DNA of 64,000 nucleotides from positions 1,674,001 through 1,738,000 of the forward strand of contig NZ_CP011454.1 in assembly GCF_000695095.2 (NCBI RefSeq), read 5' to 3'. Source of the DNA: Gemmatimonas phototrophica. Its GTDB lineage: Bacteria > Gemmatimonadota > Gemmatimonadetes > Gemmatimonadales > Gemmatimonadaceae. This document shows positions 1 to 64,000 of this stretch, in pieces. The notes beneath the pieces were generated by a model that searched no databases, was not told where the DNA came from, and worked only from the letters and a program-made list of their open reading frames with translations. How positions within the stretch are numbered: the first letter of the stretch is position 1; every line of letters begins with the position of its first letter. The position numbers and the translations under genes were made by a program.

Positions 1-1349
1 ATGCGGGCCGCGAGCGAGCGCGCCTGCGTTTCGTCGAGAATGGCGGCAAACGATACGGTGAATTGGCCCGTCGGTGGTGCGCCGGCGCCAGTAGATCCCG
101 CCGCCGAATCCGTGCGGACCGCGGTGCTTTCGGCCGCCGCTCGCAGTGAATCCGGGAGACGGTCCGCCGAATCGCGCGGGGCACTCGTGCGAAACTGCAC
201 CGGCTGATCGAGACCGGCCGCGCGCGGACGGAAGCCGTTCCAGCGCAACGTGTGCCAGAACGAGTTGGCACCGCCTTCAACCACCCGCATGTCCTTGAGT
301 GACGTGGGATGCGCGAACACCACGTCATCACCACGCGTCACGGCAATGGCGGCATCAGGGAGCACCAGCGGCAGGTCGCCGCGCCACTCACTCTGTACCA
401 CCCCCATCACTTCGTCACTGGCAAGGCTCACCACGAACACCGAGTCCTTGTTCCCCTGCGCCAACAGCACGCGCCCCATGGGGTCCATGCGCAGCGCGCG
501 CGGGACGCCCGGCAGCGCAATCTTGCCCGTAATCCCTTCTTCGAAGCGGTCGACAATGCGCAGCGCTTCTTCCCCTTCCAGCGCCACAAACAGGCGATCA
601 CCACTGGGCGTGGCGGTAATCGCGCGCACCGGGTCGCCCATGCTCACATCGAGCGCTTTACCCAGGTCGCGGGTGCGCACAGCCAACACGTCTTCATTGG
701 CGCCGAAGTACACCCGGTCGCCAATGTTGCCGGCAGTGCGTTCGATCGTTTCGCCCAACGACCGCTCGTCGCCGCCCACGTCAAACGAAATGGAATCGGA
801 CACGGTCTGCTGAGGCGGACGGACCCGCCAGACGATGGCGCGATCGCCGCGGGCACCGGCCACGACCACCGATCCATCGGGCTGGGCAAAGAGCGTCTGG
901 GCAGGGAGCGGCGGGGTGAAGGACCAATCGCTGCCGCTTGGCGTGTAGCGGGCAATGTCGCCGCCAGCCGTCAGCGCGTAGATCGATCCGCCATCGGCCG
1001 AGGACACGGCACGCACGGTGTCTTCACGAGCCACGGTCACACTACCAACGCGAAGGTCGACGCGCACCGGTGCGCCGCTGGTATCGACCGCCGCCAGGTA
1101 GCCGTCTTCGGCGCCAAAGGCGACGAAGCGATTCAACGGGGGCACACGCGACGCGGAGCGCCAGATGGTGGTGTCGAGCGCCGGGTAGCGCGCAGCCGTC
1201 AACACACCACCGTTGCGCGAAACGCGCAGAACGATGGGATCGGGTCCGCCGGGAATACTGGGAGTGGCGTCGGCTCCAGAGGGGCGGGACGAGCGATCGG
1301 AACAGCCGCACGCGAGGAGCACGAGCGCCGACGCGAGGAGCGTGCGCAC
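1..1349 (-). CDS. Secreted lipoprotein with predicted beta-propeller-type repeats, 3' end beyond window
   Basis: The reading frame is open on the minus strand from a GTG at 1349 to the window edge (about 449 codons), so the stop lies outside. The N-terminus VRTLLASALVLLACGC is a short lipoprotein signal with a lipobox ending at Cys14. The mature part is rich in short beta-type segments such as GDRLFVALEGEEALRIVD and DGSVVVAGARGDRAIVWRV, spaced like blades of a propeller (inferred fold). No catalytic motif was recognised. It lies 109 bp downstream of the zinc-peptidase gene on the same strand and may be cotranscribed with it. The plus-strand frames here are mirror frames of this gene. The GTG start is chosen because the lipobox follows it directly; no strong ribosome binding site is visible. 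Confidence 0.7.
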   Translation of the reverse strand, partial: MRTLLASALVLLACGCSDRSSRPSGADATPSIPGGPDPIVLRVSRNGGVLTAARYPALDTTIWRSASRVPPLNRFVAFGAEDGYLAAVDTSGAPVRVDLRVGSVTVAREDTVRAVSSADGGSIYALTAGGDIARYTPSGSDWSFTPPLPAQTLFAQPDGSVVVAGARGDRAIVWRVRPPQQTVSDSISFDVGGDERSLGETIERTAGNIGDRVYFGANEDVLAVRTRDLGKALDVSMGDPVRAITATPSGDRLFVALEGEEALRIVDRFEEGITGKIALPGVPRALRMDPMGRVLLAQGNKDSVFVVSLASDEVMGVVQSEWRGDLPLVLPDAAIAVTRGDDVVFAHPTSLKDMRVVEGGANSFWHTLRWNGFRPRAAGLDQPVQFRTSAPRDSADRLPDSLRAAAESTAVRTDSAAGSTGAGAPPTGQFTVSFAAILDETQARSLAAR

Positions 1350-1458
1350 GAGGGAAAGGTACCCCCGCAGGGGCGCTGCAGGGAGGGGTTGCGGGTTGGG
1401 TACCGGGTACTTCGGAATTCCAGAAACGCCGGTCCCGAGGCGTCGCTACCAACCAGGG

Positions 1459-4400
1459 TTAATACGACGCCCCAAAGAACCAGGTCCCGAACCCTCTGGC
1501 CCCCGGCCGGCTGACCGGCTTGGCCCAGTCCCAGCGAATGATCGCGATGTTGAACAGGTTCATGCGCAGGCCAAAGCCATAGCTGCGCAGCAGGGCCCGG
1601 TCGGTGTCCACGTTGTAGCCGGCACCGCGTGACAGGGTGGGGGTCTGCCCCTTGGACCAGGCCACACCGGCGTCGTAGAAGAACAGACCGTCAATGGGGG
1701 GGAAGCCCCCCAGCAGGTTGGTGCGATTGCCGTAGCGTCGCAGCAAGGGGAAACGCAGTTCCGCATTGGCAAACGCCACCCGGCTACCAATCAGCTCCGC
1801 CGAACTGCACGACGATCCGTCGTCACTCGGCAAGCCGGTGCACCCCACTGTCCCGATGTCCTCGCGATTATAGCCACGTACGAAGTCGGGGCGCCCAATC
1901 CACTTGGGGAAGCGTGTTTCGTCACGGCCCACCGCCAGATTGGCCGTCAAGCGCGTGGCGAAGGTGACGTAGTTGAACAGAATGGGCAGATACGACCGGG
2001 CATCCACCAGGTAATCGGTCCACTGCCAGGTCCCCACACTGGGCTCTACCTGCATGCGCACGCGCTTGCCCGTAATGGGACCGGTAAAGCCGAAGAGCGT
2101 GTTGTCGGTGACGAAGGCGAGATACGGCGACAGCGTATTGGCCGATGCCACGTTGCGTGTGGGCCCCCGTTCGAAGCCGGAGGCAAAGCCAAGGCCGTAG
2201 TCTACCAGGCGGTTGAACGAAAACACCTGCTGGTCCACGTTCTGGAAGCGCGCCCCCAATTCGAAACGGGTAAATCGGTTGAGCGGATACAGCCCCGTGG
2301 CAAACATCTGCCGCACCACCAGGCGCGTGATCTCCTGCGTCTGCACGAACTGCGATTGACTGTTCTGCTGCGGTGTTTCGAAGAAGCCGGAAATGAGGTA
2401 CAACGGTTGCTGCACCACCCCGGAGGTGTACTGCAGGCGACGCCCCAGACTGGTGTAGCCAACGAACACCTGCGCGTCACTCAATTGCCCATTGATGGAG
2501 CCAGAGAGCGCCAGACGCCGGTCGCCCAGCAGATCGCTCAGCACGATGGTCGTGCCGCCGTACGTGCCCTGCCCGAAGCCACCTTGCTGATAGCCAATGC
2601 TCGGCTGCGCCACATATTCCGGCGTGAGCTTGCCCTTGTATCGACCGTCACTCAACCCGGTGGTGTCGGGGAGGTTGAAGTCGAAGCTATCGAGCATCGC
2701 CTTCACACTCACGGTTTCCGCCTGTCGCGCGAGCACGCTCGCGGGCAGCTCTGCCGACACGCGCGCCGTCACCCCGGTGCTCGGACGATAGAACGACTGT
2801 CGCGCCGCGCTGGTGTCCTGCACCGTGCCGCGACGCAGGTGCGCCGTGGGGTCAACTGGCGCGGCAGGGACAACGGGTGTGTTGGCGGCCTGCTGTGCCT
2901 GCGCCACCAGCACCGGATCACGATACGGTTGCTTCTTGAGCGATCGCGGATTCTTCACCTTCCAGATGGCGTGATCCGTCTGCTCGTAATACACAAACGC
3001 CATCACGTCGGCGCCTCGCGCCCACGTCAGTGCCGGCGACTGTTCGGCCGTGGCGGTCACCGCCCCCAGCACGTTCGTGAGCTGATAATGCTCACGATCG
3101 GTGAAGTCGTAGAGGAAGATGTTGGCAATGCCCGTGCGGTCGGAGATGAACGCCAGCGACTTGTTGTCGGGCGCCCACTGCGGGTTGATATTCCGCCCGC
3201 CTTGACCGGGAATGATGTTGATCTTCTGTGTGTCGAAGTCGTAGAGCGCCACGCGCCATGGTCCGATCTTCAGGATATCCATGTCGGTGTCGGGGCCGCG
3301 CTCCGTGATGAAGGCGATGCTCTTGCCGTCGGGCGACCAGGACGGCGACAGATCCCCGTACGTGTCCTTCATGAGCTGTGTGTAGCCCGGCGTATCGAGC
3401 GACGCGACGTACAGGTCGCTGCTGCCGCGACGCATGCCGCTGAAGACGATCTTGCGCCCATCGGGCGAAAAGCTCGGACTCAACACCTGGTCGAGTTCGA
3501 AGTCGAAGTCGCGAATCACCTTGCGGCGCGCCACGTCCATGACGTAGAGCACGTCGCGCCCGCCACGTTGGCCGGTGAAAGCCAACAACTTGCCGTCCGG
3601 CGAAAACGATGGCTGCGAATAAATGAAGCGCAGCTGTTCGTAGTCCGGATTGGTCGTGGTCTTTACCAGGCGCGTAATGCGCTTGCCCGTTTCGGCGTTG
3701 GCGAGGTACAACTCGGGGAACACCTCGCCGCGGAGCAGGCTGCCATAGCCGACATAGGCGATGTACTTGCCATCGTCCGACAGGGCCGGGGCGACAAAGG
3801 TGTTGGCAATGCTGCCGGTGCGCTTCTGCGACAGCAACGGCTCCGCAAAGCTGCGCGGGCGATCGAGGTTGGCCACGGCCGTGAGATACTTGGCCTGCAT
3901 GGCGCCCTTCCACTCGGCGCTCAGTTCGTCGAGCGACAAGCCGATTTCCCGACGGAAGGCCCGATCGATGCCGAGGCTGGGCGTGGCGTTCATGATTTCG
4001 CCGATGACTTCGTCGCCCCACCGCGATCCCACGTACTGCCAGAGCGCCAACCCGTAGCGATACGGGAAGTACTTGTCGGGGCGTTCCGTCATCTGCGCGA
4101 TGCTGGGCAACGTGTTATTGACCACCGCGTCACGCACCCACGCATCGGTCCACGGATGGTTGGGCCCGATGGACAGATATTCGGCCAACCCTTCCATGTA
4201 CCACAGGGGCGGGTTCACCATGGCCAGGTTCTGCAACCCGGCGCCCGCGCGCCCGCGCGAGAAAATGTCGAAGGTGAACACGTGCACCATTTCGTGAATG
4301 AGCACGTGTTCAAAGCTGGCCCAATCGCCACTGAAGAACTGGGCCATGCGCTGGCGCAGCGGGTCGGTCACACCGCCGGTGCCTTCGCCCAGATCACCGA

Positions 4401-4731
4401 AGACATTGCTCTGCGCAAAGTCCCCCGACGACCCGAAGATCAGGATGGGCTTCTTTTCGCGGAACTGGTGCGCGGTGAGGCGGGACAACCGCGCATAGGC
4501 CCGTTCGGACATGCGCGCCGCATCGGGGGCGACATCCCCGATTTGCGGGTAGTAGTGCACGAGAAAATGCTCTGTCTCGATCACCCGCCAGTTGAGCCGG
4601 TCGTACTGCACCTGGTTCTGGCCGAAGTACTGCTGCGCGGCCAGCGGCGTCAGCGGCGCGGTGGCACCGAGTGCCGCGACCGCGAACTGGAGAGCCGTAC
4701 CGAGTCGTGACCACCGCTGCGCCTGCGCCAT
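1459..4731 (-). CDS. Secreted zinc metallopeptidase with TolB-like propeller and C-terminal outer-membrane barrel
   Basis: This 1090-residue protein has three visible parts. After a signal peptide (about residues 1-32, ending LAAQ) comes a gluzincin-like domain with HEMVH at 146-150 and a likely third zinc ligand Glu in WYMEGLAEY near 180. Residues about 310-560 hold PD40/TolB-type blades (FSPDGKLLAFTG, SWSPDGKSIAF, WAPDNKSLAFISD). The last 350 or so residues look like a surface-antigen (Omp85-type) beta-barrel: alternating hydrophobic strands, a GYNREDIGT loop, ELRFPLLRR, and a C-terminal aromatic, FFGASY. The likely role is an outer-membrane-anchored peptidase; the substrate is unknown. It starts 5 bp after rsfS stops, so the two are probably cotranscribed. 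Confidence 0.85.
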   Translation of the reverse strand: MAQAQRWSRLGTALQFAVAALGATAPLTPLAAQQYFGQNQVQYDRLNWRVIETEHFLVHYYPQIGDVAPDAARMSERAYARLSRLTAHQFREKKPILIFGSSGDFAQSNVFGDLGEGTGGVTDPLRQRMAQFFSGDWASFEHVLIHEMVHVFTFDIFSRGRAGAGLQNLAMVNPPLWYMEGLAEYLSIGPNHPWTDAWVRDAVVNNTLPSIAQMTERPDKYFPYRYGLALWQYVGSRWGDEVIGEIMNATPSLGIDRAFRREIGLSLDELSAEWKGAMQAKYLTAVANLDRPRSFAEPLLSQKRTGSIANTFVAPALSDDGKYIAYVGYGSLLRGEVFPELYLANAETGKRITRLVKTTTNPDYEQLRFIYSQPSFSPDGKLLAFTGQRGGRDVLYVMDVARRKVIRDFDFELDQVLSPSFSPDGRKIVFSGMRRGSSDLYVASLDTPGYTQLMKDTYGDLSPSWSPDGKSIAFITERGPDTDMDILKIGPWRVALYDFDTQKINIIPGQGGRNINPQWAPDNKSLAFISDRTGIANIFLYDFTDREHYQLTNVLGAVTATAEQSPALTWARGADVMAFVYYEQTDHAIWKVKNPRSLKKQPYRDPVLVAQAQQAANTPVVPAAPVDPTAHLRRGTVQDTSAARQSFYRPSTGVTARVSAELPASVLARQAETVSVKAMLDSFDFNLPDTTGLSDGRYKGKLTPEYVAQPSIGYQQGGFGQGTYGGTTIVLSDLLGDRRLALSGSINGQLSDAQVFVGYTSLGRRLQYTSGVVQQPLYLISGFFETPQQNSQSQFVQTQEITRLVVRQMFATGLYPLNRFTRFELGARFQNVDQQVFSFNRLVDYGLGFASGFERGPTRNVASANTLSPYLAFVTDNTLFGFTGPITGKRVRMQVEPSVGTWQWTDYLVDARSYLPILFNYVTFATRLTANLAVGRDETRFPKWIGRPDFVRGYNREDIGTVGCTGLPSDDGSSCSSAELIGSRVAFANAELRFPLLRRYGNRTNLLGGFPPIDGLFFYDAGVAWSKGQTPTLSRGAGYNVDTDRALLRSYGFGLRMNLFNIAIIRWDWAKPVSRPGARGFGTWFFGASY

Positions 4732-4736
4732 GCGAA

Positions 4737-5117
4737 TTATGCTCCCTGCGTGATTTCGGCGTCCAACCGGACGGGTGTGGCATCACTCCACAGCCGCTCC
4801 AGCTGATAGAACTGCCGCAAGGTGGGATGGAAGACATGGATTACGCAGTCGGCGTAGTCCAACAGCGCCCACCGGCCCTGCGTGAGTCCCTCGGTCATGG
4901 TGGTAGACACCCCACCGTCCTTTAACCCTGCCTGTATGTGCTCCGCGACCGCCCGGACGTGCGTGTCCGAGGTCCCGGAGGCGATAACAAAAAAGTCGGT
5001 CATATCCGTCACACCACGGAGATCGAGGACCACGATATCAGTGGCCTTCAGGTCGCTGGCCAGCGCAGCAGCGCGGCGGGCGATGGGTTCTCCGGGGCTC
5101 GGGCGTCGTTCAGCCAT
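4737..5117 (-). CDS. rsfS: Ribosome silencing factor RsfS (Iojap/RsfA family)
   Basis: This 126-residue protein matches the RsfS family. The segments KATDIVVLDLRGVTDMTDF and FVIASGTSDTHVRAVAEHI, followed by WALLDYADCVIHVF and the C-terminal YQLERLW, are the family hallmarks. RsfS binds ribosomal protein L14 on the 50S subunit and blocks subunit joining when nutrients are scarce. It acts in the cytoplasm. It follows the rplI terminator on the same strand and precedes the secreted zinc peptidase by 5 bp. The ATG at 5117 begins a typical N-terminus of slightly extended length (MAERRPSPGEP). Length is normal for the family. Confidence 0.95.
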   Translation of the reverse strand: MAERRPSPGEPIARRAAALASDLKATDIVVLDLRGVTDMTDFFVIASGTSDTHVRAVAEHIQAGLKDGGVSTTMTEGLTQGRWALLDYADCVIHVFHPTLRQFYQLERLWSDATPVRLDAEITQGA

Positions 5118-5250
5118 GTCTCTATTGGTAAGGGCATCGTGGCGGGGCTCTGTTCCACGAGCAATTTCGGTACCCCGCCACCGTCCCGAAGGTTGCCTAC
5201 AAAACTACGACACGGACAGGGGGGTGGATGCCCAGCCTGCCGGTCTGACG

Positions 5251-5293
5251 AAAAAAGACCGAGGGGGAGCCCGGTGTGCGGACTCCCCCTCGG
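5251..5293 (-). terminator. Rho-independent terminator after rplI
   Basis: On the minus strand an 11-bp perfect stem (CCGAGGGGGAG pairing with CTCCCCCTCGG, arms 5283-5293 and 5259-5269) is followed by TCTTTTTT. It lies 20 bp past the rplI stop codon and should end the rpsF-rpsR-DUF2232-rplI transcript, which separates it from rsfS. The rest of 5118-5313 holds no other recognisable gene. Confidence 0.9.
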
Positions 5294-5313
5294 GACCTGG
5301 ATAGTGATCCAGA

Positions 5314-5757
5314 TTACTGCTTGATGATCCAGACCTTGATTTCGGGATGCACGTCGGCGTGCAGCTTGACGGCCACCTTGTACATGCCGAGCGCCTTGAT
5401 GGGCTCATTGAGCTCGATCTGGCGCTTTTCCACCTTGAAGCCCTGGGCCTCAAGCTGGTGGGCGATGTCGCCGGCCGTCACGGAGCCGAACAACTTGCCT
5501 TCCTCGCCCACGCGGGCAGCGAACGTCACCGAGACTTCGGCGAGCTTGTCGGCCACGGCCTGCGCGGCCGCCTTGCGTTCACCCTCGAGCGCCTCGAGGC
5601 GGCTCTTTTCGGCCGCGATGCGCTTACGGTTACCGAGGGTGGCTTCGTAGGCGAGGCCACGGGGGAGGAGGAAATTGCGGGCATAGCCCGGCGACACGGA
5701 GACGATGTCACCAGGATGTCCGAGCTTGTCGACGGCGTTACGGAGAATGACTTCCAT
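5314..5757 (-). CDS. rplI: 50S ribosomal protein L9
   Basis: This 147-residue protein starts MEVILRNAVDKLG and continues with GDIVSVSPGYARNFLLPRG and LAYEAT, the standard L9 N-terminal domain that binds 23S rRNA. A long central helix (about residues 41-75, rich in Lys, Glu and Ala) leads to the C-terminal domain, which contains GKLFGSVTAGDIAHQL. Length is typical (about 148 in E. coli). It is the last gene of the rpsF-rpsR-DUF2232 cluster and is followed by a strong terminator. The ATG at 5757 is the only start that fits the family. Confidence 0.98.
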   Translation of the reverse strand: MEVILRNAVDKLGHPGDIVSVSPGYARNFLLPRGLAYEATLGNRKRIAAEKSRLEALEGERKAAAQAVADKLAEVSVTFAARVGEEGKLFGSVTAGDIAHQLEAQGFKVEKRQIELNEPIKALGMYKVAVKLHADVHPEIKVWIIKQ

Positions 5758-5793
5758 GGGAACTCCGGGTCGAACCGGTGAAAGAAAGAAAAA

Positions 5794-6945
5794 TTAAGGC
5801 GACCACGGCCGGCGCGAACCTGCGCCCGCCCGAAAATCGCGCCACGTATCTCCCAGTCCGAGGGTGAAGGTGATCGTCAGCAACGCGACGAGCACCCACA
5901 CCGGCCCGAGCACCGGGACCAGCACCGCCAGCGCGAGCAGCACCCACACCGCTGCCCGATCCGGGATGTACCACACCAGGACTCCGGCGCCCCGAAGAGC
6001 ATACAGTGTCCCGAAAAACCCCACGAGATTGAGGCCGGCCGTGCGCCACTCCACCAGCGTGGGCAGCAACAGCACGGTCACACCGACGATCAATCCCCAC
6101 ACCCATTGGTCGTTGAAGCGCAGATCCCTCAGCGCCGCCAGAGGCGGCCCCAGACGGGCCCGCGTGAGGCGGTGATACGCCGCCCACCCCAGCGCCAGCG
6201 CGAGGAGACTCTCCAGCGCCAACAGGGTCGGGGCTAACACCACCAGCGGTGCCACCCGCGCGCCCCCCACCGACGCTGAGGCCGGCCGTGGTTCCGCGAG
6301 TGCAATCAACAACCCTTCCAACCGTTCCGTACGGGCCACAGCTTCCGGGAACCGCTGCGCGAACCCGCGCCACGATTCGGAGGCCGTCCGCCCGCGCCAG
6401 ACGTCGAGCGAGGCGCCGAGCCGCTGCTGATACTCTTGAGAGAGCATCTGGGCGGCGGCATCGAAAGCCCCGGCACCACTGGCCGAGCGGGCGGACAGCC
6501 CGAGCAGCGTTACCACTCCGGCCAAGGCCACCGCTGCCAGGGCCCGGGTGAGAAACGGTTTGGCGGCCGTGAGCAGGCAGACCAGCCCAAAGGCCGCGCC
6601 TAACGTCACCGCCCAGCCGCGGAGGAACGCACCATACCCGGAGAGCGGGAGCGGCACCTTCCACACCACGTACCCTGCTGCGAGCCCCCACACGAGCCCC
6701 AGCACCAAACGGCCTCCCGCCCACCACCCCACCAAGGCGCAGGATGCGATAGCCACGAGGACCACCAGCGCAAACTGCTCCACGGGAAGCAACAGCCGGA
6801 CCATACCAGCCAACAGCGCGAGGGCAGGCGGCCAAGCCGGTGCTGCGGTCACGGCGACCATCAGCAACATGCCAAGCACAAACCACCGCCATCCGCGCTC
6901 TTGCGGAGCGGTCGCGGCGAGACCCGGCGCGACCGCTCCGTTCAT
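5794..6945 (-). CDS. DUF2232 (YybS-like) multi-spanning membrane protein
   Basis: This 383-residue protein has about eight hydrophobic membrane segments (for example WFVLGMLLMVAVTAAPAW, FALVVLVAIASCALVGWWAG and VWVLLALAVLVPVLGPV) separated by short loops. There is a longer soluble stretch near residues 165-215 and a charged C-terminal tail. A polytopic membrane protein between rpsR and rplI is the known position of the DUF2232/YybS family, so the assignment rests on topology and context. The molecular role of the family is not established. It starts 2 bp after the rpsR stop, which implies translational coupling, and is followed by rplI after 36 bp. Confidence 0.8.
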   Translation of the reverse strand: MNGAVAPGLAATAPQERGWRWFVLGMLLMVAVTAAPAWPPALALLAGMVRLLLPVEQFALVVLVAIASCALVGWWAGGRLVLGLVWGLAAGYVVWKVPLPLSGYGAFLRGWAVTLGAAFGLVCLLTAAKPFLTRALAAVALAGVVTLLGLSARSASGAGAFDAAAQMLSQEYQQRLGASLDVWRGRTASESWRGFAQRFPEAVARTERLEGLLIALAEPRPASASVGGARVAPLVVLAPTLLALESLLALALGWAAYHRLTRARLGPPLAALRDLRFNDQWVWGLIVGVTVLLLPTLVEWRTAGLNLVGFFGTLYALRGAGVLVWYIPDRAAVWVLLALAVLVPVLGPVWVLVALLTITFTLGLGDTWRDFRAGAGSRRPWSP

Positions 6946-6947
6946 AC

Positions 6948-7169
6948 TTACGCCGTCTGGCCCTTCACATACGGAAGGAGCGCCAGGAAACGCGCCTTCT
7001 TGACGGCCTTCGACAGCTGACGCTGATGACGCGCGTCCACGCCGCTCAAACGGCTCGGCAGGATCTTGCCGTAGTCCGTGATGAAACGGGCAAGGAGACG
7101 GTCGTCCTTGTAATCGACGTAACGGATGCCCGCTTCAGTGATCGGGCAGGGCTTCTTCTGGCGGCGCAT
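6948..7169 (-). CDS. rpsR: 30S ribosomal protein S18
   Basis: This 73-residue protein starts [14 protein letters not shown] and contains [19 protein letters not shown] and the signature [20 protein letters not shown], which are diagnostic of S18. It binds 16S rRNA together with S6 in the platform of the 30S subunit. It follows rpsF by 3 bp and precedes the DUF2232 gene by 2 bp, giving a tightly packed operon in the usual bacterial order. The single N-terminal Cys in a KKPCPI context is common in S18 and can help bind metal in some bacteria, but one Cys alone does not show that here. Confidence 0.98.
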
Positions 7170-7172
7170 GGG

Positions 7173-7565
7173 TTAATCCTCGTCGTCGTCGTCATCATCG
7201 CCCGCGCGACGGCGCGAAGCGAGCTCTTCATCGGAGAGCTTGGGCGCACCCAGCTCATGCTCATACAGCGTGACCAGGTAACGGATCACCCCTTCGTCGA
7301 GCTTGAGCGCACGCTCGAACTCGGGCAGGGTAGCCGGTGCCGTGGTGAAGTTGCTGATGACGTAGTAGCCGTTCTCGTGACGGCCGATCTTGTAGGCAAG
7401 CTGACGACGGCCCCAGTGCTCAATCGTCGCCGGTTCGGCGAGGTGGAGCAGGCCCTGCAGCTTCTCGAGCTTTTCAGCAATGGCCGTATCTTCGAGCGCA
7501 CTGTCGAAGATGTACACGGCTTCGTACTGCCGCGTTGGATTACGGCGGATCTTGAGCTTTGCCAC
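7173..7565 (-). CDS. rpsF: 30S ribosomal protein S6
   Basis: This 130-residue protein starts with a GTG at 7565, read VAKLKIRRNPTRQYEAVYIF. An AGGGAGG ribosome binding site sits about 8 bases upstream, which decides the start over a longer frame reaching 7634. The core shows YEAVYIFDSAL, IEHWGRRQLAYKI and GYYVISNFTTAP, all standard S6 elements; S6 pairs with S18 on the 30S platform. The C-terminus is an acidic tail, DDDDDDED. E. coli S6 receives C-terminal glutamates after translation; here a run of acidic residues is genetically encoded. It is the first gene of the cluster, with about 158 bp of upstream region shared with the divergent SRAP gene. Confidence 0.97.
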   Translation of the reverse strand: MAKLKIRRNPTRQYEAVYIFDSALEDTAIAEKLEKLQGLLHLAEPATIEHWGRRQLAYKIGRHENGYYVISNFTTAPATLPEFERALKLDEGVIRYLVTLYEHELGAPKLSDEELASRRRAGDDDDDDED

Positions 7566-7723
7566 TCGGCAATCCTCCCTGTGGTCTGTTTGCCACCCGC
7601 AGTGCCGATCCGCGGGCGGAGGGTCGAAGAACACGGTCGTGTTCCTGATGAGCCTTAAAGGCTAGTCAGACCGGGGGGCCGGGTAAAGCCCCGAACGGCT
7701 TTCCGCCGGATAGATTACCAGCC

Positions 7724-8425
7724 ATGTGCGGTCGCTACGGCTTCGGAAATCCCGCCCGTCTGGGCACCCTCCCCCTCGGGGTCACCTTTCCCGGGCTCCC
7801 CGCCCGGTTCAACGTGGCCCCCTCGCAGGCGGTCCCACTGGTCCTGCATGACCGGGGCGAGCGCCAGGGGCTCATGGCCCGCTGGGGACTCGTCCCGTTC
7901 TGGGCCGACGACCCGGCGATAGGCAACCGGCTCGCCAATGCCCGCGGGGAGACGGTGGCCACCAAACCCAGTTTTCGGGGCGCCTTCAAGAGCCGCCGCG
8001 GCATCATGCCGGCCGATCTTTTTTATGAGTGGCAGGTGCTCGCCGGCCAGAAGGTCAAGCAGCCTTGGTGCATCCGCATGGCCGACGATCGCCCCTTTGC
8101 CATGGCCGCCCTGTGGGAGCGGTGGGTTCCCAAGACCCAGCCAGATGCCGATCCGCTGCTGACCTGCTGCCTCATTACCACGGACCCGAACAGCACCATG
8201 GTGCCGCTGCATGACCGGATGCCGGTCATTCTGCACGAGGAGGACTACGCGGAATGGCTCGACCCGGCGACGCCCCCGGCTCTGGCCCAGCGATTGATCC
8301 GGCCCTTTGATGGCCCCATGCGGGCCTACCCGGTGAGCACCGTGGTGAATACACCGCGGAACGAGGGCGAGACGTGTGCCGCGCCGCTTACTTCGTTCCC
8401 TTCGACCCGCGCAGATACAGATTGA
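7724..8425 (+). CDS. SRAP-domain (YedK/HMCES-type) abasic-site-processing protein
   Basis: This 233-residue protein begins MCGRYGF. In this family, Met removal exposes the catalytic Cys2, which forms a covalent thiazolidine crosslink with abasic sites in single-stranded DNA. Other family residues are present: Asn in LANARGET, Glu in LFYEWQ and His in VPLHDRMPVIL. The FNVAPSQ and RWGLVPFWA segments are also typical. It probably protects replication forks at abasic sites in the cytoplasm. It is transcribed away from rpsF, and its last 38 bp overlap the 3' end of the opposite DUF3108 gene. No Shine-Dalgarno sequence is seen; a TAGATT box ends 7 bases before the ATG, which would fit a leaderless transcript. 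Confidence 0.95.
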   Translation: MCGRYGFGNPARLGTLPLGVTFPGLPARFNVAPSQAVPLVLHDRGERQGLMARWGLVPFWADDPAIGNRLANARGETVATKPSFRGAFKSRRGIMPADLFYEWQVLAGQKVKQPWCIRMADDRPFAMAALWERWVPKTQPDADPLLTCCLITTDPNSTMVPLHDRMPVILHEEDYAEWLDPATPPALAQRLIRPFDGPMRAYPVSTVVNTPRNEGETCAAPLTSFPSTRADTD

Positions 8426-9179
8426 GCGACCCGAAGCTCAGCTTCGACTTCATCTGCACCATCATGCGACGGTCGTCGTCGGTAATCCACACCTCCGCCT
8501 TGCCGTTCTGGCTGAAGATACCTTTGGTCTGGAAGGTGGGCTGCAACACCACCGTCTTGAAGGTGCCGGCTGGCACCGTGACCGTTTCACGGCGCAGCAC
8601 CCGGATGCGGACCGGGTTGCCCTGCGCCTTGAAGTAGCGGGCAAATTCGTACGTCTTGCCGACTTCCAGCGGCAGCGTGCGCACGAAGTAGAGGAACGAC
8701 CCCTCATCGAGCGGGTTGCTCACCGTGGGCTCCTCCTCACGGTCACCTTCCTTCAGCATCCCGCGCTCAGGGAAAATTTCGTAGCGGCGCTTGCGCTCGT
8801 AATTCCCCTCGTCCACGTCCTGGTGGTAGCGCAGGGAGTTGAACGTGGCCACGTCGAACCACGACTCGTACACGTCGTTCACGCGATAGAGCGGAATGCC
8901 GCCCTTGATCGTGAACACGGTGTGCCACACCGGACGGCCACGCACTTCGGTGATTTCCTTCACCTCCATGCTGCCATTGCCCACCTTGAGCGACCCGAAT
9001 TTCACTTCGTAATCGAGGCGCTCTCCCACCGTAAAAGGCACGGCCAGCGCATTGGCGGGGAGCGGGCGCGACGCCATGTCCTGGACGGACGCCAGCGTCT
9101 GCCCACCAGCCGGCGGGGCGGTGAACGGGACGGCCGCCAGCCCGAGAAGGACCGCGAAAACGTGCATCGAGCGCTTCAT
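8388..9179 (-). CDS. Secreted DUF3108-domain protein
   Basis: This is a 263-residue exported protein. The ATG at 9179 gives a clear signal peptide (MKRSMHVFAVLLGLAAVPF...GGQT); a longer upstream frame would only add Arg-rich sequence. The body matches DUF3108: PFTVGERLDYEVKFGSLKVG near residues 45-65, then VFTIKGGIPLYRVNDVYESW, a KTYEFARYFK segment, and VWITDDDRRMMVQMKSKL near the end. The family is a beta-rich periplasmic or outer-membrane-associated domain of unknown function. It overlaps the SRAP gene tail-to-tail by 38 bp and lies 47 bp downstream of ychF on the same strand. Confidence 0.85.
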   Translation of the reverse strand: MKRSMHVFAVLLGLAAVPFTAPPAGGQTLASVQDMASRPLPANALAVPFTVGERLDYEVKFGSLKVGNGSMEVKEITEVRGRPVWHTVFTIKGGIPLYRVNDVYESWFDVATFNSLRYHQDVDEGNYERKRRYEIFPERGMLKEGDREEEPTVSNPLDEGSFLYFVRTLPLEVGKTYEFARYFKAQGNPVRIRVLRRETVTVPAGTFKTVVLQPTFQTKGIFSQNGKAEVWITDDDRRMMVQMKSKLSFGSLNLYLRGSKGTK

Positions 9180-9226
9180 GCGAGCCTTGTACCCGGAACC
9201 GGACAAAAAGGTGCGCTGAGCAGACG

Positions 9227-10321
9227 CTAGACGTTGAACCGGAACAACAGCACGTCGCCGTCCTGCACCACGTACTCTTTGCCTTCCGATCGCACCGCCC
9301 CCTTTTCCTTGGCGCCCTTCCAACCGCCCAGGGAGACGAAATCAGCAAACGACGCCGTCTCGGCCCGAATGAACCCCTTCTCGAAGTCCGTGTGAATGAC
9401 CGCCGCGGCCTTGGGGGCCGTGTCGCCTTTGTGAATGGTCCACGCGCGTACTTCCTGCTCGCCGGCCGTGAAGTACGTGTCGAGCCCCAGGAGCGAGTAG
9501 CCGGCCCGGATGAGTCGGTCGAGCCCCGCCGACTCAATGCCCAGCGAGGCGAGAAACTCGGCCCGCTCGTCGGCCGGCAGTTCCGACAGCTCCGACTCGA
9601 TCTTGGCCGAGAAGGGCACGACTTCGGCGTGTTCCCCCGCCACGGCCTCGCGCAGCGCCTTGAGGTACGTCCCCTCTTCGCCCGACAGCTCCTCGTCGGT
9701 CACGTTGGCGGCGTAGAGCACCGGCTTGGCGGTGAGCAATTGCATACCGCCCAGCTTTTCCAGGAAATCGGCCGAGAGGCCGGCGCGCCAGAGCGGCTTC
9801 CCTTCGGAGAGAGCGGCGTTGGCGGCTTCGAGCGCCGGCAATTCGGCCAACGCCTCCTTGTCGGCCGCCTTGGCGGCGCGCTTCACCTTGTCGAGCCGCT
9901 TTTCCACCGTGGCCAGATCGGAAAGCGCGAGCTCCAGCTCAATGATTTCCTTGTCGCGTGCCGGGTCGGGCTGCCCCATCACGTGCGTCACGTCGTCGTC
10001 GGCAAAGCAGCGGATGACGTGCACAATGGCGTCGGTCTCGCGGATGTTCTGCAGGAACTTGTTCCCCAGCCCTTCACCCTGCGACGCGCCCTTGACCAGC
10101 CCGGCAATGTCCACGAACTGCACCACCGCCGGCACCGTGCGCTTGGGGAGCACGATTTCCGCCAGCTTGTCGAGCCGGGGATCGGGAACCTCCACCATGC
10201 CCACATTGGGCTCAACGGTGCAGAAGGGATAATTCGCCGCTTCCGCCTTTGCCGCCGTGAGCGCGTTGAAGAGCGTGGATTTGCCAACGTTGGGGAGACC
10301 GACGATACCGAGGCGGAGCAT
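9227..10321 (-). CDS. ychF: Redox-regulated ATPase/GTPase YchF (Obg family)
   Basis: This 364-residue protein has the YchF layout. The N-terminal G domain starts MLRLGIVGLPNVGKSTLFNA (Walker A GLPNVGKST), with a PNVGMVEVPDPRL segment, switch II VDIAGLVKGASQGEGLG, and the altered G4 motif NVTDEE in place of NKxD, which explains ATP preference in the family. A helical insert follows G3 and the C-terminal TGS-type domain contains VRAWTIHKGDTAPKAA, IHTDFEKGFIRAE and DGDVLLFRFNV. YchF binds the ribosome and modulates stress responses. The start is placed at 10321 because this gives the universal MLRLGIVG N-terminus and normal length (about 363). Confidence 0.97.
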   Translation of the reverse strand: MLRLGIVGLPNVGKSTLFNALTAAKAEAANYPFCTVEPNVGMVEVPDPRLDKLAEIVLPKRTVPAVVQFVDIAGLVKGASQGEGLGNKFLQNIRETDAIVHVIRCFADDDVTHVMGQPDPARDKEIIELELALSDLATVEKRLDKVKRAAKAADKEALAELPALEAANAALSEGKPLWRAGLSADFLEKLGGMQLLTAKPVLYAANVTDEELSGEEGTYLKALREAVAGEHAEVVPFSAKIESELSELPADERAEFLASLGIESAGLDRLIRAGYSLLGLDTYFTAGEQEVRAWTIHKGDTAPKAAAVIHTDFEKGFIRAETASFADFVSLGGWKGAKEKGAVRSEGKEYVVQDGDVLLFRFNV

Positions 10322-10445
10322 GGGGCTGGGTTGGGGTTTGGATACAGCTTTGAAAGGTAATAGGGGAGGGGAGGGGGGCGGAAAAATGATCGGGTGGCCG
10401 CGAAAATGATGAGATTCCATTGCCTGCCATAGCCTATCCTCTGGG

Positions 10446-10820
10446 ATGCAGGACTTTCGGAAACTCGTGGTATGGCAGCGGGCGCAGGCATTGGCCGCTC
10501 GGGTACATCGGCTCACGACCTCACCCAAAGGGGGCGCACATGGCGCGTGGCGCAATCAGCTCCAACGTTCGGTTCAATCGATTGCCGCAAACGTTGCCGA
10601 AGGCGCAGTAAGGTCAACGCCGAGGCAATTTGGTCATTTTCTCACGATCGCTTTGGGGTCAACGTCGGAGACCGAGAGCCACTTGGACTTCGCGTGGCGG
10701 ATCGGAGCCCTCTCCTCCGACGACGTTATGCCTCTGCTTGACGAGGCGGCTCAAATCCGTCGCATGCTTACGGCACTACGCAAACGGGTTCTGGAGACCC
10801 AAAGGAAAACTGAACACTGA
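10446..10820 (+). CDS. Four-helix-bundle protein (S23/IVS-encoded family)
   Basis: This 124-residue protein begins MQDFRKLVVWQRAQALAARV, the signature of the small four-helix-bundle family first seen in intervening sequences of 23S rRNA (TIGR02436-like). Further family marks are QLQRSVQSIAANVAEGA, FGHFLTIALGSTSETESHL and a final helix with ALRKRVLE. The family forms oligomeric helical barrels; diversity-generating-retroelement Avd proteins share the fold. Its cellular role is unknown outside those systems. No reverse transcriptase or rRNA lies nearby here. The stop codon at 10818-10820 is inside the start of a palindromic heptad repeat array, so gene and array are physically joined. The upstream 124 bp are shared with the divergent ychF. 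Confidence 0.9.
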   Translation: MQDFRKLVVWQRAQALAARVHRLTTSPKGGAHGAWRNQLQRSVQSIAANVAEGAVRSTPRQFGHFLTIALGSTSETESHLDFAWRIGALSSDDVMPLLDEAAQIRRMLTALRKRVLETQRKTEH

Positions 10821-10947
10821 CAACTTGAACTGACCACTGAGAACTCCTGCTGAAAACTGAAAACTCCCCGCGGGTGGCGAGGAGTCTTCACTTCTGAGTT
10901 CGAGTTTTCAGTGGTCAGTTGGAGTTTTGAGTCTCCAGTTCAACTCC
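10808..10947. repeat. Palindromic heptad array A (ACTGANN words)
   Basis: Two inverted arms surround a GC-rich centre near 10867-10883. The left arm reads ACTGAAC, ACTGACC, ACTGAGA, CTGAAAACTGAAAACTC. The right arm reads the reverse complement type: GAGTTTTCAGTGGTCAGTT and GAGTTTTGAGTCTCCAGTT. Words share ACTGA and differ in the two bases that follow. The array joins the end of the four-helix-bundle gene to the stop codon of the convergent M28 peptidase gene. It could fold into a long imperfect hairpin. Confidence 0.85.
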
Positions 10948-12687
10948 CTACTGCTTGCACTGCCCCCGCGGATTCAGCTTCGGCTGATCGACCAGCGGCC
11001 TCGTTGCGCGATTGCCCAGCTCCGTCGCGATATCCGCCACCAGCCGCGACACGCGCTGCATATGCGGGTAATCGATATACTGCGGCTCGTCGGTGAGCTG
11101 GTGATACGCCGAGTGTCCACCGGTGGTGAAGAACGTGACCGGCACGCCCCACTTGGCGTACTCGTAGTGATCGCTGCGGCAGTAGATATTCATGGGGTGC
11201 CCGTTGGCATCCATGGCGTAGTCGAACGAGAAGTTGTGCTTCTTGCCCGTATTCACTTTCTCCACCAGGTCGCCCAGCTCGGTGGACAAACGGCGCGAAC
11301 CCACCAGCTGCAGATAATCGGGGCCGCCGCGCAGCTCCTTACCGTCGGCGCTCATGCCGGTCTGGTCGGTCGCGCTGCCGCGGCCCACCATGTCCATGTT
11401 GAGCTGCGCCACAATGCTGTCGCGCGGCACCGTGGGGTACTCGGTGAAGTGCGCTGAACCCCACAGCCCTTTCTCTTCGCCGGCGTGCCACACGAAGAGC
11501 GTGCTGCGCTTGGGCTTCACCTTCTGCGTGGCCAGATACTCGGCGATCTCCAGCACCGCCATGGAGCCGGAGCCGTCGTCATCGGCGCCGTTGAAAATGG
11601 AGTCGCTACGCGCCGGACGATTCTTGCGCAGCTCGGCCAACTCGGCATTGATCTGCACGAACTGTTCGGCGTTGCCCATCTTGTCGTCGTTCTCAGCGCC
11701 GCCGGGACGCACGATCTTGTTGAAGACGTAGACGGAATCGTGATCGATGGCGCGGCGTGCCGTGCCCACATGATCGCTGTGGGCGCCGATGGCCACGTAC
11801 TGCGTGGCGAGCTTGGGATCGCTTCCGGGAATGAGCCCGATCACGTTGCGCGCAGGGAATGGCGGGGACTGCATATCTACGAGCGCCTTCACGTTCAACT
11901 TGGCGCCGACCGCTCCCGGCGCCAGCATGGACATGCCGACGTTGAAGATTTTCGTCGTCACACTGTCCGTGACGAAGAGCCGGGAATCCGAAGGCATGTT
12001 CGGGTCAACCACGGAAAGCCCGCCTTGCAGCACGTAGTTCAGCACGCCGCGCGCTTGGGCAGGGAGCAGGAAGAGCACCGCGGCGGCGCCTTCCGGCGCC
12101 TCGATGCTCCCCACAACGGCGCGCTGCAGCGCGGGATTGCTCGTGATGCTGTACGCGACCACGCGCCCCTGTGCCTGTTCCGGGGTCACCGGGGGCATCC
12201 CCTCCGCGGGAAGCGGGCCGGCAAAGAAAACTTCCGCATCGTTTGTCGTGATGTTCTGGGCGCCGCTGAATGCCCATTCCTGGCCAAGCGTCGCCGTGGC
12301 GCCCCCCGCCACAAACGACGACATGCGATCGACCCTACGCGTCTTGAGCGGCAACGTCTGGAAGTACGTGCCGCTATCGCCCATGGGCTTGATGCCGAGC
12401 CGTTTGAGCTCCCCAGCAATGTACGTGGTGGCCTTGTAATGCCCTTCGGTGCCCACATCGCGGCCACCGAGCGAGTCGTCGGCAAAGATGTACAGCCGCG
12501 TCATCAGATCCTGCGACGTGATCGCCCCGGTGGTGGGGCGCGGCGTGTGCTTGAGCGGCAGCGGGGAACTGTTCACGCCCGCGTCTACGGGCGTCTTGCG
12601 GGGAGCATCCTGCGCCTGTCCAACCAGCGGCGCGGAGATCGTGGCAACAGCGGCGGCCAGCAGCCACCGCGGCGAAATCATGGTCAT
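10948..12687 (-). CDS. Secreted M28 family zinc aminopeptidase
   Basis: This 579-residue protein carries a signal peptide (MTMISPRWLLAAAVATIS...GQAQ). A protease-associated-type insert occupies roughly residues 120-280. The M28 catalytic core then shows all expected ligands for two zinc ions: His in AIGAHSDHVG (about 301), Asp in GADDDGSGSM (about 367), the Glu pair in WHAGEEKGLWG (about 402), Asp in LNMDMVGR (about 430) and His in TGGHSAYHQ (about 523). It should trim N-terminal residues from peptides in the periplasm or outside the cell. Its ATG overlaps the stop codon of the upstream lipoprotein gene (ATGA), so the two are translationally coupled. Its stop codon abuts repeat array A. Confidence 0.93.
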   Translation of the reverse strand: MTMISPRWLLAAAVATISAPLVGQAQDAPRKTPVDAGVNSSPLPLKHTPRPTTGAITSQDLMTRLYIFADDSLGGRDVGTEGHYKATTYIAGELKRLGIKPMGDSGTYFQTLPLKTRRVDRMSSFVAGGATATLGQEWAFSGAQNITTNDAEVFFAGPLPAEGMPPVTPEQAQGRVVAYSITSNPALQRAVVGSIEAPEGAAAVLFLLPAQARGVLNYVLQGGLSVVDPNMPSDSRLFVTDSVTTKIFNVGMSMLAPGAVGAKLNVKALVDMQSPPFPARNVIGLIPGSDPKLATQYVAIGAHSDHVGTARRAIDHDSVYVFNKIVRPGGAENDDKMGNAEQFVQINAELAELRKNRPARSDSIFNGADDDGSGSMAVLEIAEYLATQKVKPKRSTLFVWHAGEEKGLWGSAHFTEYPTVPRDSIVAQLNMDMVGRGSATDQTGMSADGKELRGGPDYLQLVGSRRLSTELGDLVEKVNTGKKHNFSFDYAMDANGHPMNIYCRSDHYEYAKWGVPVTFFTTGGHSAYHQLTDEPQYIDYPHMQRVSRLVADIATELGNRATRPLVDQPKLNPRGQCKQ

Positions 12688-14048
12688 CGGGGCGAAGTCT
12701 GAGAAAGGGAGAAACGCGCGATATGCACCTGCAGGGGATTCACACTGGTCCAGGCAGCCACGACATCATTGCCGTCCCGCACCAGCCGCGGAAACCCACT
12801 TTGCCGAGCACCTGACGTACGCGAGAGGACACGGGATTCACCGAGGGAGTTCCCCACGATCTTGCGGGCCAACACCTCGGCTTCGGTGGGGCTCCGCTGC
12901 TCCAGCCACACCACCACCGGGTTAGCGGCATCGTCGAGCACCACATCCACGCGGCCAATGGGGTCGCCGTCGTCGATGCGCAGCGGCGGACCAAAGGTGG
13001 CGCCGCCATCTACGGAGCGCGCGATGTTCACCCGCGCCGTATCGTGCGCCGCGGTAAACCACGCCACCACTACCGTATCGCCAACCGCCGCCGCCTGGGG
13101 CCCGTTTACCGGACAGCCAGGATAATGCCAGTCGTCGTTGTGCACCTTCTTCGACTCGGTCCAACCGGTCGCGGTCTGGCGCACGATGGCGATGTCGCGA
13201 ATTTCTTCGGCCGAGCGGTCGCGGTAAACCAGAATGCGTCCGCTGCGCGTCGCGGTGGTGCCGGTCTGGCAGCAATCGCAGGTGCGCGCGTCCAGCAACG
13301 CTTCACGCGACAACACCCCGGTCGTCGACACGCTGGCGGCTCGGATGGTCATCTCTTTCGTGCTATCGGCCATCGCGCTCTTGCGGCCATCGAGCCACAC
13401 GAGGCCAATGTCACTCTCCCCTTCCGGCCACAACGACACGAAGCCGTGTTCGGCCAGCAGGCCGTCGGTGTGGGGGGTAATGGGCGCGCCCCAGGTCCGT
13501 CCGCCGTCGCTCGAGCGCACCACGCGCACGCCGTAGGCGTATTTCTTGTCGCCCTCGCGCTCCAGCCAATGCGCGGCAAGGTCACCGTTGCCGAGTGCCG
13601 TGATGGCGGGGAAGTCGGCCCAGTTCACGAAGAACTGCCGGTTGTCGGCAATGGTGCGCACGCTGTCCCACGCGGTGCCATTCCACGTGCTCATCTGGAT
13701 GGCGACGGTGGAGTCGGGGCGACGCTGCGTCCACGACAGCAGCACCTGGCCTTTGGCATCGAGGGCGAGGTGTGGCGTGTTGCTGCCGGTCGGCGCGGGC
13801 GAGCTGAACTCACGGACGGGGCCCAGGGTCGTCGTGGCTCCCCCCTCTGACGGGGCCGCGTCACCACAGGCACTCACGGTGAGGCCGGCTGCTGTGAGCA
13901 GCAGCGTCCTCAGTGCCACGACACGTGACACTGCCGAGGTGCGTCGCACGGCGGGTCGCACTTTGGAAAGCTTCAACACGGGTCGGGGGCTCAGGAGATG
14001 GGGGCGGCCCACAGTCGGCAGCCGGAAAAACAGCGGTAGGATTTGCAT
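12684..14048 (-). CDS. Sialidase/BNR-repeat-like exported lipoprotein
   Basis: The 454-residue product has a long basic N-terminus and then a lipoprotein signal, LRTLLLTAAGLTVSAC, with the Cys near residue 61. The true start may lie downstream of 14048, perhaps at a GTG closer to this signal. The mature part resembles a six-bladed sialidase-type propeller. Asp-box motifs are visible (SSDGGRTW, SVDGGATF), along with HLALDAKGQVLLSW and LVWLDGRK. Arg residues of a real sialidase triad cannot be assigned, so enzymatic activity is uncertain. A CDCC cluster near residues 258-261 could bind metal. It is coupled to the downstream M28 peptidase by a 4-bp overlap. Confidence 0.8.
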   Translation of the reverse strand: MQILPLFFRLPTVGRPHLLSPRPVLKLSKVRPAVRRTSAVSRVVALRTLLLTAAGLTVSACGDAAPSEGGATTTLGPVREFSSPAPTGSNTPHLALDAKGQVLLSWTQRRPDSTVAIQMSTWNGTAWDSVRTIADNRQFFVNWADFPAITALGNGDLAAHWLEREGDKKYAYGVRVVRSSDGGRTWGAPITPHTDGLLAEHGFVSLWPEGESDIGLVWLDGRKSAMADSTKEMTIRAASVSTTGVLSREALLDARTCDCCQTGTTATRSGRILVYRDRSAEEIRDIAIVRQTATGWTESKKVHNDDWHYPGCPVNGPQAAAVGDTVVVAWFTAAHDTARVNIARSVDGGATFGPPLRIDDGDPIGRVDVVLDDAANPVVVWLEQRSPTEAEVLARKIVGNSLGESRVLSRTSGARQSGFPRLVRDGNDVVAAWTSVNPLQVHIARFSLSQTSPR

Positions 14049-14112
14049 TCAGAATGCGTCTCCGGCGTACTTTTGTGAACTCCCAACGGTTCCTTCCTTT
14101 TTGGTCCCTGCC

Positions 14113-15723
14113 ATGTTCCCACCGCAAATTGCCCGGCGACTGCTCACGGCCGCCACGGTGCTGCTCCCGGCCACCCTGACGGCCCAGACCACCGCCACCT
14201 TCCCCACCCCCGACGCGACGCTCGAGCGGATCTGGCGGTTGGGGATGGACAGCTCGCAGGTGCAGCGGCTGGGGCAGGTGCTGCTCGATTCCCTTGGCCC
14301 CCGTCTCACCGGCACGGCACGCCAGAAGGCGGCCAATGACTGGTTGGTGTCGTTGTACAAGCAGTGGGGGGTGGAGGGGCGCAACGAACAGACCGGCACC
14401 TGGCGCGGCTGGCGGCGCGGACACTCGCATATTGACCTGCTCACGCCGCGGGTGCGTACGCTCGAAGGCACCATGCTGGCTTGGAGCCCGGGTACGAAGC
14501 GCAAGGATCTCACGGCGTCTACCATGATTCTCCCGCGCTTTGCCGATAGCACCGAGTTTGTGCGTTGGCTCCCGCAGGCCAAGGGCAAGCTGGTGCTGGT
14601 GTCGGCACCGCAGCCCACCTGTCGCCCCACCGACAGCTGGAACGCGAACGCCACCCCGGCCAGCAAGGCGCGCATGGACAGCCTGCGGGCCGACGTGACG
14701 CGCGAATGGGGCGGGGCCAACGTGCGTGGTACCGGCTATAGCAACGCGTTGGGCACCGGCAGCCTGGGCGTGCGGCTTGAGCAGGGTGGCGTGGCCGGCG
14801 TGATTACGTCGCGCCCCAAGAATGCCTGGGGCACCATTGATGTGTTCGAGACCTACAACACCACGGCGCCGGCCGTGGCCCTCTCGTGCGAAGACTACGG
14901 GTTGGTGTTCCGGCTCACGGAGAACAAGCAGGCGCCCACGCTGCGCCTCAACCTCGACGCCGAGCTGCTGGGTGAACAGCCCATCTTCAATACGATCGGC
15001 ATGATCAAGGGCAGCGAAAAGCCGAACGAATACGTGTTGCTGTCGGCACACTTCGATTCGTTCGATGGCGGCAGTGGCGCGACCGACAACGGCACCGGCT
15101 CGCTCACCATGCTGGAAGCGTTCCGGTTGCTCACGCAGGTGTATCCCAAGCCCAAGCGCACCATCATCGTGGGGCATTGGACCGCCGAAGAGCACGGCCT
15201 GGTGGGCTCACGGGCGTACACCGAGGATCATCCCGAAGTGGTGCAGGGGCTTCACGCGCTCTTCAATCAGGATGCGGGCACCGGGCGCATTTTGAACATT
15301 GGCGCTGGTGGATTGCCCAATGGTGGCGAGCATCTGAAGACGTGGATGGGACGCTTGCCCACCGAGTTCTCCAGTGTGGTGACAGCCCGCATTCCCGGGT
15401 CACCGGCTGGTGGTGGCAGCGATGATGCCAGCTTTGCCTGCTATGGCGCCCCCGCCTTTGGCATGGGTGGCACCGGCTGGGAATATGGCAACTACACCTG
15501 GCACACCAACCGCGACACATTCGACAAGGTCGTGTGGGATGATCTCAAGCACAACGCGACGTTGGTGGCGATGCTGGCGTACCTCGCGAGCGAAGATGCC
15601 ACCACCATTACGCGCGAGCGCGCCACCGCCGAACAGATTGCGCCGGGACGCAGTGGGCCTGGCGCGTTTGCGTGGCCTAGCTGCCAGAAGGCGCCGAGGT
15701 CGACCAATCCGCGTTTGCGTTGA
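14113..15723 (+). CDS. Secreted M28 family metallopeptidase
   Basis: This 536-residue protein starts at the ATG at 14113, which gives a signal peptide (MFPPQIARRLLTAATVLLPA...TAQT). The frame is open further upstream, but that part mirrors the opposite gene. The M28 core has His in LSAHFDSFD (about 312), Asp in GATDNGTGS (about 323), Glu-Glu in WTAEEHGLVG (about 358), Asp in FNQDAGTG (about 387) and His in WHTNRDTFD (about 463). This completes the two-zinc set. A protease-associated-type segment precedes it. It is likely an extracellular aminopeptidase or carboxypeptidase. It is divergent from the BNR lipoprotein gene, and its last 47 bp overlap the convergent kinase gene. Confidence 0.92.
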   Translation: MFPPQIARRLLTAATVLLPATLTAQTTATFPTPDATLERIWRLGMDSSQVQRLGQVLLDSLGPRLTGTARQKAANDWLVSLYKQWGVEGRNEQTGTWRGWRRGHSHIDLLTPRVRTLEGTMLAWSPGTKRKDLTASTMILPRFADSTEFVRWLPQAKGKLVLVSAPQPTCRPTDSWNANATPASKARMDSLRADVTREWGGANVRGTGYSNALGTGSLGVRLEQGGVAGVITSRPKNAWGTIDVFETYNTTAPAVALSCEDYGLVFRLTENKQAPTLRLNLDAELLGEQPIFNTIGMIKGSEKPNEYVLLSAHFDSFDGGSGATDNGTGSLTMLEAFRLLTQVYPKPKRTIIVGHWTAEEHGLVGSRAYTEDHPEVVQGLHALFNQDAGTGRILNIGAGGLPNGGEHLKTWMGRLPTEFSSVVTARIPGSPAGGGSDDASFACYGAPAFGMGGTGWEYGNYTWHTNRDTFDKVVWDDLKHNATLVAMLAYLASEDATTITRERATAEQIAPGRSGPGAFAWPSCQKAPRSTNPRLR

Positions 15724-17638
15724 CCGCGTTGGGGCTGGTGCCGGCGAACGGAAGCACGAGAGTGAAAGTGCTTCCCTCGCCGCGGGCGGACCGAACCGCC
15801 AGTGCGCCGCCCACCTCACGCATGGATTTGGATACGGAGGCAAGCCCCAGGCCGGTTCCCTTGCCGCGAGGTTTGGTGGTGAAGAACGGTTCGCACAACC
15901 GATTCACGGTTTTCGGATCCATGCCTGAACCGTAGTCCTGTACGGCGATCGTGACATACTCGCCATCGTCAAGGACCGCGCCGCCCAACAAGCCGCCTGG
16001 AGGTTGCAGGACCCGCTCTACTCGGATCGACACGCGCGGGGGGGCATCGCCGCTGGCGTCACGCGCGTTGGCCACGAGGTTGAGCAATGACTGCAGCAGG
16101 TCCGCCGCATCAATGAACACCCAGGCGCGGCTGTCCATGGTCACCACGTCGATGCTGCCGTCACGAACCAATCGACGAAGCAAACGACTGTTGTCGCGCA
16201 GCAGCACGGCGGCATCGAGGCGGGCAGGACGCGCATCGCTCTGGCGGGCAATCCCCATCAGGCGACGCGTGAGATCTGCCCCCCGTTCGGCCGCCATGAC
16301 AATTTCATCGATGTCCGGGGCCGCCTCACAGCGGTCAGGCAAGGCGGCGCGAGCCGACTCCGCGGCGCTCAGGACAATGGTGAGCATATTGTTGAAATCA
16401 TGGGCCACCGTCCCGGCGACCATACCGATCGCCTCCATCCGGCGCGACTCCACCAGGCGCGCCTCGAGAATGGCTCGTTCCTCGAGTTCAGCTTCCAGTT
16501 GCTGGGTCCGTTCTTCGAGACTCGACAAGGTGCCGGCGAGTTCGTCGGTCATACGATTCACATCGCGCCCTAATTGCGTGATCTCGTCATTGGTGCGGTC
16601 AATGACCACACGGGCAGTACGGTCACCGCCTGCAATGCGGCGTACCACCACGGCGGTCTCTTCAATGCGTGCTGCGAAACGCCGCCCTATCAGCGCCGAG
16701 AGCAGCGCCACTCCAAGCAGCACCCCGCCCGCGTACTTCAGCGTGTTTGTGGCTTCGAGACGCGCTGGGGCGAGGACGTCGGCTTCATCGACGGTCATGG
16801 CGACGTACCATGGCACCGTTTTCAGCCGTAACGAGGCTTCTCGAACGATATTGCCGTGCGTCACCATGCGGAAACGCCGCTCGCGAATCCCGCCCGGGAG
16901 AATGGTTTCCGACAGCAGCGAGACATTTGGCGGCAGCGAATCCCACGGCTGCGCCGCAGGGGGCACCTTGCCTTTTTGCGGAAGTGGCCAGGCGGCCACC
17001 ACGGCGCCTGACGTCTCACGCACGCGCATCAGTCCCTGCGCAGCCGTACCGCGAGCCTCTTCGCCGAGTACTTGGGTATAGACGGTCGGTCGGGTGCGGA
17101 GCCCCAGCACGGCACGCTGTTCAGCCTTCCGGTTGCGCACGGAGGCCACGAAGGCCGTATTCGCCGCATTCCCCGCACCGGACAGAAAATTGAGAGCGAT
17201 GGGGTAGGGGAGATCGGCGATGGTGCCGGGCGAACCCGGATCGACGGTATCAGCCGTCGCCAGAATTACCCGGCGTTGATTGTCGATGATGCCAACTTCG
17301 GTATTGTGGATGGGATCGAGTCGCACCAGCGCGTACAACGCCTGGAGCGCCCCATTGCGGGCCGTACGATCCCCGTTGGCATAATCCACCAGCAACGGAT
17401 TCTGCGCGGCTGTACGCACCGCATCAAGACGCGTCGCAACCAGCGCATCCAGGCGTGCGGCGGCGCCGGCGACGCTGGCCGACATGCCGCGTGACGCCTG
17501 GTCGGCCAGCAACCGGGTGGTAAACTGATAGTCTCGCCAAGACACGAGGAACACGGCCAAGGCCACGACCGCCACGGCGCTCACTATCACGGTGCGGCGC
17601 ACGGAGCGGCGTCCGGACAGTACGGGTATTGACGTCAT
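15677..17638 (-). CDS. Membrane sensor histidine kinase
   Basis: This 653-residue kinase has a membrane segment at about 17-33, a periplasmic sensor region of about 270 residues, a second membrane segment at about 302-318, a HAMP-like linker, a coiled coil (ERTQQLEAELEERAILEARL), and a HisKA region with AGTVAHDFNNML (phospho-acceptor His about 413). The ATPase domain shows LLNLVANARDAS, VQDYGSGMD and FFTTKPRGKGTGLGLA. The AHDFNN H-box is typical of kinases acting with detached response regulators; none is encoded next to it. The start at 17638 is fixed by a 4-bp ATGA overlap with the upstream binding-protein gene, which suggests the two proteins work together. The 3' end overlaps the M28 gene by 47 bp. 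Confidence 0.93.
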   Translation of the reverse strand: MTSIPVLSGRRSVRRTVIVSAVAVVALAVFLVSWRDYQFTTRLLADQASRGMSASVAGAAARLDALVATRLDAVRTAAQNPLLVDYANGDRTARNGALQALYALVRLDPIHNTEVGIIDNQRRVILATADTVDPGSPGTIADLPYPIALNFLSGAGNAANTAFVASVRNRKAEQRAVLGLRTRPTVYTQVLGEEARGTAAQGLMRVRETSGAVVAAWPLPQKGKVPPAAQPWDSLPPNVSLLSETILPGGIRERRFRMVTHGNIVREASLRLKTVPWYVAMTVDEADVLAPARLEATNTLKYAGGVLLGVALLSALIGRRFAARIEETAVVVRRIAGGDRTARVVIDRTNDEITQLGRDVNRMTDELAGTLSSLEERTQQLEAELEERAILEARLVESRRMEAIGMVAGTVAHDFNNMLTIVLSAAESARAALPDRCEAAPDIDEIVMAAERGADLTRRLMGIARQSDARPARLDAAVLLRDNSRLLRRLVRDGSIDVVTMDSRAWVFIDAADLLQSLLNLVANARDASGDAPPRVSIRVERVLQPPGGLLGGAVLDDGEYVTIAVQDYGSGMDPKTVNRLCEPFFTTKPRGKGTGLGLASVSKSMREVGGALAVRSARGEGSTFTLVLPFAGTSPNAVNANADWSTSAPSGS

Positions 17639-18603
17639 TGCGGCAGGAACTCGGCGGTAATCAGACTCGGCAAGTCCAGCGGTGCCCGCAGCACGCCTAT
17701 GTCGGCGAGAAACCGCACGTGTTCCGTGGCCGCCTGCAGCAGTCGCGGTTGGCCGTTCGCCCCAAGCAGTTGCCGATTGTCCTCCAGCGACAGCCACCGA
17801 AAGCCGCGCACTGGCGGCATGGACAGTACGTCGCGTTTGAGGGCGCGGGCGGCACGTGGGACCACGGAATCGGGCGTTTGCATTACCGAAGTGCCCACTG
17901 CAATCACTCGAGCAATCATTTCCCGCACCGCTCCCGGTTTGGTACGCAGCACCTGATCACGGACGGCGACACACTGAATTACGAGCCCGGGTGTTTCGGC
18001 GGTGGAGAACAGTGAGCGAAAGGCAGGATCACGCACGCTCGAGAGATAGGGCTCCCACGTTTCGGCGGCGTCAACGGTGCCGTTGCGCAGAGCTTCAGGG
18101 ACATTCCTGGCGGCGACACTAACAAGCTGCACATCGCTGGTGGAGAGATTGGCCGTGGCCAGCATGCGGCTCACCAACAGTTCCGAAAAGGTACCGGGCC
18201 GCACGCCGATCCGTCGTCCCCGCAACTCGGAGATGCTGCCAACGGTCGACCGGGCCACCACCGCATCGGCGCCCCGGGACTCGTCTGTGCATCCGACGAT
18301 GCGCAGGGACTGCACGGACTGCTGCAGGCGCAACAGGTCGACCAGCGAGGCGGCGATGGCGTCGTGCGCTCCCGCGGCAAAGCGGGCGAAGAGCAGGTCG
18401 GAGTCCTCTTCGACCACGACTGCGAGTTCCAGCGTCGACGACTGTTCAAGCGTGGCGATATCGAGCGGATAGAATCCGCCCCACAGTTCATGCGCCAACT
18501 CAAGACGGGACGGGGGAGCAGGCGGTGACGCGCAGGAGAGCATTACCCCGAAAAGCGATGTGCCTACTGCGATAGCCCGGAAGGCTCTCGACCGTTGAAA
18601 CAT
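17635..18603 (-). CDS. ABC-type (NMT1/SsuA-like) substrate-binding lipoprotein
   Basis: This 322-residue protein starts at 18603 with MFQRSRAFRAIAVGTSLFGV and a lipobox ending in MLSC. The body resembles the nitrate/sulfonate/taurine binding-protein superfamily: WGGFYPLDIA, a DAIAASLVDLL segment, ELRGRRIGVRPGTFSELLVS, and NGTVDAAETWEPYL near residue 200. Such proteins bind small ligands in the periplasm. No ABC permease or ATPase is adjacent. Instead the gene overlaps the start of a histidine kinase by 4 bp, so a role as the ligand-sensing partner of that kinase is inferred. The ligand cannot be read from the sequence. Confidence 0.85.
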   Translation of the reverse strand: MFQRSRAFRAIAVGTSLFGVMLSCASPPAPPSRLELAHELWGGFYPLDIATLEQSSTLELAVVVEEDSDLLFARFAAGAHDAIAASLVDLLRLQQSVQSLRIVGCTDESRGADAVVARSTVGSISELRGRRIGVRPGTFSELLVSRMLATANLSTSDVQLVSVAARNVPEALRNGTVDAAETWEPYLSSVRDPAFRSLFSTAETPGLVIQCVAVRDQVLRTKPGAVREMIARVIAVGTSVMQTPDSVVPRAARALKRDVLSMPPVRGFRWLSLEDNRQLLGANGQPRLLQAATEHVRFLADIGVLRAPLDLPSLITAEFLPQ

Positions 18604-18864
18604 TGCTGCCGTGACTTGTGTGGACGAACTGGCACCTGCCCTCCCTTCACGGTACCACTGTGTACGCCATTGGTCCATACGGCTCCATTTGTCAGAAATC
18701 AGAATGTCGCGCGGGGGTGGGGAGGGCGAACAGGCCAATGCAGGTACTGTTCGGATAGGACTGGCGCCTCGTGGGTTCCGAGAGTCTGTTTCCTCGTGAC
18801 CCACCCGTTACGCGGGCTCCGACAGCGACGGGCAGGTACCTCCCTTCTTCCGGCTGAGTTCTCT

Positions 18865-19296
18865 GTGTCGCTGCGCCTTTCCCTCAAGCGGGGGTGTCTT
18901 TCGGTCTCGATGAGCGTGTTCGCTCTTGCCGCCTGCTGGTCCACCACCGATCCGGTGCTTACCGCGCAGACAGGCGGTCGAACGATTGTGTACGGACGGG
19001 TGGTGGATGGTGACGGCGCCGCCTTGACGTCGATGCGCGTATTTGTGCGGCACCATACGGCCGTCTGCAGTGCCGCGCCAAACGAGTCGGCCACAATGCT
19101 CACCGATACCAATGGTCGTTATCGACTGGAGTTGGCTGCGCTGACCACGATTGGCTGCGTGTCGGTCAAGGTTCAACCCACGGCCGCCGGCGGCTTTTCT
19201 CCTGATAGCATCATAGGGCTGCGTCCGACGTTCAGGCAGGCCGCGCCCTTGGACAGTATTGCCGTGAATCTCACGCTGCGGGGCGGCATCCAGTAA
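18865..19296 (+). CDS. Small lipoprotein with carboxypeptidase-regulatory-like domain
   Basis: A GTG at 18865 gives a 143-residue product with a lipoprotein-like signal (VSLRLSLKRGCLSVSMSV, then FALAACW, Cys near 24). The mature part has TIVYGRVVDGDGAALTSMRV and TDTNGRYRLEL, the pattern of transthyretin-like carboxypeptidase-regulatory domains, which serve as beta-sandwich modules on exported proteins. The frame is open back to 18595, but the region 18604-18864 has no signal or domain and is taken as the upstream region shared with the divergent binding-protein gene. The gene ends in a rho-independent terminator. Function is unknown. Confidence 0.6.
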   Translation: MSLRLSLKRGCLSVSMSVFALAACWSTTDPVLTAQTGGRTIVYGRVVDGDGAALTSMRVFVRHHTAVCSAAPNESATMLTDTNGRYRLELAALTTIGCVSVKVQPTAAGGFSPDSIIGLRPTFRQAAPLDSIAVNLTLRGGIQ

Positions 19297-19326
19297 CTCC
19301 CCCGCCCGCCGGGGGGGCGACGTACG

Positions 19327-19359
19327 GCGGTCAGCGCCCCAGGGTGCTGACCGCTTTTT
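19327..19359 (+). terminator. Rho-independent terminator inside the 3' end of pth
   Basis: A 9-bp perfect stem (GCGGTCAGC at 19327-19335 and GCTGACCGC at 19346-19354) is followed by TTTTT on the plus strand. It lies 31 bp past the stop codon of the small lipoprotein gene and overlaps the last 30 bases of the convergent pth gene, so it serves as both terminator and coding sequence. Confidence 0.85.
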
Positions 19360-19903
19360 CGGTCCCGTCGGCAATCCACAGTTCCACGGCGGACGTCAAA
19401 CGGTCGTACAGCCCTTCCACCAGTTCGCGTTCGTCGCGTGGCATGGGGTGCAGCACGAAGTCGGCGAGATCGCCAATCTGGCGCCGTTCATCAATGGGCT
19501 TGATGCCAATACGCAGTCGCGGGTAGGCGGCCGTCTTGAGATGCGCTTCAACGCTCTTGAGCCCGTTGTGTCCTCCGGGGCTCCCGGCGGCACGCAGCCG
19601 ATACTCGCCCAACGGCACGGCGACTTCATCGACCACTACGAGCAGGTCCTGCGCCGCGCTCCAGCCCTCACGCTTGAGATAGCTGCGCAGCACTTCGCCG
19701 CTCTTGTTCATGTACGTCTGCGGTTTGACCAGCTTGACCTTCTTGGTGCCCACGAGGCCGGTGGTGCTCACGGCGTCGCCGTCCTTGCGGAACGGCTCAA
19801 AGTGCCAGCGGCGCGCAAGATGTTCGACCAGCCACCAGCCCACATTGTGGCGGGTGGCTTCATACTCGCGTCCGGGGTTTCCCAGTCCAACAATGACTTT
19901 CAT
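19331..19903 (-). CDS. pth: Peptidyl-tRNA hydrolase
   Basis: This 190-residue enzyme begins MKVIVGLGNPGREYEATRHN, with the catalytic His at 20 and the family Asn at 10. The downstream segments KPQTYMNKSGEVL, VVVDEVAVPLGEYRLRA (catalytic Asp) and SPGGHNGLKSVEAHL are standard. It frees tRNA from peptidyl-tRNA that has dropped off ribosomes. It is the last gene of a prs-rplY-pth series on the minus strand, a common bacterial order. The ATG at 19903 is chosen because it gives the universal N-terminus. No ribosome binding site is obvious, and a start 17 codons upstream is possible but less likely. Confidence 0.96.
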   Translation of the reverse strand: MKVIVGLGNPGREYEATRHNVGWWLVEHLARRWHFEPFRKDGDAVSTTGLVGTKKVKLVKPQTYMNKSGEVLRSYLKREGWSAAQDLLVVVDEVAVPLGEYRLRAAGSPGGHNGLKSVEAHLKTAAYPRLRIGIKPIDERRQIGDLADFVLHPMPRDERELVEGLYDRLTSAVELWIADGTEKAVSTLGR

Positions 19904-19996
19904 ACGGAGGGGCAAACGCGCGGGGCGCGGAATACGCCAGCGTGGAGTGACCATGCTGAACGGACGCCGCGCCCCGCGGATTGAAACGACCGCGAA

Positions 19997-20626
19997 TTAC
20001 TTCGCGTCGTCGGGCTTGGCCTTGCGGATGAGCTCCGGCTCGGCGGTGCTGGCCGGCGTTTCGGCGGCCTGCTTGGGCTGCTGCACGATGCACACGGTGC
20101 TGGTGGCTTCGTCCACGATCTTGATGCCCGCGGGGACCGTGAGGTCGGACACGTGCAACGACTTGCCCACCTTGAGCGACGAGATGTCCACGTCGATGTG
20201 GTTCGGGATGTTGCTCGGATCGACCTGGATCTGCAGCTCGTGCATGATCTGATCGAGAATGCCGCCGTCGACACGGACGCCTTCCGGTGTGCCGATGTAG
20301 ACGATGGGGCACTTCACCATCACCGTTTCACCGGCGACCAGTTCCTGGAAGTCGATGTGCAAGATGGTGCGCTTGAACGGGTGGCGCTGAATTTCGCGAA
20401 TGAGCGTCCGGGCCGACTTGCCGTCGATGACCAACTCGATGGCGGTGCTGCTCACGGGGATGCTCTTCACCAACTTTTCGGTCTCACGCGCGTTGAGCAC
20501 GAGCGACTGCGGCTCACGATTGTGACCGTAGATGACCGCGGGAATGTCACCCGCCTGACGGATCTTGCGTGCGGCGCCCTTGCCCGTTTCGGCGCGGACC
20601 GTTGCGTTCAGCGTGGCGTTAGCCAT
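19997..20626 (-). CDS. rplY: 50S ribosomal protein L25 (long form, Ctc/TL5-type)
   Basis: This 209-residue protein starts MANATLNATVRAETGKGAAR, and continues with IPAVIYGHNREPQSLVLN, the 5S rRNA-binding L25 domain. The C-terminal TL5/Ctc extension includes ILHIDFQELVAGETV, the VDGGILDQIMHELQIQVDPS segment and HVSDLTVPAGIKIVDE. It binds 5S rRNA in the large subunit. A TGAGG ribosome binding site precedes the ATG at 20626. The region upstream, between this gene and prs, holds heptad array B, so the array would lie in the rplY leader if transcription comes from prs. Confidence 0.96.
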   Translation of the reverse strand: MANATLNATVRAETGKGAARKIRQAGDIPAVIYGHNREPQSLVLNARETEKLVKSIPVSSTAIELVIDGKSARTLIREIQRHPFKRTILHIDFQELVAGETVMVKCPIVYIGTPEGVRVDGGILDQIMHELQIQVDPSNIPNHIDVDISSLKVGKSLHVSDLTVPAGIKIVDEATSTVCIVQQPKQAAETPASTAEPELIRKAKPDDAK

Positions 20627-20693
20627 GGAAAACCTCAGAGAAAAAGTGGTTCGGGAGTAACCGGAAGTGGTCGTCCCGGCCGGTCGTGCGGTG

Positions 20694-20848
20694 CTGCATC
20701 CTGCTTCCTGCTTCCTGCTCACATCCCAAGTTCTCAGTTCTCAGTTTGAGTTTTCAGTGCTCAGTAGGAGTTTTCAGTTTTCAATTGTTGACTGAGAACT
20801 GGAAACTTGAACTGACCACTGAAAACTCCCACTGACCACTAGAAACTT
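20694..20848. repeat. Palindromic heptad array B (with a CTGCTTC prefix)
   Basis: The region starts with four 7-bp words, CTGCATC CTGCTTC CTGCTTC CTGCTCA (20694-20721). It is followed by a right-type arm (TTCTCAGTTCTCAGTTTGAG, TTTTCAGTGCTCAGT, ending near 20785) and then a left-type arm (ACTGAGAACTGGAAACTTGA, ACTGACCACTGAAAACTC, to 20848). The arm order is opposite to that of array A. It lies between prs and rplY, two genes on the same strand. Words again share ACTGA and differ in the next two bases. Confidence 0.8.
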
Positions 20849-20882
20849 CCTGCATTGTCCACGAGGCCAGTGCTCTCGCCCG

Positions 20883-21860
20883 TCACTCGAACAGCACACT
20901 CACCGACTGATCCGCGTGCGTAAAGCGGATGGCCTTGGCGAGCAAATCCCCCACCGACAGGATCCGCAGCGCATCAAAGCGGCGCTCCGGCGGCAGATTG
21001 ATGGTATCGGTGACCACGACTTCCTTGATGGGCGCATTGGACAGCCGTTCCACGGCGGGGCCGCTGAAGAGGGCGTGCGTGGCGCACACGTAAATGTCGT
21101 TCGCGCCCAGGTTCTTGAGCGCCTTGGCCGCCTCGGAGACCGTACCGGCGGTGTCGATCATGTCGTCGGGAATGAGACAATCCCGCCCTTCCACTTCGCC
21201 AACGACGTTCATGACTTCGGCCACATTGGCCTTGGGACGACGCTTGTCGATGATGGCAAAGGTGGCATCGAGCCGCTTGGCAAATCCACGGGCCATCTTG
21301 GCCGAACCCACGTCGGGCGCCACCACCACCAGGTCCTTGAGCTCCTTCCGGCGGAAGTAATTCGTGAACACCGGCGCGGCGTACAGGTGGTCCACCGGCA
21401 CGTCGAAGAAGCCTTGCAGCTGGTGCGCATGGAAATCGAGCCCCAGCACGCGATCGGCGCCGGCGGTCTCGATGAGGTTGGCCATGAGCTTGGCACCAAT
21501 CGCCACGCGCGGCTGATCTTTGCGGTCCTGGCGCGCGTAGCCGGTGTACGGCAACACGCAGGTCACGCGAGCCGCACTCGCCCGGCGCGCTGCATCAATG
21601 AGCAGCAGCAGCTCGAGCATGTTTTCGCCCGGCGGATTGGTGGGCTGCACGACAAAGACGTCGGCGCCACGAATGTTCTCATCGATCCGCACGAACACTT
21701 CACCATCGGCGAAGCGGGTGCAGGTCACCTTGCACAGTTCCGTGCCCAGCGAACGGGCGACCTCTTCGGCGAGTGGCCGGTTGGCCGTGCCGGACAGGAT
21801 CTTGAATCCGCGAGACGAGGACGTAGCGGGAACGTCCGTGGCGGCGGTCAGGGGCGTCAT
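20883..21860 (-). CDS. prs: Ribose-phosphate pyrophosphokinase (PRPP synthetase)
   Basis: This 325-residue enzyme makes PRPP from ribose 5-phosphate and ATP. It shows the class I features: FADGEVFVRIDENIRGADVF near residue 50, VTCVLPYTGYARQDRKDQPR (ATP-binding flexible loop) near 100, DLHAHQLQ-type segment LDFHAHQLQGFFD, and the PRPP loop DDMIDTAGTVSEAA near 225. It supplies nucleotide, His and Trp synthesis. The ATG at 21860 is preferred; an in-frame TTG at 21866 is also possible. It heads the prs-rplY-pth series, with array B between prs and rplY. The 242 bp upstream are shared with the divergent TonB receptor and contain small inverted repeats but no clear promoter. Confidence 0.97.
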   Translation of the reverse strand: MTPLTAATDVPATSSSRGFKILSGTANRPLAEEVARSLGTELCKVTCTRFADGEVFVRIDENIRGADVFVVQPTNPPGENMLELLLLIDAARRASAARVTCVLPYTGYARQDRKDQPRVAIGAKLMANLIETAGADRVLGLDFHAHQLQGFFDVPVDHLYAAPVFTNYFRRKELKDLVVVAPDVGSAKMARGFAKRLDATFAIIDKRRPKANVAEVMNVVGEVEGRDCLIPDDMIDTAGTVSEAAKALKNLGANDIYVCATHALFSGPAVERLSNAPIKEVVVTDTINLPPERRFDALRILSVGDLLAKAIRFTHADQSVSVLFE

Positions 21861-22102
21861 GAGCAAGGAAAAATGGCGACAGGATCAGGCTAGCCTCTCA
21901 AGATAGAGGATTCGGGAGTGCTTTGGAACCCAACTCAGCGGTACGAGACATACGTTCCGTAAAGTGGAACAGGGGAAGCGTGACGGTGTTGTCACGCGAT
22001 TGCGCCACAACAACAGGCAAATGGTGACAGCCGCGGGTGACCCTCCCCGCTTCGTCGGTGGATGTCCCCCCGGCGAATCCCCTCTGCCTTCCCACTGCTC
22101 CA

Positions 22103-25100
22103 ATGCTTCCAGATCGTATCCGCCGTTATGCGGTCGCCCTGCTCCTGGCGTCCTCGCCGTTGCCGTTGGCCTGTTTCCCGATCCGTGCCCATGCCCAGGC
22201 CACCGAGGGCTTTGTCACGGGCCTGGTGAAGACTGCGGCCGGGGCGCCAGTGGCGGGTGCCACCGTCACCGCCCGCAACGAAGCCACCGGTACCCAGCAA
22301 TCCCGCACGACCGACGCCCGCGGCCGGTACGTGTTTGCCCAGCTCCCCATTGGCGGGCCCTACACCGTATCCGTTCGCCAACTGGGCTTTCGTCCGGCCC
22401 GTCGCACCGGCCTGATGCTCAACCTGGGTGACCGGGTGCCGCTCGACATTACCCTTGAACAGTCGGCGCAGGAGCTCGGGGCGGTGGATGTGCGCGCCGA
22501 TCGCGAGAACAAGCGCGTGGAACGCGTGGGCGGCAGTGTGGTCGTCACGGAAAAGGAAATCCGCCAGCTCCCCATTCAGGACCGCTCCTTCGCGGACCTC
22601 GCCATTTTGGCTCCCACCACCAGCCGGGCTGGTACCGGCGGCATCATTACGTCCAGTTCGTCCATTGCCGGCGGTCGCGTATCGAGTACCGACATTCGCG
22701 TAGACGGCGTGCAGGCCAAGAACACGTTGTGGGGAGCCGGGTTCGGTCGTGGCCCGTACTCTCTCTCCGTGGAGGCCGTTCGCGAGTTTGAAGTCGTGAC
22801 CAACGTGTACGACGTGACGCAGGGCCGCCAAGGCGCTGGCGCCGTCAACGTGGCCACACGCGCTGGTACCAACACCACCACCGGCTCACTCTTCGCCTAC
22901 AACAGAAATCAGGCGCTCACCAGTAACACCAACTTCCTCGGCCAGCAGATCACCAACTTCGAAAACTGGCAATTTGGTGGTGCCATGGGCGGGGCCATCA
23001 AGAAGGACAAGCTTCACTATTTCATTGCCTACGATCGTCAGCAAGTCGACGAACCGTTCAGCACGTTGCAGGTGGATAACGATGCCGATTGGCAGCGCCT
23101 GCAGGTCGCTCCCGACTCGGTCACGCGGTTCCTCAACATCCTCACCAGTCAGTATGGACTGCCAGCTGGCCGGCAGGTTGGTACGTTCGATCGCAGCAAT
23201 GCCTTGAACACCGTGTTCGGGCGATTGGACTGGCAGATCAATGATGCGCACCGTGCCACGCTGCGTACGAGTTATTCCGACTGGATCTACAGCAATTCCA
23301 TTCCGGATCGCGTGTTGTCGGTGCTGGAGAGTCGTGGTAACCAGGAGTCGAAGGAGCTGCAGGTCATGGGTTCGCTCAAGTCGTCGCTGGGCAACGCCCT
23401 CACCAACGACCTGCGGCTCGCATATACCAACCGCAACCTGCAAAACGTCCCCAACACCCGCTTGCCGCGGGCGTGGGTGAATGTGTCGTCCACCCTTCCC
23501 ACTGGCAGCACCGGGACGAATCAGATTCTGCAATTCGGCGGGCAGCGCACCAGCCCGGAACTGCAAACGGAAGAGTCGTATCAGCTCGTGAATGTGTTGC
23601 GCTGGGACCGCGAGAAGAGCGCGATCACGGTGGGTACCGACCACTCGCTCAACAACCTGTCGATGTTCGTGTCCATCGAGACCGACGGGTTGTTCCAGTT
23701 CCCCAACCTCGCAGCTCTTGAAGCCCGTCGCCCTTCGAGCTTTGCGCGTCTGGTGCCGTTGCAGAATCTGGAGCCGCGCATGCGGCAATGGGTGTACGAC
23801 GGTGGGGCCTACGTGCAGGGTGAGTACCGCCTGCGTCCCAACCTGAACCTGACCGGCGGGTTGCGGGCCGACCTGTCGGCGTTCCTGACAGCAGCCAATC
23901 GCAACGAGCAGGTGGAACAGGCCTTTGGCCGTCGCACCGATGTGAAGCCCACCGACTTTGCCATTCAGCCGCGTGCGCAGCTGACGTGGACCCCCGGTGA
24001 GGCCGGCACCAATCTGGTACGTGTGGGTAGCGGCATGTTTACCGCGCAGCCGCATTACATGGTGCAGATCAATCACATGCTCAACGACGGCTCGCAGCTC
24101 GCCGATGTGCTGCTCACGGGCGCGGCAGTGCCCACGCCGGACTTTGTGTCGTATCGGCAGTCGTTTGCCAACGTGCCGGGCATTCCGCAGGGGAGCAGCC
24201 AACGTCCGGCGTACATCAACATGTTCGACGATGACTTCAAGGTGCCGCGCACCTGGAAGTCGGACATTGCGTACCAGCGTCGTCTGTTCGATGGCAATCT
24301 GACGCTTGGTGCGTCGGCGCAGTACGCGCATACGTCAGATCTGTACCGGTACGTCGACCTGAACCTTCGCCCCTCGCCGGAGTTCACGCTGGCCAACGAA
24401 GCGGGGCGCGGCGTCTTTGTGCCGGCGTCTGCCATTACGGCGACCGGTGGTCGCAACCCGGTGCTGGCCCGCCCGTTCGCAAACTTCCAGCGTGTGCTTG
24501 AGCTCCGCAGCGATGCGGCGCAACACCAGAAGGCATTTGTGGTGGATGGTGCCCTGCGTCTGCCGCGTGGAGGATCGCTCTCCGGCTCCTTCACGTGGAA
24601 CGAAACGCGCGACAACAGCTCCTTCAACTGCTGCATCGCCATTACGTCGGTGTTCACGCCGGTGCCCAGCGATCCCCGCAATCCCAGCTGGGGAGCCAGC
24701 TCGAACGACTTCCGGCATAAGCTGGTGTTGTACGGCGCCACGCCTGAGGTGTGGGGGTTCCAGTTCAGTGCCCGCATCATTGGCCAGTCGGGCTCGCCGT
24801 GGTCGGCGACGGTGGCGCAGGATATCAACGGCGACGACGTGGGCGCCGGCAGCTCCTTCGGCAACCAGAACGACCTGGCGTTCATCTTCAATCCGTCCAC
24901 ACCGGGGCTGCGAAAGGGGTTCGCCGATTCGCTGCAGCTGGTCTACGACAACCCGGCCAACATTGGCGGAGCGTACCTGCGTGACAACGTGGGGCGCATT
25001 GCCGATCGTAATACGATCCGCAATCCGTTCGTCACCCAGATTGACGTGCGACTCACCCAGAAGTTGCCGGCCGTGCGTGGTCAGCGCGCGCTGCTCACGC

Positions 25101-25306
25101 TCGATGTCTTCAATGCGGCGTCGCTCATCAACCACAATTGGGGCGGCATCCGGGCGGTGCCAGGTGCCAGCCAGACGCTGCTCAACGTGATTGGCTTTGA
25201 CCAGACCAGCCGCGAGTACCGCTACCGCGTGAACCCGAACTTCGGCCGGACGGTCAAGCAGGGGAATCGGTACCAGATGCAGCTGGGCGTTCGCTACGAG
25301 TTCTGA
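22103..25306 (+). CDS. TonB-dependent receptor, Oar-like, with carboxypeptidase-regulatory N-terminus
   Basis: The ATG at 22103 gives a 1067-residue outer-membrane protein with a signal peptide ending near RAHAQA. Residues about 35-125 form a carboxypeptidase-regulatory-like domain (GFVTGLVKTAAGAPVAGATV, TTDARGRYVFAQLP). A plug follows (RVGGSVVVTEKEIRQLPIQD, DIRVDGVQ, FEVVTNVYDVTQGRQGAGAV), and the remaining 800 residues are a large beta-barrel with many Tyr/Phe/Asn-rich strands, ending in GVRYEF with a terminal Phe. Such receptors import large or scarce substrates with energy from TonB; the substrate is unknown. No SusD-like partner is adjacent. A strong inverted repeat follows the stop codon. 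Confidence 0.92.
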   Translation: MLPDRIRRYAVALLLASSPLPLACFPIRAHAQATEGFVTGLVKTAAGAPVAGATVTARNEATGTQQSRTTDARGRYVFAQLPIGGPYTVSVRQLGFRPARRTGLMLNLGDRVPLDITLEQSAQELGAVDVRADRENKRVERVGGSVVVTEKEIRQLPIQDRSFADLAILAPTTSRAGTGGIITSSSSIAGGRVSSTDIRVDGVQAKNTLWGAGFGRGPYSLSVEAVREFEVVTNVYDVTQGRQGAGAVNVATRAGTNTTTGSLFAYNRNQALTSNTNFLGQQITNFENWQFGGAMGGAIKKDKLHYFIAYDRQQVDEPFSTLQVDNDADWQRLQVAPDSVTRFLNILTSQYGLPAGRQVGTFDRSNALNTVFGRLDWQINDAHRATLRTSYSDWIYSNSIPDRVLSVLESRGNQESKELQVMGSLKSSLGNALTNDLRLAYTNRNLQNVPNTRLPRAWVNVSSTLPTGSTGTNQILQFGGQRTSPELQTEESYQLVNVLRWDREKSAITVGTDHSLNNLSMFVSIETDGLFQFPNLAALEARRPSSFARLVPLQNLEPRMRQWVYDGGAYVQGEYRLRPNLNLTGGLRADLSAFLTAANRNEQVEQAFGRRTDVKPTDFAIQPRAQLTWTPGEAGTNLVRVGSGMFTAQPHYMVQINHMLNDGSQLADVLLTGAAVPTPDFVSYRQSFANVPGIPQGSSQRPAYINMFDDDFKVPRTWKSDIAYQRRLFDGNLTLGASAQYAHTSDLYRYVDLNLRPSPEFTLANEAGRGVFVPASAITATGGRNPVLARPFANFQRVLELRSDAAQHQKAFVVDGALRLPRGGSLSGSFTWNETRDNSSFNCCIAITSVFTPVPSDPRNPSWGASSNDFRHKLVLYGATPEVWGFQFSARIIGQSGSPWSATVAQDINGDDVGAGSSFGNQNDLAFIFNPSTPGLRKGFADSLQLVYDNPANIGGAYLRDNVGRIADRNTIRNPFVTQIDVRLTQKLPAVRGQRALLTLDVFNAASLINHNWGGIRAVPGASQTLLNVIGFDQTSREYRYRVNPNFGRTVKQGNRYQMQLGVRYEF

Positions 25307-25326
25307 GGCCCGGCGCGCGTGCCGGG

Positions 25327-25371
25327 GCGATACGGCGGGGGGCAAACAGGATTGTCCCCCGCCGTAGTCGC
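25327..25371 (+). terminator. Long hairpin after the TonB receptor gene
   Basis: Arms 25327-25345 (GCGATACGGCGGGGGGCAA) and 25352-25371 (TTGTCCCCCGCCGTAGTCGC) pair almost fully around a 6-base loop, 21 bp past the stop codon. No T-run follows, so it may stall or stabilise the mRNA rather than terminate by the classical route. Confidence 0.6.
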
Positions 25372-25440
25372 CCGATCATCTGCCGCCGCCCCCTCCCACC
25401 GGCCAGCCGCGTTCTGTAGTTTGCACGCTGCACGACCTGC

Positions 25441-25512
25441 TGGCCTATCGTATAACGGCTATTACCCCGGCCTTTGAAGCCGGTGATCTTGGTTCGATTC
25501 CAAGTGGGCCTA
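25441..25512 (+). tRNA. tRNA-Gln (anticodon TTG)
   Basis: The 72-nt sequence folds as a tRNA. The anticodon arm is CCGGC-CTTTGAA-GCCGG with anticodon TTG at its centre, the T arm is CTTGG-TTCGATT-CCAAG, and the acceptor stem pairs GGCCTA with TGGGCC (one G-U). Position 1 (T) faces a T rather than the usual A, as drawn here. CCA is not encoded. A tight terminator hairpin begins two bases later. It overlaps no real protein gene. Confidence 0.9.
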
Positions 25513-25513
25513 T

Positions 25514-25546
25514 CGCCCGCCGGTCCCCCGGCGGGCGTAGTGTTTT
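25514..25546 (+). terminator. Rho-independent terminator of tRNA-Gln
   Basis: A perfect 10-bp stem (CGCCCGCCGG at 25514-25523, CCGGCGGGCG at 25528-25537) with a TCCC loop is followed by TAGTGTTTT. It lies directly after the tRNA and 7 bp before the stop of the convergent ROK kinase gene, so it may serve both strands. Confidence 0.85.
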
Positions 25547-25553
25547 CCGGGGG

Positions 25554-26519
25554 TCAGGCAGAGGCAGGGCCGGCGGGCCACAGCCACGCGGCGCCCCGCA
25601 CGCCGCTGGAATCCCCGTGGCGATTGGGCACAATGCGGGTGGTAATGCTGTCGGAGAACACCCACGGCGTCACTTCGCGTTCGAGCTCGGCGGCCAGCCC
25701 CTCGGTGTTGGAGAGCCCACCGCCCAGCACAATCACATCAGGGTCGAGCACGTTGATGATGGTCGCCAGGCTGCGGGCGGCCCGGTGCACCAGCCGGGTC
25801 CGTGTGGCTACCGCGTACGGTTCGCCGTGCAATGCCGCCGTCATAATGTCCGGGGCACTCAGCGCTTCACCGTAGTGCCGGGCATGGTCGGCCACGACGC
25901 CGGGGCCGGAGATCCACGTTTCGATGCACCCGTGCTTTCCGCAGTAGCAGGGCGGCCCGTGCACCTCGCCATGCTGTGGCCAGGGGAGGGGATTGTGCCC
26001 CCATTCGCCGCCAATGAGGTTGTGTCCAGTGAGGACCTGCCCGTTGATGACAATGCCGCCCCCAACGCCCGTCCCCATAATGACCCCGAAGACGACCGCC
26101 GCCCCGGCCGCGGCACCATCGGCCGCTTCGGAGAGTGCAAAACAGTTGGCGTCGTTCTGAATACGCACTTCGCGGCCCAGCGCGGTGGCGAGATCGGACT
26201 GCAGCGGCTGCCCAATGAGCCAGGTGGAGTTGGCGTTTTTTACCAGCCCGGTGTGCGGCACCACGGTGCCGGGAATACCCAGTCCCACCGATCCACGGTG
26301 TCCCAGCGTGCGCTCGATGTCATGAACGAGCGTGGTAATGGCATGGATGGTGCCCTGGTAGTCGCGCGGCGTGGGGATGCGCTGCCGCGCGACCACGGTG
26401 CCTTCGTGATCGAGAGCGACCGCTTCGATTTTGGTACCGCCCAGATCAATGCCAATGCGCAGGCGATGATGCAGATGCGATGGGACTACGGGCAGTGAGG
26501 GACCAGTCGAATGTGCCAT
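25554..26519 (-). CDS. ROK family sugar kinase
   Basis: This 321-residue kinase has the ATP-binding motif GIDLGGTKIEAVALD near residue 20, GLGIPGTV, the sugar-binding segment NDANCFALSEA, and the ROK zinc motif in GPPCYCGKHGCIETWISG (CxCGxxGCxE). The phosphate-2 motif is GVIMGTGVGGGIVING and the adenosine motif IVLGGGLSN. It should phosphorylate a hexose or N-acetylhexosamine; the layout is closest to bacterial fructokinase or NagK-type members. The ATG at 26519 is chosen over a longer frame to 26555. It is divergent, with 80 bp between, from a DigH-like glycosyl hydrolase gene. A shared role in using cell-wall sugars is inferred. Confidence 0.92.
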   Translation of the reverse strand: MAHSTGPSLPVVPSHLHHRLRIGIDLGGTKIEAVALDHEGTVVARQRIPTPRDYQGTIHAITTLVHDIERTLGHRGSVGLGIPGTVVPHTGLVKNANSTWLIGQPLQSDLATALGREVRIQNDANCFALSEAADGAAAGAAVVFGVIMGTGVGGGIVINGQVLTGHNLIGGEWGHNPLPWPQHGEVHGPPCYCGKHGCIETWISGPGVVADHARHYGEALSAPDIMTAALHGEPYAVATRTRLVHRAARSLATIINVLDPDVIVLGGGLSNTEGLAAELEREVTPWVFSDSITTRIVPNRHGDSSGVRGAAWLWPAGPASA

Positions 26520-26599
26520 GCGCGCGATGTTGCACGTGGAACGTCGCTGTGGCAAGAGGGGCGCGTGCGCGCTCCCCGTGCGGTCGGATACATTGGAGC

Positions 26600-28162
26600 A
26601 TGCCTACTGACGCTCCCCGTGACGTGGTGAAGACGCTGTCAACGAACGCGCGCCGACTGCTGGCCCGTGGCTCTCTACTGCTCGCCATGGCCTGTGGCGG
26701 TGATGGGCCAACGGAGCCTGTGGTGACACCACCACCTCCCCCGCCGCCGACCCCTGTGGCGTTTACGGTGCCTGCCATTGCGCGTGAGTTCCGCGGGATG
26801 TGGATTGCCACCGTCGCCAATATTGACTGGCCGTCGCGCACGGGGCTTACACCGGCGCAGCAGCAGGCCGAGTTGGGGCTGTTGCTGGATGTGGCGCAGC
26901 AGACAGGACTCAACGCCGTCGTGCTGCAGGTGCGCGCCGCCGGTGATGCCATTTACCCGTCGTCGCTGGAGCCGTGGTCACGCATTTTCAATGGCACGCA
27001 GGGGGCCAACCCGGGCTATGACCCACTGGCTTTTGCCGTGCAGCAGGCGCGTTTGCGTGGCATCGAACTGCATGCGTGGTTCAATCCATTCCGGGCCGGC
27101 AACCTGCGCGATACGCTCACGCTGGCGCCGCAGCATCTGGCGGTGCGCCGTCCTGACCTGGTGCGCAAGTGCGGGCAGCTCTGGTTTGACCCGGGTGAGC
27201 AGGCGGTGCAGGATCACGCCATTGCGGTCATGCGCGATGTGGTGACGCGCTACGACGTGGACGCGGTGCACATTGACGACTTTTTCTATCCGTATCCGGA
27301 TACCTGCACGAACTTTCCGGACAGTGTGACCTTCCGGCGCTACCAGCAGGGCGGGGGCGCGCTGTCGCTCGGTGACTGGCGACGCGACAATGTGAATCGC
27401 TTCGTGGAGCGCATGTACACCGAAGTGCACGACGCCTCACCTATGGCCCGTGTGGGGGTGAGCCCGTTTGGCATTTGGCGTCCGGGCAATCCGGCGGGCA
27501 TTGTGGGGCTCGATGCGTACACCAGCATTTATGCCGACTCACGCAAGTGGCTGCAGAGCGGCTGGGTAGACTATTTCGCGCCGCAATTATACTGGAGTAT
27601 TGCCAGTACGGGACAGAGTTTTCCGGCGCTGCTGGGGTGGTGGGCGCAGCAAAACACGCAGCGGCGGCATCTATGGCCCGGGCTCGCGAGTTATCGCATC
27701 AACACCGACCCGGGGCCGTTCTCGTCTGCCGAAATCCCCTCCCAGGTGGCGCTCATTCGTGAGGCCGCCGCGGTGGCCGGCGGTGCCACCGGGAGCATTC
27801 TGTACAATGGGTCCAGCGTGCGCACCAATCGCGGGGGCTTTGCCAGCACCCTTGCCGGCGGGCTCTATGCCGGCGGAGCCATTCCGCCCGCTACCACGTG
27901 GCTCGACGCCACCGCCCCAGCCACTCCGTCGCTGTCGGTTGTGCCCTCCGGCAGCACCCTGAGCGTCACCATGTCCCCCAATGGCAGCGACACGTGGTGG
28001 TTTCTGCTGCGCTGGCGCACGACCAGCGGCACCTGGCAGCAACGACTCATGCCGTCTACCCAACGCGCCACAGACCTGCCCGCGGCCAACATAGACGGAG
28101 TAGTGCTCACGGCAATAGACAGAGCGGGAAACGCCAGTGGGAATGCAGTTGTGCAGCGGTAA
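26600..28162 (+). CDS. Family-10-like glycosyl hydrolase lipoprotein (GHL10/DUF187, DigH-like)
   Basis: The ATG at 26600, with GGAG just upstream, opens a 520-residue protein. Its lipoprotein-type signal reads RRLLARGSLLLAMACGG (Cys about 32), followed by a proline-rich linker (PPPPPPPTP). The catalytic TIM-barrel part matches DUF187/GHL10: EFRGMWIATVANIDWPSR, GLNAVVLQVRAAGDAIYPS, GIELHAWFNPFRAG, VDAVHIDDFFYPYP and WVDYFAPQLYWSI. E. coli DigH (YddW) of this family cleaves denuded peptidoglycan glycan strands. The C-terminal 90 residues look like a beta-sandwich (FnIII-like) domain. It is divergent from a ROK sugar kinase and is followed by repeat array G. Confidence 0.9.
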   Translation: MPTDAPRDVVKTLSTNARRLLARGSLLLAMACGGDGPTEPVVTPPPPPPPTPVAFTVPAIAREFRGMWIATVANIDWPSRTGLTPAQQQAELGLLLDVAQQTGLNAVVLQVRAAGDAIYPSSLEPWSRIFNGTQGANPGYDPLAFAVQQARLRGIELHAWFNPFRAGNLRDTLTLAPQHLAVRRPDLVRKCGQLWFDPGEQAVQDHAIAVMRDVVTRYDVDAVHIDDFFYPYPDTCTNFPDSVTFRRYQQGGGALSLGDWRRDNVNRFVERMYTEVHDASPMARVGVSPFGIWRPGNPAGIVGLDAYTSIYADSRKWLQSGWVDYFAPQLYWSIASTGQSFPALLGWWAQQNTQRRHLWPGLASYRINTDPGPFSSAEIPSQVALIREAAAVAGGATGSILYNGSSVRTNRGGFASTLAGGLYAGGAIPPATTWLDATAPATPSLSVVPSGSTLSVTMSPNGSDTWWFLLRWRTTSGTWQQRLMPSTQRATDLPAANIDGVVLTAIDRAGNASGNAVVQR

Positions 28163-28165
28163 CTG

Positions 28166-28270
28166 CGTTATGGAAGAAAGCGTTATGGGTTATCGGGTCA
28201 CCGGGTAACCGCGGTTGCTGTTCCGCCGTTACTCGGTGACCCGATAACCCATAACGCCCTTATCCATGAC
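28166..28270. repeat. Palindromic array G (ATAACNN/GTTATNN words)
   Basis: Arms 28180-28209 and 28228-28257 are 30 bases each and are inverted complements at 29 of 30 positions, around an 18-base loop. The words repeat with a period near 7 (GTTATGG GTTATCG GGTCACC). Shorter partial copies flank the core (CGTTATGG at 28166-28173, TTATCCATGACG at 28260-28271). It lies between the convergent hydrolase and KgtP-type permease genes and could fold into a very stable hairpin on either strand. Confidence 0.85.
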
Positions 28271-28293
28271 GTTGTTACCGCGCTTAACTGCGG

Positions 28294-29589
28294 TTACTCG
28301 GACATGTGTCCTAGTTTCGAGCTCTCCGTCATGGTCACGTACACGAGCAGGCTCGCCACAATGCAGGCGGTCACGTAGTAGTAGAACCACGATTCGTGCC
28401 CGATGTTCTTGAAGTAGAGCGCGATGTACTCGGCGGTGCCGCCAAACAGCGCGACGGTCACGGCGTACGGGAAGCCGACGCCCAGCGCGCGGATACTGGT
28501 GGGAAAAAGCTCGGCTTTCACCACCGCATTGATGGCGGTGTAGCCACTCACCGCGGTGAGCGCGGCCAGCAGCAGCCAGATGGCGCCGCTGACACTGGTG
28601 GTGGTTTCGAGGGCGCGGAAGAGCGGAATGGTGCCCAGGGAGCCCAGCACGCCAAAGGCGGTGAGCACGGGGCGGCGGCCAATGCGATCGCTTAGCGCGC
28701 CCACAATTGGCTGCAGGCACAGGTACACCAGGAGCGTGACGGCGTTGATGAAAGTGGCCTGCTGCGCCGTGAAGCCCACCGTGTTTACCAGAAACTTCTG
28801 CGCGTACGTGGTGAAGGTGTAGAAGGCCACCGTGCCACCAGCCGTGAGCCCCACCACCGTGAGTACGGCGCGCGGGTGCTCCATGAGTCCACGAATGGTG
28901 GCCGCCGCACTGGCCGCAGGGCGCGCGGCGCGGTCTTTCTCGAAGTCGGTGGTTTCTTCCATGCTGCGCCGTAGCCAGATGGCCACGACGGCGCACAGCG
29001 CCCCAATCACGAATGGAATGCGCCACCCCCAGGCCTCAAGCTCCGGCTTGGTGAGATAACGCTGCAACACCAGCAACACCGCCAAGGCAATGAGCTGGCC
29101 GCCAATGAGTGTGACGTACTGAAAGCTGGACCAGAAGCCGCGGTGCTTCTGGCCGGCCATCTCGCTGAGGTAGGTGGCGCTGGCGCCGTACTCGCCCCCC
29201 ACGCTCAGCCCCTGCAGCAGCCGGGCCAGCAACAGCAGCGCAGGGGCCAGCAGGCCAATGCTGGCATAACTCGGCGTAATGGCAATAAGCAGCGAGCCGC
29301 CGCACATGAGCATCACGCTGAACGTGAGGGCCGCCTTGCGGCCATGACGATCGGCGTAGCGGCCCATCACCCAGCCGCCTATGGGGCGCATGAAGAAGCC
29401 CACCGCAAATACGGCGGCCGTATTCAGCAGCTGGGCCGTCTGGCTGGCGGGCGGAAAGAAGCTTTTGGCGAAGTAGAGAGAGAACGCCGAGTAGGCATAC
29501 CAGTCGTACCATTCGACCAGGTTGCCAATGGAGCCCCCTACAATGGAGCGCAGCCGTGAAGCGGTGGATTTGGAAGATGCCGTGTTCAT
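28294..29589 (-). CDS. kgtP: MHS-family MFS transporter, alpha-ketoglutarate permease type
   Basis: This 431-residue protein has 12 predicted membrane helices and is strongly KgtP-like in length and detail: GGSIGNLVEWYDWYAYSAF, LLLLARLLQGLSVGGEYGAS, FWSSFQYVTLIGGQLIAL, WGWRIPFVIGALCAVVAIWL, FYTFTTYAQKFLVNT and VKAELFPTSIRALGVGFPYA. The MFS signature GRYADRHGRK follows helix 2. KgtP imports 2-oxoglutarate with protons across the inner membrane; related members carry proline, betaine or shikimate. The start at 29589 gives the family's usual length (432 in E. coli). It begins 1 bp after the stop of the upstream P-loop ATPase gene, so the pair is an operon. Confidence 0.9.
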   Translation of the reverse strand: MNTASSKSTASRLRSIVGGSIGNLVEWYDWYAYSAFSLYFAKSFFPPASQTAQLLNTAAVFAVGFFMRPIGGWVMGRYADRHGRKAALTFSVMLMCGGSLLIAITPSYASIGLLAPALLLLARLLQGLSVGGEYGASATYLSEMAGQKHRGFWSSFQYVTLIGGQLIALAVLLVLQRYLTKPELEAWGWRIPFVIGALCAVVAIWLRRSMEETTDFEKDRAARPAASAAATIRGLMEHPRAVLTVVGLTAGGTVAFYTFTTYAQKFLVNTVGFTAQQATFINAVTLLVYLCLQPIVGALSDRIGRRPVLTAFGVLGSLGTIPLFRALETTTSVSGAIWLLLAALTAVSGYTAINAVVKAELFPTSIRALGVGFPYAVTVALFGGTAEYIALYFKNIGHESWFYYYVTACIVASLLVYVTMTESSKLGHMSE

Positions 29590-29590
29590 C

Positions 29591-30472
29591 TCAGCGGCGT
29601 CCCCGCGTTGGGCCCTGCCCATCGATGGTCCGGGCGAGCAACTGCAGCAGATCGTCTTCGGTTTTCACACCAGGCACGTCCTCCATCTCGATCACGTAGC
29701 CATGCCGTTCGGCAATGGCTTCGTATAGCGGGTTCCGATGGGCCAGCAGCTGTTCAAAGCCCCACACGGCAAAGTCATCAGGGTCCACCAGTTCGTCGTC
29801 GGCGATGTCCATCTTCACCTTGTACTCTCCCCACTTCTGTTCGAGAAAGACCGGGTTGTAGTACATGGGTTTGGGATGCTTGCGAAAGCGGTCCACCAGC
29901 ATGCGCGTATGCTCGGCCGTTCCGCGGATATACACCAACATGGTGTGCTGTGAAAGGCACTGCAGCACCGGATCGTGCGCATCCTCCACATCCACCACTT
30001 CGCACAAGCTGCCACCGGAGTCGCACACGAAGTGCGCGTAGCCATAAATGTCCGTGGCGCGGTCGATGAACTCCGGCACGTCGAGCAAGGCGCGGATCTC
30101 GGCTTGTCGGTGCTGGGCCTGACGCCGACGGTATTCGTCAAAACCGATCCCCCCCTGCGCCTCGTTGCCTGGCTTGCCGAGGTACGTGGAGAGGGGGCTC
30201 AGATTCTCGAAGGAGATATTGGAGCGAATGTAGATGGAATCGGAGCGCAGGAGCTGCCGCAGAAACGGCACCTTCATGGCTTCGCGCTTGAAGTTGTCGA
30301 CGATGTGCTCGCCCATATACCGCGTGCCAATGCGGTAATCGACCGAGTACTGGAACCAGTCGTGCTTCTGGAGCAGGCCGGCAAGGGTGGTTTTGCCCAC
30401 CCCGGACATACCAAAGAAGGTGACGGCGTGGGACGGCTGTTCGCGCAGGGCGCGGCCCGAGGGGAATCGCAT
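29591..30472 (-). CDS. P-loop ATPase of unknown role
   Basis: This 293-residue protein has a Walker A motif, FFGMSGVGKTTLAGLL, near residue 20, and a nucleoside-kinase-like arrangement afterwards. It is soluble, with no signal peptide. Other visible segments are YSVDYRIGTRYMGEHIVDNF, GGIGFDEYRRRQAQHR and FVCDSGGSLCEVVD (possible Walker B-type aspartate). The family is usually annotated only as ATPase. It is cotranscribed with the KgtP-type permease (1-bp gap) and divergent from a thioesterase gene. A kinase-like or regulatory role linked to transport is possible but unproven. Confidence 0.75.
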   Translation of the reverse strand: MRFPSGRALREQPSHAVTFFGMSGVGKTTLAGLLQKHDWFQYSVDYRIGTRYMGEHIVDNFKREAMKVPFLRQLLRSDSIYIRSNISFENLSPLSTYLGKPGNEAQGGIGFDEYRRRQAQHRQAEIRALLDVPEFIDRATDIYGYAHFVCDSGGSLCEVVDVEDAHDPVLQCLSQHTMLVYIRGTAEHTRMLVDRFRKHPKPMYYNPVFLEQKWGEYKVKMDIADDELVDPDDFAVWGFEQLLAHRNPLYEAIAERHGYVIEMEDVPGVKTEDDLLQLLARTIDGQGPTRGRR

Positions 30473-30563
30473 GTCGCTAAATTCCGCCCCGAACCCGGGT
30501 TACTCAACCCCCGGGGCCCAGAATGTCGCCCGGTGGCGGCACCCGCCTTCTTTATGTCCCGCC

Positions 30564-30992
30564 ATGTCCTTCGCCAAACACGGCCTGCAGGTCTTCGACC
30601 TTCCCGTCACGATTGTCCCCGCCGACATCGATGACAACAACCACGTGAACAACGTGGTGTATCTGAAGTGGATCTTCGATGTGGCCCTCGAGCACTGGAA
30701 CGTGAGCGCGTCACCGGAGATGAAGGCGACCTACGGCTGGGTGGCCACCCGTCACGAAATCGACTATCGCCGCGAGGCGGTCATGGGCGATCCCATTGTG
30801 GCGCGCACCTGGATTGGGGCGGTGGACTCGCGGCGCTTTGAGCGGCTCACCGAGATCGTGCGCACCAGTGACGACCATGTGCTGTGCCGCGGACGGTCGC
30901 TGTGGACGCTGCTGGCCCGCGACACGGGTCGCATTACACGCATCCCACCCGATATGGTGGAGCTGTTCGCGGCGTATATGCATCCGGGGTGA
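30564..30992 (+). CDS. Acyl-CoA thioesterase, 4-hydroxybenzoyl-CoA thioesterase fold
   Basis: The ATG at 30564 gives a 142-residue hotdog-fold protein. The motif ADIDDNNHVNNVVYLKW near residues 18-35 is the 4HBT/YbgC-type active-site signature, with the catalytic Asp followed by Asn-His-Val-Asn. ATRHEIDYRREAVMGDPI and RGRSLWTLLARDTGR complete the strand pattern. It should hydrolyse acyl-CoA or aryl-CoA thioesters in the cytoplasm; the acyl chain is unknown. It is divergent from the ATPase gene (91 bp between) and convergent with a small barrel gene 22 bp away. Confidence 0.88.
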   Translation: MSFAKHGLQVFDLPVTIVPADIDDNNHVNNVVYLKWIFDVALEHWNVSASPEMKATYGWVATRHEIDYRREAVMGDPIVARTWIGAVDSRRFERLTEIVRTSDDHVLCRGRSLWTLLARDTGRITRIPPDMVELFAAYMHPG

Positions 30993-31014
30993 TGGCGTGC
31001 AGGGGGCCGGCGGG

Positions 31015-31566
31015 CTAGAAGCGCAGCGCCACCGTAAGCGGGTGAACGCGGGCCTTTCCAATGGAACGCACCCACGCCAATCCGGACAGCTCCACGTGCA
31101 CATCGACGCCGCGCAGGGTGCCACGTACGCCGGCACCGGCACGCACCCCGCCAAGGAGACCGGGAAACCCGTCTTCCCCGCTGGGCACCAGGAGCTGCAG
31201 CCCCAAACCGGCCAGCATGTAGGGGCGCCAGTCGTCCGCTGCCGCTACGCCAAGCCACGAATAGCCGACACCGACGCCGGTGAGGCTTTCGCGCGCCGTC
31301 GGTACCGTGCGGTCCTGCAGTCGGTACCCCTCAACATCCAACCGATACGCGCTGCCACCACGATCGGGCCAGCGCGTGGCCACGCCAAGGCGCACCGTGG
31401 GCCCCGCACGATATTCACGCAGCCCGGACCCGGCCGGGACCATCACCCCAACGGCGAATTCGTAGTCATGGCCGGCCGGCCGGTCCGTTTGCGCCGCCGC
31501 GGATGGCGCCATGCTACTGACAAGGAGAAGCGTTACACACACTACGTCAATCACATGGTAACGCAT
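31015..31566 (-). CDS. Small outer-membrane beta-barrel protein
   Basis: The ATG at 31566 has a TGGAG ribosome binding site and gives a 183-residue product. Its signal peptide reads MRYHVIDVVCVTLLLVSSMA, ending AAAQ. The mature part alternates hydrophobic and polar residues in about eight strands (YEFAVGVMVPAG, VRLGVATRWP, SAYRLDVEGYRL, GVGVGYSWLGVAA, VDVHVELSGLAW). It ends LTVALRF with the terminal Phe typical of outer-membrane barrels. A start at 31581 is also possible. It lies 25 bp after the ankyrin-protein gene on the same strand. Function is unknown. Confidence 0.75.
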   Translation of the reverse strand: MRYHVIDVVCVTLLLVSSMAPSAAAQTDRPAGHDYEFAVGVMVPAGSGLREYRAGPTVRLGVATRWPDRGGSAYRLDVEGYRLQDRTVPTARESLTGVGVGYSWLGVAAADDWRPYMLAGLGLQLLVPSGEDGFPGLLGGVRAGAGVRGTLRGVDVHVELSGLAWVRSIGKARVHPLTVALRF

Positions 31567-31591
31567 GACGTGCTCCAGCATACGGGGACGT

Positions 31592-32956
31592 TCAGTCCGT
31601 ACTTCGACGCAACAAGCGATCAATCGCGTCGTAGCCGGTCGGCAGCGCAACACCATCGCGCTCCGCACCGGCTTTGAGTAGTACGTCAACCGACGTAGGA
31701 CGTCGCGCGTCTTGCCAGTGCGATCGCACGCACGCATCTACCGCACGCATGAGCGGTGTGCGTCCATCCCCGTCCGTGGCATTCACGTCGGCACCGGCCT
31801 CCACCAGTTGCCGCACCACACTATGCTGGGCACGCCACGCGGCCACGTGCAGCGGCGTGCTCGCCGGAGCAATGCCCCAGTAGCCATCGCCCTCTTCCCA
31901 GCGCACATCCACCGTGGGAGCGAGCTGCAGCAGCACGCCCAGCGGAGCGAGCGCGCCGTTGCCGGCGCACCGCCCCGTGAATGCGGGCAGCTGCGCCATG
32001 AAGGCCTCACGGTCCTGGCCGTTTGCCGCCAACCGCGCACGCACGCCAGGAAAGTCCCCCAGTGTGCAGTCCACCGCTACGGCATCCACTCCCTGCTGCG
32101 GCAGCTCCACTCCACGCTCGGCGAAGAGCTGCAGCACATCAGTGCGACCGTGCCACGCGGCCAGAGAGAGCGCACTCTGACCGTTCAATGAGAGATGCGG
32201 ATCACCGCCCGCTTCAAACATGGCTTCCACAATCGCGAGATCGTTGTCGCGCAGCAGCGCCTGCATGAACGGGGTGCGAGGCCACGGGCCAGAAGCGTTA
32301 GGGTCCACTCCGCGCTGCAACAGTTGCACGACCCCTGCGTAGTCGTGCCAGTCGGCTTTGCGCAACAGCATGGTGGCCAGACTGTCTGGCGTGAGTGCTG
32401 TAGGCCCCGCGAGCAACGCCGCCACCACACCGGCGGCGTACTGCTCTGCTGCGTGGTACGGCACTTCGCCGTCGTTGGGATTGGCGCCGTGTTCGAGCAG
32501 CAACGCCGTAAGCGGCGCACAGAAGGCCACGCCGGCGGCTCCGTACAGCACGCTTTCGTGTTGCGGGTCCGGTGAGTGACTGCGGTCGAGGAAACCCGTA
32601 TTGGCCGACGCCCCCGCCTCGAGCAGCACACGCGCGGTGGTGACAAAATCGTCCGCACGTGCCCGATCATCGCGCAGCCAGCGGGAAAAACAGCACCAGG
32701 TCAGCGCATCCCACTGGTGCGGGCCACCGCGTTCCGACACAAGCGAAGGGTTGTTCGCGAGCAGGTCACGCACCACGGTGGCGTGGCCACTCACGGCCGC
32801 GGCAAACAGACTGACTGTCGGTAGCTCAGGATGCGCTGCCAGCAGTTCCTGTGCGTCGTGCAACGCGCCGGAGGCATGGCCACCAACGAGCGGAACAGAC
32901 GAGGCCTGCAGATAAGCGTCGAGGAGCGCCGCCTTATCCGGCCCCATGTCGCTCAC
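31592..32956 (-). CDS. Ankyrin-repeat protein
   Basis: The GTG at 32956 overlaps the stop codon of the upstream serine hydrolase (GTGA), giving 454 residues; an ATG at 32947 is an alternative. Ankyrin repeats occur throughout: VSLFAAAVSGHATVVRDLL, ALTALLLEHGANPND, VVQLLQRGVDPNASG, QSALSLAAWHGRTDVLQLF and TPLHVAAWRAQHSVVRQLVE with AGADVNATDGDGRTPLMRAV. No signal peptide is visible, so it probably acts in the cytoplasm as a protein-binding scaffold. Coupling to an exported hydrolase is unexplained. Confidence 0.9.
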   Translation of the reverse strand: MSDMGPDKAALLDAYLQASSVPLVGGHASGALHDAQELLAAHPELPTVSLFAAAVSGHATVVRDLLANNPSLVSERGGPHQWDALTWCCFSRWLRDDRARADDFVTTARVLLEAGASANTGFLDRSHSPDPQHESVLYGAAGVAFCAPLTALLLEHGANPNDGEVPYHAAEQYAAGVVAALLAGPTALTPDSLATMLLRKADWHDYAGVVQLLQRGVDPNASGPWPRTPFMQALLRDNDLAIVEAMFEAGGDPHLSLNGQSALSLAAWHGRTDVLQLFAERGVELPQQGVDAVAVDCTLGDFPGVRARLAANGQDREAFMAQLPAFTGRCAGNGALAPLGVLLQLAPTVDVRWEEGDGYWGIAPASTPLHVAAWRAQHSVVRQLVEAGADVNATDGDGRTPLMRAVDACVRSHWQDARRPTSVDVLLKAGAERDGVALPTGYDAIDRLLRRSTD

Positions 32957-34368
32957 AGTTTGCGGGCCAGCGCGCGTGAGCCGTTGTAGACGTACACCAC
33001 CTTGCCGTTCTCGGTGCGCGTGTAAAGACGCTGCGGACCCACCACCAATTCAGATGGCGACGCGGCCTTTACGGGCAATGAGGCAGCCCCCTGTTTCATG
33101 ACCAGCGCGCCATTGAGCTCCGCAAACTCCACCGTAACCGGACCCATGGCGTAGGTCCCAACCAGTGCGGCCCGTTCCGCTGTCGTGAGGTCACGTGGCG
33201 CCGCAGGCGTTGCGCGGGCCAACGGTGCGCCCATCACCAGCTCGAGAGCTTTGCGCTCAATTACGCTGTTGCCGCTGCCTGGACCGTTGGCCAGTACGAC
33301 CACGGCCACCTTGCGATCGGGGAGCATGACGAGGCTGGAGTTGTAGCCGTTGATGGCGCCCCCATGCGTCCACACGCGTTCGGGCTTCCCGTTCACGCGT
33401 GCCGTGCCCACCACCAGTCCGTAGCCGTACATGGCCGAATCAAGGCCGCTGCCGCCCGGATGCGGTACATATCCGGTGGTGACGCGACGTACCACGCCTC
33501 GCGGCAATACGTCGGCGCCATCAATCGTCCCGCCGTTCATCATCGCAATGGTGTAGCGCGCCAGTTCCGGAGCGGAGGAGAAGAGAAAACCGGCGGCCCA
33601 CTGCGCGGTGTTCTCGGTCATGGGACGGACCACCGTCATGTTGCCGCCGGCGTTGGGACCCATGTGTCCCATGGCTATGGGCCACGTGAGCGCTTCCAGC
33701 GGCTTGAAGGTGCTGAGACGCATGCCCAACGGGCGAAGCACATTGGATTCGACGAGTGAAGCAAAACGCTGCTTGCCCGCCATTTCGCCCACATACCCCG
33801 CCATGCTGATGCTGGGGTTGGAATAGGAGAAGGTGCGTCCCGCACCGGTGAAGAACAGCGTATCCCCCACCTCGCGCATCACTTCACCCAAGGCGCCTTC
33901 GCCCATACGTCCATACGCTACGGCGTTATCAATCCAGCCGGCGTTGTGCGTCATGAGTTGCTGCGTGGTTACGGCGCCCACTTGCTTGCCGGCCAGCGAC
34001 GGCACATAGCGGCTGATGGGCTGCTCCATGTCGAGCAGATTCTTTTCGATCAATGCGGCCAGCATGGTGCCGGTGAACATCTTGGTCACCGACCCCACCC
34101 GCAGCAGCATATCCGCGTGCATGGGCTGTTTAGTGTCTACGTTGGCCAGCCCGTAGCCCTTGGCATAAGCCAACTGACCGTTCACCACGACCGCCACCGT
34201 CACGCCGGGCGATTTGGAGGTGGCAATGGCCGCGTTGGCCACGGAGTCCAGCGCAGGAGCCCAGGCGGGTACGGACTGTGCCACAGCCGAGGGGGCCATG
34301 GCGCTGGAGAGCAGAACGGCAACAACGGCGGTGGCGCGACCGGCGCGCAAAGTATGGGGTGCGGGCAT
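32953..34368 (-). CDS. Secreted serine hydrolase, class C beta-lactamase/DD-peptidase family
   Basis: This 471-residue protein has a signal peptide (TAVVAVLLSSAMAPSAVAQ). The beta-lactamase-fold motifs are SVTK (nucleophile Ser with Lys three residues on, about residue 94), YSN (about 183) and HGG (about 338). The surrounding LLRVGSVTKMFTGTMLAALI and YGYGLVVG segments fit the AmpC/EstB/D-aminopeptidase group. A C-terminal beta domain of about 100 residues resembles the extra domain of these proteins. It may cleave D-amino-acid peptides or esters in the periplasm. Its stop overlaps the start of the ankyrin gene by 4 bp, and it starts 19 bp after the stop of the TonB-receptor gene. Confidence 0.9.
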   Translation of the reverse strand: MPAPHTLRAGRATAVVAVLLSSAMAPSAVAQSVPAWAPALDSVANAAIATSKSPGVTVAVVVNGQLAYAKGYGLANVDTKQPMHADMLLRVGSVTKMFTGTMLAALIEKNLLDMEQPISRYVPSLAGKQVGAVTTQQLMTHNAGWIDNAVAYGRMGEGALGEVMREVGDTLFFTGAGRTFSYSNPSISMAGYVGEMAGKQRFASLVESNVLRPLGMRLSTFKPLEALTWPIAMGHMGPNAGGNMTVVRPMTENTAQWAAGFLFSSAPELARYTIAMMNGGTIDGADVLPRGVVRRVTTGYVPHPGGSGLDSAMYGYGLVVGTARVNGKPERVWTHGGAINGYNSSLVMLPDRKVAVVVLANGPGSGNSVIERKALELVMGAPLARATPAAPRDLTTAERAALVGTYAMGPVTVEFAELNGALVMKQGAASLPVKAASPSELVVGPQRLYTRTENGKVVYVYNGSRALARKL

Positions 34369-34387
34369 GGCTGGATTCTACCGTCGT

Positions 34388-36382
34388 TTACAGGTCGGCG
34401 CTGAGGCGAAGCACCAGGGTGCGTCCGGCCGCATTGGCAAACTCCTTGTACCTCGACATGAAGTCACGGTAGCGCGCATTGGTCAGATTGCGCACACTCA
34501 GGTCAATGTGCACCAGCCCGCGCGGGGTAAGCCGGCTGAAGCCCGCCCCGGCGTGCAGCACCGCCCATGGCGGCGGCGCGAAGTCATCGCGAAAGGTGCG
34601 GGTCTGTCGGGCGTTCCACTCGCCCGAGAGCGAGAGCGAGCGGCCCGGTCCCTTTTCATCCCAACGCACCGTCCCCATGGTGCGGAAGGGAGGCACAAAG
34701 GGAAGGGCACTGCGGTCGGCGGTATTGGTGGCCCGTACCATGTCGGTGCTGCTGCTCGCGCTGAAGCCCCGCGCCAGCGGGATCGTGAAGGCGGCTTCCA
34801 CCCCAACCAGGCGCGCGTTCCCCTGCCGTACTTCGAGGGAATCCAGGGCGCGCCCCGGGAGTCCCACCGGGGCGAGGTAGATGTAGTCGCGAATGCGATT
34901 CACGTAGCCAGTGACTTCACCGGAGACCCGTGCGGTACGCAGGCGCACGCCGAGGTCGGTGTTCGCACTCGTTTCCACTCGCAGGTCGGCGCGGCCAATT
35001 TCAAAGGCCCGTGTGCCCTCGTGAAAGCCGTTGGCAAAGAGGTCGCTGGCACTGGGGGCGCGGAATCCACGGGCCACGTTGAACGCGACGGACACGGGAG
35101 CGGTGGCCTTGTACACGGCCCCCATGGTACCGGTGGCGGCGTTGAAGGCGCGCGAGGTGGGCGCCAGCTGTAGCACCGGATTCCCAGGGGTACTCAGCGT
35201 GCGCCAGTCGTAACGGGCGCCTCCCGACAACGACCAGTCGCCCAGGGTGCGCTGCTCCAGCAGATATACACCAGTGGATTGCGTGCGATTGTCGGGAATG
35301 AGCGTTTCGTTGCCAAACGTTCGGAACTGTGTGGACTGCACTGCAGTGCCAATCACGCCGGTAAAGCCGGCCCACGGTGCGTGATGCCAATGCGCGAAGG
35401 CAGTGGCCGTGCGCGACCGCAGTCCCAGCGTGACGTCGGGGGTGGTGGCGCCATCAAATTCGGCGCGACGATTGTCTTCGTAGCCGGCCTGCAGCTGCAG
35501 CCGTTGCGCACCGCGTTTCACGTTGCTCTCGATGGTGAGCCGCTGCGTGCGAATACGCTGCCGGCCATCGTATCCTGGCGCGGTGAGCGGATCGTCGGCA
35601 ATGCGAATGGTTTCGTCGCGCGTGGAGGCGGTGACTTCCAGATCGTGCTGCGGCGCGTGCCACCCGGTGGTGGCTTCGAGGTAGCCGGTCACGTTGCCGG
35701 TGTTGAATACGGTGCCGGTGGGGGTACGCAAATCGTCGGCCCGTCGGCCGGTGCCGGAGAGACGCCAGCCGAACGCACCGCGCGCGCCTTCACCCACGAG
35801 GGTAGCCGACGGGGCAAGATTGGCCGAGTTGTAGGCCAACGACATGCGCCCGCGCACCACATTCTGCGGCCCTTCGGCGCTGGGCAACCGGCGGCGCACC
35901 ACGTTCACCACACCGCCCAGCGCATCACTGCCGTAGAGCACACTGGCCGGCCCTTTCACCACTTCCAGCCGTTCGGCGTCGGCGCTCTCCACGTTGGGCG
36001 AGTGGTCGTGTCCCCATTGCTGCGTCTCAGTGCGCTGCCCATTGGCGAGCGTGACCACCCGGTTATTGGTGAGCCCGCGAATGACCGGCTTACCAATACC
36101 GGTGGTCATGGAGAGCGACCGCACGCCGGGGATGAGTTCGAGCGTTTCGCCCAGCGAGGCCCCCTGGCTTCGGCGCAGTTGGGCGCCGGCCAGCTGCGCG
36201 GTGGGCTGCGCAATGCGCCGGGCGTCGGTGGCCACCGCGGTGGCCGTGACCTGCATGGTGGGGAGGGCGCGCGCCGAGTCGGCGGCCGGTGGTTTAGCCG
36301 GTGCGGGGCGGGGGGGCTGCGGTAGCGGCTGCCCCATCCCGGCGGCACAGATGAGGCAAAAGGCAATGATCGTGCTGGACAT
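34388..36382 (-). CDS. TonB-dependent outer-membrane receptor, probable metal or metallophore uptake
   Basis: This 664-residue receptor has a short signal (MSSTIIAFCLICAAGMGQP), a proline-rich spacer, and a plug with GETLELIPGVRSLSMTTGIG, KPVIRGLTNNRVVTLANGQR, and VVKGPASVLYGSDALGGVVN. A loop, TQQWGHDHSPNVES, is His/Asp-rich, as in some zinc receptors. The barrel ends FANAAGRTLVLRLSADL. A DtxR/MntR-like palindrome and a promoter overlap the start (see 36387-36410), so metal-controlled expression is inferred. The ATG at 36382 is used; the TTG at 36388 lies inside the palindrome. The downstream serine hydrolase and ankyrin genes may share the transcript. Confidence 0.9.
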   Translation of the reverse strand: MSSTIIAFCLICAAGMGQPLPQPPRPAPAKPPAADSARALPTMQVTATAVATDARRIAQPTAQLAGAQLRRSQGASLGETLELIPGVRSLSMTTGIGKPVIRGLTNNRVVTLANGQRTETQQWGHDHSPNVESADAERLEVVKGPASVLYGSDALGGVVNVVRRRLPSAEGPQNVVRGRMSLAYNSANLAPSATLVGEGARGAFGWRLSGTGRRADDLRTPTGTVFNTGNVTGYLEATTGWHAPQHDLEVTASTRDETIRIADDPLTAPGYDGRQRIRTQRLTIESNVKRGAQRLQLQAGYEDNRRAEFDGATTPDVTLGLRSRTATAFAHWHHAPWAGFTGVIGTAVQSTQFRTFGNETLIPDNRTQSTGVYLLEQRTLGDWSLSGGARYDWRTLSTPGNPVLQLAPTSRAFNAATGTMGAVYKATAPVSVAFNVARGFRAPSASDLFANGFHEGTRAFEIGRADLRVETSANTDLGVRLRTARVSGEVTGYVNRIRDYIYLAPVGLPGRALDSLEVRQGNARLVGVEAAFTIPLARGFSASSSTDMVRATNTADRSALPFVPPFRTMGTVRWDEKGPGRSLSLSGEWNARQTRTFRDDFAPPPWAVLHAGAGFSRLTPRGLVHIDLSVRNLTNARYRDFMSRYKEFANAAGRTLVLRLSADL

Positions 36383-36417
36383 AAACAAAGTTTAGGTAAT
36401 CCTAAACTTTGACGCAA
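36382..36417 (-). promoter_or_regulatory. Predicted sigma-70-type promoter with start at the receptor ATG
   Basis: On the minus strand TTGCGT (36417-36412) is followed by a 17-base spacer and TAAACT (36394-36389). Six bases later comes the A of the ATG. The expected transcript would begin at or within a base or two of the start codon, implying leaderless translation. No ribosome binding site is present. This is a reading of the sequence, not a mapped start. Confidence 0.5.
36387..36410 (-). promoter_or_regulatory. DtxR/MntR-like operator palindrome
   Basis: Perfect 10-bp arms, AAAGTTTAGG and CCTAAACTTT, flank TAAT. The core TTTAGG-N4-CCTAAA resembles boxes of DtxR-family iron or manganese repressors (known family feature). 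It covers the spacer and -10 of the predicted promoter, so bound repressor would block polymerase. The gene it controls is the TonB receptor. Confidence 0.75.
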
Positions 36418-36439
36418 GCGACCCCAGCTAATGAGAAGT

Positions 36440-36560
36440 GCTAATCCGTTCAAATCAGCTCAATCCGGAAAATCCGTGGCCCGGCTCGGCCGGCTCCGGG
36501 ACCGTGCGGCAAAGCCGCACCACGGATGACACGAATTGAACGGAATTTCGCGGATTGACT
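36440..36560. repeat. Palindromic array H (AATCCGN words)
   Basis: The left arm (about 36440-36480) reads CTAATCCGTTCAAATC, CTCAATCCGG, AAAATCCGTGG. The right arm (about 36519-36560) reads CCACGGATGACACGAATTGA, ACGGAATTTCGCGGATTGA. They are inverted and imperfect. The centre contains two smaller hairpins (CCGGCTCGGCCGG and GTGCGGCAAAGCCGCAC). It lies between the start region of the TonB receptor and the end of the aminotransferase gene. Confidence 0.75.
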
Positions 36561-36573
36561 TCCGCGAAGGCGC

Positions 36574-37842
36574 TTAGCGTGCCCGGGCGACCATGGCTTG
36601 GAGTCGTCCAACGGCGTCCGTTACGGACACTTCGTCCGGCCCAAACGAAAAGCGCAGATACTGACGGAAGCGCGACGTATGGTCGGCCCGGCGCTTGCCC
36701 GGATTGATATCAAAGAAGCTGCCGGGCACGCTAATGACCTTTTCGTGCAGCGCCGCCTCAAAGAACGTTTCGCCGTCGTTGAGTGGCGCGGGGAGGCTGG
36801 CCACATTCGCCCATACGTAGAAGCCGCCGTCGGGCTCGTGTTCCACCGTGAGACCGGCCGCGCGCAGGCCGTCCACCAGAATGCGGCGCTTCTTGGCAAA
36901 GGCTTCGTGAATGGCCACCACTTCCTGACGGGCACGGGTGGGCTCCAGCAGCGTGCAGGCGGCTTCCTGCAGTGGCCGGTTGCCACCGCCATCCAGGAAA
37001 CTGCCGGCGCTGGTGGCGGCCTCAATGACACTGGCCGGACCCACAATCCAGCTCAGGCGCCATCCGGGGCAGCGCCAGCCTTTCGTGAGGCCGTCGAGAA
37101 TGACCACCGGGTCACTGTTCACATCTTCCACGAACTCGGCTGCGCTCACTGTGGCGCCTTCCACCAGCCCCTCATCCCACAGGTAGTGGGAATAGAACTC
37201 GTCGAGAATGAGCGTGCACTTGAGCTCACGCGCTTCGTGCACCCACGCCGCCAGTGCACTGCCGCGCAAGACGCGCCCCGTGGGGTTGGCCGGGTTAGAG
37301 AGCAGCAGCGCGCCCAGCCCGCGACCGGTAATCTCGCGCCGCAGGTTCTTGGTGCTGAGCGCGTAGCCCGCTTCGGGTTCCAGCAAGAGCGGAATGGCGC
37401 TAAACGTTCCGAAGATTTCGAGCAGCTCTTCGTAGGCCGTGTAGTCGGGGAGCACATGTCCGAGGTTCACGTTGCCCAGCGAGGCCACCACGCGCGTGAG
37501 CGATGACCGACCACCGCCGCAGATGCACACATTCTCCGGGCCGTACTGACTCGCTTTGCCCTGGCGGTAGCGGGCGTTGTACAAGTTGGCGACCGCTTTG
37601 CGCAGCGCGTCAATGCCACCCACCGGCGCGTACTCATAGTCGTCGGCACTGATGGTGACATCAGTGGGGCGCGGCGGCGATCCCGGGAGGGGGCCCGTTT
37701 CGGGCTGCCCTTGCCCCAGGTTGCACCACCCCGGTGCACCGGCGCGGAAGCCCTGCTCCCGGGCACGATCCATGACATAGATGACGCCCGTGCGCGGCAC
37801 AGGGCGGAAACCAGGAACGGGGGCGGCATTGGGTTCGGTCAT
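36574..37842 (-). CDS. PLP-dependent class I/II aminotransferase
   Basis: The ATG at 37842 gives a 422-residue enzyme with fold type I aminotransferase motifs: WCNLGQGQPETGPLPG, EYAPVGGIDALRKAVANLY, CGGGRSSLTRVVASL, LLLSNPANPTGRVL, TLILDEFYSHYLW and the PLP lysine in LDGLTKGWRCPGWRLSW. The C-terminus carries GGFYVWANVA and RFSFG with the substrate-carboxylate Arg. The amino-acid specificity cannot be read. It is transcribed away from the TIM-barrel gene at 38063; the 220 bp between them hold array C. Confidence 0.9.
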   Translation of the reverse strand: MTEPNAAPVPGFRPVPRTGVIYVMDRAREQGFRAGAPGWCNLGQGQPETGPLPGSPPRPTDVTISADDYEYAPVGGIDALRKAVANLYNARYRQGKASQYGPENVCICGGGRSSLTRVVASLGNVNLGHVLPDYTAYEELLEIFGTFSAIPLLLEPEAGYALSTKNLRREITGRGLGALLLSNPANPTGRVLRGSALAAWVHEARELKCTLILDEFYSHYLWDEGLVEGATVSAAEFVEDVNSDPVVILDGLTKGWRCPGWRLSWIVGPASVIEAATSAGSFLDGGGNRPLQEAACTLLEPTRARQEVVAIHEAFAKKRRILVDGLRAAGLTVEHEPDGGFYVWANVASLPAPLNDGETFFEAALHEKVISVPGSFFDINPGKRRADHTSRFRQYLRFSFGPDEVSVTDAVGRLQAMVARAR

Positions 37843-37875
37843 AACGCAATATAGAGGCAGCACGCGGGCTCAGTA

Positions 37876-37988
37876 GAACTGACGACTCAAAACTCCAACT
37901 CAAAACTCACCACTCGTCGCGGGGCTGAGGAGTCATGAGTCTTGAGTTGGAGTTATGAGTGGTGAGTTCAAGTTCTGAGTGGTAAGTA
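37876..37988. repeat. Palindromic heptad array C (ACTCANN words)
   Basis: The left arm reads ACTCAAA ACTCCA ACTCAAA ACTCACC ACTCGTC (37884-37918). The right arm reads the complement type: CATGAGT CTTGAGT TGGAGT TATGAGT GGTGAGT (37933-37966) and then TTCTGAGT. The loop is GCGGGGCTGAG-like. Here the fixed part is ACTCA rather than ACTGA. It lies between two divergent genes, the aminotransferase and the TIM-barrel protein, where promoters would be expected. Confidence 0.85.
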
Positions 37989-38062
37989 TTCCCGCCGCGA
38001 TGTACGCGTTGGTTCGGCACCAGGGCGCTTACCAATCGCCAGCCCCGACTTCAATATCCCCC

Positions 38063-38956
38063 ATGCATCGACGCGAATTCCTCCGCTATAGCGGCCTGGG
38101 CGTGGCTACCTGGGCCACGGGTACGGGCATCTCCTGGGCAGCCCCCATGCAGGTCGGGTGCGCGGCCATTACCTGGGGTGGCAACGACCCGGCGGCCATT
38201 GCCGATATTGCCGCCGCCGGGTATCCCGGGATTCAACTACGGGCGTCGGCGGTACAGCGCTGGCGTGAAACGCCAGAGGTGCTCAAGGCCCTGCTGGCTC
38301 AGCATCGCCTCGCGTTTCCGGTACTCTCCAGCGGGAGTGTGCCCTTTGAGGCGGCGCGACTGGCGGATGCGGTGGCGCTCCATGTGCAGCAAGCACGATT
38401 TGCCCGAGCTACGGGCTGCACGTTCCTGCAGGTCACCGACGAACGGCCGCGCAACTCCACCCCGGTGCCCGACGACTACGCCCGCATGGGCCGTGCCCTC
38501 TCCGACATTGGCGCCCGCGTCGCCGATGAAGGCGTGACGCTCGTCTACCACAATCACATGAACGCGCTGGGCGAGCGCCCCGACGAAGTGGCGCGCATTC
38601 TCGACGCCGCCAAAACGGACCATGTGAAGCTGCTGCTCGATGTCGCCCACTGGCAGGCCGCTGGAGGCGATCCGGTGGCTGCGGTATCACAATACGCGTC
38701 GCGCATTGCCGTCGTGCATCTCAAGGATCTGGAGCGGCCCGCTCCGGGCGGATCCGCTACGTCGTACCGCTTTCGTGAACTCGGCGCGGGGCGCGTCAAT
38801 CTGCCCGGCGTGCTCGCGGCACTCAACACAACGGGCTTTGGCGGCTGGGGCATTGTGGAGCTGGATGGTGTACCCGATCCCGCCCAGTCACCTCGTTACT
38901 ACGCCGAAGGCTCTCGCCGCTATCTCGAAACGCACAACGTGCGCGTCACGCGCTAG
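38063..38956 (+). CDS. Exported sugar phosphate isomerase/epimerase-like TIM-barrel protein
   Basis: The ATG at 38063 gives a 297-residue protein starting MHRREFLRYSGLGVATW, a Tat-like signal (RREFL) with a hydrophobic stretch. The AP-endonuclease-2-type barrel shows AITWGGND, GYPGIQLRASAV, VTLVYHNHMNALG (metal His), KLLLDVAHWQAAGGDP (metal Asp/His), RIAVVHLKDLE and GWGIVELDG (Glu). Members act on free or oxidised sugars, including 3-keto-glycosides. It lies 8 bp before a gluconate 2-dehydrogenase subunit-3-like gene and is the first gene of a three-gene cassette ending in a GMC oxidoreductase. Confidence 0.85.
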   Translation: MHRREFLRYSGLGVATWATGTGISWAAPMQVGCAAITWGGNDPAAIADIAAAGYPGIQLRASAVQRWRETPEVLKALLAQHRLAFPVLSSGSVPFEAARLADAVALHVQQARFARATGCTFLQVTDERPRNSTPVPDDYARMGRALSDIGARVADEGVTLVYHNHMNALGERPDEVARILDAAKTDHVKLLLDVAHWQAAGGDPVAAVSQYASRIAVVHLKDLERPAPGGSATSYRFRELGAGRVNLPGVLAALNTTGFGGWGIVELDGVPDPAQSPRYYAEGSRRYLETHNVRVTR

Positions 38957-38964
38957 GAGTCGGC

Positions 38965-39555
38965 ATGGAACGACGCGAACTCCTGCAGCTGGTCATGTCT
39001 ACCGGCGCGTTGGCAACGCTGCAGCAGCTGTCGGTAGACGACGTGGCCGCCTTTGGCGAACAGGTGCATCGCGCCGCCGCCTCACTCGCCAACACCGCTG
39101 ACAGTCAGCGCGCGTGGGCCGTGCTCACCGCCGCACAGGCTCGCACGGTGCAGGTGATGGCCGAGGACATCATTCCGCGCACCAGTACCCCTGGTGCGAC
39201 CGATGCCAACGTCACCGCGTTCATTGATCGCATGTTGGCCGAATGGTACACAGCAGCTGAGCGCGATGTGGTGTTGCAGGGACTTCCCGTGTTGAATACC
39301 CGCGCCGTGGCCATGGGAGGAGCGTCATATGTGGCGCTGCCCGCCGCTCGCCGGGTGGCGTTGCTGGAAGCGCTCGACGGCGAAGTGACGGCGCTACGCC
39401 GTAGCAACGGTGCGGCCGCCAATGCACACTGGTTCAGCACCATCAAGTATCTCACGGTGTTTGGCTACTGCACGTCGGAGCCGGGTATGAGCAAGCACCT
39501 GGACGCCTGGCCCCTCACCGGGCGCTACGATGGCAATGCCCCCGTGCGGAACTGA
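38965..39555 (+). CDS. Gluconate 2-dehydrogenase subunit 3-like protein
   Basis: This 196-residue protein has a strong ribosome binding site (AGGAG, 6 bases before the ATG). It starts MERRELLQLVMSTGALATL, a Tat-like signal. The segment TAAQARTVQVMAEDIIPRTS, then TDANVTAFIDRMLAEWYTAAE and a KYLTVFGYCTSEPGMSKHL segment, are typical of the small subunit that accompanies flavin-containing gluconate or glycoside dehydrogenases. The subunit helps export or electron transfer by the GMC partner, which starts 6 bp downstream. No cytochrome subunit gene is adjacent. Confidence 0.88.
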   Translation: MERRELLQLVMSTGALATLQQLSVDDVAAFGEQVHRAAASLANTADSQRAWAVLTAAQARTVQVMAEDIIPRTSTPGATDANVTAFIDRMLAEWYTAAERDVVLQGLPVLNTRAVAMGGASYVALPAARRVALLEALDGEVTALRRSNGAAANAHWFSTIKYLTVFGYCTSEPGMSKHLDAWPLTGRYDGNAPVRN

Positions 39556-39561
39556 ACTGAC

Positions 39562-41292
39562 ATGACGCACATGCCCTTGGAAGGTGGACCCGTCAACATC
39601 CAACCGCGCGCCGTGACCTACGACGCGATTGTCATTGGGTCGGGCATTACCGGTGGCTGGGCCGCCAAAGAACTCACGGAGCGCGGGCTGCGGACGCTGG
39701 TGCTCGAAGCCGGGCGCCCGGTGTCACCCGATCGCGACTCGCGCGAGCATGTGGCGCCATTCGAGATGCGCTTCCGCGGCCTGGGAGATCGGCGGGCCGT
39801 CGAAGCGCGTCAGCCCGTGCAGCGCAACTCGGTATCGTTTGACGAGATCAGTCAGCGCTACTGGATTGATGACATCGAGAACCCCTACAGCACGCCGGCC
39901 GATCAGCCCTTCGATTGGTTCCGCGCGCGACAGGTGGGCGGCAAATCCATCATCTGGGGACGCCAGGTCTATCGCATGAGTGACCTCGATTTTGAGGCCA
40001 ATCTGCGCGACGGCGTGGGTGTCGACTGGCCCATTCGCTACCGCGACATTGCCCCGTGGTATGACCACGTGGAGCGATTTATGGGCGTGACCGGGCAGCG
40101 GGAAAACATTCCCCATTTACCCGACAGCGTTTTTGATCCGCCCATGGCACTCAATGTGGTGGAGCAGCACGTTCGCGATGGCATCGCGGCGCGCTTCGGG
40201 CGCGATCGCGTGCTCACCATTGGTCGCGCCGCCGTGCTCACGGCGCCACGGCCCGGACGCGCCGCCTGTCACTATTGTGGCCCCTGTCAGCGCGGCTGCA
40301 TGACGCGCTCGTACTTCAGCTCCATCAACGCCACCCTGCCGGCGGCGCGCGCCACCGGTCGCCTCACACTGCGCCCGTGGAGCATTGTCCGATCACTCGA
40401 GATTGATCCGTCCACTCGGCGCATTCGCAGTGTCCACGTGATTGATGGACAAACCGGACAGGAGCATCGCTTTACAGCGCGCGTGATCTTTCTCTGCGCC
40501 AGTGCCATTGAGAGTGCCCGCATTCTGCTCAACTCGGCCACCACCGGCGCGGAGAACGGGCTCGCCAATGCGAGTGATCAGGTGGGGCGCAACATCATGG
40601 ACCACATCAAGAATGCCGGCGCTACCGGCACCATTGACGGGTTCCTCGACAAACGGGTGGTGGGCAATCGTCCCAACGGCATTTATGTGCCGCGGTTCCG
40701 CAACATTGGCAGCACGCACCCTGACTTCATTCGTGGGTATGGCTTTCAGGGCGGGGCGCAGCGCAGTGGGTGGCAACAGCTCACCAGAGCGCCCGGCATT
40801 GGCGCGGCCTTTAAGCAGCAGCTGCGCGAACTGGGTGCGTGGACCATGACCTTCAACGGCTATGGCGAAACGCTGCCTATGCCGCACAACCGGGCCACGG
40901 TGCATCCCACGCTCACCGACAAGTGGGGCATTCCGTCGCTGCACATCAGCACGCAGTGGTCGCCCAACGAACTGGCGCTGCACCGCGACATGAAGGTGGG
41001 GGCGGCTGAACTGCTGGAAGCCGCCGGGGCGAAAAACATTCAGCCCACAACGCGCCCGCCGAGCACCATGGGCAACGCCAATCATGAGATGGGCACGGCG
41101 CGCATGGGGCGTGACCCCAAGACGTCCGTGCTGAACGAGTGGAATCAGGCGTGGGATGTGCCCAACCTGTTCGTCACCGACGGCGCCGCGATGGCGTCGA
41201 GTGGCTGTCAGAATCCGACGCTGACGTACATGGCGCTCACGGCCAGGGCGGTGGACTATGCGGTGCAGGCGCTCAAGCGGCGGGAGTTGTAG
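39562..41292 (+). CDS. GMC family FAD-dependent oxidoreductase (sugar dehydrogenase large subunit)
   Basis: This 576-residue flavoprotein has the dinucleotide motif YDAIVIGSGITGGWAAKEL near residues 20-38 and LVLEAGRPV after it. A cysteine cluster, CHYCGPCQRGC, near residue 235 is common in gluconate/glycoside dehydrogenase large subunits. The C-terminal GMC part carries NANHEMGTARMG (active-site His) and SSGCQNPTLTYMAL (active-site Asn). With the subunit-3-like partner 6 bp upstream it should oxidise a sugar or glycoside in the periplasm. LacA/LacC-type 3-dehydrogenases have this layout; the substrate here is inferred only by analogy. It has no own signal, so export with the Tat-bearing partner is likely. 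Confidence 0.9.
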   Translation: MTHMPLEGGPVNIQPRAVTYDAIVIGSGITGGWAAKELTERGLRTLVLEAGRPVSPDRDSREHVAPFEMRFRGLGDRRAVEARQPVQRNSVSFDEISQRYWIDDIENPYSTPADQPFDWFRARQVGGKSIIWGRQVYRMSDLDFEANLRDGVGVDWPIRYRDIAPWYDHVERFMGVTGQRENIPHLPDSVFDPPMALNVVEQHVRDGIAARFGRDRVLTIGRAAVLTAPRPGRAACHYCGPCQRGCMTRSYFSSINATLPAARATGRLTLRPWSIVRSLEIDPSTRRIRSVHVIDGQTGQEHRFTARVIFLCASAIESARILLNSATTGAENGLANASDQVGRNIMDHIKNAGATGTIDGFLDKRVVGNRPNGIYVPRFRNIGSTHPDFIRGYGFQGGAQRSGWQQLTRAPGIGAAFKQQLRELGAWTMTFNGYGETLPMPHNRATVHPTLTDKWGIPSLHISTQWSPNELALHRDMKVGAAELLEAAGAKNIQPTTRPPSTMGNANHEMGTARMGRDPKTSVLNEWNQAWDVPNLFVTDGAAMASSGCQNPTLTYMALTARAVDYAVQALKRREL

Positions 41293-41301
41293 CCCAACCC
41301 G

Positions 41302-41859
41302 TTACGGCAGCCGCTCCCCGCGAGCGCAGCAGGCGATGAGCGTGGCCAGCCGAGATTCCCGGGTGGCCTCACGCTTCGCGCTCACGACCCACCAGACGGC
41401 CTGCTTGCGATAGCCAGCCGGCAGCGTGGCAAAGAACGTGGCGGCCTTGGTGTTGGCCGCGAGCATGCCGGCATAGGGCTCAGGTAGCTCCGCCGTGCGC
41501 TGCTCAAAAGCGTAGACGCCGGTCTTGTTTGCGGTGCGCGCTTCAAAGGCCCGAATCCCGGCCGGTTGCATCAGTCCGGCCGCGGTGAGCTCTTCCACAT
41601 GCTTCACATTGACCGCACTCCAGATGCTCTTCGCTTTGCGCGGCGTGAAGCGAATGCTGTAGCGGGACTCGTCCACCCGGTGCCGCACGCCATCAATCCA
41701 GCCGTAGCAGAGCGCTTCGCGTACGCTCTCGGTCCATGTCATGCTGGGCGTTCCGCTGTCCACTCTGTGGAAGCCCACGAGCAGTTCGGTGGCGGAAGCG
41801 TGGTGCTGCTTCAGCCAGGCGCGAAAAGCGGAAGGGGTGGGGAAGTAGGTGGGGGGCAT
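41302..41859 (-). CDS. YdeI/OmpD-associated family protein
   Basis: The ATG at 41859 gives a 185-residue soluble protein. The family signature is clear: AFRAWLKQHHASATELLVGF, SVREALCYGWIDGVRHRVDE, YSIRFTPRKAKSIWSAVNVK and VEELTAAGLMQPAGI. A C-terminal helical part with LPAGYRKQAVWWVVSAKREATR matches the usual YdeI tail. The family is linked in some bacteria to antimicrobial peptide or bacteriocin tolerance, but its biochemical role is unknown. It is convergent with the GMC gene (9 bp between), and array D begins directly upstream of its start codon. An upstream extension to 41907 runs into the array and is unlikely. Confidence 0.88.
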   Translation of the reverse strand: MPPTYFPTPSAFRAWLKQHHASATELLVGFHRVDSGTPSMTWTESVREALCYGWIDGVRHRVDESRYSIRFTPRKAKSIWSAVNVKHVEELTAAGLMQPAGIRAFEARTANKTGVYAFEQRTAELPEPYAGMLAANTKAATFFATLPAGYRKQAVWWVVSAKREATRESRLATLIACCARGERLP

Positions 41860-41865
41860 GGGGGG

Positions 41866-42039
41866 AAACTGAGAACTGAAAACTCGAACTGACAACTGAT
41901 AACTCAAACTGACAACTGAAAACTCAAACTGACAACTGAAAACTCAAACTGACAACTGAAAACTCGTCAGCCTCAAGAAGTTGTCAGTAATCAGTCGAAG
42001 TTCTCAGTTCTCAGTTCGAGTTTTCAGTTGTCAGTCGTC
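41866..42039. repeat. Palindromic heptad array D with four 20-bp tandem units
   Basis: Four tandem 20-bp units lie at 41881-41960. The last three are identical (AACTCAAACTGACAACTGAA) and the first differs at two positions. Each unit is ACTGANN, ACTGANN, ACTC-A (7+7+6). The right arm at 41980-42037 reads GTTGTCAGTAATCAGTCGAA, then TTCTCAGTTCTCAGTTCGAG and TTTTCAGTTGTCAGTC. It fills the gap between the start of the YdeI gene and the stop of the S9 peptidase gene. Confidence 0.9.
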
Positions 42040-42040
42040 C

Positions 42041-44707
42041 TCACGGCACCAACGCCTTCGCCGGCGCCTTGCCCATTCCCTTCACATGCACGTCCATCCA
42101 CGCCACCCATCTCGCCCACAAATCGAGATCGCTGGCATACGTGGAGACGGAGTGATCTTCGTACGGATACATGTACAGCGCCGCGTTCTTCCCCAGCCCC
42201 TGCAGCGCGGCGTACATGCGCGTGGAGCTGATGGGCGCCGTGCCCTGGTTCTGATCTTCCCACGCGTGGTAGAGCAGCAAGGCGCCGGCAATCTTGTCGG
42301 CGCGCAGGAACGGCGACATGTCCAGGTACGTCTCCCTGGCCTGGAAGAAATTGCGCCGCTCGCTCTGGAAGCCAAACGGGGTGAGCGTGCGATTGTACAT
42401 ACCATCGCCCGCAATGCCGGCCTTGAAGTTGGGCATGAGCGTCATGGCGTTCACGGTGCTGAAGGCGCCGTAGCTGTGGCCACCAATGCCCATCTTGTCG
42501 CGATCCACAAAGCCACTGTCTACCACGGCATCCAGCACGGCGTCGAGATTCTCTTCGAGATCCCGCGTGTAGTTGTCGTTCATACGGCCGGCGTCACCGT
42601 AAATGGGAATATCCGGCTGAATGAGCGCGTACCCCTGTGAGACCCACAGCTGCATGCTGCTGGCCGGACGGGCCGACGGGACCGTGGGATAGGCGTTGAT
42701 GTTGGTGCCGTTGCGCGACTCCTGATACGACGATTCGGTGGCGTACTCCCGTGGATAGAACCAGATGATGCCGGGGAGCCGCTGACCGGCCTTCCAGTCG
42801 CGTGGCAGTGTGACATCCACCCAGTACTTCGTGCCATCACGCGGCCGGACGACCTGAATGCGCTTGGAGAGTGCCTGACTGACTTCGGGGCCCACATCCA
42901 CGTTCTTCGTGAGCTGCTTGGCCTCGGTGCTCCCGGCGGTACGCAGCCACGCATCGGGCAGTACGGTGTGTGATTCACGCGTGACCAAATACTGCGATAC
43001 GTCGGCATCAAGCGCCGCCACAAACTCCTCGTACGTGTCGGCTGGCGAATCCATGAGTCGCGTGCGGGCCTTGCTGGTGATGTCCATGCGGTCCAGCCAC
43101 GGTCGTGGCGCCTGCTTGAACCAATTGGCACCGGGCGTGCGGGTGCCACTCAGCGCCACACTCTTGCCATCTTTGCCCAGCAATACATACGGCGTTCCGG
43201 CAATGCGGCGCGTCACCAGCTGACCGGCAGTGCTGTCGCTGTTGGCGCGACCCAAGCCACCGCCACCAAACAACGGCTGTGCCGCCGGCAGCGAGACATT
43301 GCGCCCCAAGTTCCAGCGCTCGGCGGGGTTCTTTACCCGCACGGCAATCACGGCCCCACTGTCGCTCACGAACATCGTGCTGCTATCGAGGCTGAACGTC
43401 ACGTTGGCCAGCTGCGGACCGCCGCGGTACAGCACGGTGGTGTCGTTGGGGCCATACGGTGCCTTCCATACCACGACCTGCCCACGCGGGGCACGCACCT
43501 GAATAGGCGCGTTGGCGGTGGGACGGTTGTTTGGTCCTCCTTCGTTGCGGTTCCCACCTGCCGGCGGCGTGGCTGGCGGGGCCGGGACATTTTGCAGGTA
43601 CAGTAGCCCCGGACCAATGGGGTTCCACTGCATGGCGCGGCGGCTGGTGTCATTGGAGGCGACGGCCCGCGCCGGCCCGCCCGCATCGTCGCCTCGCCCT
43701 CCTTCACGCAACGGCTGCGTGCTGAGGGTGGCCACCACCTTGCCCGTGGCATCCCACAGCTCCTGCACGGAGCCAAAGCTCGCCACCGGCACCAGATACG
43801 AGAACGGCTCCGTCATACGCGTGACCCGCACATGGCTGCCGTCCTGCGAAGCGTCCACGGTACGTACCATGGTGGGCGCACCCACGGTCTTTACGGCACG
43901 CGTGCGGATATCGATCAGCGCGACTTGGCCAGTGGTGTGGTACCTGAGCAGCGCCTTGTCATGCGGGTCCTGCAGCAAGGAAAAGTGCACCGGCTGCGGA
44001 ATGGCTTTCGATTCAGTGAGTCGCACCTGCGGGCCGTCTTCAATGTCGCCCTCGCCATGCGTAGGGATCGGTCCGCGATTCTGCGGTACCAGAACCGCCA
44101 CCACATGCTTGCCATCGGCGGTGAAGTCGAGATCGGTCACCATGGTCGCCAGCAACGGACGCTCGCTGAGGCGCGTGATCTTTCCTGAGGCCACATCGGC
44201 CACGTACGCATACGATGCCGCGGGGGAGTTCACCAAAAAGGCCACGTGCGTACCAACGGGCGACCAGACCGGGGCGCTCATGGTCGTGCCCGTGGGAATG
44301 GCGATGGGGCGCTCGGTGCCGGTGCGCGGATCGACCAGCATCATCCCGGTGCGCGTGCTGGTGGTGACACTGCGGGCGCGGTTGGCGCGCGTGTCCACCT
44401 GCAGGCCGCCCAGCCAGATGTGTGGTGCGCCGTACGCCTTGATGTCGCCGCGATCGGCGCCGCGCGTACGCAGGAACCAGCGTCCGTCGGGGCTCTGGTT
44501 GGCGTACGAAATATCCGTGCGCGGCGTCATGATCATGCGCTCGATGTTCTGTGGCGGCTTCACGAACTTTTCGGTGCGCAGTACCTGCTGCGGGTCCCAG
44601 CTGTTGGCAGCTGGCTGCGCGGCCAGGGGGGAGGCCACAGCCACTACGGCATTGGCCACAACGGCTGCAGGCAGCAGGACAAGGGACAGGGCGGACAAAC
44701 GGGTCAT
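42041..44707 (-). CDS. Secreted S9 family (prolyl oligopeptidase, glutamyl-endopeptidase-like) serine peptidase
   Basis: This 888-residue protein has a signal peptide (residues 1-30, ending PLAAQ) and a GGAG ribosome binding site. Residues about 60-600 form a beta-propeller with PD40-like parts (NQSPDGRWFLRTRG, VWSPVGTHVAFLV). The C-terminal alpha/beta hydrolase domain has the nucleophile in MGIGGHSYGAFSTVNA (Ser about 755), Asp in AWEDQNQGT (about 823) and His in YPYEDHSVST (about 857). The layout is closest to the S9D group. It probably degrades peptides outside the cytoplasm. It is divergent from the TIM-barrel gene at 44801 and ends at array D. Confidence 0.92.
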   Translation of the reverse strand: MTRLSALSLVLLPAAVVANAVVAVASPLAAQPAANSWDPQQVLRTEKFVKPPQNIERMIMTPRTDISYANQSPDGRWFLRTRGADRGDIKAYGAPHIWLGGLQVDTRANRARSVTTSTRTGMMLVDPRTGTERPIAIPTGTTMSAPVWSPVGTHVAFLVNSPAASYAYVADVASGKITRLSERPLLATMVTDLDFTADGKHVVAVLVPQNRGPIPTHGEGDIEDGPQVRLTESKAIPQPVHFSLLQDPHDKALLRYHTTGQVALIDIRTRAVKTVGAPTMVRTVDASQDGSHVRVTRMTEPFSYLVPVASFGSVQELWDATGKVVATLSTQPLREGGRGDDAGGPARAVASNDTSRRAMQWNPIGPGLLYLQNVPAPPATPPAGGNRNEGGPNNRPTANAPIQVRAPRGQVVVWKAPYGPNDTTVLYRGGPQLANVTFSLDSSTMFVSDSGAVIAVRVKNPAERWNLGRNVSLPAAQPLFGGGGLGRANSDSTAGQLVTRRIAGTPYVLLGKDGKSVALSGTRTPGANWFKQAPRPWLDRMDITSKARTRLMDSPADTYEEFVAALDADVSQYLVTRESHTVLPDAWLRTAGSTEAKQLTKNVDVGPEVSQALSKRIQVVRPRDGTKYWVDVTLPRDWKAGQRLPGIIWFYPREYATESSYQESRNGTNINAYPTVPSARPASSMQLWVSQGYALIQPDIPIYGDAGRMNDNYTRDLEENLDAVLDAVVDSGFVDRDKMGIGGHSYGAFSTVNAMTLMPNFKAGIAGDGMYNRTLTPFGFQSERRNFFQARETYLDMSPFLRADKIAGALLLYHAWEDQNQGTAPISSTRMYAALQGLGKNAALYMYPYEDHSVSTYASDLDLWARWVAWMDVHVKGMGKAPAKALVP

Positions 44708-44800
44708 ACAGGCTCCGGGGATGGGACGGGATACAGGGAGAATACGCGTCGGAACCCGATGGCGTTTGAAGTAGGGGGCGGGGGGCCGTATGCTTTACCT

Positions 44801-45634
44801 ATGCTCCGTCGCACCTTCCTCGCCTCTGCGGCCGCCACTCTGGCCAGCCGCCACCTCCTCCTCCCCACGTCGGCGGGGGCCTTGAACCGTATTGGCATCG
44901 AGCTGTATGCCGTGCGAAAGGCCATGCGGGAAGCGCCTGAGAAGACGCTCGAGGCGCTCGCCAAGATTGGCTATACCGACGTGGAGCTGCTCTGGAGCTT
45001 CAAGAACTTCGGGCAGAGCATCAAGGAGGTGAAAGCCAGCCTCAAGGCCACGGGACTCAAGGCCCCGTCGGCGCACATGGCCCCGGAGACCATTCTCACC
45101 GAATGGGAACAGCGTTGCGCTGAGGCCAAGGAGCTGGGGATGACCTATCTCACGGCGCCCAGTCTGCCGTCAGAAGCCAACAAGAGCATCGAGGTGGTGA
45201 GGCTGTGGGCCAACCGCTTCAACAACGCCGGTGAGGTCGCGCGTCGCTACGGGCTCTGGATTGCGCTGCACAACGAACCCAATCACGAAAAGCCCATCAT
45301 GGGTCAGAAGCCCATGGACGTCTTTTTGGCGGAGACCGACCCCAAGCTCGTGCGTTTTCAGCTCGACGTGGGCAACATGCTCATGGGCGGCGGCGACCCG
45401 CTGGCGTTCCTGCAGCAGTACCGGAACCGCTGCTGGAGCTTCCATCTCAAGAACGTGATCGCCGACCGCACCAAGGACACGGAGCTCGCCAAGGGCGTGT
45501 TTGACCTCAAGACGTTCCTGGCGGCGGTCCCGGAGCTCGACAAGAAGCCCTGCTTCGTGGAGCAGGAAGGGAGCGGCGACGAGCTGGCGAGTGCGAAGGA
45601 GAACTTTGAGTTTCTGCGCGGGCTGAAGTGGTAG
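44801..45634 (+). CDS. Exported sugar phosphate isomerase/epimerase-like TIM-barrel protein (second copy)
   Basis: The ATG at 44801 gives a 277-residue protein with a signal peptide, MLRRTFLASAAATLASRHLL, of twin-arginine type. The barrel shows IGIELYAVRKAMREAPEKTL, KIGYTDVELLWSF, SAHMAPETI, LWIALHNEPNHEKP (metal ligands), VRFQLDVGNMLMGGGDPL and WSFHLKNVIAD, with CFVEQEG near the end. It is a member of the same superfamily as the 38063 gene but clearly a different sequence. It may act on the same oxidised-sugar pathway. It is separated from the convergent SDR gene by array E. Confidence 0.85.
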   Translation: MLRRTFLASAAATLASRHLLLPTSAGALNRIGIELYAVRKAMREAPEKTLEALAKIGYTDVELLWSFKNFGQSIKEVKASLKATGLKAPSAHMAPETILTEWEQRCAEAKELGMTYLTAPSLPSEANKSIEVVRLWANRFNNAGEVARRYGLWIALHNEPNHEKPIMGQKPMDVFLAETDPKLVRFQLDVGNMLMGGGDPLAFLQQYRNRCWSFHLKNVIADRTKDTELAKGVFDLKTFLAAVPELDKKPCFVEQEGSGDELASAKENFEFLRGLKW

Positions 45635-45638
45635 TAAC

Positions 45639-45779
45639 GAACTGAAAACTGAAAACTCGAACTGACGACTGAATACTTCTACTGAAAACTGAAAACTCCC
45701 CTCGCCCGAGTGGAAAGAAGTTGTCAGTCGTCAGTAAGAGTCTTCAGTTCTCAGTTTGAGTATTCAGTTGTCAGTTTCT
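45639..45779. repeat. Palindromic heptad array E
   Basis: The left arm reads ACTGAAA ACTGAAA ACTCGA ACTGACG ACTGAAT ACTTCT ACTGAAA ACTGAAA ACTC (45641-45698). The right arm, from 45721, reads TTGTCAGTCGTCAGTAAGAG, TCTTCAGTTCTCAGTTTGAG, TATTCAGTTGTCAGTTTC. The loop (45699-45720) is CCCTCGCCCGAGTGGAAAGA-like. It fills the space between the stop codons of the convergent TIM-barrel and SDR genes, 5 bp from each. Confidence 0.9.
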
Positions 45780-45784
45780 TCCGA

Positions 45785-47377
45785 CTACCAGTCCGTCGGC
45801 TTGTAATCCTTTAGGAACTTCCCCCACACATGCTCGCCGGTGTTGATCCCGTCAATAATCGGATCAACAATGCGCGCCGCGCCGTCCACGATATCGAGCG
45901 GCGGATGGAAGCGATGCTCCTCCACCTTGCGTGCGGCAATGTGCACCGGGTCTTCATCGGTCACCCACCCGGTATCCACCGCGTTCATGTGAATGCCGTC
46001 GGTCTCGTAGTCGGCCGCTGACGTGCGCGTCATCATGTTCAGCGCGGCCTTGGCCATGTTGGTGTGCGGGTGGCGCGTGGTTTTGAACTTGCGATAGAAC
46101 TGCCCCTCAACCGCACTCACGTTCACGATGTGCTTGTCGCGGTTGGCGGTGCGCATCATGAGTGGCTTGAGGCGTGCGTTGATCAGGAACGGCGCAATCG
46201 CGTTTACCAGCTGCACCTCAAGTAGCTCCACACTCGGCACTTCGTGCATGAGCAACCGCCACGAATTGCGCTCGCGCAAATCCACCTGCTGCAGGTCCTG
46301 ATCCAGGCGTCCCTCGGGGAACAGCTGCGACTGGTCCTGATGCTCCTCGGCCAGCAGTGCCACCTGCGACAGCTCGGCGGCGTGTGTCATCCCCGCCACC
46401 TCGGCCAGCGCGCGCGGCAACGTCGCGGGCGTGATCATTTCGTCTTCGCGCGATACGCCCGCTTCCGGGAGCAAGTGGTATCCTCGCACACCCTCATACG
46501 CGCCGAGCAGCTTGCGCGCCTGCTCCGGCATGTCACTGATCGACGCCCGCTCGAGATCCATCATGTGCTTGTAGAAGTCGGGCGGGCGCCGGACGGTCTG
46601 ACAGGCGTTGTTCACGATGAAATCGAGACGGTCGTGCGTCTCCATGAGGTGGTGGCAGAACGCCTCCACACTCGGGGTATGACGCAAGTCGAGCCCGTAA
46701 ATCTCGAGGCGGTGCTTCCACTGTTCAAAGTCCGGCTCAGCGGCGTAGCGCTGCGCCGAGTCGCGCGGGAAGCGTGTGGTGACAATGAGATGGGCGCCGG
46801 CGCGCAGCAGCTTGATACCCGCCTGGTAGCCGATCTTCACCCGTCCACCGGTGAGCAGGGCAGTGCGCCCGCTCAGGTTGGCCGATTCGGTGCGCTTGCG
46901 GTAGTTGAATTCCGCGCAGCTGGGGCAGAGCTGGTCGTAGAAGTGGTGCAGCACCGTGAACTGCTGCTTGCACACATAGCAGTGCTGGGCTTCCAGCGCT
47001 TCGGTGAAGTCCGGTTCGTCGACGGTGATCTGTTCGTCGCTTCCGGGCAGCAGATAATTGGGCGTGGTGAACACCGTCTGCCGGCGCAGCTTCCGGATGC
47101 CCGTTTCCTGCAGCTGGTTCTCCGCTTCCTGCAGCTTGGCCGTGCGCTCCACCTTCTTGAGGCGCTTGGTGGCCTTCACCATTTGGCGGCGGAGAATGGC
47201 ATCCGGGCGCGACACTTCGCCCGCGGCCTTGAGCAGGCGCGTGCGCTGGTCCTCGGGGATCTCGAGCAAGTTGGCACGGTCCTCCGCGAGCTTCTCGAGG
47301 AGGGCCGTAGCGGCAGCGATCTGCTCAGCCGAGATGGGCTCGGCCGGGGTATTCTGGGGCAGCGAAGTGTCCGACAT
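45785..47377 (-). CDS. Large atypical short-chain dehydrogenase/reductase with zinc-ribbon insert
   Basis: This 530-residue protein starts with a helical, charged region (about 1-120). A zinc ribbon, CYVC followed 15 residues later by CPSC, lies at about 131-153. The Rossmann SDR domain begins LSGRTALLTGGRVKIGYQAG (about 170). It continues with LDFIVNNACQTVRRPP and the catalytic-Ser region HIVNVSAVEGQF. Where the usual YxxxK is expected the sequence reads HPHTNMAKAALNMM, so Thr stands in the Tyr position; a YRKFK just upstream could be a substitute. Cofactor and substrate are unknown. It is soluble. The ATG at 47377 is used; its 3' end meets array E. Confidence 0.85.
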   Translation of the reverse strand: MSDTSLPQNTPAEPISAEQIAAATALLEKLAEDRANLLEIPEDQRTRLLKAAGEVSRPDAILRRQMVKATKRLKKVERTAKLQEAENQLQETGIRKLRRQTVFTTPNYLLPGSDEQITVDEPDFTEALEAQHCYVCKQQFTVLHHFYDQLCPSCAEFNYRKRTESANLSGRTALLTGGRVKIGYQAGIKLLRAGAHLIVTTRFPRDSAQRYAAEPDFEQWKHRLEIYGLDLRHTPSVEAFCHHLMETHDRLDFIVNNACQTVRRPPDFYKHMMDLERASISDMPEQARKLLGAYEGVRGYHLLPEAGVSREDEMITPATLPRALAEVAGMTHAAELSQVALLAEEHQDQSQLFPEGRLDQDLQQVDLRERNSWRLLMHEVPSVELLEVQLVNAIAPFLINARLKPLMMRTANRDKHIVNVSAVEGQFYRKFKTTRHPHTNMAKAALNMMTRTSAADYETDGIHMNAVDTGWVTDEDPVHIAARKVEEHRFHPPLDIVDGAARIVDPIIDGINTGEHVWGKFLKDYKPTDW

Positions 47378-47446
47378 AGCCTTGAAAGATAACGAGGCTG
47401 AGTCTGGAATCACATTTGTGACCTTACCGCTTGCTGCCCGGGCGCC

Positions 47447-47761
47447 TTAGTACTCTGCCTCAAACGCCAACCCCTGCTTCTTGGGGAGCAGCCAGTAGTA
47501 CCAGTGCTTCTCCCGGTCCCATCCCTCGGCGGCGGCATTTTCCTCGCCCCACACGCAGCGGCCACTGGGGAACGAGGCGTTCTTGAAGCGGGTATCGAGC
47601 TCGAGCAGATCCGCCCACTGGTCGTGGTGCTCCTCAATGACGCGCAGCGCGTGGCGCACATCGAGGTCGTTGAGGTAATCGTCGAAAGTCAGCTCGTAGC
47701 CGCGCTCCACTTCGGTCACCGTGCGGGACCACTGGGCCAGCCATTCGTCGCGTTCGTGCAT
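47447..47761 (-). CDS. Small acidic protein, candidate immunity protein for the upstream RNase-like toxin
   Basis: This 104-residue protein (MHERDEWLAQWSRTVTEVER) has no signal peptide. By count it has about 23 acidic and 12 basic residues, so it is strongly acidic. The segment YELTFDDYLNDLDVRHALRV near residues 22-41 is notable. It starts 19 bp after the stop of an exported RNase-like protein on the same strand. Small acidic partners directly downstream are typical of nuclease-toxin immunity proteins, so this role is inferred from size, charge and position, not from a recognised immunity family. An upstream extension to 47902 would overlap the toxin gene and is unlikely. Confidence 0.65.
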   Translation of the reverse strand: MHERDEWLAQWSRTVTEVERGYELTFDDYLNDLDVRHALRVIEEHHDQWADLLELDTRFKNASFPSGRCVWGEENAAAEGWDREKHWYYWLLPKKQGLAFEAEY

Positions 47762-47780
47762 TGCAGAGAGGGAGCGGGGA

Positions 47781-48269
47781 TCAGGATCGGGGCGAACGAC
47801 GGGACTGCCGGCGGAAGTACGCCTCTCCGTCATTCGGCTTGAAGAACGTGCGAATCGTGCTGTCGGCGTCAAACGCAATGAAGGCGCCGCTGCTCCGATC
47901 ATACTTGGAAATCACGCCATCCGTTGGGCGGGTAATCTCAAGCACCTCGCCGGACGGCGGCGCGGCCCGCACGGCCTGCGCGAGCGCCAGATACGCATCG
48001 GCAGTGGGGGCGGCGAACTCCGCCCCGTGCTTGGCGAAGTGCTCGTCCAGCCGCACCCGGGACCGGAACCCAATGGTGCTGCGGGGGGCGGTCGGGGTTT
48101 GAGGGGCGGCCGACGCCGGGCCCGCGGCCGGGGCGTCGCCAGCCGCCGGAACAGGGGCCGGTACCGGCGCCGAGGGGAGCGATGCCTGGTCCCGGGGGCT
48201 ACAAAGCAGCCAGGTGCCGGCCACGATGCAGACCAGGGCCAGAGCGAATGAGCGGAAAGCGCGATTCAT
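47781..48269 (-). CDS. Exported protein with polymorphic-toxin-type RNase domain (BECR/colicin-D-like)
   Basis: This 162-residue protein has an N-terminal hydrophobic segment (FALALVCIVAGTWLLC, 8-23) and a Pro/Ala-rich linker (about 30-62). Its C-terminal domain contains RVRLDEHFAKHGAEFAAPTA, DAYLALAQAV, a GVISKYDRSSGAFIAF segment and STIRTFFKPNDGEAYFRRQ. This pattern (EHFxKHG, YLxLA, IRTFFKP) recalls the C-terminal RNase domains of polymorphic and contact-dependent toxins (barnase/EndoU/colicin E5-D/RelE fold). Likely catalytic residues would be His77, Lys80 or His81 and Thr141. Activity and secretion route are inferred. It is divergent from tesB (16 bp) and followed by a small acidic gene. 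Confidence 0.7.
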   Translation of the reverse strand: MNRAFRSFALALVCIVAGTWLLCSPRDQASLPSAPVPAPVPAAGDAPAAGPASAAPQTPTAPRSTIGFRSRVRLDEHFAKHGAEFAAPTADAYLALAQAVRAAPPSGEVLEITRPTDGVISKYDRSSGAFIAFDADSTIRTFFKPNDGEAYFRRQSRRSPRS

Positions 48270-48285
48270 GCCACATATTCACTCC

Positions 48286-49158
48286 ATGAGCATCGTATCG
48301 GAACTGCTGGACCTGCTCGAGCTCGAAAAGCTCGAAGTGAACATCTACCGCGGAAAGAACCGGGACCTTGGCACGGGTCGCGTCTTTGGCGGACAAGTCT
48401 TCGCGCAAGCACTGGTGGCGGCCCGCCGCACGGTGGAGGGGCCGCGCGAGGCGCATTCGGTGCACGGCTACTTTTTGCGCCCCGGCGACCTCAAGGCCCC
48501 CATCGTCTACTTTGTGGACCGGCCTCGGGACGGTGGGACGTTCACCAGCCGGCGCGTCACGGCCATTCAGCACGGGGAGGCCATCTTTCACCTGTCCGCC
48601 TCGTTTCACATTGAAGAGCCGGGGCTGGATCACCAGGTGACCATGCCACAGGTGCGCGACCCGGACAGCATCAAGCCGGAGCTGCAGCAGGTCCGTGAGA
48701 ATGCGGCGGTGCTGCCGCCCGAGCTCCGCACCGTCATCACGCAGGATCGCCCCATCGACTTCCGCTCGCCACAGTCGCATTTGCCTGGCGGGCCGGCCGA
48801 AGGTGAGCCTGAGCGGTATGTGTGGTTCCGGGTGATTGACGCGCTCCCCGATGACCCCATCGTGCACCAGGCCATTCTGGCGTACGCATCGGACTACGGC
48901 TTTCTCCCCACGGCCCTGTTCCCGCATGGCATTCGCTACGGCGACCCCCGCATGTTCCTCGCGTCGCTCGACCACACGCTGTGGATGCACCGGCCCTTTC
49001 GCGCCGACGAGTGGCTGCTGTACGTGATGGACAGCCCCAATGCCTTTGGCTCCCGCGGCTTCGTCCGCGGTCAGATCTTTACGCGCGGCGGACTGTTGGT
49101 GGCGAGTGTGGCGCAGGAAGGGCTGCTGCGCCTAAAAGACCACAAAGCTAAGGCCTGA
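48286..49158 (+). CDS. tesB: Acyl-CoA thioesterase II (TesB)
   Basis: The ATG at 48286 gives a 290-residue double-hotdog thioesterase, close to E. coli TesB (286). Hallmarks are LELEKLEVNIYRGKN, GRVFGGQVFAQALVAARRTV, SVHGYFLRPGD, PIVYFVDRPRDGGTFTSRRV, ASDYGFLPTAL (catalytic Asp), SLDHTLWMHRPFRADEWLLY (Thr region) and GQIFTRGGLLVASVAQEGLL (Gln). It hydrolyses medium- and long-chain acyl-CoA in the cytoplasm. Its start region is only 16 bp from the divergent toxin-like gene, and its last 11 bp overlap the opposite alpha/beta hydrolase gene. Confidence 0.96.
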   Translation: MSIVSELLDLLELEKLEVNIYRGKNRDLGTGRVFGGQVFAQALVAARRTVEGPREAHSVHGYFLRPGDLKAPIVYFVDRPRDGGTFTSRRVTAIQHGEAIFHLSASFHIEEPGLDHQVTMPQVRDPDSIKPELQQVRENAAVLPPELRTVITQDRPIDFRSPQSHLPGGPAEGEPERYVWFRVIDALPDDPIVHQAILAYASDYGFLPTALFPHGIRYGDPRMFLASLDHTLWMHRPFRADEWLLYVMDSPNAFGSRGFVRGQIFTRGGLLVASVAQEGLLRLKDHKAKA

Positions 49159-50143
49159 CGAACTCCACGATCTTGTCGCGCACCGTGTTGGTCTGGCTTG
49201 GCGCGACAATGCGGCCGGCCAGCACGTGCCCGTCTTCGCCGTCGGTGGGAATGATGCTTACCTGTTCCACCGACGACAGCGTTTCCATGGCCAGTGCGTC
49301 AATCCACCGGTGTGTGCGGGCGGCATCCACCACCTGATCGTTCTCGTGGAAGAACACGAGGGTGGGCACATTGTAGCCCTTGAGCGACTGGCTGCGCGTG
49401 TGCTCCACCAGCGCCTGCATGGGAAAGAGCGCGGTGGAGGGATACTTCATGGTCCAGAAGCGACGCTGCTCGTCGTTGCGGGCGGTCCACTCGCGCTGCG
49501 GAATGAATCGCGGGAGCAGCACCTTGGCCCACGGCAGGGTAAGCACGGCGGCGGCAGGGTCCTTGGGGCCAAAGTTCGGCGAAATGAGCGCGAGCGCATG
49601 GAGTCCCTCTCGCTGACCGCTTTCGAGAGTGGCGAGCCACACGCCCAAAGTGCCGCCGGTGCTCGTGCCAATCACCAGGACGGAGTCGCCAAGGCGGCGG
49701 CCAATTTCCAATGCTTCCACGGCATCGGTGAGCCAATCCTGAGCCGTTACGCTCCCAAGCGAATCGCCGGGGAGACCGTGCCCGCGCAGGCGCGTTTCAA
49801 AGAGATTGGCGCCCAACGATTTGGCCACCAGCTCTGACACCGGCGCGGTTTCCTGTCGGGTGGCGGAGAAACCGTGCAGGTACACCACACTCCACGCGGT
49901 TTTGACTGGTGCAGCAGGATCCGCAAAGCGAATACGCTTGGCGACGGCGGTGTCCATGGCGCCTGCTTGCTCTTCACGCTGTTGCAGCCACGCGGGGAGC
50001 GCCGTTATGGCGGTAGGCACGGCGGAGCGCACGACGCCCAGGTCGGGAGCGCGCACACAGGTGCGCGGCCCCGCCAGCAATATCAATAGGACAAGTGCGG
50101 CGGTGACCACAGGCCACCGCCGCCGTTTCTGCGCCGCCGTCAT
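49148..50143 (-). CDS. Membrane-anchored alpha/beta hydrolase (lipase/esterase-like)
   Basis: This 331-residue protein begins with a basic stretch and one hydrophobic segment (VVTAALVLLILLAG, about 12-25), a signal anchor or signal peptide. The alpha/beta hydrolase core has the oxyanion region VVYLHGFSATRQE (about 90), TRLRGHGLPGDS, the nucleophile elbow LVIGTSTGGTLGV (Ser about 160), Asp in FHENDQVVD (about 270) and His in EDGHVLAG (about 305). It resembles monoacylglycerol lipase-type esterases. The 3' end overlaps tesB by 11 bp. It starts 20 bp after the PmbA-like gene stops and may be in the same operon. Confidence 0.88.
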   Translation of the reverse strand: MTAAQKRRRWPVVTAALVLLILLAGPRTCVRAPDLGVVRSAVPTAITALPAWLQQREEQAGAMDTAVAKRIRFADPAAPVKTAWSVVYLHGFSATRQETAPVSELVAKSLGANLFETRLRGHGLPGDSLGSVTAQDWLTDAVEALEIGRRLGDSVLVIGTSTGGTLGVWLATLESGQREGLHALALISPNFGPKDPAAAVLTLPWAKVLLPRFIPQREWTARNDEQRRFWTMKYPSTALFPMQALVEHTRSQSLKGYNVPTLVFFHENDQVVDAARTHRWIDALAMETLSSVEQVSIIPTDGEDGHVLAGRIVAPSQTNTVRDKIVEFVRP

Positions 50144-50163
50144 GACGGGAAATCTATCCCCGG

Positions 50164-51564
50164 TCAGACCGCGTCGGACAGACTGGTAAAATTGAAGTCT
50201 CGCACCTTGAGGGGCGGCATGGCCACACCGGGCCCTCCTTCGCCGCCCGCAGTGCGCACGGCTTTACCGATGCCTTCGAGATTGTTCAACATGAAGAGCG
50301 GTGAATCATTGAATCGGAAGTTCTTGATGGATCGCGCGATCTTGCCGTTTTCAATGAGGAACGTTCCGTCACGGGTGAGGCCCGTGTACATGAGCGTGCG
50401 CTGATCCAGCGGGCGCAGGTACCACAACCGCGTTACCAGCACGCCCCGAGACGTTCCGGCGATGAGTGATTCCAGCGATTCCGCCCCATCGGCCATGCGG
50501 AGTCCGGCGGTGCTACCGGTTGGTGTCTTACCCTGCTTATTGGCCCAGAACCGATTGTAGGCCAGCTGATTGAGCACGCCGTTCTGAATCCAGGTTTGCC
50601 GGGAAAGCGGCAATCCTTCGTTGTCAAACGGGGAAGCGAGGATGAGCCCGTCGGATGGATCGGAGTACAGCGTGACCCGATCATCAACAATTTTCTCCCC
50701 AACCTTGGTGCCGCCGGTCTTGGAGAAGGCCGATCGTCCTTCGTCGGCCGCACGGGCCTGAAAGGCATTGGCCATGAGCCCCACCAGGTTGGCCGTGGCC
50801 TCTGGCTCAAAAATCACTGTGTACCGCCCGGGCTCAAGACCAACGGGGGTGCGAGACCGGCGCGCTTTTTCAATGGCGCGATCGGCTACCGACTTGAAGT
50901 CGATGCGGCTCCAATCGGTGTCTTCGGCGCCTACCCAGCCTGATCCCGTGCCGTCATTGGTGCGCGCGGTAAGTGTGTAGTTGGCCGTTGTGCCGCGGTG
51001 GTAGGCAAAGAGCCCGGCATTGGTGCCAATCGCGGTCGCGGCAGCGTTGCAGATAATGAACCCGGCCACCGTGAGCTCGTTGCCCGCCCGTGCCGGTGCC
51101 AACGCCGTGAGTGCGGCGCGCGCGCGATCGTCTGCCGACAGTTCGGCGGTACGATCACTCCACGACTCAATAGCCCGGTACTGCTGCGCCGGCAACTCGC
51201 CCAGGTACTCCGGGTCTTCGGGCGCCAGCCTGGCCAGCGCTTCTGATTGCTGCACCGCACGACGCAACCCTTCATCGCTGCGGTCGTTGGTCACCACACT
51301 GGCTTTGCGTTTGCCAAAGACACTCTGCACGCGAATGGTGGTGTTGGTGGTCACCCCACTCGTGGACATCTGGTTGTCGGCAAAACGCAGATTGGTTTCG
51401 CGGCCGCTTTGCACCGACACGCGCACGGCGTCGGCTTTGCTGAGCTTTACCGTGCGCTCCACCAGCGCCTGGGCCTCCTCGCGTGACAGTACGCCCGTGG
51501 GAGCTGCGGCGCGGCTGATGTGGAACAGCGACTTCGGCGCGTCGTTATCGGAAAAAGTACTCAC
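50164..51564 (-). CDS. pmbA: TldD/PmbA family protein, PmbA (TldE)-like subunit
   Basis: The GTG at 51564 overlaps the tldD stop codon (GTGA) and gives 466 residues. It is preferred over a longer frame to 52038 that lies inside tldD. Family marks are SREEAQALVERTVKL, LRFADNQMSTSGVTTNTTI, PGRYTVIFEPEATANLVGLM, PFDNEGLPLSRQTWIQNGVL and RTLMYTGLTRDGTFLIENGK with IARSIKNFRFNDSP. It lacks the HExxxH zinc motif, as expected for the PmbA/TldE partner. The TldD/E heterodimer is a metalloprotease that processes unfolded peptides such as microcin precursors and CcdA. The two genes are translationally coupled. Confidence 0.93.
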   Translation of the reverse strand: MSTFSDNDAPKSLFHISRAAAPTGVLSREEAQALVERTVKLSKADAVRVSVQSGRETNLRFADNQMSTSGVTTNTTIRVQSVFGKRKASVVTNDRSDEGLRRAVQQSEALARLAPEDPEYLGELPAQQYRAIESWSDRTAELSADDRARAALTALAPARAGNELTVAGFIICNAAATAIGTNAGLFAYHRGTTANYTLTARTNDGTGSGWVGAEDTDWSRIDFKSVADRAIEKARRSRTPVGLEPGRYTVIFEPEATANLVGLMANAFQARAADEGRSAFSKTGGTKVGEKIVDDRVTLYSDPSDGLILASPFDNEGLPLSRQTWIQNGVLNQLAYNRFWANKQGKTPTGSTAGLRMADGAESLESLIAGTSRGVLVTRLWYLRPLDQRTLMYTGLTRDGTFLIENGKIARSIKNFRFNDSPLFMLNNLEGIGKAVRTAGGEGGPGVAMPPLKVRDFNFTSLSDAV

Positions 51565-53177
51565 AGCGCGCGCCCCGTGTTGATGATGTTCGCGTTCTTG
51601 AAGCGGGCCGGCGGACAGCCGTGACTCACCGCGTTGCTCTGACCGGGCTGCCCCTTGCCATCGTTGAAGGTGCCGCCGTGCATGTAGCTCTTCTGGCCGC
51701 CGAGCATGTCGAGGGTGTTCCAGAAATCCGGCGTGCGCATCTGGTAGGCGGCGTCCTTCACCTGACCCACGATTTTCCCCTTGCGGATTTCGTAGCACAA
51801 CTGCGCGCCGAACTGCGCGTTGTAGCGCTGCTGATCGATGGAGTACGACGCGCGCCCGATCATCGCGATCCCCTTGTCGGTCGCGGCGATGAGATCGTCC
51901 CAGCCGATATCCTTGGGGCCGGGCTGCAGCGACACGTTGGGCATGCGCAGGAACGCCACGTCCGCCCAGCTCTGCGCGTACGAGCAGCCGTGCGAGCGTA
52001 CGGGCTTGCCGGTCTTCGCGTAGTACTCGCGCAACCACGGCGCCTGTTCGCGGTTGGTCTGGTAGTCCACGAAGATGCCGTCTTTGATGATGTGGAACTC
52101 GTCTGGCACCACGCCGTCGTCGTCGTAGCCGATGGTGGCGAGTGCGCCGGGTTCGCTGCGATTGCCGATGACCTGCATGATCGGCGAGCCGAACTTGAGT
52201 GAGCCGAGCACCTTCTCCGGTGGCGCTACGAACGACGTGCCGGCGTAATTGGCTTCATAGCCCATCGCGCGGTCGAGCTCGGTCGCATGCGCCACGGATT
52301 CGTGAATGGTGAGGAACAGCTGCGACGGGTGCAGAATGAGATCGTAGCGCCCCGGCTCCACCGCCTTGGCGGTGAGCTTTTCGGCCGCTTCACCGGCCCA
52401 CACCTTGGCGTTGTTCACGATGTCGGCTTCGAGCACGTATTCCCAACCGCGACCGGCAGGCTGGACGACTTCGGGGCCACGCACGGCGCTACCCGTACGA
52501 TCGGGCGACACCGCGGTGCAGGACATCGTCACCCAACTGCGCACGTAGTCTTGCGTGGTGACTGTGCCGTCGGTGTTGGCGTAGTTGCGCTCTTCCTTCA
52601 CGAACGACAGGCCGCTGTTCACAAAGCGCACCGTGGGCACGGTGAGCGCGGCGGCGTTGGCACGCAGCAGCAGGTCGGCCTTTTCTTCCACCGCAATGGT
52701 GAACGGATCGACGGTGTACGCGGAGCGCCAGGTCTTGTCCACCTGTGCCGGGGCAGGGGCGAGTTCCACGCGGCGATCGCGGGCAATGCGATTGGCTTTG
52801 GCAATGGCGACCGCTTCCTGGGCGGTACTGCCCACGCCAGCCTTGCTGAGCTCCTGCGTGGCGGCAAAGCCCCAGCAGCCGTCTACCAGCACGCGCACGC
52901 CGCACCCCATGGTGTCGGTATCCACCACGTCGGTGACCTGCTTTTCGCGGGCCTGCACGCTGTTGTTGCGATTGCGCGAAATGCGCACATCGGCCCACGT
53001 GGCCCCGGCCCGTTTGGCGGCGTCGAGCGCCTCCATCATGAGCTCACGGGTAGCGGCATCGGTGTACAGCGCCGGCAGGGCGGGCGCCCCGGGCATGGCC
53101 TCGAGGAGGCGGGGACCAACGGCGAGCGCACCCAGCGCCGCGCCACCGGTCGCGAGAAAATCGCGGCGGGAAGTCAT
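51561..53177 (-). CDS. tldD: TldD metalloprotease subunit, exported by a Tat-type signal
   Basis: This 538-residue protein starts MTSRRDFLATGGAALGALAV, a twin-arginine signal (SRRDFLA), at the ATG at 53177; a TTG at 53183 is less likely. The zinc motif HESVAHATELDRAMGYE (HExxxH, about residue 295) is the TldD signature. WADVRISRNRNNSVQAREKQ and YDLILHPSQLFLTIHESVAH flank it, and VGSPIMQVIG-like and SHGCSYAQSW segments follow. Classical TldD is cytoplasmic, so the Tat signal suggests a periplasmic version. It is followed by the pmbA-like gene with a 4-bp overlap. The partner has no obvious signal and might be exported by hitchhiking. Confidence 0.92.
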   Translation of the reverse strand: MTSRRDFLATGGAALGALAVGPRLLEAMPGAPALPALYTDAATRELMMEALDAAKRAGATWADVRISRNRNNSVQAREKQVTDVVDTDTMGCGVRVLVDGCWGFAATQELSKAGVGSTAQEAVAIAKANRIARDRRVELAPAPAQVDKTWRSAYTVDPFTIAVEEKADLLLRANAAALTVPTVRFVNSGLSFVKEERNYANTDGTVTTQDYVRSWVTMSCTAVSPDRTGSAVRGPEVVQPAGRGWEYVLEADIVNNAKVWAGEAAEKLTAKAVEPGRYDLILHPSQLFLTIHESVAHATELDRAMGYEANYAGTSFVAPPEKVLGSLKFGSPIMQVIGNRSEPGALATIGYDDDGVVPDEFHIIKDGIFVDYQTNREQAPWLREYYAKTGKPVRSHGCSYAQSWADVAFLRMPNVSLQPGPKDIGWDDLIAATDKGIAMIGRASYSIDQQRYNAQFGAQLCYEIRKGKIVGQVKDAAYQMRTPDFWNTLDMLGGQKSYMHGGTFNDGKGQPGQSNAVSHGCPPARFKNANIINTGRAL

Positions 53178-53250
53178 GCCCAATACTATGGCCCAAACGT
53201 CCGGTTCGTTGGGGGATCAGGGTAACTCTGCCGCAGGGCCTTAACTCTAG

Positions 53251-53429
53251 ACTGAAGACTCCAACTGAAAACTGAAGACTCCAACTGAAAACTGAAGACT
53301 CCAACTGAAAACTGAAGACTCCAACTGAAAACTGAAAACTCCCCGGGCATCACGCGATACCCGAGGGAGTTCTCAGTTCTCAGTTCAAGTCGTCAGTCGT
53401 CAGTTGGAGTTTTCAGTGCTCAGTATCCA
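53251..53429. repeat. Palindromic heptad array F with four identical 20-bp tandem units
   Basis: Units at 53251-53270, 53271-53290, 53291-53310 and 53311-53330 are identical: ACTGAAGACTCCAACTGAAA. They are followed by ACTGAAAACTCC. After a loop with a second small hairpin (CCCCGGGCATC...GATACCCGAGGG) the right arm (53366-53429) reads GAGTTCTCAGTTCTCAGTTC, AAGTCGTCAGTCGTCAGTTG, GAGTTTTCAGTGCTCAGT. It lies between the co-directional tldD start and the dienelactone hydrolase stop. The 4-copy perfect tandem suggests recent expansion. Confidence 0.92.
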
Positions 53430-53436
53430 ACGGCCT

Positions 53437-54297
53437 TCACTTCAAATTCGCCTTGAAAAACGCCGTCGTCTTCTTGAACGCATCCTCGGCCGCCGCCTTG
53501 TCATAGGCCTGACCGCTGGGGTTGGCGAAGGCATGGTTGGCGTTGTCGTACACCGTGATCGTGACCGGCTTGCCAGCCTTGCCCATCTGCGCTTCCATGG
53601 CCCGCACGCTGTCGAGCGGAATGCCCGTGTCCTTGCCACCAAAGAGACCAAGGACCGGCGCCTTGAGGCGGGCGAGGTCGGTGGCGTTGGTGATGGGGGC
53701 GCCGTAGTAGATCACCACCGCATTCACGCCCGTGCCCGCGGCCAGTCCGGTGCGCAGCGACCAGTGTCCGCCAAAGCAGTAGCCCACCGTGCCCACCGAC
53801 GTGGCGCCGTTGGCGCGCAGGTACGACACCGCGGTGGCGACGTTCTGTTCACCGGCGGCAATGTTGGACATGCCGGCCTGGTACAGCTTCATCGCCGCGT
53901 CGGGCGTGGAGGCCACCGAGCCACCAAACAGGTCTACGGCCAACACGGCGTAGCCTTCGCCGGCGTAGCGATCGGCCATCGCCTTGATGTTGTCGTTCAG
54001 TCCCCACCACTCGTGCACCATCACAATGGCCGGGCCAGTCTTGAAGTTGGCCGGCTTGGTGAGATAGCCCTTGATCTGCTTGCCATCGACAGTGGCGTAC
54101 ACCACCGACTCGCCCACCACCGCACGGCGTGGTGCAATCGTGGCGCCCGCCGATGCGGTGGGCGTTTCGTTCATGTGCTCGCGGTGCATGGCCGCGGCGT
54201 AGTCCGCCTGGGCGGGCTTGTTCTGGGCGGCCAGCGGAAGCGAAAGAAGCGTGCTGGCCACAACAAGGCCGGCGAAACGAACGGATGTCTGGGACAT
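53437..54297 (-). CDS. Secreted dienelactone hydrolase family protein
   Basis: The ATG at 54297 gives a 286-residue protein with a signal peptide (FAGLVVASTLLSLPLAAQ). The dienelactone hydrolase core has IVMVHEWWGLNDNIKAMADR (Glu-containing elbow, about 112), YAVLAVDLFGG, the nucleophile Cys in VGYCFGGHWSLR (about 180), Asp in LFGGKDTGIPLD (about 227) and His in NANHAFANPS (about 259). Such enzymes hydrolyse cyclic esters or other carboxylic esters; export points to an extracytoplasmic substrate. It is the last gene of a dehydratase-GNAT-hydrolase series, and its stop lies 7 bp from array F. Confidence 0.92.
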   Translation of the reverse strand: MSQTSVRFAGLVVASTLLSLPLAAQNKPAQADYAAAMHREHMNETPTASAGATIAPRRAVVGESVVYATVDGKQIKGYLTKPANFKTGPAIVMVHEWWGLNDNIKAMADRYAGEGYAVLAVDLFGGSVASTPDAAMKLYQAGMSNIAAGEQNVATAVSYLRANGATSVGTVGYCFGGHWSLRTGLAAGTGVNAVVIYYGAPITNATDLARLKAPVLGLFGGKDTGIPLDSVRAMEAQMGKAGKPVTITVYDNANHAFANPSGQAYDKAAAEDAFKKTTAFFKANLK

Positions 54298-54404
54298 GGA
54301 CGGACTCAGAGAAGGGGCTGGAACAGGGAAAGCACCCACCGCAGATAACACACTACTAAGGTAGTTGGTTTCCTGAACAGGCACGACGGTCGGCAGCGAA
54401 CCGA

Positions 54405-54995
54405 TCAGTCGAGCGCTCGTCGCATGCGTTCACAGGGCACCACGACACCATCGGGGAGCAACACCGGAACGGCCTCAACGGTCTCAAACCCCAGAGTGCG
54501 GTACAAGGGCACACCGGGCAGCGTGCCCATCAGTTCGAGGGCCAGAAACCCTGCCGCACGCGCTTCGGCAGCACAATGCTCGTACAACTGCCGAGCCAGC
54601 CCGCGCCGGGCGAAGTGCGGGTGCACAAAAAACGCCCGGATCCGCGCTGGTACAGTAGCCGGATCAACGGGCGCATCGGTACCGCCGTGATGGTGATGGC
54701 CGTGGTGGTGCTGCGCGGGCGTTGCGGCGCTTTCAGACGCCTTATGCTGGTCGCCACCAAAAAGCGTTTGCCGTCCACTCCAGCCGCCACACGCCGCGAG
54801 GGTACCGTCCACTTCAATCAGGAAATACGTCCCATCAGTTACCAGTTGCGAGTCGACGCCAAACATATGCTGCATGGCGCTCTCAATCTGCGCGGGGGTG
54901 TAGTAGCCCACCGCGAGTTGCCGCACGGAGTCGTTAATGAGCGCGTTGAGTGGCGCAATATCGGCCGCCGTGGCGCGGCGCAGCAGCACGGCCAT
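54405..54995 (-). CDS. GNAT-family N-acetyltransferase with His-rich insertion
   Basis: The ATG at 54995 gives a 196-residue acetyltransferase. The GNAT core shows VLLRRATAADIAPLNALIND, GTYFLIEVDGTLAACGGWSG, and the acetyl-CoA loop FFVHPHFARRGLARQLYEHC (about 128-147), then LELMGTLPGVPLYRTLGFE. Between the two halves is a His-rich insertion, HHHGHHHHGG (about 96-105), that could bind metal or just be low-complexity sequence. The acceptor substrate is unknown. It starts 4 bp after the stop of the threonine dehydratase gene and is followed, after 107 bp, by the dienelactone hydrolase gene. Confidence 0.88.
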   Translation of the reverse strand: MAVLLRRATAADIAPLNALINDSVRQLAVGYYTPAQIESAMQHMFGVDSQLVTDGTYFLIEVDGTLAACGGWSGRQTLFGGDQHKASESAATPAQHHHGHHHHGGTDAPVDPATVPARIRAFFVHPHFARRGLARQLYEHCAAEARAAGFLALELMGTLPGVPLYRTLGFETVEAVPVLLPDGVVVPCERMRRALD

Positions 54996-54999
54996 GGCG

Positions 55000-55989
55000 T
55001 CAGGCCGCCCCAATGGCCCGCGCCAGAATGGCCGGGTCAATATTGCCCCCCGTGGTGACCACGAGCGTGGTGCGGTCGCGGGTGTCCAGTTTGCTGCTCA
55101 GCAGCGCTGCCAGCGCCGCCGCACCGCCGGGCTCAACCACCAGCTTGAGTTCGCGCACCGCAAAGGCAATAGCGCTCAGGACCTCGTCGTCGGTAACCCG
55201 CAACCCGGCCCCTACACGCGGCTGGTTGATGGAAAAGGTGAATTCGCCGGGAATGTCGGTCACAATGGCGTCGCATATGGAGCGCTTGCCCGGTTCGTTG
55301 GCCACACGATGCCCCAACGCCAATGACCGCGCCATGTCGTCAAACTCGGCCGGTTCACACGGGTGCACGACGGTAGACGGCGACACCGCTTCAGCGGCCA
55401 GCGCACACCCCGCCGTAAGCCCACCACCGCCGCAGCACACCAGGAAGGTGTCTGGGGTGTACCCCATGGCCTGCGCCTGCTCCAGCGCTTCCAGCGCCAG
55501 TGTCCCCTGTCCGGCTACCACATCGGCGTCTTCGAATGGCGGTACCACCGTGGAGCCACGCTCGGCGGCAATGCGGCCGCCAATCGCCACCCGATCTTCG
55601 GTATAACGATCATAGAGGACGACCTCCGCCCCAAATGCCCTCGTGCGCTCGATCTTGAGCGGCGGGGCATCCTTGGGCATCACAATCACCGAGCGCATCC
55701 CCAGCAGGGTGGCACTATAGGCCACGGCCTGCGCGTGATTGCCCGACGAATAGGCCACCACTCCGCGCTCCCGTTCCTCGGCGCTCAGCTGCAGCAAGCG
55801 GTTCAGCGCACCGCGCAACTTGAAGGACCCGGTGTGCTGCAACACCTCGGCCTTCAGCAAGACCGTCCCGCCGGCGACGGCGTCGAGGGCCGGAGAGCGG
55901 AGCAGCGGTGTGACGGCAGCGTGCGGCGCAATGCGCGCGCGGGCCGAACGGATGTCGGCGATGGATGGGGCGATGAGTGTGGAGGCCAT
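55000..55989 (-). CDS. Threonine/serine dehydratase (PLP fold type II)
   Basis: This 329-residue enzyme has the catabolic-type layout without a C-terminal ACT domain. The PLP lysine is in VLQHTGSFKLRGALNRLL (about residue 58), the substrate loop is VAYSSGNHAQAVAYSA, and the phosphate-binding glycine loop is LVCCGGGGLTAGCALA (about 185). FAVRELKLVVEPGGAAALAA and VVTTGGNIDP complete the family pattern. It deaminates threonine or serine to 2-oxobutyrate or pyruvate. It could serve isoleucine synthesis or degradation. It is the first gene of a three-gene minus-strand series. Its start is 138 bp from the divergent multicopper oxidase gene. Confidence 0.92.
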   Translation of the reverse strand: MASTLIAPSIADIRSARARIAPHAAVTPLLRSPALDAVAGGTVLLKAEVLQHTGSFKLRGALNRLLQLSAEERERGVVAYSSGNHAQAVAYSATLLGMRSVIVMPKDAPPLKIERTRAFGAEVVLYDRYTEDRVAIGGRIAAERGSTVVPPFEDADVVAGQGTLALEALEQAQAMGYTPDTFLVCCGGGGLTAGCALAAEAVSPSTVVHPCEPAEFDDMARSLALGHRVANEPGKRSICDAIVTDIPGEFTFSINQPRVGAGLRVTDDEVLSAIAFAVRELKLVVEPGGAAALAALLSSKLDTRDRTTLVVTTGGNIDPAILARAIGAA

Positions 55990-56126
55990 ACGGAAGTATC
56001 AGCAACTGTCGGGCGGCGGGCCAGCAGGCCGGGCAGGTGTTCTCGAATTCACGGGTGTGCGGGTGATCAGTGCAGTAGTCTTTTGTGCACGCCACCACGG
56101 TCGGATTCCTGTCTCCGGAGTACCTG

Positions 56127-57998
56127 ATGTTCTCGCTGCCACTTGGATTGTTGTGGGGCCAGTTGTTAGTGAGTAGCGCTGTGCCCACCCCACCCCGTGC
56201 GGCGCCGGTGGCCGCCCCCAACGACAATCGCACCACCGTCGTGGGCACCGTGCCGGCGGTGGCGCTGACGCTGGTGGAAGCCCTCTGGAAGCCGGAGGGG
56301 GGGCAGGGCCCCGCGCTGAACGTGTGGGCCATGACGTCGTCCGACAGTTTGCCCGTCGTCCCGTCTCCACTCATCCGGATGGCACGGGGGCGTACGCTGC
56401 AGCTGCGTCTCACCAACACGCTGCGGGACACCATTGATGTGCACGGACTCCGGGCCACACGTGAGGCCAACGATGTGGTGGTGCTGTTGCCGGGTGAGTC
56501 GCGCACCATTTCGGTCACGTATGGGCGCTCTGGCCAGTTTCTGTATTGGGGCGGTCGCCATGGGCAGTCCTTTGACGATCGCGGATGGGAAGAAGGACAG
56601 TTGACGGGCGCGATTGTGGTCGACGATCCCCAGCAACCGCGCGGCGGCGATAGGGTGTTTGTCGTGACCGAATCGTTCAAGTTTGAAGAAGTAGCCGGAC
56701 GTCGAGAGGTCGTTTCCCAGCTGGCGGTGAATGGCCTCAGCTGGCCGCACACCGAACCGCTGCGCTACGCCATGGGTGATTCGGTGCACTGGCGGTGGCT
56801 GAACGGTGCCACCATTCCGCATCCCATGCACTTGCACGGGTTCTACTACCGGGTCAGTGCCATGACAACGCTCGCCGCCGAAACGCGGACGCCTCCGGCG
56901 CGCCAGCCACTGGTGGTCACGCAATACCTGCCGCCGGGGAACACCATGCAGATGGCGTTCCTTCCCACGGAGCCAGGCAATTGGGTGTTCCATTGCCATT
57001 TCGCGCAACATGTGAATGGCGTCTCGACGGCCGATACCGTGTATCGCGATGCGGAGCGTCGGATGGCATACACCCTCGAGGGACGCCACATGTCGGGGTT
57101 GGTCATGGGGCTCACGGTGACTTCGCCGGAGCCGACCCCGGAGCGCGCAGCCACACGTCACCTCCGGCTGTTCATGGACAAGAAGTCCACACCGTTCACG
57201 CACGGCGGCGAGGGGGTGGCCTTTGCCCTCGCTGACAGCACCGGTGCCGTCGCGCAGAATGGATTCAGGGTACCGGCGCCGGTGCTGTTGCTCAAGCGTG
57301 GTGAGCGCGTGGCAATCACGTTGGTGAACCGGCTACCGCAGGCCACTTCGGTGCACTGGCATGGGTTGGAGATCGAGAGCTATCCCGATGGCGTGCCACA
57401 TGTGAGTGGGCGCGATGGAAAACTGCTGCACCCAATTCCGGCCGGCGATTCACTGACGGTGAATTTCGCACCGCCACGCAGCGGGACGTTCATGTATCAC
57501 TCGCACTTCAGCGAAGCCTCGCAGATGAATGGCGGGATGTACGGCGCCATTCTCGTGTTGGACGACCCGGCTCGGTATAGCCCGGCCACCGATCATCTGT
57601 TCGTCATCGGTGGCGGCGGCATTCCTGCGGTCCCACTGGGGACCGCGAGCCCGTGGGGATTGGTCAACGGACGGACCTCCCCGCCGCCGGTCTCCATGAA
57701 GGTGGGCGAGCGGCATCGGTTCCGGTTTGCCAGTATCCATCCCGACTGGGAAGTCCGTGTGACGCTGGGGACCCTTACGCAGGCCATGGCATGGACGCCG
57801 GTAGCCAAGGATGGCGCCGAGCTGCCAGCGGTATTGCGTACGCCGGTTCCTGCCACCTGGATGGGCGGCCCCGGCGAAACGGCCGACTTCGAGGTGACAC
57901 CGAGCAGGCCGGGAGACTATCTGCTGCAGGTGCGTACGGAGAGCTCGGGGTGGTCCATCGTGATCCCGGTTACGGTGAAAGCGGTCGGACCGCGCTGA
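56127..57998 (+). CDS. Multicopper oxidase with permuted order of copper motifs
   Basis: The ATG at 56127 (CGGAG upstream) gives 623 residues with a signal-like N-terminus; a GTG at 56085 is an alternative. All laccase copper motifs are present but reordered. HPMHLHG (about 232) and FHCHFAQH (about 288), normally C-terminal, come first. SVHWHG (about 408) and YHSHF (about 457), normally N-terminal, come later. A degenerate cupredoxin domain (LRLTNTLRDTIDVHGLR, about 94-109) precedes them. The axial type-1 position after HCHxxxH is occupied by Val, so no Met ligand. It should oxidise phenols or metals with O2 in the periplasm. It is divergent from the dehydratase gene and 47 bp before the DUF5916 gene. 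Confidence 0.88.
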   Translation: MFSLPLGLLWGQLLVSSAVPTPPRAAPVAAPNDNRTTVVGTVPAVALTLVEALWKPEGGQGPALNVWAMTSSDSLPVVPSPLIRMARGRTLQLRLTNTLRDTIDVHGLRATREANDVVVLLPGESRTISVTYGRSGQFLYWGGRHGQSFDDRGWEEGQLTGAIVVDDPQQPRGGDRVFVVTESFKFEEVAGRREVVSQLAVNGLSWPHTEPLRYAMGDSVHWRWLNGATIPHPMHLHGFYYRVSAMTTLAAETRTPPARQPLVVTQYLPPGNTMQMAFLPTEPGNWVFHCHFAQHVNGVSTADTVYRDAERRMAYTLEGRHMSGLVMGLTVTSPEPTPERAATRHLRLFMDKKSTPFTHGGEGVAFALADSTGAVAQNGFRVPAPVLLLKRGERVAITLVNRLPQATSVHWHGLEIESYPDGVPHVSGRDGKLLHPIPAGDSLTVNFAPPRSGTFMYHSHFSEASQMNGGMYGAILVLDDPARYSPATDHLFVIGGGGIPAVPLGTASPWGLVNGRTSPPPVSMKVGERHRFRFASIHPDWEVRVTLGTLTQAMAWTPVAKDGAELPAVLRTPVPATWMGGPGETADFEVTPSRPGDYLLQVRTESSGWSIVIPVTVKAVGPR

Positions 57999-58045
57999 GC
58001 AGGAGCTGCGCCCAGCAGTCCGTTCCCGGCAGGCGTATATGAACG

Positions 58046-60283
58046 ATGCCGAGCCTCTTCCTATCCCTGAAACGTCCCCGCTGGCAGCCACTGCTGTTGG
58101 CGGGGATCTGCTGTTTGGCCATCGTGCTGGCGCGCCCCTCCCAGATTGCCGCACAGCGTGCGGTGACGGTGAATGGGGTGGATCACCGGGTCTATCGCAC
58201 GTCGCGCGAAATCACGCTCGACGGGCGCTTCACGGAAGCGGATTGGGCGCAGGCGGACTCCATCACGGACTTCCGCCAGCGAGACCCGGTCGAGGGCGCA
58301 CCGAGCACTGAACGCACGGTGGTGCGATTGCTGGCGACGCCGGTTGGACTGGCCATTGGCTGGTGGTGCTACGACTCGGATGCGGCCAATATTTTGCGGA
58401 CGCAGGTGCGTCGCGATGCGGAATTGCGCAGCGACGACTACGTGTCCATGGGCATTGATGGGCTGCACGACAAACGCAGTGCCTTCTATTTTCGCACCAA
58501 TTCCAACGGCGCCATGTGGGACGGCGAGCATGTGGATGCCGAAACGGGAAACGAAAGCTGGGATGGCGTGTGGGACGTGCGTACCTCCATCACCGGGGAG
58601 GGCTACTTCATCGAGATGCTCATTCCATGGGCCACCTTGCGCTACGCCGAAGGCGACAGCGTCATGGGGATGAACTTCCGTCGGTTCATGCCACGGAAGA
58701 ATGAAGAAACGCTTTGGCGCGCCTGGCGGCGAACCGAAGGGTTTCGGTTTCTCGAGCAGGAAGGGCTCATCGGGAATCTCGACGGCCTCCCTCGCCGGCC
58801 GCGTGTGGAAGCCCGTCCGTACATCTCCGGTGAATCACGACTCACGGAGCGACGGTATTTCGCGGTCTCGGGCGATTCCGTCTTGGCGCCGTCGGCCAGC
58901 GATGGCAATATCGGGCTCGATCTCAAGGTGCCGATCACCAACACCATTACGGCCGATCTCACCTTCAATCCTGACTTTGCTCAGGCGGAAGTCGATCGGC
59001 AGATCGTGAATCTCACCCGCTTTCCGCTGTTCTTTCCCGAGCAGCGTCCGTTTTTCACGGAAGGCTCGGCCATCTTTGATTTTGGTCGGCCGCGCGAAGC
59101 GCAGATGTTCTATTCCCGGCGCATTGGCCTGGGGGCGAGTGGTACGCCGGTCACCATTCCGGTGGGCGTGCGCATGCAGGGACGGGCTGGCAGTCGGCAA
59201 GTGGGGTTTTTGGCTGCACGCACGTCGGGTGACGAAAAAAGCTCAAACGCCGTGCTGCGCGTCAAACAGGACATTTTGGGGCGGGGCTACGTCGGTGCCA
59301 TGGGCACCTTTGCCGGTGAAACCGGTCGTCCGGGCAGCGCGGCGGGAGGCGTGGACTTCGTGCTGCCGTACATCGTGCAGGGCGGACAAAATCTCATTCT
59401 GCTCGGCAACGCGGCCTTTAGTCGCGATTCTGCCGGAGGTGAGACAGGCGCCCACTACCGCTTCATGGTGGATTACCCCAACGACAACGCCGATATTGTC
59501 GTGCGCTTCGATCATATCGATGCGGCCTACGATCCCGCCTTGGGGTTTGTGCAGCAGCGGGGCATCAATCGTATTGCCGGCAATACGCAGTTCACACCGC
59601 GCCCCAAGAAGCGCAGCCGCTATATCCGGCGCTATGAATTCAACGTGGCCAGCTACGATCTGGTGTGGGGCGTCAACGGCGGGCTGGACAACGCCTCATT
59701 CTCTGTGAAACCGTTTGGCCTGCAGTTCCAGAACGGCGATCGATTGGAAACCACGGTGCGTCGGCGTTTCGATGCGCCCGACCAGACGTTTTCCCTGTTC
59801 ACCAACGCCAATGTCGCTCCTGGGCAGTACTGGTGGACGCGCGGGGAGCTGCAGTACAATGGCGCCGAGGCGCGTCCGGTGAAGGTGACGCTGAACGTCA
59901 GCGCCGGCGATTTCTACAACGGGCAGTCGCGCGATGTGTCGAGCAGTGTTCGACTGCGTCGGGCGCCGCACATGCTGTTGACGTTGGAGGCGCAGATTTC
60001 GGATGTCACGCTCCCCGTGGCACGCTTCACGGCGAAGACCGTGCGTGTGCGTGGGGACTACGCATTCAATCCGCGCCTCAATGCCACACTGTTTGCGCAA
60101 TGGGAGAACCAGTCGCAGCGCGCCAGCACCAACGCGCGCGTGCGCTGGACGGTGAAACCCGGCAGCGATCTGTATGTGGTGTGGAACAGTGCCTGGCCCA
60201 CTGGGCTCGAGCGTGCCATTCCGTGGGCGCGTCCGGCACGCGGTGGTCTCGTGGCGAAGTATGTGTACTTCTTCCGGGCATAA
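58046..60283 (+). CDS. DUF5916 protein with N-terminal CBM9-like domain
   Basis: This 745-residue exported protein has a signal peptide (WQPLLLAGICCLAIVLARPS, ending IAAQ). The first domain (about 45-240) is of the carbohydrate-binding family 9 type: REITLDGRFTEADWAQADSI, SDDYVSMGIDGLHDKRSAFY, WDGVWDVRTSITGEGYFIEM. The DUF5916 region begins near 290 with FNPDFAQAEVDRQIVNLTRF and PLFFPEQRPFFTEGSAIFD, which is the family signature, and continues as alternating beta strands likely to form an outer-membrane barrel. The C-terminus, GGLVAKYVYFFRA, is slightly atypical for a barrel. Function is unknown. It follows the multicopper oxidase by 47 bp and may be cotranscribed. Confidence 0.88.
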   Translation: MPSLFLSLKRPRWQPLLLAGICCLAIVLARPSQIAAQRAVTVNGVDHRVYRTSREITLDGRFTEADWAQADSITDFRQRDPVEGAPSTERTVVRLLATPVGLAIGWWCYDSDAANILRTQVRRDAELRSDDYVSMGIDGLHDKRSAFYFRTNSNGAMWDGEHVDAETGNESWDGVWDVRTSITGEGYFIEMLIPWATLRYAEGDSVMGMNFRRFMPRKNEETLWRAWRRTEGFRFLEQEGLIGNLDGLPRRPRVEARPYISGESRLTERRYFAVSGDSVLAPSASDGNIGLDLKVPITNTITADLTFNPDFAQAEVDRQIVNLTRFPLFFPEQRPFFTEGSAIFDFGRPREAQMFYSRRIGLGASGTPVTIPVGVRMQGRAGSRQVGFLAARTSGDEKSSNAVLRVKQDILGRGYVGAMGTFAGETGRPGSAAGGVDFVLPYIVQGGQNLILLGNAAFSRDSAGGETGAHYRFMVDYPNDNADIVVRFDHIDAAYDPALGFVQQRGINRIAGNTQFTPRPKKRSRYIRRYEFNVASYDLVWGVNGGLDNASFSVKPFGLQFQNGDRLETTVRRRFDAPDQTFSLFTNANVAPGQYWWTRGELQYNGAEARPVKVTLNVSAGDFYNGQSRDVSSSVRLRRAPHMLLTLEAQISDVTLPVARFTAKTVRVRGDYAFNPRLNATLFAQWENQSQRASTNARVRWTVKPGSDLYVVWNSAWPTGLERAIPWARPARGGLVAKYVYFFRA

Positions 60284-60347
60284 TTGCGCCGCTGGCGATG
60301 AGCTGGGCTTCATGTAGATTCGGCGGGACTCCACCCCGGATCCCACC

Positions 60348-61268
60348 ATGCCCCCAATGCCACGCCAGCTGATCACCGGACGGCTGATAGCGGCGGTGCT
60401 GCTGTCAGCCGTTTGCCTGTACCCGTCCGTCATGGTGCAGGCGCAGTCGCCGCCGGCATCACCCGGTACATTGTTCATCGTGGGGGGCGGCACGCAGCCC
60501 ACGTCGCTGGTCCAGGACTTTGTGCAGCGGGCCGGTGGCCCGGGCAAAGCGCGCATTGCCGTCTTTGCCATGGCCAGCACGGTTGGCGAACGGAGTGGAG
60601 AGGCCAAGGCCAACGATCTCCGGGCCATGGGGGTGGACGCTCAGGCCATCTGGATCACACGCGCCCAGGCCGACGAGGACTCGGTCGTCCACCTGCTTGA
60701 TCGGGTCACCGGGGTGTGGTTTGGCGGTGGCGATCAGAACCTGCTCATCGCCGCGCTACGCGGCAGCAAAGTGGAGTGGGCCATTCGCGCGCGCTTCAAC
60801 GCGGGTGCGGTCGTTGGCGGTACGTCGGCCGGAGCGGCGGTCATCTCGTCGCCCATGATTACCGGCGAAGAACTGCTGCGGCGCGACACCACCGAAACAT
60901 GGACACGCATCCAGCGCGGGACCGTTCAGGTGGACAGCGGCTTTTCCTATCTCACCAACGCCATCGTGGACCAGCACTTTTTGCGTCGCAAGCGGCACAA
61001 CCGGCTGCTGAGCCTCGTGTTGGCCGACGCGCCGCATCTTGGCGTGGGTATCGACGAGGGCACCGCACTCATTGTTGAGCCATCTGGGCTCTGGCGCATT
61101 GCCGGCGCCAGCGCCGCCCTCATCTTCGACGCCCGCGAGGCCACGCGCACCTCCGCGTCGTCGCCTGTGCTTGGTGCCGCCTCGGTACGCATGCATCTGC
61201 TGCCGCATGGGGCCACCTTTGACCCGCGCACGGGTACCGCGACGCTCCCGGCCGCGATCAAGCCGTAG
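60348..61268 (+). CDS. Secreted cyanophycinase (peptidase S51 family)
   Basis: This 306-residue protein has a signal peptide (LIAAVLLSAVCLYPSVMVQA, cleaved near AQ). The S51 core has GTLFIVGGGTQPTSLVQDFV, WFGGGDQNLLIAALRG (oxyanion region), the nucleophile in VVGGTSAGAAVISSPM (Ser160), IVDQHFLRRKRHNRLLS (His210) and GVGIDEGTALIVE. Cyanophycinases cleave cyanophycin to beta-Asp-Arg dipeptides. A signal peptide implies an extracellular enzyme acting on polymer made by other cells, as in known secreted members. No cyanophycin synthetase is in the window. The 3' end overlaps ispE by 11 bp. Confidence 0.92.
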   Translation: MPPMPRQLITGRLIAAVLLSAVCLYPSVMVQAQSPPASPGTLFIVGGGTQPTSLVQDFVQRAGGPGKARIAVFAMASTVGERSGEAKANDLRAMGVDAQAIWITRAQADEDSVVHLLDRVTGVWFGGGDQNLLIAALRGSKVEWAIRARFNAGAVVGGTSAGAAVISSPMITGEELLRRDTTETWTRIQRGTVQVDSGFSYLTNAIVDQHFLRRKRHNRLLSLVLADAPHLGVGIDEGTALIVEPSGLWRIAGASAALIFDAREATRTSASSPVLGAASVRMHLLPHGATFDPRTGTATLPAAIKP

Positions 61269-62178
61269 CCGGTCCCATTGTGGTGGTGGTCACTACGCGA
61301 GCGCCCTCTGGCAGGTCGAGGGCCACCGTGGTGCCTACCGGGTGCAACACAAAGCAGGTAGCCCCGCTGCCGCTCATGAGCCCAACGGACGCGTGCCCCT
61401 GCGCGGTGAGTTGGCGAGCGACGTCGCGCACGGCCGGTAGCACCAAGGCCACACCGGCATGCAGCGACGGCACGACCTGCTCAAAATCGTTGGTGGCCAG
61501 CGCTGCCACAAAATCCCACGAGCCAAAAGCATCTGGCGGGTACGCGTAGGCGCTCACCGTCTCACCGCGGGCCACTCGCGCGTCGGCAAATGCGCCGTAC
61601 GCGGCGCCGGTATTTACGCCCTCAGAAAACGCCACCAACGTTGCGGCCATGGCCGGAAGCGCAGGCAGCGGCAGCAGACGATCACCGCGCCCCCAACCCC
61701 AGGCCAACGCTTCTTCACTCACCAGAAACGGCACGTCCGCTCCAAGCCGTCCGCCAATCTCCAACAGCCGTGCCAGGCCAAGCGGGGTGGGGCAGAGCGA
61801 TTCCAACGCGCGCAACACCGCCGCCGCATCGGCGCTGCCACCACCCAGCCCGCCCCCCACCGGAATGTGCTTGGTAATGGCAATCTGCCAATTCGTGCCC
61901 CACGCTGCGGCCGCACAGTACGCTTCGGCCGCGCGCCACGCGAGGTTCTGCTCGACGGGCCCAAGGCCGTTGGCGGGCATGCTGGGCCCGGCGCAGGTGA
62001 GCGATTTGGGGGCATCACTCACCGTCACGTCTACCACGTCGTGCAGCGCGAGACGTTGGAAGAGCGTTTCGATGCCGTGATATCCCGACGCTTCGCGCGC
62101 GAGAATACGCAACACCAGATTGAGCTTGGCGTGTGCGGTTTGTGTGCGCGAACGCGCGGCGGTGCTCTCTTGTCCCAT
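61258..62178 (-). CDS. ispE: 4-diphosphocytidyl-2-C-methyl-D-erythritol kinase
   Basis: This 306-residue GHMP kinase of the MEP isoprenoid pathway has AHAKLNLVLRILAREASGYH (substrate region), the ATP loop KHIPVGGGLGGGSADAAAVL (about 105-124), GADVPFLVSEEALAWGWGRG and the C-terminal VGLMSGSGATCFVL. It phosphorylates CDP-ME at the 2-hydroxyl. The ATG at 62178 is taken, with an in-frame GTG just upstream at 62181. The gene follows the flippase-like membrane gene by 36 bp on the same strand and overlaps the cyanophycinase gene tail-to-tail. Confidence 0.95.
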   Translation of the reverse strand: MGQESTAARSRTQTAHAKLNLVLRILAREASGYHGIETLFQRLALHDVVDVTVSDAPKSLTCAGPSMPANGLGPVEQNLAWRAAEAYCAAAAWGTNWQIAITKHIPVGGGLGGGSADAAAVLRALESLCPTPLGLARLLEIGGRLGADVPFLVSEEALAWGWGRGDRLLPLPALPAMAATLVAFSEGVNTGAAYGAFADARVARGETVSAYAYPPDAFGSWDFVAALATNDFEQVVPSLHAGVALVLPAVRDVARQLTAQGHASVGLMSGSGATCFVLHPVGTTVALDLPEGARVVTTTTMGPATA

Positions 62179-62214
62179 CACGAACGTTCCTTCACCGGAG
62201 TAGCAGAGGGCGGC

Positions 62215-63228
62215 TCACGGGCCGGGGGCGCGTTGAGCCTGCCGGACTTCGCCCATATTCAGTCCGACGCGCGCGAAGTATATCGCGCCAATGACGGTGA
62301 TGGGGATGAAGCTGAGCAGGTGATAGCCCAGCGCCCAGGTCACGGCAATTTCCTTGGGGACACCGTACACGGCCAGCCCCACGTTGGCGGCCACTTCAAA
62401 CACCCCGAAAAAGCCGGGTGAGCTGGGGACAGCCACCCCAATGGCCAACACGCCCTGCAGAAAGAGCGCCGCACTCACGGGCACGTCCATCCCCACGGCC
62501 AGAAAGCCCAGCCACAGCGCCAGCGCATGCGTGAGCCAGTGCAGCACGGTCCAGAGCAGCACGGCTCCAAAGCGGCGGGAATCTTTAAGCACCGCCAGAC
62601 TGCCCACGCCCAGTTCCACAAAGCCCACCACCGTATCGCGCTGGGCGGGCATGAGTCGCGCCGCCACGGCGCTGGTGAGGCCCACCACCATGCCGGGGCG
62701 CAAGACGATCACGTAGCACACCGCCAGGGCGGCTCCCACGAGCCCAACGCCACCAATGGCAATCTCACCCAGTGTGCGACCCGCCACCGTGGCCCCGGAG
62801 GGGAACCGGGGGTCGAGCATGGCGGCGAACATCATGGCAAACACCACCAGCGCATCAAAGATGCGATCGACGGCGAGTGACCCGAGGCTCGTGGTGAGGG
62901 CAACGGCTGGCACTTCCCGGGTGAGCGCAAAGGCCCGCGCAAACTCTCCGGCGCGCAGCGGGAACACATTGTTCATCATCACGCCAATGGCGGTGCTGCG
63001 CCACAACGGACCGTAGGGGACTACCCCGACCACGGGCTCCAGAATGGGCTGCCATTTCCGCGCTCGGATGGGCACAATGGCGGTGGCCGCCGCCGCGGAG
63101 AGCGCAAACAGCACCCCGTTTGCTGCGCGCAGCACCTCCCACACCGCCGCCAGCTCGACACCCCGCAGCGTCCACCAGAGCAGGAGGGCGCTGAGCAGAA
63201 AGCCGAGCAGGGTGCGGCCGGCCTTCAC
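62215..63228 (-). CDS. Lysylphosphatidylglycerol synthase transmembrane-domain (UPF0104/AglD-like) protein
   Basis: This 337-residue integral membrane protein has about eight hydrophobic segments. It starts MKAGRTLLGFLLSALLLWWT and contains the family hallmarks PLWRSTAIGVMMNNVFPLRA, GEFARAFALTREVP, SLGSLAVDRIFDALVVFAM and the late motif GVLAIGVAVPSSPGFFGVFE. The family (flippase-like domain of MprF) moves lipids or lipid-linked sugars across the inner membrane; the soluble transferase domain is absent. It starts 7 bp after the gene at 63236 and precedes ispE, so the three are probably one operon. Confidence 0.9.
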   Translation of the reverse strand: MKAGRTLLGFLLSALLLWWTLRGVELAAVWEVLRAANGVLFALSAAAATAIVPIRARKWQPILEPVVGVVPYGPLWRSTAIGVMMNNVFPLRAGEFARAFALTREVPAVALTTSLGSLAVDRIFDALVVFAMMFAAMLDPRFPSGATVAGRTLGEIAIGGVGLVGAALAVCYVIVLRPGMVVGLTSAVAARLMPAQRDTVVGFVELGVGSLAVLKDSRRFGAVLLWTVLHWLTHALALWLGFLAVGMDVPVSAALFLQGVLAIGVAVPSSPGFFGVFEVAANVGLAVYGVPKEIAVTWALGYHLLSFIPITVIGAIYFARVGLNMGEVRQAQRAPGP

Positions 63229-63235
63229 GCGCGCG

Positions 63236-64000
63236 TCAGGTAGTAACGGCCAGGTCGAGCAAGTCGCTCAGTTCCTCGAAGAGCGCCTGGGCGTCGGGCT
63301 GCGCGAGCGATCCCCGTTGCCAATGCACCTTGAGCTGATCGCGGACCTCGCGTGCCCGCGTGACCGCCGAGTGTCCGCGATAGAGCAGCGACTCAATGGA
63401 CACGATGGCCACCTCGGGGGCCGGCGCCCCGTTCCAGGTGACATTGGCCTGCTTCACCTGCGCGGCCAGCTGGGCGTCGGTGAGTTCGCGGTTCATGAGC
63501 AGCTGGGCAAACCCTTGCACACCGGCGCGCTCGGCCGCATTGGCCAGCGGAGCGCGGGCCATTCTGGTGACCAGATTGGCGATGCTGGCGGCGCCATAGC
63601 TTTCCGCCACGTCGGCCAATCCCAGCAGGGCCCGGCGCACACCATCGGCCAACGCCAGCTGAGACGGTCCGGCCGGGCTGGTGGCCAATGCGGCCGCCTC
63701 GCGGGCCACGCCGTCGGCGGCAGCCGCGACGTCGCTGCGGAAGCGTTGGGCGAGGGTAATGGCCGGCGTCGGATTGCGCTGCAGAATGGCGGGCATGCCG
63801 TCATCCGGGAAAAAGCGCGAGATGGGCACGACCTGCGCCGTCGGCGATTCCGCCGGCGCCTTGGTGGCCAGATAGCCCGCGGCCACTGAGGCCAGGGCCA
63901 CCGACTGCGTGCGGGCCCGTCGCTGCTCGCCCTCAGCCCACATGGGGGCCTTCTCCACCAGCTGGCGCAGTTCCGCCAGCGCCCCGCGCACCGCGAAATG
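63236..64000 (-). CDS. Alanine-rich helical protein, 5' end beyond window
   Basis: The frame is open from the stop at 63236 to the window edge and continues upstream as ...HFAVRGALAELRQLVEKAPM, so the start is likely outside; a GTG at 63991 is the first internal candidate. The visible 255 residues are mostly Ala-rich helices with hydrophobic heptads (ALADGVRRALLGLADVAESY, NLVTRMARAPLANAAERAGV). A PIS-RFFPDDG linker lies near the middle. No domain was recognised with confidence; the pattern would fit a helical scaffold or a histidine-phosphotransfer-type module, but this is speculative. It is 7 bp upstream of the flippase-like gene. Confidence 0.6.
   Translation of the reverse strand, partial: HFAVRGALAELRQLVEKAPMWAEGEQRRARTQSVALASVAAGYLATKAPAESPTAQVVPISRFFPDDGMPAILQRNPTPAITLAQRFRSDVAAAADGVAREAAALATSPAGPSQLALADGVRRALLGLADVAESYGAASIANLVTRMARAPLANAAERAGVQGFAQLLMNRELTDAQLAAQVKQANVTWNGAPAPEVAIVSIESLLYRGHSAVTRAREVRDQLKVHWQRGSLAQPDAQALFEELSDLLDLAVTT

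What the first reader, a model, noticed from the sequence alone, without database searches (positions are those of the whole stretch)
10446..10947. Four-helix-bundle gene whose 3' end merges with a heptad palindrome
The stop codon of the S23/IVS-type four-helix-bundle gene (10818-10820) is inside the first words of array A. Proteins of this fold are found in rRNA intervening sequences and as the Avd partner of diversity-generating retroelements, both repeat-associated settings. Here the gene may be the trans-acting partner of the dispersed arrays, or both may be carried as one unit. The link is positional only.
Basis: partly seen in the sequence, partly recalled or inferred. Interest (0 to 1): 0.72.

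Follow-up and report, generated by a model that had tools for sequence, protein, structure and literature searches.

The report
Four-helix gene with own palindrome family
A small gene that biologists know from insertions inside ribosomal RNA turns out to sit, in bacteria from four phyla, beside or between inverted arrays of short (mostly 7-letter) words, and in the two genomes tested each such gene has its own family of gene-less copies of those arrays scattered through the genome, which points to an unrecognised kind of mobile-repeat system.

Summary
In detail: the gene at 10446-10820 is PF05635 (23S rRNA-IVP/S23, Avd-like four-helix bundle), and its stop codon lies in the second word of a 131-bp palindrome made of ACT words in exact 7-7-6 spacing. 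The positional link is general. In 30 genomes of the genus, 74 of 99 PF05635 genes lie between inverted repeats (0 of 193 control genes) and 11 more have a one-sided hairpin, this gene among them. Similar inverted heptad arrays flank most sampled PF05635 genes of Cyanobacteria and the ones looked at in Azospirillum and Riemerella. Filled and empty sites show array-gene-array inserted as one unit between neighbouring genes. In this genome all four PF05635 genes, each with a different word, have their own families of 14-40 loci, nearly all gene-less; a gene in a second genome does too. The gene is under purifying selection, keeps its locus, flips in place, and the genome has no reverse transcriptase. 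Best reading: a REPIN/RAYT-like partnership run by a non-transposase ring protein, related to rRNA intervening sequences. Association and cognate families are shown; action of the protein on the arrays is inferred. No paper making this link was found in the open-access library searched.

The parts
10446..10820 (+). PF05635/TIGR02436 four-helix-bundle (23S rRNA-IVP/S23) gene, 124 aa; stop TGA 10818-10820
10809..10865 (+). Left arm of the heptad palindrome: ACT words spaced 7-7-6; first two words overlap the gene's last codons and stop
10866..10882 (.). 17-nt centre between the arms
   Evidence: 15-18 nt is the commonest spacing of the family
10883..10939 (-). Right arm (inverted), same 7-7-6 words
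20729..20849 (.). Gene-less palindrome of the same word family, arms in the reverse order (AGT then ACT)
37878..37987 (.). Gene-less palindrome, same family, words ACTCANN
41868..42035 (.). Gene-less palindrome, left arm grown to 15 words (5 units)
45641..45775 (.). Gene-less palindrome, same family
53244..53424 (.). Gene-less palindrome, left arm 15 words
9227..10321 (-). Neighbour: ychF-like GTPase gene (identified by its sequence; start taken as 10321)
   Evidence: 84-96% identical in relatives at the same locus
10948..12687 (-). Neighbour: M28-type peptidase gene, convergent, stop 8 nt from the array

Best explanation
The gene is the resident protein partner of a family of dispersed palindromic repeats. 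Shown: (1) PF05635 genes lie between, or beside, inverted arrays of short tandem words; (2) array-gene-array inserts as one unit between neighbouring genes in plasmid operons; (3) each gene tested has its own dispersed family of gene-less arm-arm copies with the same words and, where the gene itself lies between arms (L004, L005, L190), the same arm order; (4) the gene keeps its locus, evolves under purifying selection and inverts in place. Inferred: the protein, a four-helix bundle whose relatives form five-membered rings, recognises the tandem words as DNA or as the transcribed hairpin, and this recognition lets arm-arm units spread or persist, with host enzymes doing the cutting and joining. 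Functionally it would resemble REPIN/RAYT, with an unrelated protein. 23S rRNA intervening sequences would be the special case in which such a unit landed in rRNA. In this window the unit is the form with the palindrome on the 3' side only.
For: Flanking inverted repeats: 74/99 PF05635 genes in the genus against 0/193 controls, control maximum 13.5, gene median 29.5; 16/27 outside the genus in the same class. Strong tandem repeats downstream 38/103 and upstream 32/101, against 8/189 downstream of other genes and 4/259 random windows. Heptad inverted arrays on plasmids of Cyanobacteria, Azospirillum and Riemerella. Filled/empty sites in cas10-cmr3, a conjugation operon, an integrase operon, nrdB-nrdA and others; one site keeps arms without the gene (L289). 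Cognate families: window words 36 loci, L003 14, L005 40, L004 33, second genome 14. dN/dS 0.05-0.27 in 18 pairs. In-place inversion in 38 of 179 syntenic pairs. At the orthologous ychF/M28 locus all seven gene-bearing genomes have the arrays; five have neither gene nor array. Variable spacer bases do not co-vary between arms (0.46 within against 0.44 between palindromes), so what is kept is the spaced words rather than full pairing.
Against: No test of binding or movement. 14 of 99 genes show neither flanking repeat nor hairpin, and word length is not always 7 (8, 9, 15-17 also occur). No nuclease motif is known in the family. The window copy lacks an upstream arm. A clear duplication of target bases was seen at only one insertion site. 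Long inverted repeats can invert by ordinary homologous recombination without the protein. No control BLAST with arbitrary intergenic DNA was run for the family counts. The 179 syntenic pairs are not independent.
Confidence: 0.6

Rival explanations
1. Passenger model: the unit is a selfish hairpin element (an IVS outside rRNA). Arms arise and stay alike by slippage and recombination, host functions move it, and the PF05635 protein has another job such as regulating its own transcript.
For: Coxiella IVS has the same layout and heptamers but its S23 protein is probably not made (PMC4990558); gene-less copies are the majority; inversion needs only recombination.
Against: Strong purifying selection on the protein and one gene per array family, each with its own words, are not expected of a passenger.
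Confidence: 0.22
2. Terminator/3'-end model: the palindromes are bidirectional terminators or mRNA 3'-end protectors selected at the ends of convergent genes; PF05635 genes simply have them too.
For: 17 of 19 palindromes examined lie within about 35 nt of a stop codon by a heuristic gene call; strong hairpin.
Against: No T-run or terminator match; does not explain arms on both sides of 74/99 genes, different words per gene, unit insertion, or lack of pairing co-variation at spacers.
Confidence: 0.12
3. Avd/DGR model: the gene is a partner of a reverse transcriptase that diversifies or copies the arrays.
For: Same fold as Avd.
Against: No RVT_1 match in this genome and in 27 of 30 genus genomes although 28 of 30 have PF05635.
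Confidence: 0.03
4. Chance adjacency of a common gene and a common repeat.
For: Only 1 of 4 own-genome members has ACTGANN words.
Against: The other three have inverted arrays of other words; 74/99 against 0/193.
Confidence: 0.01

Closest known systems
23S rRNA intervening sequences (IVS) with S23/IVP ORF (Coxiella, Leptospira)
   Same: Same protein family; ORF between complementary ends of a hairpin; in Coxiella tandem heptamers GACAGAT, variable in number, stand just upstream of the ORF (PMC4990558)
   Different: Here outside rRNA, between protein genes; arms are long tandem arrays; large families of gene-less copies with gene-specific words
REPIN / RAYT (REP-associated tyrosine transposase)
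   Same: Resident gene that keeps its locus, adjacent palindromes, one dispersed palindrome family per gene (PMC3116915)
   Different: Protein is a four-helix bundle without a known nuclease, not a Y1 HUH transposase; palindromes are built of tandem words
Heptamer repeats of cyanobacteria, Beggiatoaceae (TAACTGA) and Xanthomonas/Nostoc (GGGAATC)
   Same: Intergenic tandem 7-mers, many per genome; function and spread unexplained in those papers (PMC4679880; PMC4692102)
   Different: In the passages read, not linked to PF05635, and described mainly as direct rather than inverted arrays
Avd of diversity-generating retroelements
   Same: Same fold (4DWL, 8UB7)
   Different: No reverse transcriptase in this genome
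23S_rRNA_IVP genes reported in cas loci
   Same: PMC3936711 lists 18 such genes, one between cmr2 and cmr3
   Different: There read as a CRISPR-linked function; the filled and empty cas10-cmr3 sites here suggest insertion of a mobile unit

Membership tests
PF05635 / TIGR02436 | profile match over the curated cut-off and four-helix fold | tested here: met
   93 bits against 33.8; 94.2 against 24; model matches 2GSC and 2RLD
23S rRNA IVS | insertion inside a 23S rRNA gene | tested here: not met
   flanked by ychF and an M28 peptidase gene; only a tRNA found by Rfam in the window
23S rRNA IVS | ORF between complementary ends | tested here: inconclusive
   not met for the window gene (IR score 10, palindrome on the 3' side only) but met for 74/99 family members and the other three genes of the genome
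REPIN/RAYT | dispersed palindromes cognate to a resident gene | tested here: met
REPIN/RAYT | gene encodes a Y1 HUH transposase | tested here: not met
   the protein is PF05635
Diversity-generating retroelement | reverse transcriptase gene | tested here: not met
   no RVT_1 match in the genome
Intrinsic terminator | GC stem followed by a T-run | tested here: not met
   none found at 10300-11100
Heptamer tandem repeats (STRR type) | tandem 7-mer words | tested here: met
   7-7-6 words here; 7-mers around most plasmid relatives
DDE transposon/MITE | target-site duplication | tested here: inconclusive
   a GRTTCTAR duplication at one site, no clear one at the others

The most novel reading that the evidence does not exclude
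PF05635 proteins are a new class of repeat-spreading proteins: ring-shaped, nuclease-free proteins, each reading its own tandem word. The unexplained heptamer repeats of cyanobacteria, Beggiatoaceae and Xanthomonas, and the rRNA intervening sequences, are their footprints.
Probability: 0.35. Interest if true: 0.95.

Novelty: categorically new. Interest (0 to 1): 0.85.

Why it matters
It would join three old puzzles: what S23/IVP proteins do, how rRNA intervening sequences move, and where the abundant 7-mer repeats of cyanobacteria and other bacteria come from. It supplies a second, unrelated solution to the REPIN/RAYT problem of a resident gene with its own palindrome population, offers a simple reading of PF05635 genes in CRISPR loci as insertions, and makes each point testable because every gene predicts its own repeat word.

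Tried and rejected
Search for ACTGANN arrays alone: found only in this species plus weak variants in the genus, and next to only 1 of 4 family members; this would have wrongly refuted the link. DGR/Avd partner: no reverse transcriptase. Known RNA family: none at the array. Intrinsic terminator: none. Transposition between loci in Gemmatimonas inferred from apparently non-syntenic pairs: wrong, the flanks are conserved and the segment is inverted. Hairpin co-variation in spacers: absent. MAFFT placed the PCC 7002/7003 junction badly, so it was read directly. Literature searches for a PF05635-repeat link found none, but only open-access papers are held.

Full report
The gene and the array. The window lies at 1,674,001-1,738,000 of a single-contig 4.72 Mb genome. 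Its closest named relatives by the neighbouring M28 peptidase are Gemmatimonas metagenome genomes. The ORF 10446-10820 is PF05635/TIGR02436. Its AlphaFold model (pLDDT 95) matches 2GSC (Xanthomonas XCC0516; five chains in the entry, described as an assembly of five four-helix bundles, PMC4990558 and PMC3936711), 2RLD, and the DGR protein Avd. The array begins at 10809, so the ORF's last three sense codons and its stop lie in array words. Each arm carries nine ACT word positions spaced 7-7-6-7-7-6-7-7 over 57 bp, that is three 20-bp units ACTGANN ACTGANN ACTYNN. With up to three mismatches the arm occurs 79 times in the genome against 3 for the reversed pattern, at 36 loci of which 32 have arms on both strands, most often 15-18 nt apart. 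Six of the palindromes lie in this window within 43 kb.

The link is general once words are allowed to differ. The genome has four PF05635 genes. The other three have no ACTGANN array, but each is bounded by inverted arrays of its own words: L004 by 57-nt arms 96% complementary (GTTATGG words), L005 by 124-nt arms 83% complementary (ATCTCAG/TCTCACC words), L003 by arrays of the AACCGCAGTGGCAG type. I collected PF05635 genes of 30 genomes of the genus. Of 99 with enough flank, 74 lie between inverted repeats scoring 14 or more; none of 193 control genes from the same loci does (maximum 13.5). Eleven more, the window gene among them, have a hairpin on one side only, and 14 have neither. One-sided hairpins alone are not rare near other genes (19 downstream and 18 upstream of 193), so the two-sided inverted repeat is the sharp signal. 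Strong tandem repetition is present downstream of 38/103 and upstream of 32/101 genes, against 8/189 and 4/259 in controls; lags 7 and 14 are the commonest but 8, 9, 15 and 16 also occur. The downstream arm starts within 10 nt of the stop codon in 25 of 74, overlapping it in 9, so the merging of stop codon and array seen in the window is a recurrent feature.

The same locus in relatives. Between ychF and the M28 gene, seven genomes including the window's have the gene, and all seven have inverted arrays whose words differ by species (AGCTGAAAGCTC in L059, AACTCAGAACTCGAAACTG in L070, and so on). L057 has a long heptad palindrome without the gene; L056 shows a palindrome but its contig ends before the gene could be seen. 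L064, L067, L071, L074 and L090 have neither. In L058 the gene is reversed and lies between the arms.

Other phyla. PF05635 genes on plasmids of Cyanobacteria, of Azospirillum (Pseudomonadota) and of Riemerella (Bacteroidota) are flanked by inverted heptads, each with its own word: TAGGGAG, GGGAACA, AAAGGGA, GGTGACA, AGCTAAA, GGGTGTA, AGAAGTC, GGTTTAA and others. With 200-nt flanks 10 of 13 exceed the 95th percentile of random flank pairs, though one random pair, lying on another repeat, scored higher than all. The upstream arm is G-rich on the gene strand in 11/11 of these plasmid units with arms and 55/65 of the Gemmatimonas ones.

The unit moves as a whole. Plasmid operons with and without the gene show array-gene-array as the inserted piece between a stop codon and the next gene: cas10-cmr3 in Picosynechococcus PCC 7003 against 7002, a conjugation operon in Nostoc C052 against C057, two different gaps of one operon in Nostoc ATCC 53789 (L281 and L309), an integrase operon, and nrdB-nrdA. 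At one site GRTTCTAR flanks both ends, a possible 8-bp duplication. In L289 the arms remain at the same site without the gene, and L294 carries a different heptad palindrome (AATTCAA) at that site. The 18 PF05635 genes reported in cas loci (PMC3936711) may be insertions of this kind.

Cognate families. BLAST of each gene's arm against its own genome gives: L003 25 hits at 14 loci; L005 57 hits at 40 loci; L004 53 hits at 33 loci; and, in a second genome, L190 23 hits at 14 loci. With only four PF05635 genes in the window genome, nearly all these loci are gene-less, and the gaps between their paired arms (at most about 140 nt) are too short to hold the gene. For L004, L005 and L190 the arm order of gene-less copies is the order around the gene (17/17, 13/13, 8/9), as expected if they are the unit minus its gene. 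L003 is flanked by one palindrome of its family on each side, the RAYT-like arrangement. Eight L004-family and L005-family hits lie within 400 bp of each other, so families also share sites.

Evolution of the gene. Pairs of orthologues have dN/dS 0.05-0.27, so the protein is under selection. Loci are conserved between species, but in 38 of 179 syntenic pairs the segment between the arms is inverted relative to conserved flanks; these pairs are not independent. Ordinary recombination between the arms suffices for inversion. Four residues are invariant in 58 aligned proteins: Q38, N49, E52, E75.

Mechanism. The order of confidence is: association (very high), unit insertion (high), cognate families (high in the genomes tested), protein acts on its words (about 0.6), protein is needed for spreading (about 0.45). 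A ring of five subunits reading evenly spaced words is the simplest way to link ring, word spacing and word specificity; spacer bases are free and the words are kept, which fits recognition of words rather than of a perfect helix. What cuts and joins DNA is unknown. An Avd-like partnership with a reverse transcriptase is disfavoured because none is found here. A terminator role may be a by-product: 17 of 19 palindromes examined end within about 35 nt of a stop codon by a heuristic gene call, but no T-run follows, and insertion next to stop codons may simply be what selection tolerates.

Known context. Coxiella's IVS has tandem heptamers GACAGAT just before the S23 ORF, in variable number (PMC4990558): the same architecture inside rRNA. 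TAACTGA heptads of Beggiatoaceae, Cyanobacteria and Bacteroidetes (PMC4679880) and GGGAATC heptads of Xanthomonas and Nostoc (PMC4692102) are unexplained in those papers. X. campestris is also the source of the solved PF05635 protein, which gives a sharp prediction that I could not test here. 'Categorically new' is my rating because no described system that I found pairs this protein family with dispersed cognate palindromes; a stricter reader could call it a new variant of the IVS.

Limits. Start codons were guessed, controls rest on heuristic gene calls, many genus genomes are drafts, the literature library holds open-access papers only, and nothing was measured at the bench.

Noticed in passing
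window 10809-53424: Six of about 36 ACT-word palindromes of the genome lie within 43 kb; another four lie at 949-987 kb. The clustering is unexplained.
   Followed up: no
genome 4527340-4527616: Two near-identical copies of a palindrome in tandem, 148 bp apart, like tandem REPIN clusters.
   Followed up: no
window 41868-41964 and 53244-53340: Left arms grown from 9 to 15 words by near-identical 20-bp units while right arms stay at 9 words: recent unit expansion on one side only.
   Followed up: no
genome about 803-941 kb and 4155 kb: Arms of the L004 and L005 families lie within 400 bp of each other at eight places: composite or hotspot sites.
   Followed up: no
L294 1375-1780: A different heptad palindrome (AATTCAA words) sits at the very gap where relatives carry a PF05635 unit: insertion hotspot.
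   Followed up: partly
L151, L172 (same genome), L150: PF05635 gene embedded in long arrays of about 120-bp repeats, with proteins identical over the compared region in the two copies of one genome.
   Followed up: no
L154: PF05635 copy with an internal TGA, apparently decaying.
   Followed up: no
L274, L278, L282: PF05635 genes between cas6 and cas4 or cas10 and cmr3.
   Followed up: partly

Follow-up and report, generated by a model that had tools for sequence, protein, structure and literature searches.

Positions 56127-57998 of the window, which is the whole 64,000-nucleotide stretch of Gemmatimonas phototrophica DNA that was analysed, hold one open reading frame (ORF) on the forward strand encoding a multicopper oxidase (MCO). 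The frame begins with ATG and a GGAG sequence is present upstream at 56117-56120. Stops break the frame read on the opposite strand. The deduced sequence of 623 residues revealed copper motifs in the order HPMHLHG (aa 232-238), HCHFAQH (aa 289-295), HWHG (aa 410-413) and YHSH (aa 457-460). The Pfam models Cu-oxidase_3 and Cu-oxidase_2 each matched the protein twice, with the best stretches at aa 381-480 and 197-297, respectively. Cupredoxin domains combined with a full T1/trinuclear ligand set (10 His and 1 Cys) place the protein in the MCO superfamily. The character of the N-terminus suggests that the oxidase is probably exported. The features are collected in Table 1.

The upstream neighbour of the oxidase is a divergent gene encoding a PLP enzyme. 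Downstream, a gene encoding a DUF5916 protein (58046-60283, +) starts 47 bases past the oxidase stop codon, and co-transcription of the two is possible. Directly 3' of the DUF5916 gene is a gene encoding a Peptidase S51 (cyanophycinase-like) protein (60348-61268, +). Further genes in the window include those for a GNAT acetyltransferase with the internal His-rich sequence QHHHGHHHHGG, possibly metal-binding (54408-55040, -), and a TldD/PmbA-type metallopeptidase (51564-53183, -). The latter is probably paired with a second ORF of which the C-terminal part is TldD/PmbA-like (50164-52038, -).

Table 1. Features of the oxidase gene and its product, in window coordinates.
Feature	Position	Strand	Basis
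CDS, four-domain multicopper oxidase, 623 aa	56127..57998	+	ORF; GGAG 6 nt before ATG
Hydrophobic N-terminal stretch without visible twin-Arg; probable Sec-type export signal	56127..56195	+	sequence read; N-termini of relatives alike
D1, degenerate T2/T3-type cupredoxin domain	56259..56636	+	Cu-oxidase_3 stretch; D1 to D3 hhalign probability 98.1; ligand columns unconserved in 63 members
DVHG where HWHG is expected, D1	56436-56447	+	
YWGG where YHSH is expected, D1	56544-56555	+	
D2, T1-bearing cupredoxin domain with 4 of the 8 trinuclear His	56637..57131	+	Cu-oxidase_2; ligands 63/63
HPMHLHG: H232 T1, H235 T2, H237 T3	56820..56840	+	sequence, family alignment
HCHFAQH: H289 T3, C290 T1, H291 T3, H295 T1	56991..57011	+	sequence, family alignment
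M322-x-G-L325 element after insertion; Leu325 at candidate T1 axial position by motif alignment	57090..57101	+	M 63/63, G 63/63, L 62/63
D3, T2/T3-type cupredoxin domain contributing the remaining 4 of the 8 trinuclear His	57144..57572	+	Cu-oxidase_3 best stretch, aa 381-480
HWHG: H410 T2, H412 T3	57354..57365	+	sequence, family alignment
YHSH: H458 and H460 T3	57495..57506	+	sequence, family alignment
D4, degenerate T1-type cupredoxin domain (aa ~483-619) without copper ligands	57573..57983	+	D2 to D4 hhalign probability 96.5; second Cu-oxidase_2 stretch; no conserved His/Cys set

The motif order had been singled out as unusual in the first-pass annotation of this DNA and is real, since it is kept across a large family of more than 100 members, 63 of which were aligned. 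Ten of the 11 ligand columns are identical in all 63 members and the last in 62, the exception being a gap in one row. The near-invariance of these columns indicates that the order is not the result of chance. Neither the D1 nor the D4 ligand set is retained in any of the aligned members, and H106, the sole His remaining in D1, is His in 21 of them.

In order of best agreement, hhalign scored the domain pairs D1 and D3 at 81.7, D2 and D4 at 61.0, D2 and D3 at 50.5, D1 and D2 at 38.8, and D3 and D4 at 27.9. When compared as halves, D1-D2 aligned with D3-D4 over 201 columns with a probability of 99.3. The best PDB match of the D1-D2 profile was the two-domain laccase 2zwn, aligned over both domains, and the D3-D4 profile was collinear with D1-D2 of three-domain laccases and with the two-domain oxidase 3g5w. 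The D2-D3 profile was collinear, without a break, with ceruloplasmin 595-901. The profiles indicate that the protein is a tandem repeat, (D1D2)(D3D4), with each half like a two-domain MCO. Loss of ligands, as read from the alignment, is complementary: D1 is devoid of a T2/T3 half-site and D4 of a T1/T3 half-site, so that the single complete set is that of D2/D3. The degenerate cupredoxin domain proposed in front of the motifs is thus confirmed, but the earlier domain count was one short, D4 having been overlooked. An arrangement of two complete oxidase units is excluded since the family alignment contains a single ligand set. The ligands, their conservation and the precedent of MnxG (PMC3600357) are best read as a trinuclear site between the neighbouring domains 2 and 3, as had been suggested, and we consider it very probable that a single site comprising T1 and the trinuclear cluster (TNC) is built from D2 and D3.

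The T1 axial ligand had been assigned to Val, with a high redox potential as the consequence. The residues at nine and ten positions past C290 are Val299 and Ser300, both in variable columns, and the column of the former reads N, E, A, V, D or H in the 63-member alignment. The assignment is ruled out as a miscount across an insertion combined with a variable column, and the high potential fails as stated since it depended on that Val. The insertion, of variable length among family members, follows HCHxxxH and precedes the M322-x-G-L325 element. The G-L of this element matches by motif the G-M/L/F of CueO and laccases, the last residue of which we take to be the axial position; thus, Leu325 is the best axial candidate with Met322 as the alternative. 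A weaker version of the claim, in which Leu in place of Met would fit a medium to high potential, is possible.

Structures were predicted with AlphaFold for the window protein (mean pLDDT 75.4, pTM 0.76) and for a relative, L033 (mean pLDDT 76.7, pTM 0.78), both of which were all-beta across four domains. In the window protein, two loops beside the copper site (aa 291-323 and 416-433) had a pLDDT below 50. Since these loops are poorly predicted, the copper site is deduced from the ligands and not seen in the models. Each half matched two-domain oxidases and nitrite reductases with Z of about 22-25, a far better fit than that of the four-domain whole to ceruloplasmin. Six-domain proteins ranked first among the Foldseek matches listed for both models, although the whole-chain superpositions on them were loose, at 6.5-10.5 A. 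For L033, MnxG (9bxa) had the highest TMq among the matches listed (0.64, 6.5 A), followed by ceruloplasmins (0.60-0.63, 6.7-7.9 A); the TMq of three-domain laccases was about 0.33-0.35 at 16-18 A. For the window protein the values were 8.6-10.5 A for six-domain proteins versus about 19-21 A for laccases. The four-domain fold therefore resembles those of MnxG and ceruloplasmin.

It was reported in 2013 that the trinuclear His residues are in domains 2 and 3 of algal ferroxidases and of all bacterial six-domain oxidases examined, MnxG included, and that domain 2 contains the only mononuclear site of the bacterial proteins (PMC3600357). In an MnxG gene, Cu-binding region D is likewise described as lying ahead of A/B (PMC3039467). 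Since these reports give the same order for MnxG-like oxidases, the motif order is not new. The first-pass annotation had named a known characterised family of like order as grounds for refuting it; such a family exists in the MnxG-like six-domain oxidases and, with respect to the TNC, also in algal Fox (PMC3600357). That annotation was largely right in its observation and half right in its interpretation. The oxidase is an MCO variant with four domains, and its motif order has precedents among six-domain oxidases of manganese and iron. Like Bacillus MnxG (PDB 9bxa), it has the T1 ligands in D2 and the TNC ligands split between D2 and D3, but MnxG-like MCOs have six domains and 1217 aa or more compared with four domains and about 620 aa here, the placement beside them being by description and fold. 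Chlamydomonas Fox1 and Fox2 also draw their trinuclear His from domains 2 and 3 (PMC3600357), but are eukaryotic with six domains and further mononuclear sites. Ceruloplasmin and hephaestin are likewise composed of multiple two-domain repeats; however, ceruloplasmin has three T1 sites and a TNC between D1 and D6, whereas the ligands here are in D2 and D3. Three-domain laccases and CueO/CopA share all four motifs and homology at the level of domains, but have the A/B motifs in the N-terminal D1 and the C/D motifs in the C-terminal D3, and the whole chains fit at only 16-21 A.

The location of T1 and TNC as in MnxG-like proteins (PMC3600357), together with the rank of MnxG for the L033 model, could also be explained by truncation of a six-domain MnxG/Fox-type oxidase with loss of the last two domains, in which case the copper chemistry would be alike. 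This origin is considered less likely than fusion of two two-domain units, given that no six-domain relative was found among the family members read, in which the surplus length of long ORFs is without further MCO motifs.

The first-pass annotation had favoured a circular permutation, which here would require a three-domain laccase rearranged to D3-D1-D2 with an extra cupredoxin domain in front. D2, D3 and D4 do match laccase D3, D1 and D2 one to one, and the collinearity of D3-D4 with laccase D1-D2 is as expected for a permuted protein. However, the closest likeness of D1 to D3 and of D2 to D4 is that predicted by a tandem repeat, D1 and D2 jointly match a two-domain MCO best, and the whole four-domain matches are six-domain proteins and not laccases. 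The permuted laccase was not borne out and is considered quite improbable, since D1D2 is repeated in tandem as D3D4 and the ligand losses of the two halves complement each other.

The TNC of two-domain MCOs is formed between subunits from D1 and D2 (PMC13151041), and the models are of low confidence at the active-site loops, both consistent with a cluster formed in trans within an oligomer, one chain supplying D2 and a second chain D3. The short linker between D2 and D3 (about aa 332-343) argues against such an assembly, as does the intrachain site of MnxG and of ceruloplasmin, which match the whole chain most closely; little likelihood is attached to it. A copper-free or non-catalytic cupredoxin scaffold comparable to coagulation factor V or SufI, to which the high rank of factors V and VIII in the Foldseek list might point, is extremely improbable since a scaffold would not keep all 11 ligands essentially invariant across 63 divergent members.

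Whole-genome searches of 191 good genomes, a sample from across Gemmatimonadota, found at least one copy of the family in 68. Named relatives belong to Gemmatimonadota, with the exception of two Balneolaceae MAGs and one weak Pseudonocardiales match. The phylum to which one of the Balneolaceae MAGs belongs was sampled with 247 genomes, of which four gave a match, one of them partial. A search of Actinomycetota that lacked a within-phylum positive control gave no match. Among the genomes searched, the family is widespread in Gemmatimonadota and rare elsewhere. The genome of G. phototrophica contains three copies, and one additional Cu-oxidase_3 protein with its A/B match ahead of its C/D match. 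Two members, of which one is a paralogue in the same genome, have an additional domain of about 165-240 aa C-terminal to D4 (L085:5442-8129 and L016:1003-3471, both -). Adjacent copies were observed as a divergent pair in one genome (L081:2552-4558, -, and 6333-8468, +) and as a tandem pair in another (G187:C36:6627-8354 and 9550-11286, -).

No conserved operon was found around family members, and the context gives no clue to the substrate. The DUF5916 gene is absent from the leading clusters of conserved neighbours of the family loci. Genes encoding Ser/Thr protein kinases were located within 6.5 kb of family members at 20 loci (L036-L103), in all four orientations, and a gene encoding an ECF-type sigma factor within the same distance at a few of the 20. 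These recurrences may only reflect how common such genes are in the phylum.

Type B two-domain MCOs with T1 in domain 2, represented by 2zwn and 3g5w, suggest how the four-domain protein could have originated. One subunit resembles each half of the present protein, and the inter-subunit TNC interface corresponds to D2/D3, the difference being that the type B enzymes have two domains per chain whereas here a single chain contains both copies, which have degenerated in different domains. In the proposed scheme, the ancestor would have been a trimer in which domain 2 of each subunit forms a TNC with domain 1 of the adjacent subunit, and two copies of the ancestral gene would have fused in tandem. 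D2 and D3 of the fused chain would rebuild the junction between subunits, and the half-sites left outside it, in D1 and D4, would have decayed. A fused pair would be expected to have lost the T2/T3 half in D1, kept the T1 and T3 half in D2, kept the T2/T3 half in D3 and lost the T1 half in D4, which is the arrangement observed. Electrons from putative donors such as phenols, Cu(I), Fe(II) or Mn(II) would enter at the T1 copper in D2 (H232, C290 and H295), from which Cys290 and the flanking His residues would pass them to a predicted intramolecular TNC composed of H235, H237, H289 and H291 from D2 and H410, H412, H458 and H460 from D3, where O2 would be reduced to water. Taken as a whole, the description of an exported, O2-reducing four-domain MCO derived by fusion of two two-domain MCO copies is moderately favoured.

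MCOs are described as having two, three or six domains in a 2026 report (PMC13151041), and a literature search limited to openly accessible papers found no class of four-domain MCO. The compact four-domain form therefore appears to be undescribed, and the size class new, within the openly accessible literature. It is tentatively proposed that the family represents a distinct four-domain class preserving a step from trimeric two-domain to six-domain enzymes, in which an inter-subunit site would have become intrachain and the outer half-sites would have decayed. Models of how MCOs evolved assume that two-domain units fused and that copper sites were then lost; the four-domain family is a concrete and abundant test case for them, with a visible repeat and one surviving site at the junction. 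Since searches for laccases that expect A/B before C/D may misread its members, these bacterial oxidases also form an untapped group.
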